A stretch of 64,000 nucleotides of DNA, from contig JAWWNJ010000216.1 of assembly GCA_037176885.1 (NCBI GenBank), positions 1 to 64,000 on the forward strand, in the 5' to 3' direction. The DNA comes from Favolaschia claudopus (taxonomy: Eukaryota; Basidiomycota; Agaricomycetes; Agaricales; Mycenaceae). The position numbers and the translations under genes were made by a program. The notes beneath the pieces were generated by a model. That model ran no database searches. It worked only from the letters and a program-made list of their open reading frames with translations, and had not been told where the DNA came from. This document shows positions 1 through 64,000 of this stretch, piece by piece. Each line of letters starts with the position of its first letter. Position 1 is the first letter of the stretch.

Positions 1-530
1 CAGCTGCCATCACTCAGGATCACCCGGAAAAGCGCCGCATCACGCGGGGAGGCGCCGCATCAGTCAAGGCATGCCAATCTTGACGTGCGCACGTCAAAAG
101 CACCGATTGACAGCAGCCATCACTTGCTCAGCACAGCCGCATCAACATTGGGGGTCTCTCGGATAAAAGGGGGAGCAAGCTCCCCCAATAATCTGCTAAA
201 ACCCATACCTTTTGGCCTCCACAGACTTGGTTCCCACCAAATTTCATGCAAAAACCCATAATTCGTCATACCTCATAACCCATATTTTGGCCAAATCCCT
301 ATGAAAACGAGGGCAAAACCCATAATCTTGACAGCCAAAACCTACATTTAATGACTGTCCATTTTGGCTATCTAGCGGAGGTAGGCATCAGTCCCTGGGA
401 AACATCACCGTATTTGGACATTTTACAATATGATTTGTATGCCGGAGTTCCGGCCTACAGAAGGGGGAGCTTGCGCGAATCTGTATCGAGATTGCAATGC
501 ACATTGGAGTAAAGTAAGTTGAACAAGAAA
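1..530. other. No gene recognised; two-copy GC palindrome
   Basis: I see no coding region here. The segment holds an 18-nt perfect hairpin, GGGGGAGC-AA-GCTCCCCC, at 169-186, which recurs exactly at 1027-1044 in a loosely similar context (GATAAA just upstream, CATCACTCGG-like motifs further upstream). The stretch 280-340 repeats AACCCATA-type motifs. The hairpins lie on either side of the helicase scrap at 531-830 and could be element-end hairpins, but no CTRR terminus of the Helitron type could be placed convincingly. Confidence 0.5.
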
Positions 531-830
531 TCATAAACTACGTTCAAGTAGATTAGGTTTCAGAAAAATACATACATATGTATGATTCCAGCCAAAGGCT
601 TGACGCGTGAAATGGCCACAAATGAAAGTCCCGATCAAAGTCTTTGTCAATTTAACTCCAAGGTCAACTACAGCCTTCTTCTGGGTTAATCCTTGACTTT
701 TGTGTATTGTGAATCTGTGATAGCCCAGGCCGTATTCAATGGCAGTTGTGTCCTTGAGAGTGATGTCTAGGGAGCCTAAATTCTTCACAGAAAGTCGAAG
801 AAGGGAAAGAAGGCATACAGAAGGCATACG
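531..830 (-). pseudogene. Helitron/PIF1-type helicase C-terminal fragment
   Basis: An open frame of about 98 codons contains the peptide TIHKSQGLT followed by KKAVVDLG. This is the late helicase motif of PIF1-family helicases, the helicase half of Helitron RepHel proteins (typically (A/T)I(H/N)KSQG(L/Q)T followed by a hydrophobic, DLG-like strand). After this motif the sequence loses similarity: the expected (S/T)RV motif VI is not visible. Nothing of the Rep nuclease or of the upstream helicase motifs is present. It is therefore a 3' scrap of a Helitron or PIF1 gene. A host PIF1 pseudogene is the alternative. Confidence 0.55.
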
Positions 831-1390
831 AGACGAGATGGCAGCAGCAGATGCATGTGCGTGTCTGTCAAAACTGTGTTCCCATCACTCGGGATCAAGC
901 GGACTCTCTTTGGATCAAGCGGAAATCTCTCGCATCACTCGGATTCACCATCTATCAAAGATCCCTTGATTACATCAAAAAGCCGTCTAGCACAGCTTAT
1001 TGCTTTTCGGTGACGGCTCTGATAAAGGGGGAGCAAGCTCCCCCAATCATGTTGATCAATTCCGTCACCGAACACGTGCCCCCCACCGTGCCGTTCCGCT
1101 GCCGTTGAAAGTTTGCACGGATTTCCGTTGGATTTCCGCCTAGATTGCAGTCCCGGCCGTCATACTCTCTCCGGCACTACTCAGAGATCAAAATTTTTGC
1201 GCTAGAGGTACACAGAGTTTCGATTTTTGACCCCAAAAATTTGGCCACAGCCAAAATGTCGTGGGAAAAACTTCGGAAGTGGTTTTTTGAGCTTTTCCGG
1301 GGTCGGCGAATCGGATTCTGAAGGCAGAATTATCCCCAAAATTCCCGTTCGGCGGCAATCAACATTGTCGACTTTGGGTGTCCGGCACTG

Positions 1391-1451
1391 TACCAGTCTG
1401 CTACGCCCAACGTGCTTGCCACAATTGTCGGCCTCGCGTAGCAGACTGGTA
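1391..1451. repeat. Hairpin, 16-bp stem
   Basis: ACCAGTCTGCTACGC is followed after about 30 nt by its exact reverse complement (stems 1391-1406 and 1436-1451). It is an isolated hairpin in non-coding sequence; its role is unknown. Confidence 0.7.
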
Positions 1452-1577
1452 ACGAGTCTACCATGGAATTAATAACGAAGGCAATGTACCCCGCATTGTA
1501 AGATAGCTGCCGGCGGGTGGACATCCGACGGTTGATACCGGTGATTAAGTGAACGGCATCAATGGTTTGTTGATGAC

Positions 1578-2640
1578 TTGTCATTGGTGCCCTCCGTACT
1601 CTCTATAAAAACCACTTCAGTTGCGACCCATCTCCGCCCAATCCTCCCTGATGAAAACACTCCGCACTTGCGCATATACACATACTACTCCGACACAGCC
1701 TCGCAAAATTGTGCGGCACAGTATTCATCGCTCTATGCGACCCAAGTGCAACAGAAAGTCGACACGCTTTGATAAAGTAATGCAGGAGACACGTCTTCTT
1801 TTGGTAAATCTCGAAGATCACCAGAATGCACTTCAGAAATATCTGGACGAGGTTCGTCATATCATTCCCGACCATCAGCTCAGTAAGTCATTAACAACTC
1901 GATAGATTGTTGAGAGCCGGGAATCTAAAGCCTCGGCTGTGTAGTTTCAAGCTTAGAATCGGAGTGGACATTTTTCTAATCGCGCATAGTGGACTTAGCG
2001 GTACTACACATACACTTTAAAGGGATAGCTCATACATGCACATCTTGCGTCACTTACATTGTATGTAATTAAGGTAGGGCTCACTCATAAGCAGCAACCT
2101 AGTCTCGTATACAAGACTTTATAATTGAAATCGTCGCACTTTCTCAAGACTAAGATTAGCTTTCGTACTACTTACCAATGGGAACCCGCCGGAATGGTTG
2201 GGATGATAATTATAGAGGTTATAGGTTTAGATCTAAACGCCCAAGTCTCACAGACTCAGAGCCAACTATCTCTGCTTTCTTTCTACCCCGAAACACCGTT
2301 CAGTCTGCACCTCTCGGGAACCCATCTGCTATACCAAGGGCATCAGGATCGTCTGCATGGTCGAGTCAGAGAAAATCTCATTTCGACGCTGCCAGGGCAA
2401 ACAATGATCCTGCTCCCACACCATGTATGTTGCGTATTTCTCTGTTCTCATTGGTACAGATCCATATTGAAGACTAATAATAGTTCAAATATCCTCCGAC
2501 GACTTCATCGAGCTCACCGATCAGCTCAAATACATCGAAGAACATGACGAACACGCAGATATTGCTGCTGGCGACAAAATTATTGACGAGAGCCTTGCCG
2601 ATAATATCTCAAATAGCCTGGAGTCAAAGGGCTTTTGAGG
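1578..2640 (+). pseudogene. Unrecognised spliced ORF remnants 5' of gypsy fragment
   Basis: Several short open segments look like exons of one unrecognised gene. A charged, coiled-coil-like segment around 1770-1890 (VMQETRLLLVNLED...) ends at a good donor (A|GTAAGT). A Ser/Pro-rich segment starts at the ATG at 2178 and ends at 2424. A plausible 59-nt intron, 2425-2483 (GTATGT...CTAATAATAG), joins it to an acidic segment, 2484-2637, containing DDFIELTDQLKYIEEHDE. The acidic segment stops where clear gypsy homology begins. This could be a gag-like region of the same retroelement or an unrelated gene interrupted by the gypsy fragment. The first exon pair does not join in frame. Confidence 0.3.
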
Positions 2641-4945
2641 ACTGCAAAAATATCATTCATCAGTCTCGCGAGCATCGTCGTGTTCCATTGAAATACGGAC
2701 CTGATGCGGACCCTGCGTTTCTTGTAACAGACGGGTCAAGCTCTGCAATTGCTGGAGTTGTGAGCCAAGGCGCTGATTGGAAATCAGCGAAAGTTGCCGC
2801 ATTCTTCAGTGCGAAACTCAACTCGGCGCAGCAAAATTATCCTGTGCATGAGATTGAGATGTTAGCAGGTGTTGAAGCGATGCTACGGCATCGTGACATA
2901 CTGCAAGGATTCCATTTCAAATGGATAACAGACCACAAGGGTCTTATTCACTTCATGAACCAAAAGAATTTGTCGGGACGACAAGCCCGGTGGATGGAAA
3001 AAATCTCTGAATTTGATTTCGAGGTTGTATATGTTCCTGGAACAGAGAATGTTCTGGCAGACGCATTATCTCGCCTCTACTCGAACGAGGCACCCGGAAC
3101 TGTTCGCGCAAGGAGCGAATACACGTACCATGATGTCGTCGATAATGATGCACTCAATATCAACTCCATTTCCATGCCGGTTTTTGCGGGTTCTGAAGCG
3201 AAAGCAATGGCAAGCGACCGGGTCTTGAGGTCTGCGACTAAAACTGCTGAGCAGAAGCATAGAGAACAACTCGCTGACGCGAAACTGACCCAAGAAGGTC
3301 GTATTTTGAGGTCAATGACTCGTGGCGTTGATAACCAGAATTTTGCATCTCCAAGAGAAGCAAAGGAGGGCGGGAGTACCAATAAATCGAAATTGAGAAG
3401 GCCTGACGCGAAGTCAAGGCGCTCTGACGCGAAGTCAAGAGCAGGCACCGACATGAAGTCAAGTGCGGAGGCAAAGCCGTTTGACAGCGGTGATCAAACT
3501 TTGATCCCGGAAGCAAATCCGCCATCAACGGAATCTATTTCTCCGTCTACCATGACCGACGAGCCTCCACCTCTTGAACCGTCGACTCCCCGACCGCCTA
3601 CACTGTCTGAACTTGAGCAACAGTTAAAGGACATGGATCCTTCCCTCTTTCCTGTGGTCTCTGGAGGAACTGATGGCTTGGACTTGGTAAAATTCTTGCA
3701 AAATAAATACAGCGAAGATTCCTTCTTCAAAGATATTCTGGCTACTCCGGAAGCTTTCAAGAACTTTGAAGTATCGGATGGCTTGATTTTCCTCTGTGAA
3801 CACGACCGCAAGGTGCTCTGTATTCCTCATCTGAAGTACAAAGGCCGAAACATCCGGGAAATAATTATCTCGGAAGCACACTCCGTTTTGGCGCATCTAG
3901 GGCCTCGCAAGACCACCGATTATCTTCGGGAATATGTCTGGTGGAAGGACTTAGTTCCCGACACGCAGATTTATTGTGATGCGTGCAAAACTTGCAAGCG
4001 CAGTAAGCCGAACAATCGAAAACCTTATGGGTTACTTCACTCACTCAATCCTCCTACTCAGCCTTGGGAGACGATTGGAGTAGACTTCGTGGGACCTTTA
4101 CCCGAGTCTAAGAACCCCGATAGCGTGTTCAACTCAATTACCGTTGTAATCTGTTTATTAACAGGAATGGTACATATTATTCCCAGTCGAATCAACTACA
4201 CTGCGAAGCAAATGGCTGAACTGATGTTTGAGAACGTGTACAAACTGCACGGGCTCCCAAAATCCATCGTGAGTGATCGTGATGTTCTTTTTACTAGCAA
4301 TTTCTGGCAACGACTTCACCAATTAATTGGTACGAAGCTTCGTATGTCCAGCGCATATCATCCTGAGACGGATGGAAGCACGGAACGGGCCAACCGTACC
4401 GTGACGCAAATGATTCGTCAATGTATTGGCGAAAAACAGAAGGATTGGGTTTCTAAGTTACCCGCAGTTGAGTTCGCTTTGAATTCCGCTCGGTCTGAAA
4501 CTACAGGCTATACTCCATTCTTCTTGAATACCGGGTGGATGCCTAGGTCATTAATCTGGGACTCAGATCGCACCCGTGAGTTTCCTGGCATTGCTAATTT
4601 TGCTCTGCAACGCAGATTGGCAATTATGGCTGCACACGACCCAGTTCTCGCTGCCAGGGTTAAGCAAACTCGGAATGCTAATCGCCGTAGGCAAGCCTCA
4701 CCATTTTCTCAGGGAGATTTGGTCTATCTCTCCACGAAGAATCTTAAGTTTGAGAAGGGTTTGGCGTGCAAACTCATTCCCTTATTATCCGAGACTTCGG
4801 TAATAATTCGTTTCAGATTGAGCTTCCGTCAAATATGAAACAGCGCGGAATTCACGATGTTTTTCATGCATCTCTGCTTCGGATTCATGTCCCAAATGAC
4901 GACCGGCGCTTCCCAGGAAGGTTGGAAACTCAGTTGGATATCTGA
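2544..4945 (+). pseudogene. Ty3/gypsy retrotransposon pol fragment: RNase H + integrase
   Basis: A 764-codon ORF from the ATG at 2544 covers the 3' half of a Ty3/gypsy pol. RNase H occupies about residues 50-180, with D63, E105, D130 and the final ADALSR motif. A long Ser/Lys-rich linker follows. The integrase H2C2 zinc-binding segment lies near nt 3879-3995. The integrase core has D514, D578 and E614, which is the DD35E spacing. Protease and reverse transcriptase are absent: homology begins abruptly at about nt 2615, next to unrelated exon-like sequence. After residues CKLIP (about nt 4783) a small deletion shifts the frame. The true C-terminus (an NNSFQIELP...DVFHASLLRIH segment) continues in another frame to a stop near 4945. 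No chromodomain is seen. Such elements copy via RNA and insert in the nucleus; this copy lacks the enzymes needed to do so. Confidence 0.93.
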
Positions 4946-5002
4946 AAATGCGCGGAAGGCGCAATAACCTCAGTCTCCCGCAATGTGGGATGAAAGACTG
5001 TA

Positions 5003-5876
5003 CTCGTCATCACAGAAAGTAACCGGAAATTTGATCGGTTTGGGCCAAATTTGTAGTTTTTTGTGGTGAATTTTTTATGAACATAATCTTTGGCATCTAC
5101 TGACATCTCATGCACTGGTCATCTCAGCCAGGAAGATTCAGTACAGCTCGTAGACTGAGAATAACTTTGGCACTTGTGATTTTGCGCAATTCGACAAAAG
5201 CGCAGCATTGGACAATGATTTTGGCACATAGTTATGAGTTTGATACTCTTGGGTAGTAGATATGTATGGAATGATTCCACAGCACAAGAATTGGACCGGA
5301 AAGATAAGTGCAAAGGCAAGTTTTGTCCGAGGGCACACAACAAACATAAACAGATTTGCGTGCTGCAACATTTTCACAGCTGAAAGTCATATTTTAAAGG
5401 GCAGTTGCTTCCAAACTGTCTGTAACTACAAGATAAGACGCTGAACTAGTATTATGCGTCATTCGTGTACCTTCCAACAGTTTCATTTCGATCCAAAACC
5501 ACAATTTCAACAATTCTGGCTAAGATCTTTGCATGCACCTTTTTTTGCCAATATTGCAGGTTGAAGGTCATACAAAAGGCCGCTCAGAGTACCCCTAAGT
5601 CTGGACAACTACCATATCACACCACAATCACCCTACATGCGTCTCAAACAGGGATTTGGTTATATTCTCTGCATTATTCACAGTCAAACTACTGCAAACC
5701 GAGGGACTCTCGAATTTGTGCAGACTCCTGGTCAACGTATACAACGGCAATCTTCTTCAAACTCATACGGGGTAAATGGAACATACCAAACTACAATATA
5801 GGATACAAGTTCCGTGAGAAAAACACGTGACCGCGTCAAAATAGCACAATTTCCGGTTACTTTCTGTGATGACGAG
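5003..5876. mobile_element. Non-autonomous TA-target element, 874 bp
   Basis: The ends are inverted repeats of about 30 bp starting CTCGTCATCACAGAAAGTAA. They are flanked by TA at 5001-5002 and 5877-5878. The interior has only short ORFs that I do not recognise. The element sits just 3' of the gypsy integrase, between two copies of a short flank (see 5880-6010). TA target duplications fit the Tc1/mariner/pogo group, but no transposase is present. Confidence 0.75.
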
Positions 5877-5879
5877 TAT

Positions 5880-6010
5880 ATTAAATACCTGAAAATGCGC
5901 GGAAGGCGCAATAACTACACAATGAGTAAGTAAATAAGTACAAGTAGGTAGATAGATAGAGAACTCACCCTCAGTCTCCCGCAATGTGGGATGAAAGACT
6001 GAGGGTGGTG
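5880..6010. repeat. Duplicated gypsy 3'-flank with CTCAGTC hairpin
   Basis: The sequence starting TGAAAATGCGCGGAAGGCGC at 4943 recurs at 5890. The following hairpin, CTCAGTCTCCCGCAATGTGG...AAAGACTGAG, occurs at about 4970-5000 and again at 5969-6003, so the segment after the integrase stop is present twice around the 874-bp insertion. Similar CTCAGTC...GACTGAG hairpins occur inside the copia LTRs at 39.5 kb and 54.15 kb. This suggests an LTR-leader hairpin, but I could not fix LTR borders here. Confidence 0.45.
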
Positions 6011-7183
6011 GACAGACGAGCACGGTTTATATGTAAGAACAAGGCTGTATGATAACTATCAGATATCTATCAAGGGCCGGAGCGGCGGGGCGGCTACCCG
6101 GAATAATTCATATTCTGACAGAGTCACCAATAGCGGACCCTATTCCCTCCTCCTCTGTCCTCACAAGAGTAGCAGACCATCTTGGTGCATTCTTTGGGCA
6201 TGGAGGTCGCTGAGTAGCCTCTGCCCCATGGCTTGATGTAGGATTTGGGTTTTGGAACTGCAACACAAGTATGGTGTGTGTGTCTACCACTGAAAGTCTT
6301 CTTCCCTTTCCCTCCTGCATCCCATGGACCCCCTCCTCGGCATTTGCCACCTCTCGTCGACTTCTCCTCTTCTTGTGTGTGGCCAACTGCCGTTTAGGCT
6401 CGTGCCAGATGCCACTGCTCGTCACTGGCTCACACTGGCACTTCGACTACTCCTTTCCCTCTCCCTCTGTGACCTTGGGTCTGTTCCTGTGTCGTCTGGC
6501 CTCGAGTCTCACTCCCCCTCTTGACCGGTGAGTTTCCTTTCCTCTTGCCTTCGTGGGTGTGGCTTGGAGGGAGCACTGTCGAGAGTTGCAAGGTTGCTCA
6601 AGTCCATATCTCCCCGGCCTCCCCGTCCTTAGGGGTGTCCGCCGGTGCCTAGGGACTTCTGAGCGCCTGCAGTCTGCATGGAGATTGGGTGGCGGGGCAA
6701 CTCGTTGCTGGCAGCTCGTCGAGCTGCTACAGTTGCCACCCCCTTCCTTCGAAGGATTCTCCTATTGTGCAGGCTGTAGCCAACTATACCTCTTCATCTG
6801 CTTCCTCTGGGTACTCGTGCATTTGTGCAAGAGCGGGAAGCTTATGTCTGGGCTTGCTGGGGGCCATCCGCTGCCTTCTCTGCAGCCTGGTGTCTGACTC
6901 GCACCCTTCCCTTCCGCTCTCCATCCCATCCCCCCCCCCTTGACTCTTCGTCCTGGCGTCTGTGTGTTTGTCCAATGTAGCGTCCCCGCGGCAGCGGTAG
7001 CGGGATTCATGATTCGTCTTGATACTGTTGTCTCGCATTGCGTGGTCGCAATCATGAAGGGGGGCTCCATACGCCGCGTCATTTGATTTCAAGGTGGGAA
7101 GGTTGATTCTGACCTCTCCCCTGTGATGCTCGCCGTGGGGCTCCTTGCTCATGCGCACCGCTGCACTTTAGGTAGACTCTGCC
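6011..7183. other. Pyrimidine-biased stretch, no gene recognised
   Basis: The plus strand is rich in C and T (runs such as CCCCCCCCC near 6938). Open frames exist on both strands but show no motif, plausible splice structure or similarity I can name. I regard them as compositional artefacts. Confidence 0.5.
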
Positions 7184-7468
7184 TGGTGAAGGGGGGCTCG
7201 CCTCCTCTCGCCTGTCTTCACCATGTCCACCTAGTGCATAGTGTTCCGCCCTCTTGTTAGTAGAACCTCTCTGGTGAAGGGGGGCTTGTCTCTCAAGCCG
7301 CCCTTCACCCTACTCACAATGGCCGTCTTCGTCTTCCAATCTGGTGAAGGGGGGCTCGTCCCTCGTCCCCTTCACCTACGATGACTTGCGCATGGGACAC
7401 TGCGAGCGGTGTCTCAAATCCGGTGAAGGGGGGGGAGGAACGAGCCCCGCTCGTTCCTCCCCCCCCTC
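7184..7468. repeat. Four spaced GGTGAAGGGGGG hairpins
   Basis: Four hairpins start with GGTGAAGGGGGG and close with a CTTCACC-like or C-rich arm: about 7184-7222, 7273-7309, 7343-7376 and 7422-7468. Starts are 67-89 nt apart. The left arms are nearly identical, while loops and right arms vary in a compensating way (for example CTTG...CAAG against CTCG...CGTC). The spacers are unrelated. No direct function can be read; repeated stem-loops of this type occur in some retroelement untranslated regions. Confidence 0.65.
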
Positions 7469-7599
7469 TTCTCCCACCACGCTCTGCATTGGGTTATTAA
7501 TGGGTCTCTTACGTCCACCACATTTGTCCTCCCCCCTCCTTCCGTTTGTTGGTGATCGAGGAGCGAGAGGCGCGCGTCAAGCACAAAACAAGAAATTGT

Positions 7600-7804
7600 T
7601 TGCAATCGCAGTCCGGTTAGGGATTGGTGCGTTAGGGCAAACGGATGCCCAACGCTAACATTTGTTCGGCTTATATACTAAATACACAAAGTATTCTAGA
7701 ATATTCTACCTGCTACATGTAAGTTCAACGGAAAACTATAATGAGGTCAACAAATATCTGGAACCTTCTCCAGGTGTCCAGTTCTAACCCTATTATTCTC
7801 AACA
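7600..7804 (-). other. Possible LTR 5' end (copia-like)
   Basis: Read on the minus strand, the segment begins TGTTGAGAATAATAGGG at 7804 and contains a TATA-like TTAGTATATAAGCC about 130 nt in. This is the layout of a fungal LTR 5' end. The other border and a target duplication could not be identified, so it may be a truncated solo LTR. Low confidence. Confidence 0.3.
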
Positions 7805-7848
7805 CCGTTGACTCCACAAGTCTCCACAACTGCCGTGAGCTTGTCGGT

Positions 7849-8090
7849 GTAAACAACCGGGCTCAAGCACGCATTTGAGCCCTGCTGGAGGTCAGATTGG
7901 AGCTCTGATGTATTCACAAAGGTTCAGGGAGCCTCACCAACTCACTGTCTGGCAAGAGAATGCGCTGAAAGAGACGAATAGCTGATTAGGCAAGGGTGGA
8001 GCCGAGGACGCGGGACTAAACACAGGTAAGCAGATTTCGAAAACGAAAATCAATCAGAACCCGTATTCTTTTTCCGAAACGGCTGTAAAC
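7849..8090 (+). repeat. Dispersed repeat, copy 1 (inverted copy at 18452-18688)
   Basis: About 240 bp running from GTAAACAACCGGGCTCAAGC to ACGGCTGTAAAC matches the reverse complement of 18452-18688 with few differences. It includes a shared AGGTAAGCAGATTTCGAAAAC core. No coding signature. It is probably a fragment of a non-autonomous element whose borders are lost. Confidence 0.8.
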
Positions 8091-8261
8091 TTTTTAAAAA
8101 AAGTCACTGCACTCGAATTATGGTAATGGGGTAAGTTGCCCAAAATTTTTCATTTTGCACTTCTCTTAACTGACAATTGGACCGATCCACAAGGGCCGAC
8201 ACAGTGTGCCATGGATTAGGTATTAGCCTTGCGTCAGTCATGGACCACTTGTTCAGGTGAC

Positions 8262-8440
8262 AAACCAATTACCAGATGCCATGTAGATTGAGTTGACGCA
8301 CGATATTAGGTAACGTCAAAGCGTCAAGTAAATCTTCGCGAGGTGCATTTCCTATAAATGTCAAGCTCTGCAATTTTGGAAGACTTGAGAAGATCGTCGC
8401 AGAGTATGCAGCTATAATAACAACATAGGGTCTTCAAAGC
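8262..8440 (-). pseudogene. F-box-associated LRR fragment
   Basis: The minus strand encodes FSSLPKLQSLTFIGN followed by an LLDALTLPNIVRQLNLHG-like stretch, the Leu-rich pattern of the C-terminal tail of agaricomycete F-box/LRR proteins. An in-frame stop lies just upstream and another just after LNLHGIW, so only about 55 codons remain. No F-box is seen nearby. Confidence 0.4.
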
Positions 8441-9490
8441 ACTGTTTCAATAGAGGGAACAAAGAGCTTTATTCCGACAAAGGCAATCTGTACATTCCCC
8501 GAATGAACAGACTCGTATGATGGTTCAGAAGTCGAATGTCCTCAAATACTACAGTCGAACCCCTCATAACCCATAGCCCTCGGTGGTTGAAATAAATATA
8601 TGTAAACATGACATTTTCCCTGAATCTAGCTTCGGCAAGGCTTTCTGTGTCATCTTGTAGGTTTCCGCTCAAGCCGAGGCTTCAGAGCCGTGGGGGGACC
8701 AGCATTGCCGACTAATCCGCTGACATAATTTGTCAAGATCCGACGTCCGAGCAGCCAAAATTGTAGTCCTGTGGTTACCACGCCCCAGTGAGTGGCGCGT
8801 GATGACGGCTTCCCGTTTGGGCAATATCCGCTCAATAAGGAAGTACCTCCGTATTTTCAGAGCTTCGTCTTGTAGCTCACTCTATGGACTCCCTCTTGTC
8901 TCTGCTACCCTAATCTACGCATAATACTCAACATGGAATCACATTCGCTCGTTCAGACGACCTCGCACCCTCAAAATTCAGTGCAATGGATGGAGCACAA
9001 CTGCAAATTCATCCAACTGCGGCGAAGATGTGTCAAGCTTAATGATTCTCCCCGGACATGGTACTTAATAACGAATAACGCGAGGGGACGTGAGTTGGTT
9101 GCAAAGTGAATGCGTCTCGGACGTACTTCCTTTTTGAGTGGATATTTCTAAACGGGAAGCCGTCATCCATGCCGGCCTGTTCATCATTGATGGATGTCGC
9201 TCCTCAGCGTGACCCCCCGACAAATCCAAGACTACAGTGCCATCCATCACCTCTCGACTACCCGATTAGGTGTGGGAAAGTTCCAAACTTGAAAATGATT
9301 CACGGGCCGGAAAAAAACTTGATTTGCCTCGAAAACTGCGGCAAACGACTCAGTTTGATTGTAGCTATCCAACTTGTAAATGGCTAACATGTAGCATCAA
9401 TTCTCAGTTTTCGGGCCCAAAAAAATGACCGATTGCACAGCCACATGCAGATACCCGGTGTCTAGGGCCTCGGACCAAGGGTACCGCAAG
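8441..9490. other. No gene recognised
   Basis: Only short ORFs of at most about 90 codons without recognisable motifs. The sequence is not repetitive at the scale I can see. Confidence 0.4.
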
Positions 9491-9783
9491 GGTACCGTAC
9501 AATTTCATTCAAATCGACAGGGGGTGTGACGCGTGACCCCGCCGAACCAATTCGACAATTCGACACGACCGAAAATTTGCGTGACGCACCGCAAAATTTC
9601 GAAAGAAAAAATTTCAACACCAAAATTCGCTGTTTTTGCCCAATTTTTGGGGGCATTTGGGTCGGCGTGACGGATTGGCCGTTCGACGGAGGCCCGAGTG
9701 ACGCGTTACAAACCCCCAGAATTCGAATCGACAGCGGGGTGCGTGACGCGTGACTTTCGAATTGAATGAAATTGTACGGTATT
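9491..9783. mobile_element. Small inverted-repeat element
   Basis: GGTACCGTACAATTTCATTC at 9491 is mirrored by its near-exact reverse complement ending at 9783 (stem about 26 bp). The motif GTGACGCGTGAC occurs near both ends (about 9527 and 9742). The 293-bp interior has no gene. It is probably a MITE; the target duplication is unclear. Confidence 0.6.
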
Positions 9784-10042
9784 GTGCATTTTGCTGTGAA
9801 GTACAACACGTTCAAGCCGCCGGGAGTCAAAAACAGGGTAAAAAAGCAGGGGAAAAGCAGTGAAAAGTTCAGGAAAAGTGACAAAAAGGTCGAAAAAAAT
9901 GACCGAAATGATGTAACCGTGGGAAAAATACCAAACTCAACGCCAATCGTATTCTTTTCGTCGGTTTCCTTCCAAAAAACATCTCCATCATAGAAAATAA
10001 TGGCTCAATCTCCCACAGAAGGTGTGCCGAAAAGGTGGCGGG

Positions 10043-10108
10043 TGGCACTGTATATACATTTGAACGACTATCTTCAAAAGAGCATATAAAGTCTTGTTAC
10101 GAGACTAG
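10043..10108 (+). repeat. Dispersed 65-bp repeat (second copy 15591-15656)
   Basis: The segment GAACGACTATCTTCAAAAGA with its flanks (TATATAC before, TATAAAGTCTTG and ACGAGACTA after) occurs in the same orientation at about 15591-15656. In the second copy AGACTTTATA and TATAAAGTCT form a stem. Function unknown. Confidence 0.75.
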
Positions 10109-10412
10109 ACAGGGCCGTGACTTGCGAGCAAGGGCCAATACAAGAGACCAGCGGCACTTGATGCCTCGAATTTTGAGCCGTATGGGCATGCACATTCAAC
10201 ATTGCCACCCCCGAGGATATGGTCCATCCAGGAATATGTATGCCGTTTGTGGGGGAAGCCATCCCCAGGCGCGTTACGCGAGGCGCGCCATCCATAGAAA
10301 AGGGTAAGCTACAGTTTTGTGAAATGGGCGCCCTCAAGAACGTTTTGATTAGCCCAGACAGAACTAACGAAGCAAGGAGCAAAACAAGATCTTTTTGAAA
10401 AAACAATGACAT

Positions 10413-11255
10413 CTACCTAGGCCTTCTTTCGGAAACAACACAATTTATGGGCAACTTTCCCGCATTCATCCAACTGATCAGCGCTCCCTGAATGCCCTTC
10501 GTAGTCTCAGCATCCAAGCTGTCGATGCCAATGAAAACAAGGTTGATATTTCGAAGAACTGGGAGCGCGTTGGTCGTCATAACAGATGAGAGCCTGAGTA
10601 TTGGGGAGAATTCAATGGACTGTTCGTCGTAGTGAATGATGAGGCTGAGATCCCGAAGGGATGGTGATGGAAGGAGAGGCAGCAGAAGTTCTAGGAGATG
10701 CCTGTTGTTTATGTTTATGCAGAGTGCCCTCAGGGAGTGAAGATTGGCCAAGGAGACCAAGGAGGTCATATACTCTAGAAAATCCACGTCTGTTGTTAGA
10801 GCCATAGTGATTGCGATTGAGAATATAAGCGCACGCTGATCCTGAACTATCAATTCCTCAAGATTGTTCCGCACTCGGTCTAAAATTGCGGCCAACATCG
10901 CTGCGTACTCGCTATCTCCAGCGGCGACCATGTTCGCCCCAAGTACGAGCTCACGGACGGAACCAAATTCAAAAGGACACAATGGGTCCAGAATCCAATA
11001 CGAACCTGGCCGAAGTGGCATATTGGCAATTCGAAGGGCGGAAATTTGGACGGACTCGAGACTGAAGGCGACGTTCGCAGATGACTGAGCCTCGTCGTGC
11101 ACCCCGTGAATCCCGAGGCGTGTGATACGGGGAGTGAAACTTTTGAAGACGGTAGAGGGCGCAACATTTTCCTTTTCTGCCACGTCCCGATTCGACCAGC
11201 CAGCCTCCTTCAGCGCGACAATAGCTGATTTCTTCGTGGCAGAGGTGTCGCACAT
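10413..11255 (-). CDS. Chimeric transposase HTH / F-box-type LRR protein
   Basis: An uninterrupted 280-aa ORF from a true ATG at 11255. Residues about 7-38 (KKSAIVALKEAGWSNRDVAE...) have the pattern of the N-terminal helix-turn-helix of Tc1/mariner-type transposases. From about residue 39 onward the protein changes to a Leu-rich, LRR-like tail (SVRELVLG, LHSLRALCININN, SPSLRDLSLIIHY) of the kind that follows the F-box in agaricomycete F-box proteins. The F-box itself and the transposase catalytic domain are both missing. F-box proteins normally recruit substrates to SCF ubiquitin ligases; without the F-box that role is doubtful. The product may be a DNA-binding domain fused to a protein-interaction tail, or simply a fortuitous open frame. 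No intron is needed. Family relations are from recognised patterns; expression is unknown. Confidence 0.65.
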   Translation of the reverse strand: MCDTSATKKSAIVALKEAGWSNRDVAEKENVAPSTVFKSFTPRITRLGIHGVHDEAQSSANVAFSLESVQISALRIANMPLRPGSYWILDPLCPFEFGSVRELVLGANMVAAGDSEYAAMLAAILDRVRNNLEELIVQDQRALIFSIAITMALTTDVDFLEYMTSLVSLANLHSLRALCININNRHLLELLLPLLPSPSLRDLSLIIHYDEQSIEFSPILRLSSVMTTNALPVLRNINLVFIGIDSLDAETTKGIQGALISWMNAGKLPINCVVSERRPR

Positions 11256-12036
11256 GATGTAGAGAATGAGTTGTATGCAGAGAAAGCAGAGTTGAGAGCG
11301 TCGTTGTGGTGGTTCGGATTAAACAATGTGACAGCTGTCAAACAGGGAAAAACAATTGGATCACGTGTGCGCGATGATCACACTCTCTTGCCACAACACC
11401 GCCGAATGACAGCGTGTGCTCAAAGCGAGCACCGCGAGCTAGAGCACATAGCCGGCTAGCTAAGAGAGCGAGAAGGAAAGATGCCGATCATTGATCGTTG
11501 AGCGACTCTCTTTCCTTTCGCTCTCATAGCGCTTTCTCGGGTTTGGAACTGCGTTGTCTTGGGTCCCTTTGGGCTTTCTTGTCCCTTCTCTTTGGATCTC
11601 TGTGGTTCCAATGCGGGAGCTTTCCAATCCTGCTTGTCTCAAAGCCCGGGAATCTCTCTGGCCCCTATTCCTTCAAGACTTGCGTCCTCTGCCACCGTCT
11701 TCAGGCTTCCCGGTACATTGCATTCTAATGTCTTTTGGACTTCGCTCTTGTGGCTTGTGGCCGCTCCCAATCCTTACCTGTTGCTCAAGTTCTCGCAAGC
11801 AAGCATGTAATCAAGGCACTCCTATTCCCATCATCTTTGCGCCTGCGCTGCCGAAGCTTCCCCTCTCGACATCTGAATGGCAAACTCGGAGATGAAACCC
11901 TTGCGGTATTCATGCCAATATAGCAGACAATGTGAGCGATCTCTTATTTTCTTTAGTTTCCTGGTACTGTCATCTCTTCAGGGATTGCTTCAAGCATTTT
12001 GTTGTCGATTATATCGGCTCTATTTCGTGCCTTTGT
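11256..12036. other. No gene recognised; hairpin near 11460-11528
   Basis: GAGAGCGAGAAGGAAAGA (about 11464) and TCTTTCCTTTCGCTCTC (about 11508) form an imperfect hairpin. The rest is pyrimidine-rich with no coding signal I trust. Confidence 0.4.
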
Positions 12037-12250
12037 GCCATGACATTCGCACCTTTGTGCCGAATCATTTCGTGCGCCTTTGCGCCATTAATTTATGCCT
12101 TTGCATAAATTTATTTCGTGCGCCTTTGCGCCATTAATTTGTGCCTTTGCATAAATTCATTTCGTGTGCCTTTGCACCAATTTATGTCGTGTGCCTTTGC
12201 ACCGATTGATTTTGTGTGCCTTTGCACCAATTTATCTCGTGCCTCCGTGC
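12037..12250 (+). repeat. Tandem repeat, GTGCCTTTGCACC-type units
   Basis: About seven degenerate units of roughly 30-60 bp contain (C/T)GTGCGCCTTTGCGCC or GTGCCTTTGCACC followed by AATTTAT. Each core is itself a short palindrome (GTGCNNNNGCAC). ORFs crossing it are by-products of the repeat. Confidence 0.8.
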
Positions 12251-12410
12251 CATATTGTTCTGTGTCTGTGTGCTGTAGTCACTCTGTGCCTTTGTGCCCC
12301 CAACCCAGTATCATATTTTCGGTGTATTATCCATTGCATCCAAATGTTCTTTTGCTGTGGTCTTGTGTTCAGGTTCGAGTTGCGAAGATTCTGGCCTGTA
12401 TGTATGCTGC

Positions 12411-12990
12411 AATTGGCATGCTGCAGTGCTCAACATCTCGTTTGCATGCTCCGTTGCGGGCCGCTGCAACCTGTACGCCGGAATTTCCGGGTGCAGCATT
12501 ATTCGCCTGCGTACCGCTGTGTCGTAGTGCCTATTTCCCCTGCATGCCGCTGTGCTGCAGTGTCTATTTCGCCTGTACGCCGCTGTGCTGCAGTGCTTAT
12601 TCTGTTCGCATGCTCCGCTGTGGGCCGCTGCGACCCGTACGCTGGAATTTCCAGGCGCGGTATTATTTGCCTGCGTACCGCTGTGTCGTAGTGCCTATTT
12701 CGCCTGCATGCCGCTGCGCTGCAGTGTTTATTTCGCCTGCATGCCGCTGTGCTGCAGTGCTTATTCTGTTTTCATGCTCCGCTGTGGGCCGCTGCGACCC
12801 GTACGCTGGAATTTCCGGTACTATTACTTCGTTCACATGCTCCGTTGCGGGCCACTGCGACCCGTACACCCGTATTTCCGGATGCGGGATTATTTCAGCT
12901 GCATGCATACCGTGCTGCAGTGTTAGCATTTCGTTCGCATGCTCCGTTGTGGGCCACTGCGAGCCGTGCATTGGTATTTCCAGGTGCTGT
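12411..12990 (+). repeat. Complex tandem repeat, about 190-bp units with 45-bp sub-units
   Basis: Higher-order repeat: CATGCTCCGYTGYGGGCC(G/A)CTGCGA, then a TACGCTGGAATTTCC segment, then one to three sub-units of GCCTGCATGCCGCTGTGCTG. At least five higher-order copies are visible. All frames stay open over long stretches because the units lack stops, giving Cys-rich reading frames that I do not consider genes. Confidence 0.8.
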
Positions 12991-14722
12991 GGCTTGTTTT
13001 GTTCTAATGCGGCACCGCGGCCGTGAGCTGGATAACCGGTACAGGATTATTTTGCCTGTGCAACTACTCCGCGTTCCTGATTCAAAATACACCCCTTCCT
13101 TTCCCTTTTTTTTTTTTCCTTTCCCTGGTATTTGTACTTCGGGCATGGCAACGCGCTGCATCTGTCTCGAGGCTTTATATCTTGATTGCGTGTCTTCGCG
13201 CTGCTCTAACACTCCCCTCTGGCTTTTCTGAGTCAAAAGGCAATTATTCTTGCTGCGTACCTTTCTATCGGAGCTAGATTTCGCTTTGTTGGTCGCATTC
13301 AGGGATCACTCTGTTTTGTTCTGATTCAAAAAGTAATTACTACTCCTGTTGCATATCGGTGGTAGGTTTCGTTTTACCAGTCGCATTCATTAGCCCTTCT
13401 TTCTATTGCTCATTCTTCGGCCGTTGCGCTGTATGAATGTCACAAAATGCTACCTCGGCGGTGCATTGTGCTCTCACCTGGGTTGTTTTCCTGGAATCAG
13501 CTATCTTTTCTCCAATCTCGACTCTTTACGGCACAATTTTCCATGTCGCTGCGGTTTTCGCCGTGAATTTGACGGTGCCTGCCTTCTTCAAACAGGGCGG
13601 CTACTGTATTCCACCTCTATTTCTCAGGACCATTCAGAACGAGACATGTGGATGCGCATTTACTTTGCTGTTCAGCCGCAGCTGCGGTGTCTGCTCACTC
13701 GGCTTTCTCGTTCGAATATGATGCGACATGATTGACGGATCTCGTTGTCCTGATTTTCTCCTTCCGAGTCGCTAAGACTTGCAATATCTGCTGCACTCCT
13801 CACTCTCTGTGCATCACAGTCAACAAAAGGTCTCAGATTCCACTTCTCAGTTTGAAGCCGATTCGAATTCAACGTGCTTCTTAATATATATTCGCCGAAT
13901 TGCTACTCCCCTCTGTGTCCGTCTCCGGACGATTTAAACCTTGACTGGATTTCCTTGTTTTCTTAACTCTCATAATTATGTGGCTTTCCCTCCTCCTATC
14001 TTCTCTCTCCCCATGTTCGGTGTGCAAGTGGCAAGGTAGCTAGCGTAGCTCCGCTGCCCGGATTCAACCAGCTGTTTCCAACTTCATGCATGTTTGTCTC
14101 AACAAACTGTATCATTCACCCAGCGAATCAATGCTCTGGTTTTCTCGGGCTGCAAGTGCTTGACTATGTCACATGAAGTCCCCGCGAAGCCGTCTCACAG
14201 AACACTTGTTCGACAGTCCCGGGTCGTTTTCTGTAACCAGATTCGGACTTAATCTCAAAGCTCTTGGTCTACCCACACAGCCGCTTGCGAGTGGCTAAAT
14301 TCTGTTCATCAAACCTGTTCTCCGTCTTTAACATTCCCGTCTCTTTCATGTCTCAGGTCTTATTGCGGAAATGCGTTTGGCTTGATCGATTTCAACTCAC
14401 GATGATCCTGCGTTGAGGTTTCTTCCTGACTCGGATTTGCTCTTCCGCAACCTCCTGAGTCTCTGTACTACACTGGTGACCTTTGTTACCTTTGTTATAA
14501 TCCTTCAACTTTGAGCAGTCAAGAAGCAACGTATACATTCTTATCCTGCTGCGAACCTCAGGCTTGGAATTACAGGCTCCATTCATTTGGTTCAACAATA
14601 GCTGCATTCAACTTTGGAAGACATCCAATTTGATTTTTCATCTACTACAGTACAATGTCTTTGGGGGAGTCGTCTTTCGGATTCCGCCTGTCCGGTCTCT
14701 AAGTTCCCTGGGTTTTGTGGGT
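12991..14722. other. No gene recognised
   Basis: Pyrimidine-rich plus strand with a 12-13 nt T run near 13108. Short ORFs show no recognisable domain. The TTCTGATTCAAA context repeats loosely near 13080 and 13320. Confidence 0.4.
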
Positions 14723-14827
14723 TAGTGCTCATCCGGAAGCCTCACTCACAGAGATCCCAGAAACCGAAGTTTCCGGGGCTCCTCTTCCCAAAGACTTATT
14801 TGATTATTTCCTAGTGACTTAGCTAGC
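14723..14827 (+). repeat. Dispersed repeat, copy 1 (inverted copy at 32972-33078)
   Basis: About 105 bp, containing CATCCGGAAGCCTCACTCAC and TTCCGGGGCTCCTCTTCCCA, matches the reverse complement of 32972-33078 at about 90%. The second copy directly abuts the 150-bp minisatellite, so both may derive from one larger element. Confidence 0.8.
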
Positions 14828-14999
14828 TTGGACCTCAAGATTATAAGTAGAATGTAGAAAGGGTACATGGTAAGGTACTTCATACACTATCTACTTTAGA
14901 AACTCCTCTCACACTCCAGCCTCAGTAACGGCCCAAAGTTTTAGAACCCGGTGATCCGATATTATTTCCGAGTCAGTGTACGAACAATAGATAAACAAA

Positions 15000-15376
15000 A
15001 CACACCTTTGGATCGACGCTCGCTGACTTGTTCGTAGAGTTTACTCAACGACAGTTGTTCAGTAATTAGAACGTATTAGGGACTTGCAATCACGCACCTG
15101 TTGTTCTACGAGAATTTTGGTTGGCACAATCATCAACGCGATGCCCTTCTCACCGCGGGCTTGGGCTGCAATTGGTCCGGACTGGAGAACAAGTGTTTTC
15201 CCCATGCTCGTGCCAGCAACGCAGAAGACATCCTCTCCAGCATTAATGTGCATTGACATCTCGAGCTGATGAGGATATACTTCACGGACTTGAGCCCTGG
15301 TACGCAGCAATTCCTCCATCCATTCGCGTGAATTTACGGGGTGATCCGAGCAAAATGAGGGTGTGGGTGGTGCCAT
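15000..15376 (-). pseudogene. RecQ-type DEAD/DEAH helicase, N-terminal fragment
   Basis: Exon 1 runs from the ATG at 15376 to 15098 (93 codons). It contains a Q-motif-like YPHQLEM and the Walker A motif AGTSMGKT, followed by a motif Ia-like IVPTKILVEQQ. A GTGCGT donor at 15097 and an acceptor near 15044 would give a 54-nt intron leading into VSERRSKG-like sequence, after which homology stops. Motifs II-VI are missing, so this is a 5' stump of an ATP-dependent RecQ-like helicase gene, a family often found as amplified fragments in agaricomycete genomes. The fragment at 39052-39386 comes from a later part of the same kind of protein. Confidence 0.75.
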
Positions 15377-17848
15377 TAAGTTAGAAATAAATTATTCTCT
15401 GTTCATCCAGAGAGCGGACGCGTCAAAGACGTGTAAAACGAGCGGATTTCGGTGAGAGCGCGACGCGTTGAGAGAATGATGGCGTTAGCATGTGACCGAA
15501 CGACTTTCCATAACGGGGGCCGTCATCATGCCGAATAGAACTCCGCCCATCAATTGTCGCTTCTCAGCCGACCCCCATCACGCGTCCAAGACTTTATATA
15601 CGTTTGAACGACTATCTTCAAAAGAGTTTATAAAGTCTTGTTTACGAGACTACTCCGAAGGCATGCAGGCAAACTATCAGCGCTTCCTCGTACTCGCTAC
15701 TCATTCCACACTAACCAATCCGCCTCAACGTCCACAATCCTTCCGATCTCCGCAGTGCGTTGCCAGATTACTGAGGTTTATTTCTCTTCAATGGCGGCCG
15801 CGCCCGACGGCGCTCCAACCGCACCCGTATCTCAGTCCCATCATGTGGATGAGCGTCAGGATGGGTCAGTGCGGCCTGTGGGACATTACATGCCGCCTAT
15901 GAAGAGATGTCCCCATAGTCTCAGCAGTTTGGCGAGGCGCCAAAGTGCGTCATCAACTGTATAGGCAACTCGGTCCGCCTCCTTGAATTCTCTCCAAACC
16001 AAATCCTTCACCAATAATCCTCCCCGACCAACTTACGGCCCCCCATATCAACGATCTCCACGGCAAAACAGTACCAGCAGCTGCGGCGATGGGGTTCGCT
16101 GTTTGCGTCGAAGGCGTCGTCCAGTTCACGCGCGAAAGATGTCCGGTGCGCAATCGCCAGCGGCCGCAAAAGAAGAGGGCTAGCCCTCAAATCCAGCAAC
16201 AAAAAGTGCAAACGAAAGAAACCCCGCGACGAAGCTTCCTCTCAAAGGAAGACACCAATATCATGGAGCGAAGCAAAAGGCCACAGGCCTCAGAGACAGA
16301 ATGTCGGCGTGCAGCGAGTGAACTGCGGGAAGGATGCAGGATCAAGGTGAGCTGAAGAGGCATGCAGCTGAAAAGCGCTTCCTCCAGCACCACCGAATGC
16401 GACGATCCTCCGATATCGATGATCCGGAGAAGAGGTCTTGAGGAGTGAGGATGCCAGCCCCCCAACGAAGGTCTTCAAGACCAAGACATCAAGACAGCCT
16501 TGCTGCTTCATAAACATCTCCGATATTCGGCGATTCGAGTAGATGGGTTTTGGGCGAACGAAAATATAGTAAGCACTTGTTTGGGCGCCGTTGGTGTCGC
16601 CATTCCTGTTCTCCTCAATGAATACTCGATGAACTACCAACCCGTTGACGTCTGAGGAAGCGCTGGATTGCCAGCTGCACGCCTCGGACCTCAAGGCACG
16701 CGCTGCCTCCGTTCTCCGCTCTCCCAAACGGCCTCGTCTCCTCAAAATTAAGACATGTCTGGCTGTGTACCTCGGACTTTGGATCTGAATCCTGGCTGCT
16801 TGCGACGCGCTTGCTCGTCCATGTCTTGAGAAGATCTCTGCCCCAGATTTCAACAGGTTGGGCTGCCGAGCTACTACACCACTGTCCTTACTCTCCCACT
16901 TCCTCTTCGAGCTCTCTTCCAATGGGACGAACTCTGTTCGCGCTGCTGCCGCCTTGGTTGCGGACAGTTTCCGTTTGTCTTTCTACACTTTCCTTCTAAT
17001 TCATCTGAGTTGGAGATTCGCACAATACTGAGCGCCGTCGCGCTGGGTATTTCCCGCTCCCTCTCCTACTCTCCTTCAAGACATTCCTGGCGGGGAAGAC
17101 CTGTGCGCTGCGCGCGTCCGGCTACTCTATCAATTTCGTTTGTTTGGATCAAGAATCCTCGCGCAGCGCGTATCGAATTAACGCGCTAGCATGCAGCCAG
17201 GCACCGAAGTGTCAGCGCTTCGTCCGATTTGAGCCAAGTCCGTCCGCATCGTTCCAGCGTACCGCGGCGTCGTTTCCTTCCAACTCAAAATCTCCCAATC
17301 CAAACCTTCCTATGCCCCGCTGAATCTCGATCCTCTAGGCCCCCCACTCCAAAATCTTCCCACATCCTCAACACCTTAAACTCCCGTCTCCAGTCACGGA
17401 ACCGCCAAACGGAGCGAGACCGCAGCCGTAAAAACAGCGCTTGGTGCTACCGAGACGTACACAAGCGATTCCGGCCTTCATCCGTTGCACAAAGGCTTGT
17501 CGTCCATAGAGGAAAGGTTTTGATGAATGAAGAAGAGGGCCGGCCCCCCGTTATCGAAGTCTTCAAGACGAGTCAAGCCGAAAGAAACAGCCAGTCGCGC
17601 ACGGCGCGAAGATCTTCATCCACTCAGATAGGAGGTGTTGAAGGGTGGGGGGAGTATGCCGGCCCCCCAAAGAAGTCTTCGAGATGGTGACCACCAGCAG
17701 CCTAGCCGGAGGCGGCGCTCGGTGGTCGTTGACGATAGTGGGGGGAAGGAGGGGGAAGGAAGAGAATACGTCGTCACGTCATCGAGAATCGCTCTTGAGG
17801 GATTGAACTACCATCTAATCGGAATGTTTTGGCAAGAGGATCAGAAAC
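15377..17848. other. No intact gene recognised
   Basis: The region contains the second copy of the 65-bp repeat (15591-15656). It also has two related segments in opposite orientation, near 16440-16500 and 17510-17580 (GAAGAGG...GGCC/AGCCCCCC...GAAGTCTTCAAGAC). The longest frame, 210 codons on the minus strand at 16290-16922, lacks any recognisable domain. Confidence 0.4.
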
Positions 17849-18357
17849 CTGGAGGCTCTGATCATGCGCGTTCTTGTTTGGTGGTGTTTGAGTCACTTTG
17901 GAGCACTTGGGAAAAATTCCACGCCAAACTTTTGGTGAGAAATACTCTTACAGCTGTTTTACGGTTTTTGTCCGGTTTTTGATCGAGTGGAGTTTCTCAA
18001 AATCTGCTTACCTCTGTTGACGATTCTGTCCTCGGCAGCGGCGGCGCCACGCATGCCGTCACCACTCCAACAACGGCAGGATTGCTACATTGCTGAAGTC
18101 CTTGCGAGGCATCTCTTAGCTTGGTGCGAGGTCTATTCACATCCAATTTGCCTTCTATGACTCTCTTGGCACTTTATGTAGCATCTGAGAGCGACAGCGG
18201 GCAGAAATGAAGTTTCGGCTTGAATTTAGCCGGTGAGGTGGAGCAAACAAAGGTAAGCAACTTTTGGAGGTTCTTGCGTGATCAAAAACCGGACAAAAAC
18301 CGTAAAACAGCTGTAAGTGACGTCAAGTGCTCCGAAGTGACGCAACCGAATGGAGCC
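17849..18357. mobile_element. Fold-back element with 38-bp perfect stem
   Basis: Positions 17947-17984 and 18280-18317 are perfect inverted copies (CTTACAGCTGTTTTACGGTT...). Outside them lie diverged arms with the GGAGCACTTG / CAAGTGCTCC motif and an outer CCGAATGGAGCCT, which is the terminal motif of the MITE at 22846-22998. So the two elements are one family. The interior has no gene. Confidence 0.65.
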
Positions 18358-18451
18358 TCAATATTCAATATTCAATGCTCAGCTGCTCTCCATGATCTCG
18401 AACCCTTCAGTCAGCTGGATGTATCCATTCAACTTTGTTGTGTCGATTCAA

Positions 18452-18688
18452 CGTTACAGCCGTTTCGGAAAAAGAATGCGGGTTTTGATTGATTTTCGTT
18501 TTCGAAATCTGCTTACCTGTGTTTGGTCCCGCGTCCTCGGCTCCACCCTTGCCGAATGAGCTCTTCGTCTCTTTCAGCGCATTCTCGTGCCAGAGAGTGA
18601 GTTGGTGAGGCTCCCTGAACCTTTGTGAATACATCAGAGCTCCAATCTGACCTCCAGCTCAAATGCGTGCTTGAGCCCAGTTGTTTAC
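18452..18688 (-). repeat. Dispersed repeat, copy 2 (inverted copy of 7849-8090)
   Basis: Reverse complement of 7849-8090. It is immediately followed by a member of another repeat (18692-18800). Confidence 0.8.
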
Positions 18689-18691
18689 ATT

Positions 18692-18800
18692 GATGACGGG
18701 CATTGCCCTTGGCCGAAACGGCATGTTTGTTCTTGTTTGCTCTCCCTTGCCACACCTGATTTCCATGTTCCTTCGATTTCTGGGTTCCACGATAACATTC
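18692..18800 (+). repeat. GATGACGGGCATTGCCC repeat family
   Basis: GATGACGGGCATTGCCCTTG followed by CCGAAACGG occurs here, at about 41715 and at about 52122. At 52122 it forms the inner part of an element with long inverted repeats (51948-52217), so this copy looks like half of such an element. Confidence 0.7.
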
Positions 18801-18890
18801 TGAACTCATTCTCGCTGTAAAAGCTGGTTCAAATACATCGATTTACTTGGCTCAACCGTAAAAATAATTGTTTCACCATCATAAAATAAA

Positions 18891-21800
18891 TTACTCGACA
18901 ACATCCTCCCACTCAGCATCCTCATTGGCACCAAATCCGAATTCGTCGACAGTAATCAGCTCTTCTGTGACCTGAGTCGAGTCGTCTGACTCGGCAGTGG
19001 GGGCCAGAGCACTGAAGCGCATCAGAAAACATTGTATGAGGAAGGTTAAAGTACAAACCGCCTCGAAAGTTCGCGTTCTCGGGCTTCCAAAACCAATTTA
19101 CGTCGAACTGCAACAGTCGACATATCCTTCCAAAGTATTTTGACAAGAACAGCGTCTTTTAATCGGTCCCGGTACACCGCCAATTGGTCTTTAAGTTGTG
19201 CTGAAATCATCACATTGATTTTGCGAATGTCGAGCTCGAGGGCTGTCGCTGCCAGGTACGCCGCCTTTGCTGTCTTCTTTGCTGCCGACTTTTGTTGTCG
19301 CTTCCTCCCCTTCTCCCGCTGAAGTGCAGTCAAAGCTTTACGAAATTTGGCGGCAGCACCACTCGCACCATCCTTCCTGACCTCTCTCATCACGTATTTC
19401 TGGATAGCAGCGTCATAATGTTTCTTGATAAACGCCTCAGTATTGTTCCGGGCGATGCGAGTGCGACTAGTGAAGGAGCGAGGAGTGCTGTTTGGCCGAT
19501 ATCCCATGTTGGTGGTATACGAGCCGAGTGCGCCCTCGTTGGGATCATTGGTGGCAGGTACAACAAGATTTTGGCGTTGCTCTGGAGTGAGCTGGTCAAT
19601 TGTTCCACCAACGTGAAATTCCGGTGTGAAGTGAACCCAGCCGCCGTCAGAGCCGGAGAAGAGAGTAGAGATAACAAGGGCAAGATTGGGAAGATCGCTG
19701 CGGATGATAGAAATGGCGTCCAAGAGGCGGTCGTTCATAAAAGGTTTGCCGTCGATAGTCAGTTGATCCGAGGGTGTTGACGAGTCGAAGAATATAAGAG
19801 GGTTTGCGGCAATGTGAGAGCAGAATGTCGGCAGCTTGCGATGAAGCGGGGTAAGCGAGAGTAGATTGACGATCGTTCCATGGTGACCGCGAACTTGTGC
19901 CATATATGGCCAAGAGACAGAGACACCGTATAAAGCCAAAGCGACGAGCTCCGTCATCGTTGCTTTACAGTCAAGACCCTTCAATATATTCTTTTCAACG
20001 TGATTGGCCGTGCCGGATTTTGTTTTGGCGTCAATTGCATTAGTGATGAGCTCATAGTAAATGCTGTGAAAACACACCACCTCTACGGCACCATGGGTGT
20101 AGCATTCGTATCGTGTGTTCGAGATATCCGGAAATTTTGGAGATCGTTTGATATTGAACATTTCGAGTTTCTGTTGCCGAACAAAGAGAGCAGAACGGTC
20201 CTGGTAGCCTCGGACACGATCCTTGTGACGAAACAAGGCACCCATCAGCTGCAAGAGCTTGATAGCACCGGCTGAGCTGTCCTCGACGGCATTCTGGGCA
20301 GCTGCACTGTCGGCTGAAGCGAGGGCGATTGTTGCGGAGTTGGCGCGATTAGCAAGAATGACGGGAGAGGGAAGGTTGCGGGTTTCATACAAGCGCTGGA
20401 CCGCTGCATAGGCGATTTTGAGGACATTGGCGTCCTTGTGCATGCAACAGCCACCAAAGAAATGGGTGATGAGGTTTTTGCGCTGGTCGGCAGGCAACAA
20501 ATCAAACCGCTCCTTCCCAAGATTGATTTCTAGAGCCTTGCCAATGAGCTCGCTTCGCTTGGCGCTTGGTCTATTCCCAACTGAAGAAGAATGGAAAGGA
20601 GGGAGAAGTGAAAGACCACTCACAAGGACGCCAATTCTTCGGCAGAGATTTTCCCGACCTCTTGTAAATCATCATCCGTCAAGCGCGACATGGTGAGAAG
20701 AATGTCGCCTGTGAGTAGATCCTCCTCGTCCATGGCGCTTTGCCCAAGGTCCCGTATGATGATGCTGGTCTTGTGTTCATCCGAGTAGCTAAAAGCCTTC
20801 TTCCCATCTGCCGCATGATCCCTTCCTTCGCCTAATTTCTTTCGGAGATACTCGTCGGAATCCATCAGCCGTCCCGCCTGGGCTGCGAGTGGACTATTGG
20901 TATAAGCTGCACCCATTGTGGAAGCCGCCTCGAGAGTGCCTTCAAATTGCCGTTTGGAGGTGTGATCGAGAGCGGGGGCGACTTCCCAAAATCGAGTATG
21001 GTGAGTCCAGGTCGATTTATCGTTGTCGTCTACACCAGGAGCGTATGATGGAACAGCGAGAGTGATGTGCCGACTTTCAACGTTGACTCCACGGAATGAA
21101 GTGCCGTCTGAGCTTTCAACAAAACCTGTAAACAATTGAGTAATACAAGCATCGATGAATGTCATGATTCGTACCTGGTGCGTTAAGAATCTCTTGAGCC
21201 AATTGAAGCTCTCCGTACTTTCCACCTTCGTCAATTGCTCTCCCAACGGTACGGCGGCTCATCAGCCGGCTCCGACGAATCGTTATTCCAAAGGCCTCCG
21301 CACAAGCCCGCACAGCAACCTCCACCTTTCCGGCTGCACATCCAGCTAGAGTCAAGTCGCGCATCAGCTTGCGCGCCTCTGCCGAATATTCCGCGCCGTC
21401 CATCGGATCCCAGTTCAGCAGCTTTTTGTATTTTCTGTTAATGTCTTCGAGTGAGGATTGAGCACGAGAAGCCTGCTTTTGAGCGGCATAGAGTCGGTTA
21501 CGGGTGGAGGTTAAAGTCGTTTGTTTCTCCTGAATTGTTGAGCGTAGCGAAGTAACGAGAGCATCACGAGAGCCGAGATCTTTATGAGCAGCAGCGAGAG
21601 CGATTTCGAGAGAAGAGATGCGAGAGGTATTCAAGTCGAGGGTGATTTGTAGGTTGTTTAGCGAAGACGCGTGAGTTTTTGTAGTCGTGCTAAGAGTGTT
21701 TTCGAGTCGCTTCACTCGTTTCCGGCGCCGGGTTAGTTCCTCCCGACAACTATTATCTGCTTTACGCTTGAGAGACGTCAGAGAGCGGCTGGTAGCAGAA

Positions 21801-22000
21801 AGGGCATCTGTTTTGGTTCGGAGAACAGTATTTTCATTGGAAGTCAGAACGGAGCTGTTGCAGATCAGCCGAGAGCTGGGAGATCGTCGCTTCTAAATGA
21901 TGGATTTGTGCATTCTTTTCGGCCAGCTGCGTCCGCAGTTCTTCGGCCGATTTGTAGTATCTTCCATGGGAACGGCATCCTGAATCGGGTCAACGTTTTC
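18891..22000 (-). pseudogene. Multi-exon transposase-like gene, frame-broken
   Basis: Reading the minus strand from about 22000: a Lys/Arg-rich N-terminus, a long coiled coil (about 21945-21420), then a helix-turn-helix-like MSRRTVGRAI segment (about 21260). A 49-nt intron (21126-21174) follows. The next exon carries ESSDGTSFRGVNVESR, then a 43-nt intron (20581-20623), then a large exon (20580-19059) with FFGGCCMHKDAN and NDPNEGALGSY. A 47-nt intron (19012-19058) leads to an acidic tail ending at the stop at 18891. The spacing of SSDGT, CMHKD and NDPNE could represent D-D-E-type catalytic positions, but I cannot assign a named superfamily. Two one-base frameshifts (about 21955 and 21840) and a one-base mismatch across the second intron indicate decay or sequencing error. 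Terminal repeats were not found. Confidence 0.6.
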
Positions 22001-22845
22001 CACGTCTTCGGCGGACGGGGCGGTGTGAGGATCAGTGCGGTCATTGATACGTTGTTTAGCCGCCTTTTGACGTCTGGAGGGTGGGGGGGTGATTGCCAGG
22101 GGTCCTACACAAGACTACTCTGGACTTTTGCAGGGCCTTCCGACTCCTCCGTCCGGGGTTTTTCCCACTGGAACGATCGCTCTCGCTTCGGACGGCACAC
22201 AACCTTGAGTGGGAAGCCATGCATTCAAGCTATGCGTCCTTCCATTCTTGCTTGGCGTAAATGGCATCTATTTTGACTGCCCTTGTCATCTTCAATAATT
22301 CAAATCACAGCCTGACAAACAATACTATCGTACTGGCGTTGTCCCGGTGTTTCATAAATACTCTTTTTGTACATCTACATCTCTCCCGAGTATGTTACGA
22401 ACTCTGGAGGAGCACAAGCTCGCTCTCACGGTTCATGTTCACGCCAACGACACCGACCCAGTCTGGCCGTTGCTGAACAGTCAGCTCCTGCTACACTGTG
22501 GTCGCAGAACCCCCATAGCCGGACCATGAATTCCACAATTCACGGGTTTATCTAGTGAATTCAGATTCATGGGGTTGTGACTTCACGTACCCGATTCACA
22601 TAATTAGAGTCCGCGATATGAAGTGCGTGAATTTCACTCGAAAATCGAATGAATGCATATGTGTGAAAACTGCTCAGAAAGTTCATTCCTCGCTTCCTGG
22701 CAACTCTTGGAAATTCACCCGTAAACCTCGTGAAATTCATGGAGTTCAAGTTGCCTCGAACACGGTACATGGTTCTGGTCACCAGTACTGGTTACTGTTC
22801 CTAATACAGTAATATAGTCAATTTACATACTTTGAATACCGTAAC

Positions 22846-22998
22846 TTAAGGCTCCATTCGGTAGCGTCATTTCGGAGCACTTGACGTCACTTTGGAGCAT
22901 CTCTCACCCAAATTTTGGCAGGGAATTGAAAATTCTTATGAAGTGCTCCAAAGTGACGCTAAATGCGGCTAAATGACGACAGCCGAATGGAGCCTTAG
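22846..22998. mobile_element. 153-bp MITE, AAGGCTCCATTCGG ends
   Basis: Inverted ends AAGGCTCCATTCGG / CCGAATGGAGCCTT with inner palindromic arms GGAGCACTT / AAGTGCTCC. It lies inside the outer CACTGTGG element and is related to 17849-18357. No coding capacity. Confidence 0.75.
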
Positions 22999-23031
22999 TA
23001 ATCGTTAGTAAAGACTTGTTGTACTTGTTCA

Positions 23032-23106
23032 GGGATAAATCTATTTGGCGCCCCGGGGTGCTGATGTACCCCAGTGTACCCCCGGGTAGTACTATTTGGC
23101 ACCCCC
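23032..23106 (+). repeat. Left terminal inverted repeat of the 6.55-kb element
   Basis: Contains CTATTTGGC(G/A)CCCC twice, near its outer end (23041) and at its inner end (23092-23106), around a central CCCCGGGGTGCTGATGTACC. The right repeat is arranged the same way. Confidence 0.88.
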
Positions 23107-23218
23107 GAGTATTATGTACATTAGTCAGCCGAGCAGGAATATACTTACTGCACACTGTACACTCTGAGGCATCGCACTGGCCGTGGAAGGGGAGGGAAAA
23201 TGAGCAGAATATTATTTA

Positions 23219-25637
23219 CTATTCAATACAAGCAATTTTTCTCCGCTTTCGGGGAGATAATACCATAACTGTTAGATCGCGATCTGCTGAGCGCCGCCGT
23301 TTTTTGGGTGCACAATCCGAGGTCGACTCGTTCTCCTTCTGCGCATCAGAGCCAACATCTACCTTGATTTTTACGACCTTTCGCTCCACGGCCGCCAACA
23401 CCTTTGCACTCAAGCCCTTCTTTTCCTCGCCTTTGGACTTGAGCTTCGCCGTCGCAACAGAGAGAGCATGGCGGCGGTGGTAGAATGTTTGTAATCGAGG
23501 GTCGCCCTTACAATACATGATTCTGTGCCACTGCTCAGCACCGAATAAGATAAAACAAAGAAAACCGACTTACAGATCCCCACCGCGACCCTTAATCCGG
23601 CGCGCGATTCCGCAATAATCAAGCGGCCCAACGGTGAAGTCCTGGGTGTATTTGATGATATATGTGAGGAGCGTTCGCTCCCGGACAGAAGAGTCGCAGA
23701 GGTGAATTGGCGTAGGTTTGGGAATAAGAACAGGAGCCGCCTTCGGTTTCGGCGGCGCCCGCGGCCGCGATTGCCGCTTTTGTTTTCCTGGTTTCCCTCG
23801 TTTCACCGGTGGGGGTGGTGGTGGGGGCGGGGAGACGTTCTCTGTTGGAGGCTTTGGAGGTCGAGCTCGCGGGATCGGTGCCGAGTTGTCGGGGAACGCT
23901 GGGATGACCGACCAGATATCGGATTTGGAGATCCGGTAAAGCTGAGTCAGAGGATGGGATGCCCGGAGAGCGTTCGTGGTCTCGGGAGAATGGAACAAAT
24001 ATGTATATCTGCCCAGATTCAGCCAAGACGCGCTCATCGCGGGCGGAACTAAAAAAGAAAGTCATGAGTATTGATGCGCACAGTAAGGACTTGCGATACT
24101 CACGCGAAAGAGAGGCATAATACCGTGCTAACGGATTTCTGCTCGACATGCACGCCGCAGGCAGACCTGCGCTAGCGCAAAGGTTCGCCCAGTGTTCACC
24201 GCCAAAGATCAAGGAGCCGAGATTGATTTCCTCGCTCTCCAGCGCATGACGAATAAACTCGGGCTCGAACACATCGAACGGCCCGCTGTCATCGCACTGG
24301 CGGATCCAGAGCCACTCCTTAGAGCGCGCTTCAAAAACTCCCTGTTAGCCCCAGCGCAGATTAGCGGAAATGAAGATCGATTGAAACGAGGAAACAGGAC
24401 AGACCTGAAGATCTGAAAGGAGGTCCCGAAAGCGTGCCGTGACATATGAACGATCCTTTCCATGCACATGGAGGCGCTCGCTGTAGAGCAGCCTATCCTT
24501 CTCATCGACGCAGATCACGAAGCCGACAAGGAACCGTTTTACGAGCGGCCTATATGCAGACAATCAGCAAAAGATAAATAAGATCATTCAAAGACAATGG
24601 GCTTACCAGAGCGTGGTGTGCGCCTCCTTTGCGAAGTGGTAGTATGCAGCGCAGAGACGCGCCGTGCGAGACGGCGAGTCAAATACCTCAGCTTCGGTGA
24701 GATTTGGGGCTAAACCTAGAAACAAAAGCCGTAGATAGATCGATCGCAATCGCAAATCGAAGTGGAGAGTTGCTTACCTGCCATATGCCATAACTCGGGC
24801 ATGGTATACACCCCTCCACCCGCGAATATCTCTGTGCTAGTTCGAACGAGAGTCATCGCATTTCCGGAGCGGTTGCTCTGAACGTTGCGACGGTCAGCAA
24901 TCCATTTCACGACGTCTTCCAGGAAGCGGGGGAAGTCGAGATACACATCGGGCTGGCTGGCAAGGGAGGCGCGGTTAGGGGACCAATAGAACTGCACCGT
25001 CATTGTCAGTAACTTAGAAGATGCCCGAGAAATAGAAACGCACCTGGATTAGCAGATCCAGCGTTAAAAAGGCCAAAACATACTCCTTGAATTCAAAAGC
25101 CAGACCGACTTTGAACCCGCGATCGGTGCGATCTACTTTACATACTGCTTCTTCCCAGTCTTTCTTAGCAAAGGCCTGAGCAACAGTGTGCTTCAATAAC
25201 TGCACCTGAATAAAGCCGAATTTGCGAGTTTAGTTATAATATAAGGCTAGCAGCATGTAGTTTCAGCTTACTTGACACCAATGAACCTTGGAGTCTCTAT
25301 CCTGGAACTTGAGGATGACGTTCCGAGGATGAGTCTCCACCCCGACCAATTTCAAGCCATGCTCAATGATTGGGACAAGTGGATCGTTGGGATCTGTGCT
25401 CAGAGCAGGTGGGTACAGTGGTGTTTGGGAGTCAGACGATCCTCGAAGCGCAGTAGAGTCAGAATCCAAGGTGAAGACATGGCCCAAGCTAGCTCTTGAG
25501 CCTTCTGGGTGCGATGAAGATTCTGCCAGAGTGGCATCAGCCCACAGATTTTGGACCACCAGAGACTCAGGAGGAACAGAGTTGAGAAGGAATAAGCATA
25601 GAAGAGCAGAGACCAAAGCCTCAGAGAACTCTGGCAT
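23219..25637 (-). CDS. Unrecognised 670-aa protein of the 6.55-kb element (gene B)
   Basis: Eight exons on the minus strand: 25272-25637, 25044-25205, 24778-24991, 24607-24715, 24405-24549, 24104-24341, 23574-24048, 23219-23522. All seven introns are 51-66 nt with GT-AG ends, and the 2,013-nt CDS stays open. I do not recognise the family. Exon 1 has a short hydrophobic N-terminus (ALLCLFLL) and a Ser/Pro-rich stretch. The middle (about residues 120-400) looks like a folded domain with motifs such as FYWSPNR, PLVKRFLVGFVICVDEKD, SKEWLWIRQCDDSG and FGGEHWANLCASAGLPAACM. A Pro/Lys-rich linker with a run of eight prolines follows, and the C-terminus has two nuclear-localisation-like clusters (PKKRRR, PRKRRK). 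The start lies 325 bp downstream of gene A's stop, same strand. It could hold the missing recombinase or nuclease activity, or be an accessory factor. FunK1-type kinase was considered but not supported. Confidence 0.8.
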
Positions 25638-25961
25638 GGTGCTGTTGGCGGAGTAAACAAGTTCGAGTTCGTGACAGTCACATCACATGACCGTGATGTG
25701 CCCGCACAGTTTGAGTATAAGCAATGTAGGTAGCAATGGCACACAAACCTAGGAAGCCAAAACCTTTCTTTTCATGTATATATTGATTCTGCATGCTTGG
25801 CTTACATTCATTTAACAGCCCAGCCTCTTCTGCTAGTAAGTACTACTTGAAGACTTCAACTTGAAGTTCTCCCAATTTGTTCAATTCACATAGATCTACT
25901 CAACGAATACATCGAATTCGATTGAATGAATCAAGACACAGCCATTCATGTAAGCTAAGCT
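25638..25961 (-). promoter_or_regulatory. Intergenic region upstream of gene B with palindrome
   Basis: This 324-bp gap between gene A's stop and gene B's start should contain the gene B promoter. CACATCAC (25679-25686) and GTGATGTG (25693-25700) form a perfect 8-bp dyad, and a TTATACT motif lies at about 25712-25720, some 75-80 nt upstream of the ATG. The dyad resembles a dimeric protein-binding site; no factor can be named. Confidence 0.35.
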
Positions 25962-28900
25962 TCAGTTTCCTCTGGAAGGCACCCGGCAGCTTGTCCGGTT
26001 GTGTCCAGGCTGAAGACAGTTGGAGCAATGATTCTGTCGACGAGATTGACTTTGTGTCGACGAAGGTTGGCTTCTTGGACCTCCACCTCGAGGCCTCCCC
26101 TCAGTTGCACCTGTCAATCGAGCTGTGAGCGGCCTACCTTTACTTCGCTCCACAACGGGAGGGTCACGGATTCTCTCCCTTCTACTCTCTTCCTCAGTTT
26201 GGTATCTGGGAAACGATGATTCAATCTGACTGCCAGCAAAGTATCATGGTGCAAATTAACTCACTGTATATTGGCTAACTGTTCCCGAAGCTGATCCAAT
26301 TGTTCTTGAGTTTGAACCGAGCCAAGCATCGCCCGAACGTCTGCATGCAAGGCGGTGTACGCTTCTCGTTGGCCAATCGTTCGTGTGATAGGTGGGGGAG
26401 TGACAGCCCTGTTGATGAGTTCTCGAGAAGAAACCGGATTGGAAATAAGGGTGGCAGGTAAGGAAGTGGTGTCGAACTGAATGTTTCGATGAGTGTGCTG
26501 ATTGTATGTTACCACCGGGGTGTTTCTAACATCCAGACTCGAGTTTTGATACCAGCTATAGGATGAAGAGTGAGGATAAGTACAGTGCGGTGCTATATTT
26601 GATTGAGAAGGACAGACCGTCGCCGGACTTGCGAGATATGGAAGGGAAGTCCGGGAATCAATTTTGTTACGCGCGTTGCCGATTTGGCGAGGCTCGAGAC
26701 GGTTCCCGGGAAACTGAACGTTGAGAACCTGCCCAGTTTGTCGACGAGTCAGCGAATCTGGAAGCTGAGCAATAGCAGCTCGCTGTGCCGCAGTTGGTGG
26801 CCGCTGTGCCTGACCGCCGACTGGGATCGTCCGATCGTGATTATGAGTCGCATCGATATGAGAAATTCGCCATTTCCGGGTTGGACCCTTGACCGCCATG
26901 AAAGCCACTCGTGCCTGGCAATTCGTCCTGCCGGACTTGCCACGCCGATGGTCAGAGGGATCGATATCTTGACGATGAGTCTCGACTGCCTCCCGATATG
27001 CATTACACCGCACTACGCGTCTGTCGAACTCCTGACGGTCTTTGTTGCGATGACTCTGTGCCAGGATGAACTTGTAGCCTAGCGCCTCCTGTGCCGCGAA
27101 AACAGCGCTGATACCCGCTTCCACGGTGTTGTATATATTTCCGACTTTTATCGGGCCAAAGCTGAGTACGATCTGACGGGTTTGAGTAGGGGGAGGCGGA
27201 GGGGGAGCGGGGTTGGTCCGAGAAATGAGTGTCAGCGGGGTATCCTCGGTTTTCGCTTCAAATTTAGGGCGGCGGCGGGGAGGGGAAACGAGGTCGATTG
27301 GGGTAGGCTCAGATTTCAGAAGGGGAGGAATGTGTTTGCGCTTCACGCTGGGTCGGAGGGGACTGAACGCGGCGAGTTTGGATGCATTGGGCGCAGCAGC
27401 AGGTGGGGTGCAAAGATCGATGACATCAGGGCTGCATAAATCCACCACTTCAGTCTTCCGCGGGGGCGTTTTGGGAGGTACCGGGGAATCGAAAATAACG
27501 AAAGGTTTTGAAGAAGAGTCGGAAGCAGATGGTGCGCCTGAGATAGCTTCACCAATATCGGGGAACTCTGGGAGGCGGAAGTCCGGCCCAAGCGACATCG
27601 TCGATAATTGATTGATTGGAGGAACATGCACGGTGGCGGGGGAGTTAAATGCAAAGGGAGAGCCAAGCGAGGCGCTGTTTGACAACGATCCAGACCCCGA
27701 CTCAAAGATTGGCGCAGGGAGCGGCATCGCAATGGGAAAAACAGGGGACTGACGGTTGATCGCTGCGAGCCATCCAAAGATGGGGTGATCAGACTGAAAG
27801 TGAGGAGAATCAGGGTCCTTCGTTGCGGGTTTGAGTATAAGACTTGAAGCTTACATTTGGAACAAGCATGTCCAGGTTGAAGTCATTGTACCCCACACCA
27901 GCATGCATAACGGCGAACCCAGGGACCTCGCCAATGGAAGAGCGGGTACAAGGCTGCACCCAGTCCACATATGTCTGCAATCGATACAATGAGTGTGAGT
28001 TTCGATGATATTTGCCTTTCGATAACGCACCGTGGATTTTGTACGAGCAATTAGATGATATAACAGAAGATCCTGTAGACAGGAATCTCGGAACGAAGCC
28101 GAGTTGCTAGCCTGCCAGCATGGAATCCCGAGACCCATCTGCGTCTCGATGAAGTTGGTAGCAGCGATACCACAACTTCCCATTCCAGCGTAGATACTCT
28201 GTAGATCGATCGGGCCAGCTTTGATCGATTTCTGCTGGGGAGGCGGTGCGAAATGCCCGAGTCCAGAGAATGCCCATCGAAAAATGTCGAGGATATCTTC
28301 GGCAGGGGAACGTTGAAGAGAGTCGCCGTGCTCGAAGTCAGCGATAAAGATTTTGCAAATGGCGGAATAATGGTCGGCAGTCCAGGAGATAAAACCAAGT
28401 GAATCGACCCCGCCACTGCGGATGCGTTCCCGCATAGCAATGATCTCTGCACTGTATGGAGCATCCGCTTTGTTCATGAGAGTTCTGCCGTCGTTGAAGA
28501 AGCTGGTGGGGAGGAACAAGAAGGAGGGCTCAGCGTCCTGATGTTGGAAATGGACCGCTCGTCGAAAGTAGAGAAACTCGGCTCGAGCGTTGAGAACGTC
28601 TTCGAGGACCCAACGTTCGTCTAGCAGGGAGCCAAGAGTATACAGAGGAGTCTCCGTAACTTTGAACCCAGCCAAGGGCTCAGCGAAGCGGTTGAGCTTC
28701 AGCTCCGCAATGAGGTTGGGAGAAAGGAGGTTGCTGTCATGAACACGATCCAGAAGTCTCTTCGCAACGAGGAGGTTGTATTCGTGGTTGTTGTAATTGA
28801 CGATAAGACGGAGCTAGGAGTCAGGAGTTGTGAGAACAGAGAAACAGGTTAATTTGTACTTGACTCATCGCACCTTGGAGAAATGGTATCGCAGAATTTG

Positions 28901-29206
28901 TTGTTTTCCAATTTGAAGGCACACAGAGCTCATGCCTTCGTCGTAGAAAGCTTTTTCTAGGATCTCGAAGATGGGACGTAGGTCATGGTAGCAGGGAATC
29001 TCCTCCCCGGCAGCAACAACAATCTCTGCAATTGCAGAGGGAACTGTACGGTCCAAATTCCACTTTGTGACGCTATCCAGAGGCAGCACATGGGGAAGGA
29101 CATCGTTTTGGAATAGACCCTCGACGTCTGCCAGAGTTATTGTGTTAAAAAACTCCGCAGAGAAGCGCGTTTGGTGGTGAGGAGTCGAGTACTCTGCATA
29201 GGACAT
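25962..29206 (-). CDS. Ulp1-type protease + FAR1 zinc finger + CCHC knuckle protein (gene A)
   Basis: Five exons on the minus strand: 28874-29206, 28031-28813, 27855-27974, 26265-27793, 25962-26205. Introns are 56-61 nt, GT-AG, giving an unbroken 1002-aa protein from the ATG at 29206. About residues 158-400 match a Ulp1/C48 cysteine protease, the SUMO/ubiquitin-like-specific fold: H259 (ADHYSA), D275 (HGDSL), Q316, C325 (GSCGIAA). A disordered linker holds VVDLCSPD (528-) and VIDLCTP (536-), typical of SUMO-interacting motifs. About 649-731 is a FAR1/WRKY-GCM1-type finger (C675, C704, H729, H731), followed by the helical LTRRQTGQ...NARNK segment seen after FAR1 in Mutator-like transposases. 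The tail has a KGRPLTARL motif and a CCHC knuckle (C982, C985, H990, C995). The MULE DDE core and SWIM finger expected between these are absent. It probably acts in the nucleus at element ends or on SUMOylated proteins; that role is inference. Confidence 0.85.
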
Positions 29207-29504
29207 GATGGACGACAAGCAAGGAGGGACAGAGCACTCAGAGGCTCAGCCCTCTGTGATTTTCCGCGTGATTTGAATATTTGAAAAAGGTCTGAAGCGA
29301 AATGATGGCAAGATCATGTTGCGAGTCCGAAGCTGGTGAGTTGCACTTAGTTATCCTTGTGATACAGGTATAGAGCTTGAGCGGCCCCTTGGTATATCAT
29401 GTCTCTATAACCACACTAGAGAAATAACAGACCTAGAAAACCTACCAAAGCATACAAGAAGCGCTCGAGACGAATCGCGATGGCATGCTTGGGCAATGAC
29501 GTAA
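29207..29504 (-). promoter_or_regulatory. Upstream region of gene A
   Basis: About 300 bp between the gene A start and the right terminal repeat. An AT-rich CAAATATTCAAAT lies some 65-75 nt upstream of the ATG and could serve as a TATA-like element. No other site can be supported. Confidence 0.3.
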
Positions 29505-29579
29505 GGGGTGCCAAATAGCAATATGTTATTTAGCACCCGGGGTACATCAGCACCCCGGGGTGCCAAATAGCTTTATCCC
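29505..29579 (-). repeat. Right terminal inverted repeat of the 6.55-kb element
   Basis: Reverse complement of the left repeat apart from about 15 differences in the middle. It also carries the GGGGTGCCAAATAG sub-repeat at both its inner and outer ends. Confidence 0.88.
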
Positions 29580-29963
29580 TTGTTCAGTATTCAGTAAGTA
29601 CTTCCGTGCAAAAGAGATAAGACTAATACTTGTATGTTGACACTGGTCAAAGCGAGGGGTACGTAGTAGATTTTTTCATCCAGTTTCCACTGTGTTTTCA
29701 CGTATTTTTCAAGTGACTTCCGGGAGTATTGGAAGGGAATCCAACACAGTGAAAGAGTTTTCATTGGAATATGAGGTGGATATCATTCCCAAACCATGTG
29801 AATTAACACCATGGAATGTCCCACTCACATAGTTGGACCCAGTGAACATATCTCCGTGAAATTCACAACTCCATAGTGGAATTCACAGAGTTTTCCGGTG
29901 AATTTCCCATTGAAACCCTGTGAACCAACTATGGGAAATTCAGGGGGTTATGCGACCACAGTG

Positions 29964-31577
29964 GCTACATCTACGTACCAACCACATCCATCTTCCTCCT
30001 GCGCCGCCATCCAACCCTTCTGCCGACGTCTATGAGCTTCGTGCCTGTGAGTTCTTGATGTTTAGGGGACAGAATGCCGGAGACGTTCGGACGTTGAAGA
30101 TTGATGCTAATTCATCTTGACCTTATCTTTATTGGTGCGTTTCTTTTACTGTACTCCCTGCCATCATCCTTGCTTACATCGAAACAGCACCCAGATTCGG
30201 CAATCTCCAAGCACCGATCCGAGACTCAAACGAGTCGCATCACTGTTTCCCTTGGAGAGTTATGTGGGAATTTCTTGTTCCTCCTTCGAGCAAGGAAAAA
30301 TGCGCAAGGAAAAATGCGGCTGTAAGTTTGTCTATGTCTCACCTATTCCTTATACTGACAAAAATCTTCATAGTCCTCACCGTTTCGTCCGCCCCCACCT
30401 CCTGCTCGTCTTAAACGCCAAGCATCGAGCTCTCCTGAGGTAGCTATCCTGACTGACCTTAACATTTCAATCTCTCTGACTATCGATAAAGTATGACAGT
30501 GCGCACTCCAAGTGAACTCGGGAGGCTGAGAATAATCAATTCCCCGTGCTCCCTGTCCGTGATTGGCAGTTTCAGTTTCCGCCGGTACAGGAGCTTGTTC
30601 GTCAGGCCGGCATGCAGATATCGGGAGCACCACCACCACCTCCTCCTGTTGTTTCTGTCCCTCATGAAGCCACGGTCGCTCCACTGATCAATGTCGACGA
30701 CCCCACACACGAAGACATCAACATCCTCCCCCACCCACCATCTCCAATGACACTACTCTTCACACCATCCTCACTGCCGAAAAAGACGGAGGCCAGTCAG
30801 CGGTAGAGCCTCTGGACCCTATTTTTGTCCTCCAGTGGCGTTCTTCGATCTGTTCCGAGATTCCTGAGTAGTCTAGGCCCTGACTATTTCTGGCCCTTCG
30901 GTTGACGCAATCGCTGCCGCACTTCAAGGCCTTATTGAGCATATCCAATCAGGTTCCACCGCCCCTTTTGACGCACCTGTGGGAGTCATGACTGACACCC
31001 CTCCGCTCGCTGGATTCCTGCACCACGACAGAGTGATTAGGGTGTATGTACCATTCCTTCAGCTTTGCGCTCACAGGCGCTGACTTTAAGCCACCTTGAG
31101 AGATGCATTGAGAGGTGTGCTGGGTCTCCTTATCCTCAAGGCAAGTAGCGATCGGCGTCTTTTATTTCTTTCGTCTCTCGCGGTCTTCCAAGGCTTGAAC
31201 CGCTCACCACCGTTGATGCCCGGGCTCACCGCCGTGGAATCCGTTTGTCGTTACTGCTGCGCCTGTGTCACGTCTGTGACGTTGTGATTTATATGATGAT
31301 TTTCTTGCATGTGGGGGGGCGCTATTCCTTGCCTTGGAGTTCGCATTGCGTGGACCATTGGGTGAGAACTGTGTCAGAAATTTATGATTTTTACTTTGTG
31401 CCGACAGATCAAGAATGAGAGACGCGATTGTGCCCGCCAAAACTTTTGCGTCCATAAACTTTGTGAGTCTAGACTTGAATATATAAAAACTTGCAACCAC
31501 AATATGTAGACTACATGTAAGCTACGATTCAAGATGGAACAATAAATAGGTAAGGCGTCAATGGGAGAGATAAGATA
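29964..31577 (+). other. Possible exon remnants of a Pro-rich gene; unassigned
   Basis: The plus strand contains several short open segments bounded by plausible donors and acceptors: for example a segment ending at a GTAAGT near 30321, another starting after CTTCATAG near 30374, and a Pro-rich segment near 30560-30800 with eight prolines in PPPPPP runs. I cannot join them into a continuous frame and recognise no domain. They may be relics of one gene or chance. From 31,290 the sequence is AT-rich with nothing recognised. Confidence 0.25.
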
Positions 31578-31957
31578 CAGTTGCGGCAAAATCAATTTAC
31601 TTACCAAATATGGAAATTCCCATCAATCCCCTTCTTTTTACCAGAGATGAATGGGTCTCTCAAGCAGCGAGTTAATAGAAATGCTTAGAGACTCAAGCCT
31701 TTATGTCTGGTGTAGAAAAATCTGCATCTTTGTATTGATTTTGCCGGGCTAGCCGCCGAGTTTGTCTAAAACAGTTCAACGAAAACCAGTGAGAACAATG
31801 ACAGATTGGATTTGTTTTTGTGTGTAGAACTATTCAGCACAAGGAATAGAGGCGCTCAATTTCAGTTTCACCTCCCAATGCATTGTTTTTCTGTGTTGTA
31901 GAGCGGTTCTGATGGGAATTTCCATATTTGGTAAGTAAATTGATTTTGCCGCAACTG
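31578..31957. mobile_element. 380-bp TA-target MITE, CAGTTGCGGC family
   Basis: Perfect inverted repeats of about 48 bp starting CAGTTGCGGCAAAATCAATT, flanked by TA (31576-31577, 31958-31959). The interior is similar to 62001-62271, where one end of a related copy survives. TA duplication and the CAG start fit Tc1/mariner-like mobilisation; no transposase is encoded. Confidence 0.9.
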
Positions 31958-32566
31958 TATCACAGTAATACCAATAAATTCAGTAAAAAGCGACTCAGTC
32001 ATCTGCGTCCTTCGCAGCGGCGTTGACAACATCCTGTGCGTGAGTTTTGGCGTAGGCAGCGCTACAGGTGGCTGCTGCCTCGTACATTTTGGGGACTTTG
32101 TCCTTGGGGTCGTGAATCGGCGCTTCGAGGAGGTAGAAGAGGAGAGAGCCGGTGTCGACTTCTTGTTTGCTGAGGGATTGACCGCCGTTTTTTTTTTGGC
32201 GAGTAACTTGTCCTTTGCAGCGGCGCAGATGTTGTGGTCCGTGACGTGGTTTGCAAATGTCCCGAGAGCGGGGGATTTGAGGAAAAGGGGGAGGAGATCG
32301 GGGATAGAGATTGTGAGGCCGCCATCAACCTCAACTACAGCTTGAGGAGTGCCGGACTTGGGCCACTCCATACCAAGCCGTTCCCAGAGATCGCGAATGA
32401 GGCGAACCCGGGCGTTCGCTTTATAAGCAGCTCCGAGGGAGGAGGTGTCGACGGCACGAAACAAGCTGACGATGTCGGGGAACTGGCTTTCAACGTAGGC
32501 GATTGGGGTAGTGCTGCCGCGGTGGTCAATGAGTACAAAGTCCCCTTTCCTACTGCTGGAATGCAT
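31868..32566 (-). CDS. Hypothetical protein with MITE-derived C-terminus
   Basis: An ORF of 232 codons from a true ATG at 32566. The first part (PIAYVESQFPDIVSLFRAVD, LIRDLWERLGMEWP, VVEVDGGLTISIPDLLPLF) has the composition of a folded protein. It is followed by a Lys/Ser/Thr-rich stretch with AAAAAAAA-encoded lysines, and the last 35 or so codons run through the right end of the MITE 31578-31957, ending in transposon sequence. I do not recognise the family. It may be a 3'-truncated gene that gained its stop from the MITE, or an exon whose neighbours are lost. Confidence 0.45.
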   Translation of the reverse strand: MHSSSRKGDFVLIDHRGSTTPIAYVESQFPDIVSLFRAVDTSSLGAAYKANARVRLIRDLWERLGMEWPKSGTPQAVVEVDGGLTISIPDLLPLFLKSPALGTFANHVTDHNICAAAKDKLLAKKKTAVNPSANKKSTPALSSSTSSKRRFTTPRTKSPKCTRQQPPVALPTPKLTHRMLSTPLRRTQMTESLFTEFIGITVIQLRQNQFTYQIWKFPSEPLYNTEKQCIGR

Positions 32567-32825
32567 TATGTTGCATCTCTACACATGAATTTGCACCCCA
32601 ACACTGAAAGACGACACCAACTCAACTATGATGATGCTCAGTGTTCACCCGAGATGCCCGTGCATGCCTCGGAACCATTGCCGAACCGTCGGCAAGCGCG
32701 GGAGACAGTGGCCAGTCAGCCGAACAACTGTTCTCTTGAGTTGGGTCCTCGGCTTCAGCGGCCGGAACACGTTTGATGGCAAAGTTGTGGGTGAAAATAT
32801 ATTTGAATATGCCGGGACTGTATCG

Positions 32826-32971
32826 TAGTCATATCCATATCATATCGTATTCATATTCTTCCGTATTCGTATTCCCTTGCCCCCACCAAGCCGTATTATA
32901 TTCGTATTCAGCTGAATATATTCAAAATATATTTTCCGTATTATATTTTTGGCCAGCGCTACACGCGGGGT
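32826..32971. repeat. AT-rich (C)GTATTC-type low-complexity array
   Basis: Repeated CGTATTCATATTC / CCGTATTATATT motifs, ending in TTTTTGGCCAGCGCTA. Such AT-rich sub-terminal arrays beside an AGCGCTGGCC-like end are common in hAT elements, but the partner end was not found. Confidence 0.4.
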
Positions 32972-33078
32972 GCTAGCTAAGTCGCTAGGAGATATAATCA
33001 AATAAGTCTTTGGGAAGAGGAGCCCCGGAAATCTGAGTTTATGGGATCTCTGTGAGTGAGGCTTCCGGATGAGTGTGC
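32972..33078 (-). repeat. Dispersed repeat, copy 2 (inverted copy of 14723-14827)
   Basis: Reverse complement of 14723-14827. It leads directly into the minisatellite array. Confidence 0.8.
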
Positions 33079-33100
33079 ACCAGCCGTAGGGAGGGACGAA

Positions 33101-33702
33101 AAATCGGTCATTCCGAGGCTTTTCTCGGTGCCGAAAACGCGTTTTCCCGGCCGAGGGATTTCCCCTTGGAGAAGGGAAGACAATGACCCACCGTGGGAAT
33201 CTCGACCGTTTTGCCATCACCCTCGGAATGGAGAAGTTCCCGATGTCGAAAAATCGGTCATTCCGAGGCTTTTCTGGGTGCCGAAAACGCGTTTTCCCGG
33301 CCGAGGGATTTCCCCTTGGAGAAGGGAAGACAATGACCCACCGTGGGAATCTCGACCGTTTTGCCATCACCCTCGGAATGGAGAAGTTCCCGATGTCGAA
33401 AAATCGGTCATTCCGAGGCTTTTCTGGGTGCCGAAAACGCGTTTTCCCGGCCGAGGGATTTCCCCTTGGAGAAGGGAAGACAATGACCCACCGTGGGAAT
33501 CTCGACCGTTTTGCCATCACCCTCGGAATGGAGAAGTTCCCGATGTCGGAAAAATCGGTCATTCCGAGGCTTTTCTGGGTGCCGAAAACGCGTTTTCCCG
33601 GCCGAGGGATTTCCCCTTGGAGAAGGGAAGACAATGACCCACCGTGGGAATCTCGACCGTTTTGCCATCACCCTCGGAATGGAGAAGTTCCCGATGTCGA
33701 AT
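33101..33702 (+). repeat. Minisatellite, four 150-bp units
   Basis: Four head-to-tail units of 150, 150, 151 and about 149 bp, each with ATCGGTCATTCCGAGGCTTT, GAAAACGCGTTTTCCCGGCC and a GTTTTGCCATCACCCTCGGA segment. Units are almost identical (one TCGG/TGGG difference in the first, one inserted G in the third junction). Because 150 is a multiple of three, several frames on both strands stay open across the array and produce 50-residue repeat peptides; I do not consider these genes. A single diverged unit lies at 41590-41716. The internal dyad AACGCGTT is palindromic. Confidence 0.95.
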
Positions 33703-33706
33703 CTGA

Positions 33707-33730
33707 CTAGTCTCGTGCGTACGAGACTAG
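33707..33730. repeat. Hairpin, 10-bp stem
   Basis: CTAGTCTCGT-GCGT-ACGAGACTAG, immediately after the minisatellite. Confidence 0.75.
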
Positions 33731-34064
33731 AATCTGACGCGACGAAGATCAGCCGAAGAAGGTTGGCACAGACTGTCCGAACCGACATCCTTGAGCAACG
33801 GGGTACCAAAGAACCGTAATTAATTCCCGGACGACGATATTGTACTTAGCCAAGCCATTGCCCGTGAAGGAGAATTTTTGGCATAAGTCTGACTTCAGGT
33901 TCAACCACATCCGAAGGTTTTCCCGCGACATTTTAGGCCGGCACTGTGGCGGCTCGGCAGGAAGGGTATTTTCTGAACGGCTGCGATGAATAAGGCCTTT
34001 TAAACATTCAGGGTTCAGAGAGATACAACATATATTGAAAGCAGCTTTGAGTTAGTTAACGAAA

Positions 34065-34481
34065 TTAGGGCAGTTTGACCAGACTGTCTGTAACTGTATC
34101 TGTGGTTATCCCCGGAAATTCTTTTTCTAATTCCTGCAATTTTGCTGAACATGTTTTCTCAACGTGGTCGCAGACAGCTCGGAGAGCCGCCTTGAACGGC
34201 AAATTGCTAATCATGCGATCGATGTGGTATTTGACTCTGTTTAGCTGTTGCTGAAGAGTAATATTAGACGAGGAAAGATATCTCAGACTCTGACTGATAG
34301 ATATTACCTTGGTGAAGTGTTCTTTGGGACCAAGATTAAGATTACCAAGGGCCCTGTTTAGGTCTTGAATCTCGTCATCCTCGAAGCTTGGCTGCCCACT
34401 ATCCGGTGTGGTAGAAAATGGTGATGCAGTGACTGAAATTGAAAAGCGATCGCAGGGATCGGAGTAGGAGATTCCGGCCAT
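34065..34481 (-). CDS. Hypothetical 138-aa protein
   Basis: An ORF from the ATG at 34481 to a TAA at 34065, with no intron needed. The N-terminus is Ser/Thr-rich and acidic (SFEDDEIQDLNRAL), followed by mostly helical sequence (SLRYLSSSNITLQQQLNRVKY...CDHVEKTCSAKLQELEKEF). No signal peptide, membrane segment or known domain is seen. A TATAAATA on the same strand at 34540-34547 lies about 60 nt upstream of the start, which supports a real transcription unit. It may be an orphan gene or an isolated exon. Confidence 0.45.
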   Translation of the reverse strand: MAGISYSDPCDRFSISVTASPFSTTPDSGQPSFEDDEIQDLNRALGNLNLGPKEHFTKVISISQSLRYLSSSNITLQQQLNRVKYHIDRMISNLPFKAALRAVCDHVEKTCSAKLQELEKEFPGITTDTVTDSLVKLP

Positions 34482-34539
34482 CAATACCTATTGACTGAAA
34501 AGTGGGATGGGCTCGACTGCTTTGAAGCTCTCGACTCTA

Positions 34540-34547
34540 TATTTATA
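34540..34547 (-). promoter_or_regulatory. TATA-like box upstream of the 138-aa ORF
   Basis: TATAAATA on the minus strand, about 60 nt upstream of the ATG at 34481. Confidence 0.35.
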
Positions 34548-34727
34548 CTAGTCTTGAAGATAAGGATCACTTGTGTTATAATATCAATCAATGAACGTAA
34601 TGTGACTAGACACCGAATTCCACGAAGCAACCCAAGAGTGGGTGACGGATGCTATCCAGATGCGTTCCTCCAGGTCTTTATTGCACTACTGTATGGGCAG
34701 GCTTTGAACTCATGCATGCAATAGAGA

Positions 34728-34919
34728 GTTTGTGCGAGCGACCCAGGTCGCTTTTCGATCGCTCAGATCTCCGCAACAACAAATTCCAGGTGTGAGCTCT
34801 AAGCGACCTATAGGAGCATTGCCCTGGGGCACTCCTAGGCCGCTGGGACTTCACACCTGAGACTGCTCGTTGTCGAGATCTGAGCGGTCCCAAAGCGACC
34901 CGGGTCGCTTTGCACAAAC
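34728..34919. mobile_element. 192-bp MITE, GTTTGTGC ends
   Basis: Imperfect inverted repeats of about 70 bp, with GTTTGTGC at both ends and an internal palindrome AGCGACCC(A/G)GGTCGCT in each arm. No coding capacity; target duplication unclear. Confidence 0.75.
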
Positions 34920-35165
34920 CCGCTAATAACTGAGTACTAATTGGCTTATGTACCACCAGTAGGGGTGCTCAATTTTTACCTCGTCACGTCTCGTCCCGGA
35001 AATTATTCAATTCCATGATCACTGCGAGAAGTATTTGTCATGAAATTCAAGATCATCGTCAGATTCCTGACGTTTCGTCAGAATACACGTCATGAATTTC
35101 AAGACTGGTTTCATGATGCTCCAAAACTTCTAAAAGTTACAAGGTGTGATACCGCACTCATATTC

Positions 35166-35526
35166 CAGCTATCTACAAAACACTGGAGCGCTCGGAAAAA
35201 AAATTCACCGTTGCAACGGTTTTGACAGCTCCTGCCTAATTCGCCCTTTCGTCACTGCTCCTGGAACGTCTCTCTCGCCTACCATGCCCTACAATACCTT
35301 CCGCTACATCCCTCCCGCACACAAGCGGCTCATGATTACCATGGCCGCCAACGGGATGTCCAATATTAATCAAGAAATTGCATAGGCTGCAACACGAGGT
35401 CGCCCCGCCCTGACGCGCCAGCCGTCGATGCAATGTATCCGGCAGTGCCTACCTCATATGGTAATTGACGTCATCGCATCAATGGGAACTTTTTTTCGGA
35501 GCGCTCCAGTGTTTTGTAGATAGCTG
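35166..35526. mobile_element. Non-autonomous Tc1-like element with transposase HTH stub
   Basis: Inverted ends AGCTATCTACAAAACACTGG / complement, with CGGAGCGCTCCAGTG in the arms. The plus strand from the ATG at 35284 encodes MPYNTFRYIPPAHKRLMITM followed by AANGMSNINQEIA, then a stop, and after it GRPALT. This is the start of a Tc1/mariner-type transposase N-terminal helix-turn-helix. Only the first 33 codons remain and the catalytic DDE domain is missing, so the element could move only with help in trans. Confidence 0.65.
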
Positions 35527-36237
35527 TCACACGACGTTCAGCGCAAAAATCGAAACTACAGCTCTTCAGAAAGCGGTGACGAGTCTGCATCAGAGGAATC
35601 TGAGAAGGAATCAGAACCAGACGCTTACCGGTATTAAAAAGTTCAACTCCGTCTCATTCGCCGAGCCCCTCTCCATCCAGCTCTCGCTCGACTTCACCCA
35701 GGCGAATATCATCACCACCTCCCGCGGTCAATGCGGCGGGCCGACCAATACGGCGAGCGGCAGCGAATCACACGATATCTGGGATTGCAGAGTGTGATAA
35801 GTAGGAGGAGAGGGAAGGGGTGAGAGAGCGGGGAAAACGGTCAAAATATAACAACTCTGTTGCGCTTTCTATTATAGTACCTATACTTACTGTACAGTTG
35901 CGGCGAAATTATATGCATTACCATAAAAGGAATTCTCACCATTTTCATCCCCTGACTGGAGAAGGCTTGATATACAGTGCAACTGGTGACTTCTTGAATG
36001 CCGGTGACAGGTAACACCGGCCCTCAGAAAACTTTCTCATTTACATTTTACAATGTGATTGGAGAGACTTGGGAACAGTGGAAAACAACTCTAGTATGCT
36101 CTGAGCATCCTCTGATTCAATAGCTAAGCAATCAGCCAAGGTTTGGTTTTTAGAGGGTCGAAAAAGTGAAACATGCGTGGGAAAGTCGTTCGGCAGCCAC
36201 CGGCATCATTCAGACACGCAAGAAAACGACTCGGATG

Positions 36238-36580
36238 CAGTGTTGCGATTGACCCGGGTCTTGACCTTGGGTCAAGAGTCAACGGTCAACCAGGCTCTAG
36301 TTGACCTGACCTTGACCCCGGGTCAGCGGGGGTCAGATCAATTTGTTGATGTTTGGCTCTCCTCCATAAGCGGACATCGCATCAGTTCTCATGGTGGATT
36401 GAGCTCGATTCGGTGGACCGTGCAGGAAAAGACCTCGGAAACAGGCCACAGAAGTGCATTTGAACATTGTAAAGAGCCTCCTGCCTCGAGCCATTACTAA
36501 ATACATAATTAAATACCGGCCCAAAGGTCAAGAAGGTCAACCCCTCTTGACCTGACCTTGACCTGACCTCCCCAACACTG
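36238..36580. mobile_element. hAT-type MITE in left palindrome arm
   Basis: Ends CAGTGTTG / CAACACTG, flanked by the perfect 8-bp duplication CTCGGATG (36230-36237, 36581-36588), as expected for hAT transposition. Sub-terminal regions are arrays of TGACC/GGTCA. 343 bp, non-coding. Confidence 0.92.
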
Positions 36581-37518
36581 CTCGGATGCATCTATGAGTT
36601 GTCTATAAGTTATTAGTATAAGTGTGTTTTGAGAATACCTAAGCCCTAGATATGATATTTACATCCATTATAATGTTGTGGGGGACCACACCATACGCAT
36701 GCGCGGAGTACACACCTGGGCGTCCGTAAGCGGCTTGTGCTTCGATCCCCACCCACACCTTCTTTTTCCACCTGATCATCTCCCTCAAACTCGGTTTCAT
36801 CCACGAAGTCCGGGTCCTCGGTTTGGGCACTGGCTTCAGCTGCCTTTGAGCGTGCTGTCTGGGCTAATTTCTTCGTCTGGGCCGCTTGCAGCGTTGTTTC
36901 GTGGGGGCAGGCATGAGAAGAGAAGAGCAAGATGACAGATCCGAAGGGAACGGGTGCAATTTCTCGGCCAGCTGGGCCCGAGAAAGTGAAACACCGTGGG
37001 AATATTTGGTCTGAAGGCGTAAATCGTTGTTTTTTTCCCGGCCGTACCGGCCGGTGTAAGACAAGTGCCTAGTTGCACTGTACAACGATTTACGCCTTCA
37101 GACCAAATATTCCCACGGTGTTTCACTTTCTCGGGCCCAGCTGGCCGAGAAATTGCACCCGTTTTCTTCGGATCTGTCATCTTGCTCTTCTCTTCTCATG
37201 CCTGCCCCCACGAAACAACGCTGCAAGCGGCCCAGACGAAGAAATTAGCCCAGACAGCACGCTCAAAGGCAGCTGAAGCCAGTGCCCAAACCGAGGACCC
37301 GGACTTCGTGGATGAAACCGAGTTTGAGGGAGATGATCAGGTGGAAAAAGAAGGTGTGGGTGGGGATCGAAGCACAAGCCGCTTACGGACGCCCAGGTGT
37401 GTACTCCGCGCATGCGTATGGTGTGGTCTCCCACAACATTATAATGGATGTAAATATCATATCTAGGGCTTAGGTATTCTCAAAACACACTTATAGACAA
37501 CTCATAGATGCATCCGAG

Positions 37519-37860
37519 CAGTGTTGGGGAGGTCAGGTCAAGGTCAGGTCAAGAGGGGTTGACCTTCTTGACCTTTGGCCGGTATTTAATTATGTATTTA
37601 GTAATGGCTCGAGGCAGGAGGCTCTTTACAATGTTCAAATGCACTTCTGTGGCCTGTTTCCGAGGTCTTTTCCTGCACGGTCCACCGAATCGAGCTCAAT
37701 CCACCATGAGAACTGATGCGATGTCCGCTTATGGAGGAGAGCCAAACATCAACAAATTGATCTGACCCCCGCTGACCCGGGGTCAAGGTCAGGTCAACTA
37801 GAGCCTGGTTGACCGTTGACTCTTGACCCAAGGTCAAGACCCGGGTCAATCGCAACACTG
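37519..37860. mobile_element. hAT-type MITE, mirror copy in right arm
   Basis: Inverted copy of 36238-36580 with mirrored duplications CATCCGAG (37511-37518, 37861-37868). Its presence in both arms shows that it was there before the palindrome formed. Confidence 0.92.
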
Positions 37861-38548
37861 CATCCGAGTCGTTTTCTTGCGTGTCTGAATGATGCCGGTG
37901 GCTGCCGAACGACTTTCCCACGCATGTTTCACTTTTTCGACCCTCTAAAAACCAAACCTTGGCTGATTGCTTAGCTATTGAATCAGAGGATGCTCAGAGC
38001 ATACTAGAGTTGTTTTCCACTGTTCCCAAGTCTCTCCAATCACATTGTAAAATGTAAATGAGAAAGTTTTCTGAGGGCCGGTGTTACCTGTCACCGGCAT
38101 TCAAGAAGTCACCAGTTGCACTGTATTTTGAGGCGCTGAGTTCGCCGAAAATGGTCAAAAAAAATCACAAATTTTTTCCCGGCCGTACCGGCCGGTGTAA
38201 GACAAGTGCCTAGTTGCACTGTAGCTCCATGATACCATGGGAGGTCTGTAAGTGCAGTTTTCAAGTATGAAGTAGGTTGTTTGCATCACGATTGGTGCAA
38301 TCAAGGTGCAATAAGCTGTAATCTAAATCGGCCAATCGGAGCCGAAATCAATTTTCCCATGGATCATTTTCACCACCCAAACATCTAAATTGGCGACACC
38401 AATGTTGACTTGAGACTCGGCCGCGTTGCCTCGCGTTGCCCTGTCCAGAGCTGTTTTTACAGAAATTTCCTTTTATGGTACTGCATTTAATTTCGCCGCA
38501 ACTGTAAGACTTCTATTTACTATTTAAGTTATAATTTATAAGTATTTC

Positions 38549-38618
38549 GCATCGCGCGGTTCGAACCCGCGCGACTAAATAATAAAACGACACTACAACC
38601 ACTATGCTAAGGAACCTT
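38549..38618 (-). pseudogene. tRNA-like sequence with A and B boxes
   Basis: The minus strand reads GGTTCCTTAGCATAGTGGTT (box A-like TAGCATAGTGG) and about 30 nt later GGGTTCGAACCCGCGCG (box B-like GGTTCGAACCC with a T-stem of CGCGCGGG/CCCGCGCG). The 3' acceptor strand does not pair with the 5' GGTTCCT and there is no proper anticodon stem. It is therefore either a tRNA pseudogene or the pol III head of a tRNA-derived SINE. Confidence 0.45.
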
Positions 38619-38939
38619 TAACATAGTGAGGTGGTCTACGTCACATATCATGGTAATACTCCACTTGCAGGCGTGATATCATCATCAACTGGACTCTGTC
38701 CAATTCACTTGTGCGTGTCTTGAATGCATAAGTAGTTTATAATGTCATTGGACCTACAAATGTAGTCCCATAGACTCTGAGATCTAACAATTGAATTCTA
38801 TCTTCAATTGAATTATAATATATGTCGGTCATGAATTCACAAATTCACTTCCCATATCTTTATGATGTGAGCTTACATGGACATTGTATACTTCAAGAAT
38901 GAAAGTCTAAGTACATAGGGTGTGTTGGAGCAGTTTTTC

Positions 38940-39070
38940 GGCCTCATCCTGATACTACTTGACAGTGGTTGATATGGCTTGACCCTACTTGATCAAGCTT
39001 GACATCAGTTGATCAACGGCACTGGGAGCCTGATCAAGCTTGATACCCCCGTCAAGCCTCGTCAAGCTTG
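38940..39070. repeat. CTTGA / TTGATCA cluster
   Basis: About a dozen CTTGA, CTTGATCAAG and GATCAAGCTTGA motifs in both orientations in 130 bp. They resemble transposase-binding sub-terminal repeats; a hAT-like CAGTGCCGTTGATCAAC appears on the minus strand at 39024, but no second end was found. Confidence 0.4.
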
Positions 39071-39386
39071 ATCAGGTAAATTCGGATTTTCCGACACTCA
39101 GAATGAAACTTTCGAAAAGGACGCTTAGAATCTAGCTCTGGGGGCAAACGTTCGTTGAGATAGTTTTCAATTTTCGTAGCGCGCTTCTTGTTGTCGATGA
39201 AGACGATGCATGGACGGAGAATATGGTTGGGGGGGGAAAGGTTGCGGAGCGAGGAAGTCAAGATTGGAGAGGTTACTGATCTTTCCATCCATTGGGATTG
39301 TTGCGTAGACGAGGTTCGGACGGTTTGTTGTCAGTATAACTTTAGCTGTGTTGGCAGGGTCCATTCGAAGTGTTTTCGTCACGATG
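39052..39386 (-). pseudogene. RecQ-type helicase internal fragment, frameshifted
   Basis: From 39382 the minus strand encodes MTKTLRMDPANTAKVILTTN and RPNLVYATIPM, then in another frame LRPCIVFIDNKKRATKIENY. This is the segment around helicase motif IV (the second RecA-like domain) of the RecQ-like proteins. The frame change coincides with a run of eight G (about 39229-39236). Homology stops at 39386, exactly where an LTR begins (TGTTGAAG), and at about 39070 on the other side. Confidence 0.75.
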
Positions 39387-39577
39387 TGTTGAAGTATTTA
39401 TTTCTCTTCCATTTACCGTACATACCTACTCGCAATCCGTTCCGTTACGCGTCACACATTCCTTATGTAGCTTTGTGTCACCGTCACATTACTCAGTCGT
39501 TTCCTCCACGACTGAGGTATGTGCACTCGTATCTACTGTCCTTACAGCTTACTGATTCTCCTGGTGGTTTATACTTA

Positions 39578-40048
39578 CAGTTGGATAGCTCATAATGCAT
39601 AAGGCCCGTGGACCCCCAAAGCCTATGCATTATGAGCAATATGCATTTCTGCATAATGTCACACGATGTGACATGCGTGACGTTGTCACGAAAATACTAT
39701 ATATAGTAGTCCGGCGAACACCGAATCACTTGGAAGTTGCCGGGATCCTGTCAAAATTAGCTGTAATAACCAGCAGATCAAGGAACTTGGCTAAATTTTG
39801 GGGTAAAAATGACGCGGCTGTGTATTCAGGGTGCGGAACATGTCTAAATTGGTCCTGGGAGCGGTAAAATTCACCAAATTGTACGATTTTTGCAATTTCA
39901 AGATGCATAAATGCGCTCTTCACCCTATGCAATAGGCATTATGAGGATAATGCATAAAATCCCAGCCTACCAAGTCGGTGGACACCAAAAGTCGATGCAT
40001 AATGAGGTTTATGCATTTTGACCTCATGCATTATGAGATATCCGACTG
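39578..40048. mobile_element. 471-bp TA-target element, CAGTYGGATA ends
   Basis: Ends CAGTTGGATAGCTCATAATG / complement of CAGTCGGATATCTCATAATG, flanked by TA. ATAATGCAT/ATGCATTAT motifs recur throughout. An interrupted inverse copy is at 59318-60709. Non-coding. Confidence 0.88.
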
Positions 40049-40069
40049 TACTGTATTCTATCAGGTATA

Positions 40070-40756
40070 CAGTGGTGGCAAATAGAAATTGCCGTGGCTT
40101 TTTGGCCAAAATCTTGCTGTATACTTCACCGAATGACCTGAAATAAAATGTAGAGATAAATATATGATACCTCTGTACTGCTTAGAACACTCAGTTATAT
40201 ATTACGCCCTGACAATGCATCAATAACAGGACAGTTTCTTATTATTGCCATATCTGGAAAGACTCAATGTATCCTCAGCAAAAAAGTGTCACAATAGGAT
40301 GAAAGTACTTGAAAAACAGTCCTAGTTACCACTTTTGTTGAATGGAATTGACCCTCATTTGAGCTCACAACAACCGCTCAGAGTTGGCTATTTTCACACA
40401 AAATAGCTGAAAATGCATAGAAAATAGCTAAAATGACCTACTTCGAGCGGCTGTTGTGAGCTCAAATGACGATCAATTCCAGTCAATCAAAGTGAGAACT
40501 AGCATTGTTTTTCAAGTACTTTTATCCTATTATGACACTTTTTTTCCTGAGGGTACATTGTGTTTCTCCGGATATGGCAAAAAACGGAAACCATCCATTA
40601 TTGATGCATTGTCAGTGCATGATATATTGCTGAGTGTTCTAAGAGGTATAGAAGTATCACATACCCATCTCTATACATTATATTTGAGGTCATTCGGTGA
40701 TGTATACATCGAGATTTTTACCAAAAAGCCACGGCAATTTCTATTTGCCACCACTG
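40070..40756. mobile_element. 687-bp fold-back element, CAGTGGTGGC ends
   Basis: Ends CAGTGGTGGCAAATAGAAAT / complement, flanked by TA. The whole element is an imperfect palindrome centred near 40413 (GAGCTCACAACA...TGTTGTGAGCTC near the centre). Single-strand folding would give one hairpin of about 340 bp. Non-coding. Confidence 0.88.
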
Positions 40757-40962
40757 TATAATACACGAGTCGTTTCCTCCACGACTGAGTTTATACTATC
40801 AGGTTATGGGCCACCGCGCCTCTGCTTAATCTCAGCCAGTACCGGACCGCTACTTGTCGAAAACTCGACGACTCTCTTTATTATCTCATTCCCCACATCT
40901 ACCCTGCTTCCCGCCACATTTTACACCAAACTTGTCGACTTCTCGCTGAGCGCTGACACGTC

Positions 40963-41190
40963 ATGCCCGATCCAGACACCAAAACTTCGACGGCTTCTTC
41001 CTGGGATTTACCCCACGGCGCTGGGACTTTCTTTCCGCGCGGGGAGGACCGCCTCAAGGACGAAACCGGGTACTTCCCGTGGTCCAAACGGATGAAGTCA
41101 GCGTACGAGACAATCGAAATCTGGGATATTGTTTCCACGGTATCTAAGCCGGGGGATAAGGCGTCTGCGGAGGAGCACAGACTATGTTCT
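40963..41190 (+). pseudogene. Copia gag N-terminal fragment
   Basis: From the ATG at 40963 the frame encodes KDETGYFPWSKRMKSAYETI and EIWDIVSTV. This matches the N-terminal pattern of copia-type Gag (L.G..NY..W...M...L...ELWDIV). After about 75 codons it runs into the MITE 41189-41332 and stops. The position about 160 nt after the proposed LTR end is right for a copia gag. Confidence 0.6.
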
Positions 41191-41332
41191 CCCGAAATTA
41201 CAAGGTGATTGGGGAAGTATTGACGGAGGAGATAGAATTCTAGTCAGACCACTCACAAAATTACAATTTAACAAGATTCAAAATTCTATCTCCTCTGTCA
41301 ATATTGCCTCAGTCACCTTGTAATTTTGGGAG
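41189..41332. mobile_element. 144-bp MITE interrupting copia gag
   Basis: Inverted repeats of about 60 bp starting CTCCC(G/A)AAATTACAAGGTGA, with GACGGAGGAGATAGAATT / complement in the inner arms. Nearly fully palindromic. Confidence 0.85.
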
Positions 41333-41589
41333 AATTCAGCCAGACCACCTCTCCGTCGATTGACGGAACAGATTTCTTATTTTCGTCCCCGTTTTCGAGA
41401 TATGAGGGAGAAGGTCGAAAATGTGACGTTGTGACAGGACATACACACAGTATGAACGAGGTAAATTGGAAGGATTCATCGAGGGAGACCACTCTGTGCC
41501 CTCAGCTTTTTTCGGACCGAGACCCAAATTCGGCCGGGAAGGGGCAGAAAAATGGGTGTGACAGCATGTGCGTGTTACCCATTATGCGA

Positions 41590-41716
41590 AGTGCCCCAGA
41601 CGGAAAAATCGGTCATTTCGAGGGCTTTATTTCGCCGGAAATAGCCTCAGATTGCCCAGGGCTTTACTGGCCGAAGTCATCGGCTTTGATCGATTTGCCA
41701 TCACCCTTGGAATGAT
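41590..41716 (+). repeat. Diverged single unit of the 33.1-kb minisatellite
   Basis: GAAAAATCGGTCATTTCGAG ... GATTTGCCATCACCCTTGGA in the same order as a minisatellite unit, about 75% similar. The GATGACGGGCATTGCCC repeat follows it at once (41715). Confidence 0.6.
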
Positions 41717-41773
41717 GACGGGCATTGCCCTTGCCGGAAACGGCTTTGTCTCTGTTTGGTTGGCAGGGGAGCT

Positions 41774-42316
41774 CAGTGTTCGCCCTTAAGCCTTAAATTC
41801 GGGTCTGGCCAACCCTTAAGGCTTATTAAGCCTTATCCCTCAATAACCCTTAAGACCTTGAAGCCTTAATTTCTATTTTAGGTAGGTAGTTCCCACACTC
41901 CAACAGGCGCAAATTTTCAGTGGAGGGTATATATTGGACCATACCAAGCACTTCCAATCTTCAGCTGTTTCATGTTAAGGTCAGTTCCTTTGGATGTTAC
42001 CAAATTTCTGAGCAGCCGGAGAGGATCGATGAATTTAATGACACCCCCATCAATTATTTTATTCAGTATCTCAGGCGGCGCCGGCATGGCATCGATCTTG
42101 TTCCGATGGAGCTCGATGGAGGATGCAAAATGCCCAAGGCCGAGAATCCCGACAGCCACATATGATCGGATGGTTGCTTGGCACTGGAGCCGGAGATATC
42201 CGGGCTGTCGGCACGACACTCGGCTTCACGCTTACTTAAGCCCTGGATACCTCGGGGGCCTGTGCTTAAGGCTTATGTTAACCTTAATAAGGCCTTATCC
42301 CTTAGGGCGAACACTG
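41774..42316. mobile_element. 543-bp hAT-type element with perfect 8-bp duplication
   Basis: Ends CAGTGTTCGCCCTTAAG / GGGCGAACACTG, flanked by GGGGAGCT on both sides (41766-41773, 42317-42324). AAGGCTTA/TAAGCCTT motifs crowd both ends. The minus strand of the middle (about 41917-42219) is open for 100 codons (APPEILNKIIDGGVIKFIDP). A similar sequence is kept in the copy at 52218-52714, so it may be a remnant transposase exon. Confidence 0.9.
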
Positions 42317-42728
42317 GGGGAGCTTGGTTCCAACTTCGCAAAAGCTTCAGCGGCTTCCAACCTCATGCTATCCCTTCGACTACATGACAAAAATTGTAGG
42401 TGATTGTCACTTCATTGTCTAGGAATATTTATCAGAGTCAGGGCAGCCGTAGTTCGGTCTGGGTGAGGAGAAGACAGCCGGCGGAAATCTACCCGGCTGA
42501 TCTCCAGGTCGTGGGCAACGAGAAGGCACCCAAGAGAAAAAGACGCCAGACGAGGCATCTCCAGAGACCACGGCTAACCCAGAAGAAGGCGGCTGATGAA
42601 ATTCCATAGCTCGAAATGCTGAAAATCTTGAGCTCTGGTGGGAAATTACAATGTTGACGTAGCATGAAGTACATACCGCAATTAAAATCAGATGAATGGA
42701 AGCGGATCACCGCTATAAAACTGTTACA

Positions 42729-43417
42729 CAGTGTTGGAATTTAAGGCCTTAATAAGGGTCAAATTTGAAGTTAAGGCCTTAACCTTAATTAGGGCTTATT
42801 ATTAAGGTCAAGTTAAGGGTCAAGCTAAGGGTAAACTAAATTTCTTTTTGGCGCGTGGGCGCTACAAAAAACATCGCAATTCCCCAGTGTTCCACATCAT
42901 CAAGCTTCCTTACTGTTCTGAGCCACCTCCCGCGCTCTCGTGGATGCATATGGGCACTTTTTGGCCTTCCTTTCACCGAGCACCGGCTGGACCTGGCCAA
43001 GTGCTGTGAAGTAGATTTAGCCAACATATCACCTCGGCTGAATGTAGTCTTAACAGCGACTCACCAAGTGCAAACCAGTCTCCCCCAAGAATATTGGGAT
43101 CGGTATCGGCCGGGCGGTAAACATTGATGCAGCCTAGACAATAGGCCTTATAATGTGATGCATTTTGCTTCTCTCCTTTGTGAAAAAATTCCCACAATTT
43201 TCCTTTGGAAGCGGGCATTCTCCAGCGGCGAGGGGAGAGGCAGATGGGGCAAGATATTGGCAGGGAAGGTGAGGAGAAAAAATTACGTGACATTATGTAA
43301 TTCATCATTAACCCTTAATTAAGGCTTAGGATCGTTCGAGACTGAAGTTAAGGCCTGAACTTAAGGGCAAATTAAGCCTTAACTTAAGTTAAGGGTTAAG
43401 CCTTAAGTCCAACACTG
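42729..43417. mobile_element. hAT-type element carrying a BED-finger stub
   Basis: Ends CAGTGTTGGAATTTAAGGCC / complement of CAGTGTTGGACTTAAGG, with TTAAGG-rich s sub-terminal arrays. An 8-bp duplication is not clear. On the minus strand from the ATG at 43218 it encodes MPASKGKLWEFFHKGEKQNA followed by SHYKAYCLGC, the start of a BED-type zinc finger as found at the N-terminus of hAT transposases (W...F, then C-x2-C). The distal H residues and the catalytic domain are missing. Confidence 0.75.
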
Positions 43418-44667
43418 ATAAAACAAGGTGAGATAAAAGAGAATTAGGCCAATGGCGAATAATTTTAGGTATGATCAAAGACTCGGAGAGGTCAAGAGTG
43501 CAAATCATTGATGTTGACGTTGTCAGTGAGTCGTCGCAGTACTGGCAACGCAAAGTAGATAGCAGAAAGTGTAGGAGTTGTCGAGTCGAGCCCCGAGTTC
43601 AAGCCAAAATAAATGTGGCGTTATCGTAGAGAAAATAAGTTGTACTTATGTATATCAGAAGAATCAACTTGTGGCTGTTAGCCAGCTCCAAATTAAACGT
43701 TTGATATCCTCCATCGCCGGCGGCAGGAAAAGGGTAGGAGGAGAGGGATTGTAAGACCAAGCTATGACAATAACAGTGGGTTCAAAACGAAGATATAGCG
43801 GCCCACACAAATTCGAAATGCATCGAGGAAACCTTGACCTGTGCAATAATAATGGGAGAACACGTAGTTCGGGGTGGGTGTCAGTAGGAGTTGACAGATC
43901 GGGAATCGGAAACATCGTCAAGAGTTCAGGATAAGGCCTCGAAGAATCCCCGACTTTTACAAATTTGGGATGGAGAGTATTCAGGATTTTTTGCCGGTGC
44001 GGCTCAGAGCAGCTTTTCCAAGGAAGCCAGAAACTGCTACGCCACGGAAGCCAATAGAAGGAGCTGTTAGGTGTAGGGTGGAAAGTAGACCTTTGGTATG
44101 GGGGTCCGCCTTTTCGCGGTAGCTTGAATATAGAAACAGTACGAGAATTATATCATAGACACCTGCAGACACAAATATTTTGTCTCCGAGTGCGATGACT
44201 TGCCAGAGGTTCCTACGAGGTGCATGGAATCGAACGTGAAATAAATATAACCGAAAATTTAAGAACTCGATCTCGGACTGAAACAGAGTCATTAGTAAAA
44301 CCCCAAGTCAATAATAGTAAAGCCATGAAGCAATATATCGTAGGGCATGCAACACATTGGATAAAGTCGGCAGAGCCGCCATGTAGAGTATGGACCACAT
44401 AATTGAGCATCGGAGTGAAGTCGGCTCGAGTAAAGTAGCGACTCAAAGGTGAAGAAGATCGAAACCCAACCGAAGTTGGGAGGGAATTTAAAGTATGCAC
44501 AAAACCAATGGCGTGAGCGTCGAACACATACAGTGATGAAGCTTGATAATTGAAAGTAAAGGTGGGCATGCATACTAGCACAATTATCCGACAAATTAGT
44601 GAATAATTATAATGTGAATATGTATGGTTGCGGCCAAAACTTCATGACCAGTCCCAATTTTGCTCAA
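43418..44667. other. No gene recognised
   Basis: Short minus-strand ORFs (to 122 codons at 44213-44581), some hydrophobic, none with a recognisable family or a workable splice pattern. Confidence 0.35.
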
Positions 44668-47600
44668 AATCCTTCGGGATTCGAGATTTGGCAGTAGGGT
44701 ATGGTTTATAGGTGAAATTTTTATTTCAGAGGAATCGGAGGTAGTCCTAACTTAGGGTTACAAAACGCGAAATTTGAACAGCGAAAAACCAAAATTGTAT
44801 GTACTAAACTCGCGAGTTTGAGGCAGGTAATCAAGTCTTTCTCTGCCATTCTGCCTCTGCAGCCCCGGACTCCTTCTTCCGGACCCCACAGTGAAAGTGA
44901 AATATCCTAACCAAGAAATCGGCAATGGCCAGGCGACATTGATGCTGCTGCACAGCCACCGGTCCGAGTGATCCGCAATCAAAAGCGCGAAATTGCCGGA
45001 AAACCGATTTTTCGAAGTTTTGCTCCAGTACATTTGTAGATTACCTTCTTGCAATGCTATTTACACAATCCCAGGATGTCTCAATGGAAACTGACGTGAC
45101 AGTATCAATTACCAAATTGGGACTGCGACTTGTCACGAAGTTCGGTCCGCAACCATACCATGCAGAAGTGCAATTCGACAGAGAAATTCGATGAATGTAG
45201 CGATAAGCTGAGGTCAGAAACTCCGATGAATGAGGAGACTATCGAGCATGGGTGATTGAGAGAATTATTCCTCTCCGTTCCGTCTTCAAAGATCGGCAAA
45301 GAATATGGTTGCCAAGAATACTAGGACTCAAATGGCTGCCTGCAGGTCATAATAAAATTTTAACAGACTGTTGTAAGCGCAAGTAGAGGCGCTAACAGTA
45401 TTGTTATGTAGGAGAAAGAATGCATAGAACAAAAGACGAGAGTCCGAGCAGTATGCCCCAATGTGAAGCCTGAATCAATATTCATAAATTTAGATTGGAA
45501 AGCAGGGTAGGTCGAAGATGAATCGACCCAGCAAGCCACCCATCAGGTATTTAGAAAACTGCTGAACATTGAATGGCGGGATCCAAGCGGGATCACCAGG
45601 CATTGGAGGAATTGAGCCACAATCATAATGGGAGTAATAATGCGAGCCAAATTGATGTCAATGACTCAATGGTCCTGGTAGCATCAGGGAACCTCGTCAC
45701 AAATCAACGTCGAAGCGACGTGGATTGTCGTACGTTGGTGTCGACAGGTTTTGATGGGAGACTGACTGCGAAGCGTACTTATGTAGATCAGGCCAAAGTC
45801 GGATAAACGAAAACGCAATCTCGGAATCGGGGGCAAAAGTAAGCACGAACATAGAGACATAGAGTTCGGTGAACCGAGATGGAGGGGTATTCAGAGAGCA
45901 GAAATTGTGAAGGAACTTGAAGGAATTCGAAGAGGAGGCAGTCGATTTAAGTATAGTAATACTCACACCAGTTAAAGTGAATGCGGATTTGAGCATTCAA
46001 CGCAATAATACTCACACCAGTCCAAGTTGATGCGGATTTGCGAATCTGCGGATTCAACGCAATAGCACGTAATCACGGTGTGGGAAGAAAATCGTAGTTC
46101 ATCACTTTCTAGAGCGAGAGCATCGTAAAATGTACAGGTAAGGAAGGTAAGTTTAGCTGGAGGTTAGTTCAACTCGAAGGGAAACACCTACCTCGAGCCC
46201 GCTCTTGAGTCAGTGGGGCAGACAATAAGAATGCCGGACGAAAGTCATAGTTCATCTTTAGCGGCGGAAAACCATGGTAAATCGGAAATCCAATGGAAGT
46301 ACATAAATCCAGGCAAGGGTCAGTATAGATCAGCGAGAAACGCCTGTCGGAAAACATTTTCAATGTTAGCTTTAGCGCAAAATCACACTAAATAGGAAGC
46401 CCAGCAGAAGTAAAGCCGAGGGTAAGGAAAATAATTTGTTCATCGCTATAGCGCGAAGAGAAGGTAAATCGGAATCCAAACGAAGGTAACTCGAGGCGAT
46501 GGCCAGTCTAGATCAACGAGAAAAACCCACCTTGTTGAAAAATATTTTCAAACCAGAAAGCGGGGCAATTAACCACGGAACGTATTCATGCAGGCGATCC
46601 CATCTGTACTTGAATGGGTACACGAGTACCACTGTATGATAGACGTTCGGCAGGATAACACACGCCAAATACTACCACATTTGACTCTGTAAGGCGAGAA
46701 CCATGAGGCACGTTCCAGACATTTGGCAGAGTCGGATTTCGGTAGCTCAATGACCACCGAGGTAATCCTTCGGGATTCGAGATTTGGCAGTAGGGTATGG
46801 TTTATAGGTGAAATTTTTATTTCAGAGGAATCGGAGGTAGTCCTAACTTAGGGTTACAAAACGCGAAATTTGAACAGCGAAAAACCAAAATTGTATGTAC
46901 TAAACTCGCGAGTTTGAGGCAGGTAATCAAGTCTTTCTCTGCCATTCTGCCTCTGCAGCCCCGGACTCCTTCTTCCGGACCCCACAGTGAAAGTGAAATA
47001 TCCTAACCAAGAAATCGGCAATGGCCAGGCGACATTGATGCTGCTGCACAGCCACCGGTCCGAGTGATCCGCAATCAAAAGCGCGAAATTGCCGGAAAAC
47101 CGATTTTTCGAAGTTTTGCTCCAGTACATTTGTAGATTACCTTCTTGCAATGCTATTTACACAATCCCAGGATGTCTCAATGGAAACTGACGTGACAGTA
47201 TCAATTACCAAATTGGGACTGCGACTTGTCACGAAGTTCGGTCCGCAACCATACCATGCAGAAGTGCAATTCGACAGAGAAATTCGATGAATGTAGCGAT
47301 AAGCTGAGGTCAGAAACTCCGATGAATGAGGAGACTATCGAGCATGGGTGATTGAGAGAATTATTCCTCTCCGTTCCGTCTTCAAAGATCGGCAAAGAAT
47401 ATGGTTGCCAAGAATACTAGGACTCAAATGGCTGCCTGCAGGTCATAATAAAATTTTAACAGACTGTTGTAAGCGCAAGTAGAGGCGCTAACAGTATTGT
47501 TATGTAGGAGAAAGAATGCATAGAACAAAAGACGAGAGTCCGAGCAGTATGCCCCAATGTGAAGCCTGAATCAATATTCATAAATTTAGATTGGAAAGCA

Positions 47601-48859
47601 GGGTAGGTCGAAGATGAATCGACCCAGCAAGCCACCCATCAGGTATTTAGAAAACTGCTGAACATTGAATGGCGGGATCCAAGCGGGATCACCAGGCATT
47701 GGAGGAATTGAGCCACAATCATAATGGGAGTAATAATGCGAGCCAAATTGATGTCAATGACTCAATGGTCCTGGTAGCATCAGGGAACCTCGTCACAAAT
47801 CAACGTCGAAGCGACGTGGATTGTCGTACGTTGGTGTCGACAGGTTTTGATGGGAGACTGACTGCGAAGCGTACTTATGTAGATCAGGCCAAAGTCGGAT
47901 AAACGAAAACGCAATCTCGGAATCGGGGGCAAAAGTAAGCACGAACATAGAGACATAGAGTTCGGTGAACCGAGATGGAGGGGTATTCAGAGAGCAGAAA
48001 TTGTGAAGGAACTTGAAGGAATTCGAAGAGGAGGCAGTCGATTTAAGTATAGTAATACTCACACCAGTTAAAGTGAATGCGGATTTGAGCATTCAACGCA
48101 ATAATACTCACACCAGTCCAAGTTGATGCGGATTTGCGAATCTGCGGATTCAACGCAATAGCACGTAATCACGGTGTGGGAAGAAAATCGTAGTTCATCA
48201 CTTTCTAGAGCGAGAGCATCGTAAAATGTACAGGTAAGGAAGGTAAGTTTAGCTGGAGGTTAGTTCAACTCGAAGGGAAACACCTACCTCGAGCCCGCTC
48301 TTGAGTCAGTGGGGCAGACAATAAGAATGCCGGACGAAAGTCATAGTTCATCTTTAGCGGCGGAAAACCATGGTAAATCGGAAATCCAATGGAAGTACAT
48401 AAATCCAGGCAAGGGTCAGTATAGATCAGCGAGAAACGCCTGTCGGAAAACATTTTCAATGTTAGCTTTAGCGCAAAATCACACTAAATAGGAAGCCCAG
48501 CAGAAGTAAAGCCGAGGGTAAGGAAAATAATTTGTTCATCGCTATAGCGCGAAGAGAAGGTAAATCGGAATCCAAACGAAGGTAACTCGAGGCGATGGCC
48601 AGTCTAGATCAACGAGAAAAACCCACCTTGTTGAAAAATATTTTCAAACCAGAAAGCGGGGCAATTAACCACGGAACGTATTCATGCAGGCGATCCCATC
48701 TGTACTTGAATGGGTACACGAGTACCACTGTATGATAGACGTTCGGCAGGATAACACACGCCAAATACTACCACATTTGACTCTGTAAGGCGAGAACCAT
48801 GAGGCACGTTCCAGACATTTGGCAGAGTCGGATTTCGGTAGCTCAATGACCACCGAGGT
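44668..48859 (+). repeat. Exact 2,096-bp tandem duplication
   Basis: Unit 1 (44668-46763) and unit 2 (46764-48859) appear identical wherever I compared them; every ORF in the first recurs 2,096 nt later. The junctions share an AGGTA context. Each unit has a small internal tandem repeat (ATACTCACACCAGT...ATGCGGATTTG, about 45958-46070). No gene is recognised; part of the unit (about 45050-45160) resembles the 3' flank of the F-box relic (about 53870-53960) in inverse orientation. Either a very recent duplication or an assembly artefact. Confidence 0.95.
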
Positions 48860-49059
48860 ATGGTACTACGCTCAAGGCAAACCGAACAAAAACGGTATAC
48901 TTGAATTGGTGCTAACAATGCGTCCACAATAATGGACCGACGAATCGACGGAACATCCCAAGTATACGGGCTGGAGCGACTTTGAACTTGTCATTGAGAG
49001 CACAATTCAAAACCAAGAGAGTTGATTCATGAGAGAAGCTACGCGCTTCTAAGTTCGCT

Positions 49060-49580
49060 CGGGATTTTAGGTACAAGCAAATGGTAGATGTAGAGTAGAT
49101 CGTAGGCGCAGGTAAGCACTGGATAAATGAGGACATAAAGATTGTCACGCATAGGCGGAGGTGCGAATGCGCGCTGGACTGGGGCGGATGTAACGCCGGA
49201 CATGAAGATTGTAATGCATAATGGATTGGGGCGGATATAACGCCATTTCAGAACTTGTAGGCGCATGTATGCGCAGGACTAGTGAGGATATAACTCGTAA
49301 TCGGAGGCGCGAGTAGGCGTTGGACTGGGGCGGATCTAACGCCAGATACGCTTGTATGCGCGCAACCAGTGCAGATATAGCGTAATCGTAGGCGCAGGTA
49401 GGCGCTGGTCTCGTGCGGATATAACGCGAATCGTATTGAAGCGCATGTAAGTGCCAGTGTAGAGCGCATATAAGTGTAGAGCGGATATAACGCGAAATCG
49501 TAAGCGAAGGTATACGCTGGACCTGGTTCGCATGTAACGCAAGCTGTGAGCGCATGGGAAGGCTGAATTGGTACACATAT
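49060..49580. repeat. Degenerate tandem repeat, GGATATAACGC motif
   Basis: Eight to ten imperfect units of about 55-65 bp of the type GTAGGCGCAGGTAGGCGCTGG ... GCGGATATAACGC. ORFs across it are by-products of the repeat. Confidence 0.75.
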
Positions 49581-49732
49581 ACCGCTAAGGTATAGACGCA
49601 CGGACGACAGGAAATGCCATGGCCCGCGTGAGCGGGGGAGGATACGAAAGAAATGAAAGTGAAGCCCCCCAAGTAAGAATGGTAGAGGGAACGTAAAATG
49701 AAAAGGAGAGATTTAAGTAATACAGTTGCGGC

Positions 49733-49820
49733 AGGATCAAAAGTGACGCCACGTGACATATTTGGCGCATACTGTACATACGTGGCCCACGTAACGTCAC
49801 CTTTGATTTTGCCGCAACTG
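49733..49820. mobile_element. 88-bp CAGTTGCGGC-family MITE
   Basis: Ends CAGTTGCGGCAGGATCAAAA / complement of CAGTTGCGGCAAAATCAAAG, with TA at 49731-49732 and 49821-49822. Smallest family member in the window. Confidence 0.9.
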
Positions 49821-49972
49821 TAGCGAAGGAAGAGAGAGAGAGAGAGAGGAAAGAGAACAAGGGGGAAATAGAACTGTCACTCACCTTCGCCAGTCTTCAA
49901 AGAGTAGAGCGTCTTTTGGTGCTTGAAAGGTCCATCCGCGGGAATAGGAGTCATAAAACATTGGACAAAAAG

Positions 49973-50265
49973 GTCCGAATCGTAGCGTAAGGCCCTCGAA
50001 GACTCCAAGGTGCAGTACATAGACCCCTTGTAGATAGGTCGACGGAAAGTATTGCCCAGTATCGGCAGATACTCGAGTCAGGGGTGACCGGTGAGTTGGT
50101 GCTCCAGAGAGAGTGGGAAGGTCCGAATCGTAGCGTAATGGGACGAAGATTCCAAGGGAGAGTACATGGACCCCTTGTAGATAGGTCGACTGAAAGTATT
50201 GCTCAGTATCGGCGGATAGTCGAGTCAGGGGTGACCGGTGAGTTGGTGCCCCAGAAAGACGACCA
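49973..50265 (+). repeat. Two-copy tandem repeat, 148-bp period
   Basis: GTCCGAATCGTAGCGTAA at 49973 and 50121 each start a unit with GACCCCTTGTAGATAGGTCG and AGTCAGGGGTGACCGGTGAG; about 85% identical. Confidence 0.88.
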
Positions 50266-51947
50266 CTGGGTGCGAGACGCGAGCTACCAAAGAAAAGCTT
50301 GAGTCTTTGTAGGCCGAAGTCAGCACAGAGAGCTTGAGCGCGTCGTGCCGTGTGTCGGTCATGGAAGTCAGGAAGAGGAGCGTCACGTCACACGTCACTC
50401 CGCTGGTCACAAGACATTGCACTCCTCTCGCAGGCTCAGGAGTGCGCCCAAGTAAATAGGCAGGAAAACAAAGGTATCATGCCAGAATTTCGATTTATTT
50501 AAAATACGGAAAATTAGTGCCATTTGAACGAAACTTACGGGCCTTTCTCAGGACACGGCCATGAAACAAAAAATCCGGCATAGTACTTCTGTTAAGATGC
50601 TGATTATCAACATTGACGAAGATTTGAAAGGTGTGAAGAATTTCTACGGAAGATGAGTAAAATCGGTTACTAGCGAGGCTCGCTTCGGGTCCAATATCGT
50701 AAAGAATAGTTGACATAGAGTTATATTTTAATATTTAGCTCATTCGACTCTTGCAACAGAGTCAAGGGCGACTGCCATATCAGTGTTTGCGTTACTATCA
50801 GTGTAAAACATGCTTCAATTGATTGCAATGTTTAAAAAATTCCCTAATTTTAGCGCTGTTTCGATGATGTTTCTCTTCAGTACTATCATGCAGAATTCTG
50901 TTGAAGATTAGCGTGATATTTGAGTGAGCGCGAGTAATCAATACACGCGTTTGAGAAAGAAAATAGAATAGAGCTCAAACTTCCTATATATTCAGCGAAT
51001 ACAACTTAGTTAACTCAAGCGGTTTTCAGCGAGAACTTATCTCGCTGAGGCTAGTTGGAGTAAATACAACCTAGCACCGTCTGTACCTGTCATACCAGAA
51101 ATGAGCGCGAGGCTTTCACTTAGGGTTCACAGAAATAGTTAGTTAGAACTACGTAGATTGATGGGATAGAAAGATTGTTCTCCACAAGAGGGGAGGGCTC
51201 CTCATTTATACGTAGAGGCTACAGCTGAGGCTATGTCAATGCTATGTTAATTGATATCAATACACAGGACTGAAGGCTGTGAGTAGGCAGTACTTACAGA
51301 GCCTGAGCACCGCAATAATTGAGACGCGTTTGCAGTGAGTCACGGTCACCTGACTGTGACCACTCGTGGTAAGACTTGTCAAAAGTCGGCAGAGCTCGGC
51401 ATCAAGTCTCACAACTTAGACGGAAGAGTTCTCGTTGGTTCAACAAGCTATATTGGGTACATAATGGAAGTATCCATAACAAATTCTGGGATTTCTGCTT
51501 ATGGGGTTTGCGGAGAGTTGGATTTAGCTGAAATACACAGTAAATTTCGCATCAACCGGAATTATCTTGGTTCTGAAGGAACTTCAAGACCTCTGGAGGG
51601 TATAGAAACATTTTCTACTGCGAAGACAAAGGGTTCCGGCCATGTTGTGAGACACACCGGCAGGCGTAACTCCCAAAGTTCAACCATGTGACACCTGTGA
51701 CATGTGTTACACCACCCGGATTTGAGTTCATTCCGGCTGCATTGTGAAGATTTGGAGAGAAAGGTGTTAGGGTATTCTTTGCAAATTTTTTCAGACACAG
51801 GAAGTTCGCAAATATGCGGGTCCCAACTTGAACTGTACGCAGCGGCAGAAGCGCATACAACGGGAAAGTCAGATATTTTTACGGAAACATGTTAGGACAG
51901 ATATTCTGAATAATTTTTACCTTGACACAACAATCATATAATCTGTG
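50266..51947. other. No gene recognised
   Basis: Only short ORFs; the longest, 118 codons at 51335, has no recognisable motif. Confidence 0.35.
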
Positions 51948-52217
51948 TAGAACACAGAAAACGAGGGAACATGAAATTGAAAGGCACCCAAGGGAATAAA
52001 CAAGTGCAAACATGCTTACACCCAGACGAACACTGCCAGTTCACCACAAATGTGATCGCGGAGGATCACGTGTTCGATCGAGTGGGCAACCCCGCCCGGC
52101 GCCCTTTTTAAGCTTGAAGTGATGACGGGCATTGCCCTTGCCGGAAACGGCATGTTTGCACTTGTTTATTCCCTTGGGTGCTCTTCAATTTCATGTTCCC
52201 TCGTTTTCTGTGTTCTA
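51948..52217. mobile_element. 270-bp element with about 66-bp inverted repeats
   Basis: TAGAACACAGAAAACGAGGG at 51948 is mirrored at 52198-52217, and the arms pair for about 66 bp with almost no mismatch. The interior contains the GATGACGGGCATTGCCC repeat also seen at 18692 and 41715. Confidence 0.85.
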
Positions 52218-52714
52218 ATCCCTTAATAACCCTTAAGACCTTGAAGGCTTAATTTCCTTTTTAGGTAGGTAGTTCCCACCCTCAAACAGGCGTAAATTTT
52301 CAGTGGAGTGTATATACTGTATCGGAGCATATTTGCGCATAAAGCACTTCAACCTGTGGTTGTTTTAGGTCTCAGTTGCTTTGGATTCTACCAGATTCTT
52401 GAGCAGTCGGGGAGGTTTGATGAATTTGATGGAACCCCCATCAGTTATTTGGATTATTTGGTCAATTTATTAAATTGACCAAATAATTGACTGTCAATTA
52501 TTTCAGGCGGCGCCGGCATGGCATCGACCTTGTTCCAAAGGCAAATGCCCAAGACCGAGGAACCCGACAGCCACCATATGATCGGACGGTTCGTTGGCAG
52601 GTGCCGGAGATACCCGGGTCGTCGGCACGAAGCTCGGCATCACCCTTAAGGGCTCTTAAGGCCTTAATAAGCCTTAACCTTTGCTTAACCTTAATAAGGC
52701 CAGGGCGAACACTG
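52218..52714. mobile_element. hAT-type element, second copy, left end lost
   Basis: About 75-80% similar to 41774-42316 through the interior. The right end GGGCGAACACTG is at 52703-52714. The left end is replaced by the 270-bp element. It abuts the F-box/LRR relic directly. Confidence 0.7.
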
Positions 52715-53745
52715 GAACTGGATGAAACTAGGGCTCTCCTGGCTTGCGCAACGACATGCAAAGATTTCTATTCGAGCACCCTACGGCAAATCTACCAGTT
52801 GGTGTACCTCAGAGGCAATGAACAGGTGCAAAAGTTTATATACGCCATCGAAACGAATGCCAGTCTTCGGGTTCATGTTAGGGCACTGGACGTCGTCGAC
52901 GCTGACCCGGGTTCGCTGACGCCGCTTTCACTCTTCAAGTTTCCTCACCTAAGGCGCTTTCGGTACGATTCCGAGATGGATCCGCATCCGCCGTTGCTTC
53001 CAGTGCTCCAGCATCTGGTTGCGGTCCCCTCCTTGGAGGATGTCTCTTTCATTGTACACACTGCGGACGCCCAAGAGGTCTTGGAGCTGTTGCGCTGCTG
53101 CGCTGTCGGCGTCAGAAGTCTGACGCTGTTTCCCCCCCATGTGACTAAACGCTGCGACGCAGTCCGGTCGTCGCCCAAACCGTTTCTAGACCTCGGACGA
53201 TGCGGAGCCGTGCGGATGCAGTGGGATAATTTGGACACCGTTCTGTGGAGCTTTCTAGCCCGCACCCCCAGCGTTACAACACTGCGCTTGGTGCCGCCCA
53301 GTGAGTTCACATGTCTAGCCTACTAATCCAGCTGACCGCCCTCGTATCAGCGTTCGTATATCGCTACGTTCTGAACACAGCCAATGTCTGTGTCCTACCT
53401 AGCCTGACCCATGTCGAGATTGAGCTTGACAACAGAGCGCTGGAAGCTTTGAACTGCCTGCGTGGACGGCAGAGTGTCCAGAAGCTTACCATACATGTAA
53501 GGTACTCGCTTATGGAGGACCTAGAAGACGACGAGATACTCAATGAAGAGCTCACTCTGTTGTCGGAGCTCGACAACAAGCTTCTCGACATTTTCCCTGA
53601 GGTAAAGCAGCTCGCCTTTGTCGGCGCCGGCAACATTAGCCTGAGAGCTCGGGTCGAGGAGCTTATCATAGGTCGTTTACCAAGGATCGCAAAGCTAGTG
53701 ATCTTTGATTGTGGCGAAGAGTGGTTTTGTGCACGGGGAACATAG
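52715..53745 (+). pseudogene. F-box/LRR-type gene, 5'-truncated
   Basis: An open frame starting at the hAT end encodes ALLACATTCKDFYSSTLRQI and YQLVYLRG, the region just after the F-box in agaricomycete F-box proteins. An LRR-like tail follows. A 50-nt intron, 53301-53350 (GTGAGT...TACTAAT...ATCAG), splices in frame to the second exon, which ends at 53745 (about 343 codons in total). There is no ATG in frame before the middle of the protein, because the hAT element replaced the promoter and the F-box proper. Intact relatives act as substrate receptors of SCF ubiquitin ligases. The reading frame is otherwise clean, so the truncation looks recent. Confidence 0.7.
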
Positions 53746-54119
53746 TTAGTATAAGAATCTAGTGTTGTGAAGTTCGCAGCCGGTTGTTGATAGTTTCGGA
53801 AATAAGCTTCGACTGGATTATGTTGAATGAAATGTTCGGTTTTCTCCGAGTCCACGCGTGGTCGCGGACCGAACTTTGTGACAAGTCCGAGTCCCAAATA
53901 TTTGGTAATTGAACTGTCACCTCGAGGTATCCTGGTATTGTGTGAATAGTATCATAAGAAGGTAATCTATAAACCTACTGGGGGCTTCAGCGCGATGCCC
54001 GAAATTTGGGTATCGTATGGCGCAGACGCGATGAACGACGAACTGCAGCGTAGTCGTCAGCACGAGCCGGTAATGGCGAGGGCGCGACAAGAGCTGCAGG
54101 CCGGTAAGTACAATGTATG
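53746..54119. other. 3' flank of F-box relic; nothing further recognised
   Basis: About 53870-53960 is similar (inverted) to part of the 2,096-bp duplicated unit. Otherwise no feature. Confidence 0.4.
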
Positions 54120-54284
54120 TAGTGTAAATATAAAACCGTACCTCAGTCGTCGGAGAAAAGACTGAGGAACGGTAGTGTGGCCGAAGTGACTATATACAAT
54201 GTCCGAACGGAGATAACTAAACGAGCGTACAGCTAAACTACGAGCTGAAATAAAAGGAACGTATGAATTTACAGTATACCGACA
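54120..54284 (-). mobile_element. Copia 3' LTR (5' part)
   Basis: On the minus strand a purine tract CTGAGGGGGAG is followed at 54284 by TGTCGGTATACTG, the expected PPT/LTR junction. The segment contains TTGTATATAGTC (TATA-like) and the hairpin CTCAGTC...GACTGAGG. The LTR's far border is uncertain. Confidence 0.6.
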
Positions 54285-54802
54285 CTCCCCCTCAGCGAGT
54301 ATTTGCTGGACGAAGGCCGAGACGTGCAGTCGCGTGGCGGTGAACGTCGCGAGTAAGGCCTTTGGTGAAGATATCAGCGAGATTGTCTCGCGATTAGATG
54401 CGGACAGGCGCGAAGTACTTGTTGCCTTGTGTCACATTGGAGTTGCTCATGGTGGACAATCCACTGTTTTGAGTCGACACGGAAATCCGTAGGGCGAGTG
54501 GGGGCAAAACCAAGTTCACCGAGAAGTTGTCGGAACCAGATCGAAGCGGTAGTTGAGCGGTAGCGCTTGAGAATGGTGTGGATGTAACCCTGCTGGGAGA
54601 ACGAAATGGTACGCAACTTGCGGTCGCGTCTCACTGTCATGCCCAAAAACTCCGCAATCTCCCCCTTGTCAGAGATCTGGAAGTGCTTGGTAAATTCGAT
54701 TTTGAACGCTGAGTGCACATTTTTGCATAATTCAAAGTGCCAGGCCTGTCTACCTTTACAATTTGGCCGATTTGAATTTTGATGGAAAACATCCCACGGC
54801 AA
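54285..54802 (-). pseudogene. Ty1/copia pol 3' end with internal deletion
   Basis: The minus strand encodes FQISDKGEIAEFLGMTVRRD and SFSQQGYIHTILKRY, the end of copia reverse transcriptase. It then jumps directly to FRQLLGELGFAPTRPTDFRVD, part of RNase H, so about 150 residues are deleted. After a one-base frameshift near 54440-54400 the canonical terminus RDNLADIFTKGLTRDVHRH appears, ending just before the PPT. The catalytic RT motif (YVDD) lies upstream of the preserved part and is absent. Non-functional. Confidence 0.85.
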
Positions 54803-56217
54803 GCTAAAATTTGGGTGTTTTGCCTTTTTCGGACATATGATCGCGCATCAGAATTTATTGATCAGATCATGGTGCTAGAAATATGCGCGTAGAAATTCTA
54901 CACTGCCTAGCGCTTTGATTTGGGCAAAGGCGTTCATTTGTGAGCACGAGTACAAAACAAATGAATCTAGTGTACTGAACCAATCACAGAGTCTGATGAC
55001 CGGCGCATATTGCATATTGAACTCAGAAGACAATTTTGACGCTCGTTCCCAAATCCCAGAACCACAGTTCCAGACTCCGAAGTCGAAAAAAAATCACCCC
55101 GGTTACAATCCCAGATTCACAGCATACGGGAGCAGACACACTCAATGAGCACTCGTAGGGTGACTCGTGAGCAACCTGAGCAAGAGATCCATAACGCAAC
55201 TCATCAAGGGCAAGCAGAGAGCAAGCAGCCTTCACCCGGACGTGGAAAGATGGCATGCAGAGTTTTGAGACTCGGAAACTCGGATACCGTGAAAATACCA
55301 TGATGACGCTCGTAGGGTATGAATTGATCCCATGAGACAAATGAGCTAAAGCCAGTTCCGGATCCGCATTGTCTATGTTCATGGTGGTTGAAGCAACGGT
55401 GGAAAAAGCTGAAGCAGCCCTAAGCAGGGGGGGGGGAGGGGAGCTGAGTGGAGAGGAGCTGAGTTGGAGCTGAACTCGAGGTGATTGCCTATCAGCTCGC
55501 TCGAGCTCGGAGTTGGGCCGAGGCAGCCTCAGGCAGCTTGGATTTCACATCCATAAACAGAAGTTTTCGTCCCACGCTCCCTCATCTGCTGGTTTTAAGC
55601 TGCGTTGCTCTGTTTCGACACCTCAAAAATGTGCTACAATTAGAGTATCATAAACATTTCCACAATAAAAAACTACACAGTTGATAAGTAAATTATGGAA
55701 TACGAAGCACAATTATCATACAAGTGAATAAAACGCAAAAATAAACCGGCGAAGCACAGGAAGATACTATAAGTCCCATGTTCTCCCTCAGGATAATTTC
55801 TAATGGTCCTGGTTTTGGCCGGGACCATTCTTCCATGCCTTCCACTTTGGAAATCTATTTGGAACAAGGGGTTAGTTTGTATAGGGCACACTCGGTCGTC
55901 GCGCCTCGCCGCGTCGAGGGCTCTGTAGTCGCGTTTTCTACGCGTCAAAACACTGCAATCAGTATGGAAACTCAAACCTGTACATGCTGTCCCACCCCAG
56001 ACATCTCATATTATGACGGCGGCGTAGCTTTGGCTTTGAGGCGGCCGTCACTGGCGGCAACCAGAGCCGTCGCGCCGCCACATTAGAGATCCAAGCGTTG
56101 AATACTACATAGTGTGTTCTGCGTGCGATAGGATAGTACAGATAATGTTGTGCACAGTAGAGCGCGCACACCTAAATAGTTTAACACACCCCCTCGCGCG
56201 AAGACTGGGCAAACGCG
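54803..56217. other. No gene recognised
   Basis: A G run (GGGGGGGGG) near 55427-55436 and several AGCTGAG repeats at 55440-55480. ORFs are short and unrecognised. Confidence 0.35.
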
Positions 56218-56742
56218 CTAGACCGCGACAGAGGGAGTAGTTTTCACCTTGCGACGGTTCCCCCGTCGAACCTTTCTCTTCCCAACCTGCACCCCCTCAA
56301 GCTCGACAGCGGCAGCGGCAGGCGAGACCGCGATAGAATCCTCATTGAAGAGGATGACCTCGTCGGGGTCGGAGGCAGCGCCAGGGAGGACGATGTCGAC
56401 GTCGGGAGCGTGCGCGACTACGGCGACATCATATTCGTCGTCTGAGTCGACTGACCAAGCGGCGGTCGCGTTCAAGAACTTATTCTTTACGTCGGCGGGC
56501 ATGTCAGCAACACAGCGTCGGGCGATGTGACCGGTGCGTCCGCAACGGTGGCAGACACCGTTCGCGTCCTTGGGGTTGCCCCAATCGAAGGCATCCTTGT
56601 TGCGCTTACGATCGCGAGCGGCAGCCATAGCTACTGGCTCGGGAGCGAGGGGATCATACTCATCCTCCGCCTTGCAGAAGACGCAGACAACAAAGATTAG
56701 GCGCAGTGGGCGGGGCCCATAACCTCTTGAAGGTGGGCGCAA
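56218..56742 (-). pseudogene. Retrotransposon Gag C-terminal part with CCHC knuckle
   Basis: A 174-codon frame has one zinc knuckle, CHRCGRTGHIARRC (C-x2-C-x4-H-x4-C), followed by VADMPADVKNKFL, an acidic middle and a basic Lys/Arg-rich tail. This is the nucleocapsid part of a retrotransposon Gag (probably copia-like), which binds element RNA. The N-terminal capsid part is lost and no PR/IN/RT follows. The sequence GTGCACAGTAGAGCGCGCAC is found on both sides (about 56151 and 56829), as if the fragment lay between short direct repeats. Confidence 0.7.
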
Positions 56743-56864
56743 AAACGAGACAACGGAATGATTAGATCACAACCCTACTGTACATGGATGTGACCGAGAG
56801 TACATAAGATAAATGTCCGGCAACCGGGTGCACAGTAGAGCGCGCACACCTAAATATCTATATA

Positions 56865-57449
56865 AGATAGAGAGCGTGGGATCCCCGCACCTTACTTAAG
56901 CACGTTATGTAACGCTTATTAATCGTTCCCACGGCCAAATCCCCAGTCGCACAAAAAATTTCGTGCTCTTTCCGGCCTGCGGAAGGGCTGACCTACAGAC
57001 TTAGAAGACATTCTCGCTGTTTCGGCTCTGAAATTTTGGTTTTTGGTTCACTGCAAGGAGGTTCTGTCACTCATTGCGCCGCAAAGGTTTGACAGGTCCC
57101 ACCCTTAAGCGAGCTGCCAAAGCATGCCGAGATGACTATCCTGTGGCTGTGCTGGCCAAATTTTCCTCCGAAATTTTTGAAAAGTGTCCCATTTGGTGAG
57201 AAAACCACATAGAAACACTCAGAAAAAAAGTGGTCTGAATTTTTTTGTGGGTCATATAGCAAGAGACCAAGGGACATTTTGGCAACTCTGCCCAATAGGA
57301 ACCCTTCATTGAACCTCTATCTAAGACTTGTATTGGGCAAAATTCCCAATCCGGAACTTAGCATCGTGCTATAAGCCCTCGACGTCGAGCGTGACAATGT
57401 CACAGTGTGATGCTGACATAAGGGTGCGGGGATCCCACGCTCTCTATCT
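56865..57449. mobile_element. 585-bp TA-target element, AGATAGAGAGCG ends
   Basis: Ends AGATAGAGAGCGTGGGATCC / complement (about 30 bp), flanked by TA at 56863-56864 and 57450-57451. No gene inside. Confidence 0.82.
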
Positions 57450-58701
57450 TAAGAACCAAAGACTTCGTGTCTGGGTGGGACAAGACAAGAAAGAAACACT
57501 GTCTTAGCCTGGGAAGACAGTGTGCCGTTTTGTGATGCAGCAGAGAGGGGCCGATCTGATGTGACCTGATCCGAGCTTCTCCTCTTCTTCTACCACCACC
57601 ATCGACTTCCCGTTCACCCTCTCTCACCTCGCTAGAGCTCATCATTCACGACACTTTTGCTTCTGGGTTCATCCTCGCGCATCCCATCACCCCACGACCT
57701 GGCCGCCAGCGGCGAAGGCTCATCGCCGCTGTGTGTTCCCCACACCCACATCTATGTGGCTGTCCCATTGCCGAAACGAACGAAGCAATGAACAAAACAA
57801 ACGAAACGGACATTCGTATTGGCTGACCGCTAACAAAATGCCGTGAACCGCCCCACTGGTGCGTCATTTTGTCGAGATGTTGAGTTCGTGCCCGCATGCT
57901 CCACCCGTCTCTCTGCACGATGTCGATTCACTCGATGCTCAACCATGCCCGCCACAACGAGCCGTCTTCGCTCACTGCTGCCCAAGACGCCCTCTATGAC
58001 TCAGCCGGAGCCCTTTTTGCTTAGCAGAACAATGGAGCGCGAGGGGAATCTCGGCGAGCTGAGTGCAGTCAGTGGTGCACCTGTGGAGATCAGAGCGAAT
58101 TCTGTTTCAAGGAAGAGTCGGAATCAAGTCAGCAATTCAACAAAATGTCGTGCCGGACCCGTTCAAAAGTAATTTTTCCTTAGTCCGAGTCTGAACGGCG
58201 TTCGGCGGGCCAAAAGAGACGAAGGAAGAGAGAAGCAAAGGAAAAAGAGAACGATGGTCGTTTGGTATGCGAGACTTGCGATCTGAGGACTTCACACTGA
58301 TCTGAGGGGCACAGTCAGGCATTGTAAGGCCTGTATACTTGCCACGATCATTGGCTCAACGAGCACGTCGGCAACGAGAGCTCGCTCGCTGGTGAAATTG
58401 AGGATCTATTGGACATCGAGGGATATAAAGGTTGTCATAGGTCTCGAGCGCAAACGCTACGGCGGAAAGTTGAACAAGGGGAACAAAGGTTAAAGTTATC
58501 TCCTGAATGCGGTACGCGTCCACCCAATTGGAGCTGTATTGTCTAGCTTACTGTTTTGTTCGTCACAGATCCGACTCAGTCCTTAGATCAAGCCCTCGAC
58601 CACGAATACGATGTCAATCAGCCTCGCCGCAATAACCGATATCGGGAAAGTTACCGAAGTAGGATGCTTCGGTATGAGGATGAGGTTCGGCGAGGTGTTT
58701 A
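57450..58701. other. No gene recognised
   Basis: A plus-strand frame at 57843-58172 (109 codons) continues loosely into a Lys/Arg-rich segment with CETCDLR near 58270. It is too fragmentary to name. Confidence 0.35.
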
Positions 58702-59069
58702 CAGTTGCGGCGAAATTAAATGCATTACCATAAAAGGAAATTATCACCATTTTCATCCCCTCTGGCTTGGAAGCGCCGGGAGAAGGCTCGATATAGCTTC
58801 ATGATACGATGGCACGTCTGTCAGTGCAGTATGCAAGTATGAAGTAGGTCGTTTGCATCACGATTGAGCGAGAATGGTGGAATAAGCTGTAATCTAAATC
58901 GACCAATCGGAGCCCAGACTAACTTTCCCATGGATCATTTTCACTGCTAAAACATCTGAATTGGCGACACCAATGCTGACCTTGCGATGACTCGGCCGCG
59001 TTGCCCTGTCCAGAGCTGATTTAACAGAAATTTCCTTTTATGGTAATGCATTTAATTTCGCCGCAACTG
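58702..59069. mobile_element. Uninterrupted 368-bp CAGTTGCGGC-family element
   Basis: Ends CAGTTGCGGCGAAATTAAAT / complement, with TA at 58700-58701 and 59070-59071. It serves as the empty-site control for the nested element at 35895-38504: the same CTCGATATAGCTTCATG context carries just one TA. Confidence 0.92.
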
Positions 59070-59317
59070 TATGCTGAGGAACAACGACGGGAGATGATGC
59101 TTGGATGGCAACAAATTTCCCCAGGCATTTCAACATTGTAAACGGCTTAAGATGTATTTACTATATGTAAGAAACCAAGCCATTTGAGATGGAGTGAGCT
59201 CGCACACGGGGCCGCGAGGAGTCGACCGAAGGTCGGCGACGATTGGGACTGGCACCTGGTTTTCGTAGGGCAGAAGAGCGGAATCCCATGGCGAAGCATG
59301 GGCTCACTGCTATTTTT

Positions 59318-60709
59318 TAGTGGGATATCTCATAATGCATGAGGTCAAAATGCATAAACCTCATTATGCATCGACTTTTGGTGTTCACCGACTTGGTAGG
59401 CTGGAATTTTATGCATTATCCTCATAATGCCTATTGCATAGGGTGAAGAGCGCATTTATGCATTTTGAAATTGCAAAAATCGTACAATTTGGTGAATTTT
59501 ACCGCTCTCAGGACCAATTTAGACATATTCCGCACCCTGAATACACAGCCGCGTCATTTTTACCCCAAAATTTAGCCAAGTTCCTTGATCTGCTGGTTAT
59601 TACAGCTAATTTTGACAGGCTCCCGCCAACTTCCAAGTGATTCGGTGTTCGCCGGACTACCATATATAGTATTTTCGTGACAATGTCACGCATGTCACAT
59701 CGTGTGACATTATGCAGAAATGCATATCCTATTGGGAGTGGGCAGCGGTGGACATCAGATGGGCTGATGGCAGGCCCCACAGCCACATCAAATAGTGCCG
59801 CGCCAGAAACGTAGCACTTTGAGAATTGTAGGTTCGATATGAGCAAAGAATGCATGGAACCAGCTGGCTATTGCTTCAGAAAAGTCAATTGTCTAGTCAG
59901 AATTAATAAAATACAGACGATTGCTCAGCGAGAGGAAATTCGGAGTGAATGTCACGCTGTGTCACGCATCCAGTGCACCCAGAGGGTGACGGGACGGGAC
60001 GAAGTTTTTGAGCCTGTGCCGGCCCCGGCACACAAACTTTGAGAGACAAAGTTGGTTGGGAGATCAAAATCTATGATTTGGCCGAAGGGATTTCAGAGAA
60101 ATGAAGTTGGGGTCGAGATATGGTCTATGGCTAAGACCTAACTTTTTCAGTTTTTTAAAATTCAAAAATCCCTTCGGCCAAATCCTAGTTCTATATCTCA
60201 GTCACAACTTTGCCTCTCAACTTTTTCGGCATGGTGCGGCTGCCGCTCACAAAACGTCGCGGCGTTTCGGCCACGCCATTTGGCGGGGAGGCGGCATCAA
60301 TCAATATGTACAAGCAGAACACTGATGGCTCGATCGCTGCCCACTCCCAATCCTATACTTGAAAAGAGGGCCAGGCCATCAGTCGCGTGACTTTTGACAG
60401 AAAATCACGGGGTTTTGTCAACATCCTACAACACAACCGGCTGTCGAGATGTTGAAACTCACACGCGGTCCCCGGCGCCGCGCGCCGGCGAGTGCAGCGA
60501 GCGGCAGTGCGGCGCCGCGGGCAAGGAATCCAGCAAAAAAAATCCAGGCGGGGTTTGGGGCGGAGCCCCGACAAGCTGTGTACCCCCCGTAGGTAGGGAC
60601 GCGAGCGCAGCGAGCCGGCCCTGCCGAAGGCGGGGTGCTTAAGCTTGTTGCTCATAATGCATAGGCTTTGGGGGTCCACGGGCCTTATGCATTATGAGCT
60701 ATCCGACTG
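59318..60709. mobile_element. CAGTYGGATA-family element interrupted by about 0.92 kb
   Basis: Inverse copy of 39578-40048. Its left part (59318-59727) and right part (60648-60709) align with that copy in reverse. The intervening 59728-60648 is absent there. The left end has drifted (TAGTGGGATA). Confidence 0.85.
59728..60353. mobile_element. Inner inverted-repeat element
   Basis: CCTATTGGGAGTGGGCAGCG at 59728 is mirrored by CGCTGCCCACTCCCAATCCTA ending near 60355. Inside, GGCCGAAGGGATTT (60079-60092) and AAATCCCTTCGGCC (60167-60180) form a further hairpin. No gene. The 300 bp to its right (60354-60648) is GC-rich (GGCGCGCGCCGG-type) and unassigned. Confidence 0.65.
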
Positions 60710-60731
60710 TAGTCCATTTTTAAGATCAACG

Positions 60732-61098
60732 GGGTTAACCGACCGATCAGCTGGGTCCTCAACATGTTGAGTGCACAGCCACGATTCACACACCACAAGA
60801 CATCCCGGTACGCACCGAGGCTGAGTGTGACGTTGTCACAACCGTAACACTTAACAATATTCTGTCTTTTGTCCGCAATTTCTCGACCGTGCGGGCTTGC
60901 AGACCTTTGGCTTTGCTCGGGCTGTACAGATACGATATTCAAGCTATTTAATTGCGTGTTCTCTCATGCTGGGACGGCCCGAATGTTCGCAATTTGAATA
61001 AATTCTGACTTTTGGTGCGTACCGGGATGTCTTGTGGTGTGTGAATCGTGGCTGTGCACTCAACATGTTGAGGACCCAGCTGATCGGTCGGTTAACCC
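60732..61098. mobile_element. 367-bp element with 85-bp perfect inverted repeats
   Basis: 60732-60816 and 61014-61098 are exact inverted copies (GGGTTAACCGACCGATCAGC...). The 197-bp interior is non-coding. Perfect arms suggest recent insertion. Confidence 0.9.
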
Positions 61099-62000
61099 GC
61101 CTCTTGATGACTGACCCATGGACCTCCATTGCCCCTCACAAAAAATCGAATTGGTGGATACTAACACTCTACATAAAACTCTCTATGGGTTCCGAGCTTT
61201 AAAAGGAGTGATACCAGTGAAATTGAAGGAAATATTAACCTTGTCCAAATGGCGTGAAAAACCGCTTTTCCAGGACCCCGAACACTTGATTATCACCACC
61301 ACCCAGTCGCTATCCATCATTCAGGTTCTGAACGCCCCTTGAACCGCGCAGAAAATCCACCCACGGGTAGTTTTAAATGGCACAGGAGACCTGTATTCCT
61401 CTAATTGAACACGTCTAGACGCAAAAGAACAACCAAATTCATCATAGGCCCCGGGAAGTGGCCTTGCTTTCCTATCCCTAAAAGTTTATCTTCCTCTTAC
61501 AACGGTACAAGCCATCTTTATTCTTCTGTTGACATAAACTGATCGTTGTGGTATAGGGAGGGGAGGCTGAAGACGATACTAACGCCGACGCGGACGATGA
61601 AGCCGATGATGTCGAGGCCCCACTGTTCTCGCGCTACCACCGGCAATCTCGCCTTCGACTGAGCACCCACGCAAAAATCGACCACTTCCTCTTCAATCTC
61701 GGACCCAACATCTTCGAGAAAGCCGAGCACGATGCGCACGCTGGCGCCACACTTCGCACGCGCTTGGATGGCACTGACAAAACCCGGCACTGTCTCGGAG
61801 GAGGTCAAAAAGCTGACAATAAAGATAAACTTGAAGAAGACAAAGGCATGAGTAGGGCTAATGCTCTTAGATAGCATTGGCGGGGGCCGCCGATTTTTTA
61901 GGCCAAAAAAACGGATTTATTGCGATTTTATTATTCACGTGATGAACCTTGTGGGTTTTTGAGCCTAAAAACTGCTCAACGAGTGGGTTCTTGAGGCCGA
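61099..62000 (+). other. Unassigned open segments
   Basis: The plus strand at about 61560-61865 is open and encodes an acidic stretch followed by FSRYHRQSRLRLSTHAKIDH and FLFNLGPNIFEKAEHDAHAG, which looks like genuine protein but is not recognised. A shorter frame at 61118-61342 has no motif. Confidence 0.3.
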
Positions 62001-62271
62001 AATGGTGAAAATTTCCGGAGCAGGCTTGGCGGGAGCTTCCCGGGGCCTTTCATCATATTCTGGCCGATTTTGGCCCCACTTTGTTACACAAACTTGGTGG
62101 CTATCCAGCCAAAAGCAATGCAAAGACCCGGATACTCTGCACCAGGCATACACGATGGAGGCTCTAAGTATTCCTATTCACTTACCCCATGAAGCAATCA
62201 GTCATCTGGGTGCAAAGATAGGAATTTCCATATCCAGCTGGTAAGTACATAATTTGATTTCGCCGCAACTG
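62001..62271. mobile_element. One-ended CAGTTGCGGC-family copy
   Basis: Ends with the complement of CAGTTGCGGCGAAATCAAAT at 62271 plus TA. Sequence leftward (to about 62050) is similar in reverse to the interior of 31578-31957. The opposite end was not found, so the copy is truncated. Confidence 0.6.
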
Positions 62272-63263
62272 TATCTCGGCTTGCAGACGGTGCGGTAGAA
62301 GTTATTGGTGCAGGGGACTTCCGCTTATGAACGCGCTTTGAAACAAGGCCTATGGTCCTGTAGGCCTTTAAAATCATACTTAGGCGGGCTGTCCTTCAAT
62401 TCCTCCACCATATCTACCACCGTCGGCCGGACTACGCCCCGCTCTTTACTACCTTATAAGTTATAGGTAGCGAATATTCTTCGTCGGCGGTCTTCTGCCA
62501 CTTCGTCTCTAAATCCACATCCCTCGCAAGAATCCCCAAGCCGTTCTGCACCAGCCGTAGACTACCCCTTTTGACTCCTTGCAGGCTTGCCCCTTATGGT
62601 GGCTGCTTGAGGAGTCATGCTCCAACGGCAGGGGCTGTCCGTCCTTGTCTGCCATGGCGTATGTGAGGAAAGGGCTTGGTCTGAATTCATCGCTCCACAT
62701 GCGCTTAACATCCTCAAGAGTACGACTAAAGCTTTGAGATTGGAAAATCGGCGGCAGAAAATGCACTGACCCCGCGTACCACGGCTGTTCGTTTTGCATT
62801 TTCAGGTTCGCAAGTTGCAGATGGTTTCTGCTAAGGCCCCATGCGCATTATATACTGAAGACGGGCGGTAAAGAACAATAGAGAAATGGTGCTCTCTAAA
62901 TATTAGAGCCTTTGCGGTAGCTGCTGGCGGCTAATTTTTCTCACGACCCACTAAGCACCTGGTCTCAAGTAAGCCACCCTGAGCAGCTGTTAACGTTATG
63001 AAGGACATCTCAAGGTGGCTAACTTGGCCCAGTAGCATCAGCAGTCGTTGTGTGGCACGAGCCGCCAGTTCGTGTGGCGGCTCACCACAAAGGCTCTATT
63101 GTCTTGAACATGCGTCCAACAATGAAACAATAAGATTTGATATCAAAGGCACGGGTCATCAGAGTTATCATCAAACATTGCAGCTGTCACCGCTTCAGTC
63201 GCTGCATCGCAAAGGATGAAAAGCAACAAAAAAAAAGAAAAGAAAAAAGAAAAATAGCCGTGT
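62272..63263. other. No gene recognised
   Basis: ORFs up to 96 codons without motifs; an A-rich stretch at 63220-63260. Confidence 0.35.
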
Positions 63264-64000
63264 TTACATACGCGTTGCGGCTGGTACCACACATGCACCA
63301 CCACTACTCTTCAACGCGTTGGCAACCCGTCTAAGCTCGCTATTGAGCCTTATAGTAGATACAGATTTACTCTTGCGGTTTAAGTTACCGCGTTTGAGGT
63401 CAACTGATTCAGTTCCGTTCGAATCCTCCTCCGAGCGGATGAACTTGGATGCGACGGTTAGCAGCTTTTCCTCAAAGTGCGAGCTCAACTCTTCATACAT
63501 GTCTTTGAGAGGATCTTCCGCATTTAATTCAATTGCCGTAACTTAGTCAGTAGCGGGCCCATCTTGAATTGGGACTCGCCGTCGAAGTCTTGAAATGGGG
63601 TCCACATTTGGGTGAACACACCCAGCGCGGTGGATGATCTTGAGTCCAGGGTAGGCCGAAAAAACCGTTCCCCAAGTGAGAAGTCGTCGGTTGACATTCT
63701 GAAATGTTCGACTCCATGTTAGCGCTGCGTGGTCTGTGATAGCAGCCACAGTTTCACCTTCGAAAAAAGGTTGAGATTTGATTAGCACTTCTTTGAGGGC
63801 GAGAGCCTCACGCTCGGTGGGAGAATAGTTGCGTTCAGGTGACTTGAGAACGCGGGACCACTAAGCAACGAATCGTCCAATGTGAACGGTCGTGTCTTCG
63901 AAGTCAGAGGCCCAAGGTCCAGGTGTAGGGATGTCGTCAACACCCTTGACTGCGGTAACGAGGATTAGAACGGGCTCACTGTTTTTATATGCACGCTCCA
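63264..64000 (-). pseudogene. Ty3/gypsy RNase H fragment, running off the window
   Basis: The minus strand encodes WSRVLKSPERNYSPTEREAL followed by ITDHAALTWSRTFQNVNRRL and GLKIIHRAGCVHPNVDPISR, the C-terminal half of gypsy RNase H (E of TERE, D of TDH, D of NVDPISR). In-frame stops at 63861-63863 (TAG) and 63543-63545 (TAA) break it. The following DPLKDMYEELSSHFEEKLL segment belongs to the same family linker. Reverse transcriptase would lie beyond the right edge. It is a different lineage from the 2.5-kb element (no sequence overlap in motifs). Confidence 0.88.

What the first reader, a model, noticed from the sequence alone, without database searches (positions are those of the whole stretch)
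23032..29579. Complete two-gene transposon of unclear superfamily
Seen: GGGATAAA...TTTATCCC ends, about 75-bp inverted repeats, perfect 7-bp duplication TTGTTCA, and two intact multi-exon genes on one strand. Known: MULEs carry FAR1-type fingers, and some plant MULEs (Kaonashi) carry Ulp1-like domains, but they usually make 8-11 bp duplications. Inference: neither protein shows a recognisable DDE, tyrosine-recombinase or HUH core, so this may be a new group or a derived MULE whose catalyst is gene B or acts in trans.
Basis: partly seen in the sequence, partly recalled or inferred. Interest (0 to 1): 0.92.

Follow-up and report, generated by a model that had tools for sequence, protein, structure and literature searches.

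The report
Mushroom transposon carrying a DNA-glycosylase-like gene
This is a Mutator-type jumping gene of a mushroom, here an internally deleted copy that has lost its transposase core, and its second gene encodes a protein predicted to fold like DNA-repair glycosylases, which would likely help the element escape silencing by DNA methylation.

The parts
23024..23032 (.). left copy of the 9-bp target site duplication CTTGTTCAG
   Evidence: one copy at the empty site L129, (which fits 7 or 9 bp); 9 bp by the ends of relatives
23033..23105 (+). left terminal inverted repeat, GGATAAATCTATTTGGC..., imperfect, about 73 bp
23219..25637 (-). gene A, 8 exons, 670 aa; Fpg/Nei-fold (DNA-glycosylase-like) protein; first residues MPE. 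The NCBI model P0001 of the same contig lacks the last exon
   Evidence: fold of homologue P0005; selection
25962..29206 (-). gene B, remnant of the MULE transposase gene: N-terminal protease-like part, FAR1, C-terminal tail with CCHC knuckle; catalytic DDE and SWIM-like part deleted
28031..28813 (-). gene B exon 2: most of the putative Ulp1/C48-like protease domain (WTADHYS ... EHGDS ... MGSCGIA); motif only
   Evidence: not supported by Pfam or PDB profile
26834..27085 (-). FAR1 DNA-binding domain (PF03101)
   Evidence: 28.2 bits, cut-off 28.1
26659..26660 (.). deletion point: longer copies carry 1,463-1,476 bp here encoding the MULE DDE domain and a SWIM-like Cys/His motif; among 15 matches of a probe across it only the window copy is continuous
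25986..26027 (-). CCHC zinc-knuckle-like motif (CSNCLQPGHNRTSC)
   Evidence: sequence; by eye
29505..29578 (-). right terminal inverted repeat, ends ...TTTATCC
29579..29587 (.). right copy of the target site duplication CTTGTTCAG
35018..35165 (-). outside the element: related empty site for the L009/L010 insertion of the same family, one copy of AGAATACAC at 35080; unambiguous evidence for a 9-bp duplication in this family

Best explanation
The window holds an internally deleted copy of a Mutator-like transposon (MULE) of Favolaschia claudopus whose longer relatives encode a FAR1/MULE-type transposase and, right behind it, a second protein predicted to have the fold of Fpg/Nei DNA glycosylases, which likely works as an element-encoded base-excision enzyme that counters methylation-based silencing. 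Shown: the ends, the family's 9-bp duplication, the empty sites, the missing 1.46 kb, the DDE domain in longer copies, the gene order transposase-then-A, and purifying selection on gene A. Predicted: the glycosylase fold, from a confident model of a homologue. Inferred: that the N-terminal proline (exposed after Met removal) attacks C1' of a modified or damaged base, with Glu3 helping, and cuts the strand as an AP lyase; that the natural substrate is 5-methylcytosine or its TET-oxidised forms in silenced transposon DNA; that the transposase then binds the hypomethylated TIRs; and that the window copy, without DDE, can move only by transposase supplied by longer copies.
Against: No enzyme assay. 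Lys57, invariant in the 13 Fpg/Nei proteins compared, is Arg in 21 of 24 gene A homologues, and invariant Asn169 is Val in 20 of 27 and Asn in none; these could mean altered chemistry or lost activity. Neither Pfam nor the PDB sequences recognise gene A, and HHalign's own probability for the profile match is only 43% (26% in the local run, 7% for E. coli MutM alone). Nothing computed here shows the substrate, nuclear location or any link to methylation. 21 of 40 DDE loci had no listed gene A hit nearby; many are fragments, and the gene A list was incomplete (150 of 329 candidates scored, not all 187 matches listed). The structure is of the Mycena homologue P0005 (59-62% identical), not of the window protein. 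The fused Mycena models could be annotation errors, though they still show adjacency.
Confidence: 0.5

Rival explanations
1. Gene A is a glycosylase/AP lyase used in transposition or repair itself: it trims or opens DNA at excision gaps or removes damaged bases from TIRs, and has nothing to do with methylation.
For: Fpg/Nei enzymes are bifunctional lyases (established knowledge); gene A is conserved with the transposase and kept by selection.
Against: MULEs elsewhere are known without such a gene, and MULE transposase alone does the DNA cutting (both recalled). A relative sits beside an unrelated integrase-type transposase, which suits a general countermeasure better than a transposase-specific step.
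Confidence: 0.22
2. Gene A is a catalytically dead Fpg/Nei-fold protein that only binds DNA, acting like plant VANC to strip methylation or silencing from its own family.
For: Lys57 and Asn169 replaced; VANC in plant Vandal MULEs works through recognition of short sequence motifs (passages of PMC13317346).
Against: Pro2, Glu3 and Glu6, which have no obvious use in a mere binder, stay constant in an N-terminus whose neighbouring residues 4, 5 and 7 vary.
Confidence: 0.18
3. Gene A is a captured host repair gene, a passenger without a role for the element.
For: MULEs tend to acquire host gene fragments (start of the abstract of PMC6446971 in the listing).
Against: Purifying selection between subfamilies, fixed position in Favolaschia and Mycena, several copies with open exons; one host Fpg-like gene (L132) shows no significant BLAST similarity to it.
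Confidence: 0.05
4. The two-gene element is a new superfamily with a novel catalyst.
For: No DDE core in the window copy; neither my full-length gene A nor the N-terminal 427 aa of gene B matches Pfam.
Against: The DDE domain is present in the longer copies at exactly the window's deletion point.
Confidence: 0.01

Closest known systems
Mutator-like elements, Hop group, sub-group with Basidiomycota members and CCHC/C2H2/SWIM fingers, FAR1 in half (table in PMC6446971, passages seen)
   Same: PF10551 transposase with FAR1, TIRs of tens of bp; the superfamily's 8-11 bp duplication
   Different: Adds an N-terminal protease-like part and a separate glycosylase-like gene; the window copy has lost the DDE core. 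The table gives no duplication length for that sub-group, and I placed the element by features only, no tree was built.
Plant Vandal / Kaonashi (KIU) non-TIR MULEs with VANC and Ulp1
   Same: MULE with an Ulp1-like motif and an accessory gene; VANC is an anti-silencing factor (PMC13317346 passages)
   Different: This element has TIRs; the putative Ulp1 part is fused to the transposase; the accessory protein has an enzyme fold instead of VANC. Similarity of role is inferred only.
TET/JBP-carrying fungal DNA transposons (Kyakuja, Zisupton, Dileera, Plavaka and others)
   Same: Fungal DNA transposons that carry a DNA-base-modifying enzyme, passed between transposon lineages (PMC12730594: abstract, passages, section 4.2)
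   Different: There the enzyme is a dioxygenase; MuDR/MULE is not among the carriers its abstract lists. Here it is a predicted glycosylase, which would act downstream of such oxidation.
Fpg/MutM, Nei and NEIL1-3 DNA glycosylases
   Same: Predicted fold, N-terminal Pro-Glu, H2TH region
   Different: Lys57 to Arg, Asn169 to Val, long insertions, about 12% identity in the structural alignment, encoded by a transposon

Membership tests
Mutator-like element (MULE) | target duplication of 8-11 bp | tested here: met
   9 bp at 5 of 9 paired sites, unambiguous at 3 (L009=L010, L018, L122); window and L124 fit 7 or 9 taken alone
Mutator-like element (MULE) | MULE DDE transposase domain in the family | tested here: met
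   PF10551 above cut-off in L021, L018, L122
Mutator-like element (MULE) | MULE DDE domain in this very copy | tested here: not met
   deleted; the window's contig is absent from the 56 DDE matches and the junction is unique. The copy is a non-autonomous member.
Mutator-like element (MULE) | terminal inverted repeats (some groups lack them) | tested here: met
Mutator-like element (MULE) | SWIM zinc finger behind the DDE domain (common, not universal) | tested here: inconclusive
   CDC...CRH motif seen in the translation, no Pfam hit
Kaonashi-type Ulp1 MULE | Ulp1/C48 protease domain | tested here: inconclusive
   motif by eye only; Pfam none, PDB profile none, model of gene B too poor
Kaonashi-type Ulp1 MULE | belongs to non-TIR MULEs | tested here: not met
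   TIRs present
Fpg/Nei DNA glycosylase | Fpg/Nei fold | tested here: met
Fpg/Nei DNA glycosylase | N-terminal Pro2 and Glu3 | tested here: met
   22 of 24 homologues and the window protein
Fpg/Nei DNA glycosylase | Lys57 (invariant in 13 of 13 compared) | tested here: not met
   Arg in 21 of 24, Lys in 1; position from the hhalign alignment
Fpg/Nei DNA glycosylase | Asn169 of the H2TH loop (invariant in 13 of 13) | tested here: not met
   Val in 20 of 27, no Asn
Fpg/Nei DNA glycosylase | four-cysteine zinc finger or zincless finger | tested here: inconclusive
   CG...C part conserved near residues 532 and 549 after a long insertion; not assigned in the model
Fpg/Nei DNA glycosylase | glycosylase and AP-lyase activity | not testable with these tools
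   needs protein

The most novel reading that the evidence does not exclude
Mushroom transposons, both MULEs and an unrelated integrase-type lineage, carry and exchange their own diverged Fpg/Nei glycosylase that cuts methylated or TET-oxidised cytosine out of DNA: a self-encoded DNA-demethylation tool, and the missing excision step of fungal active demethylation.
Probability: 0.35. Interest if true: 0.93.

Novelty: new variant of a known kind. Interest (0 to 1): 0.78.

Why it matters
[quoted passage not shown] A transposon-encoded Fpg/Nei-fold protein with the catalytic N-terminus kept under selection would be a direct, assayable candidate. It would also add a new type of anti-silencing weapon to the transposon-host conflict. 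As listed, none of the homologues bears a glycosylase name or domain, so one assay would put a function on a whole protein family of mushrooms.

Tried and rejected
7-bp duplication: not kept; it fits this copy and L124 taken alone, but L009=L010, L018 and L122 allow only 9. I first took the empty site L129 as proof of 9 bp; on checking, it fits both lengths. New superfamily: rejected. Gene A as TET/JBP, KDZ or RNase-H protein: considered from memory; not among the Foldseek and VIA-align rows shown, which are all Fpg/Nei-type. Gene A by sequence alone: Pfam up to E 10 on 25 homologues gave scattered, unrelated weak hits, each in one or two members, PDB profile none. Single E. coli MutM against the gene A profile gave only E 0.005, probability 7%, so a 13-member profile was made. 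Gene B structure: pLDDT 46.6, no usable fold match; a CE-clan protease appears only at rank 18, E 5.6, which I do not count. Two of 8 gene B homologues scanned (P0034, P0038) gave only a FAR1 match. Genome-contig scan with MutM returned near-identical MutM, by title nearly all enterobacteria, and was not used further. L021 on contig C116 shares a 504-bp match spanning left flank and TIR at 97.4% and keeps the DDE part, so it may be the allele or a duplicate of the same insertion, but its right end was not found in the next 9.4 kb: left open. dN/dS against L122 and L124 is saturated (dS about 2.8, ratio 0.062) and against L017, L019, L021, L012, L020 uninformative (dS 0.035 or less; L019 gives 1.11 with a poorly aligned last exon, L012 and L020 0.56-0.58). 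Association counts for the integrase-type lineage: the search for PF24764 did not complete, so only 4 of 4 fetched copies are reported.
Full report
What was checked. The window lies on a 283,213-bp contig of a 264.6-Mb genome. An NCBI protein from a contig of that exact length, P0001 of Favolaschia claudopus, is identical to my gene A over its 570 residues, which names the organism.

Ends and target site. Inverted arms lie at 23031-23072 and 29539-29580 (42 nt, 95%), with an inner block at 23087-23105 / 29505-29523. With ends at GGATAAA (23033) and TTTATCC (29578) the window shows a perfect 9-bp duplication, CTTGTTCAG. In this copy the flanking G and C also pair, so 7 bp with one more TIR base fits as well; the same holds for L124. 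In L018 (CCGTTTTGC), L122 (CTATGTATC) and L009=L010 (GTGTATTCT) the neighbouring bases do not pair and only 9 bp fits. I take 9 bp for the family. The joined flanks of the window element match five other places at 99% over 111 bp across the junction; in L129, which I aligned, there is one copy of CTTGTTCAG and one mismatch in 111 bases. That empty site fits both lengths. The window itself holds at 35018-35165 a related empty site for the L009/L010 insertion, with a single AGAATACAC, which fits 9 only. Among nine independent insertion sites with paired ends, five have 9 bp (two of them in the ambiguous form), one has 6 and three have none; 11 of the 22 MULE loci scanned had no pair of ends.

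What is missing. Aligning the window element to 20 fetched loci shows L017, L019, L021 and L018 carrying extra sequence at one point, window 26659|26660: 1,464, 1,463, 1,463 and 1,476 bp. Its translation gives an uninterrupted 282-codon DDE exon in L021 and a SWIM-like Cys/His motif. Pfam names the exon MULE (PF10551: 36.6 bits in L021, 38.0 in L018; 45.3 in the diverged L122; cut-off 27.6). The DDE search of the whole genome lists 56 matches, none in the window's contig. A probe across the junction gave 15 matches and is continuous only in the window, so the deletion is a singleton as far as this search sees. Of 8 gene B homologues scanned, 6 have PF10551 and PF21056, together with a FAR1 match, and 2 only FAR1. 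The window copy is therefore a non-autonomous deletion derivative; that it could move in trans is inferred.

Gene B in the window. FAR1 just passes the Pfam cut-off (28.2 vs 28.1 bits). A C-terminal CCHC knuckle and an N-terminal H...D...C pattern of Ulp1 type are seen by eye (the pattern is recalled). The Ulp1 reading found no support from Pfam, PDB profile or fold search, the last being uninformative because the model was poor. My 1002-aa model reads through a former intron behind the junction; spliced there as in the longer copies it would stop early (my reading).

Active-site bookkeeping. Pro2 and Glu3: 22 of 24 homologues with a residue there; Glu6: 23 of 23. Lys57 corresponds to Arg in 21 of 24; Asn169 to Val in 20 of 27, never Asn (Fpg numbering from alignment A5, and the alignment). 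In Fpg/Nei, Pro2 is the nucleophile and Glu3 the acid (established knowledge). I therefore call gene A Fpg/Nei-fold and probably catalytic, but do not file it as a canonical member.

Is gene A part of the element? It lies behind gene B on the same strand in all nine longer MULE copies compared, which belong to at least three diverged subfamilies (L011, L017, L018, L019, L021; L027, L028; L122, L124). Of 40 DDE loci, which I collapsed by hand from the 56 matches, 19 have a gene A hit within 10 kb; the gene A list was incomplete, so this is a lower bound. Three Mycena venus gene models contain parts of both (P0011, P0036, P0042), and P0025 and P0039 hit in both searches. Exon-wise dN/dS of gene A is 0.099 (L018), 0.104 (L011), 0.079 (L027) and 0.075 (L028) at dS 0.14-0.21. 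The aligned exons are free of stops in L122, L124, L027, L018, L011, L021 and L017; L028, L019, L012 and L020 have one stop each in an aligned segment. For comparison the DDE exon gives 0.034 between L021 and L018.

Exchange between subfamilies. L027 and L028 match the window at 89-97% per 250-bp bin from 23283 to about 25783 (gene A), but 61-75% across gene B, with one bin unmatched and a short TIR match at the end. Synonymous divergence from L027 and L028 is 0.19-0.21 for gene A, but 1.7-3.1 for the Ulp1-like exon and the DDE exon (DDE measured against L021; the high values are near saturation). Their TIR begins GGAAAATTC instead of GGATAAATC. Recombination of a gene A cassette between subfamilies is the simplest reading (inferred).

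A second carrier. More distant gene A relatives (about 42% in one exon) are multi-copy. In L123 such a gene lies beside an ORF with an integrase core (PF24764, E 3e-23); L125, L126 and L127 share both by DNA similarity. The gene begins MPETRE in L123 and L125. So the protein is not tied to one transposase type; the count is 4 of 4 fetched copies, and L125 and L126 are nearly identical.

Mechanism. The genome has 38 TET/JBP matches, 22 over the cut-off, and fungal transposons are known to carry TET/JBP (PMC12730594: abstract, passages, section 4.2). A glycosylase acting on 5mC or its oxidised forms would complete a demethylation route; a 2022 study (PMC8889193, passages) says that no such excision activity had yet been discovered in fungi, though a thymine DNA glycosylase gene was predicted in Coprinopsis cinerea. 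That gene A does this is my inference. Rivals are a role in transposition or repair, or DNA binding only.

Literature. Searches for a transposon-encoded Fpg/Nei glycosylase (titles and starts of abstracts seen) showed none; the library lacks most subscription papers. Host Fpg-like genes exist (3 loci over the H2TH cut-off). One, L132, has an ORF with MPEIAEVERA and keeps GVGN; it shows no significant BLAST similarity to gene A.

Verdict. The accessory gene is the discovery: a new variant of a known kind with a testable, unexpected enzyme prediction.

Noticed in passing
L123:264-3779, L125:1565-6390, L126, L127: A second multi-copy element type carries a gene A relative (MPE start, GPLEYCG motif in L125) about 1 kb behind an rva_4 integrase-core gene; L125 and L126 are 99.96% identical over at least 7.1 kb. 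Ends not found.
   Followed up: partly
window 23283-25783 vs L027, L028: The gene A cassette is nearly shared (dS about 0.2) between MULE subfamilies whose transposase genes and TIRs are far diverged, which suggests cassette exchange.
   Followed up: partly
whole genome: 38 TET/JBP matches, 22 above the Pfam cut-off, several with equal scores, so probably transposon-borne.
   Followed up: no
window 25736-25827: A 92-bp unit between genes A and B is single here but present 2-3 times in L017, L019 and L021; the border of the shared gene A cassette lies next to it.
   Followed up: no
L010:7211-9693: A 2.48-kb deletion derivative with a 9-bp duplication joins the start of gene B to the end of gene A; NCBI protein P0021, from a contig of the same length as C21, has this composition.
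   Followed up: partly
window 33097-33692: Tandem array of about four 145-150-bp units, also matching the locus L011 outside its element.
   Followed up: no
L021 (C116:263632-273631): Shares the window's left flank and insertion point but keeps the DDE part; possible allele or duplicate of the same insertion, right end not found.
   Followed up: partly
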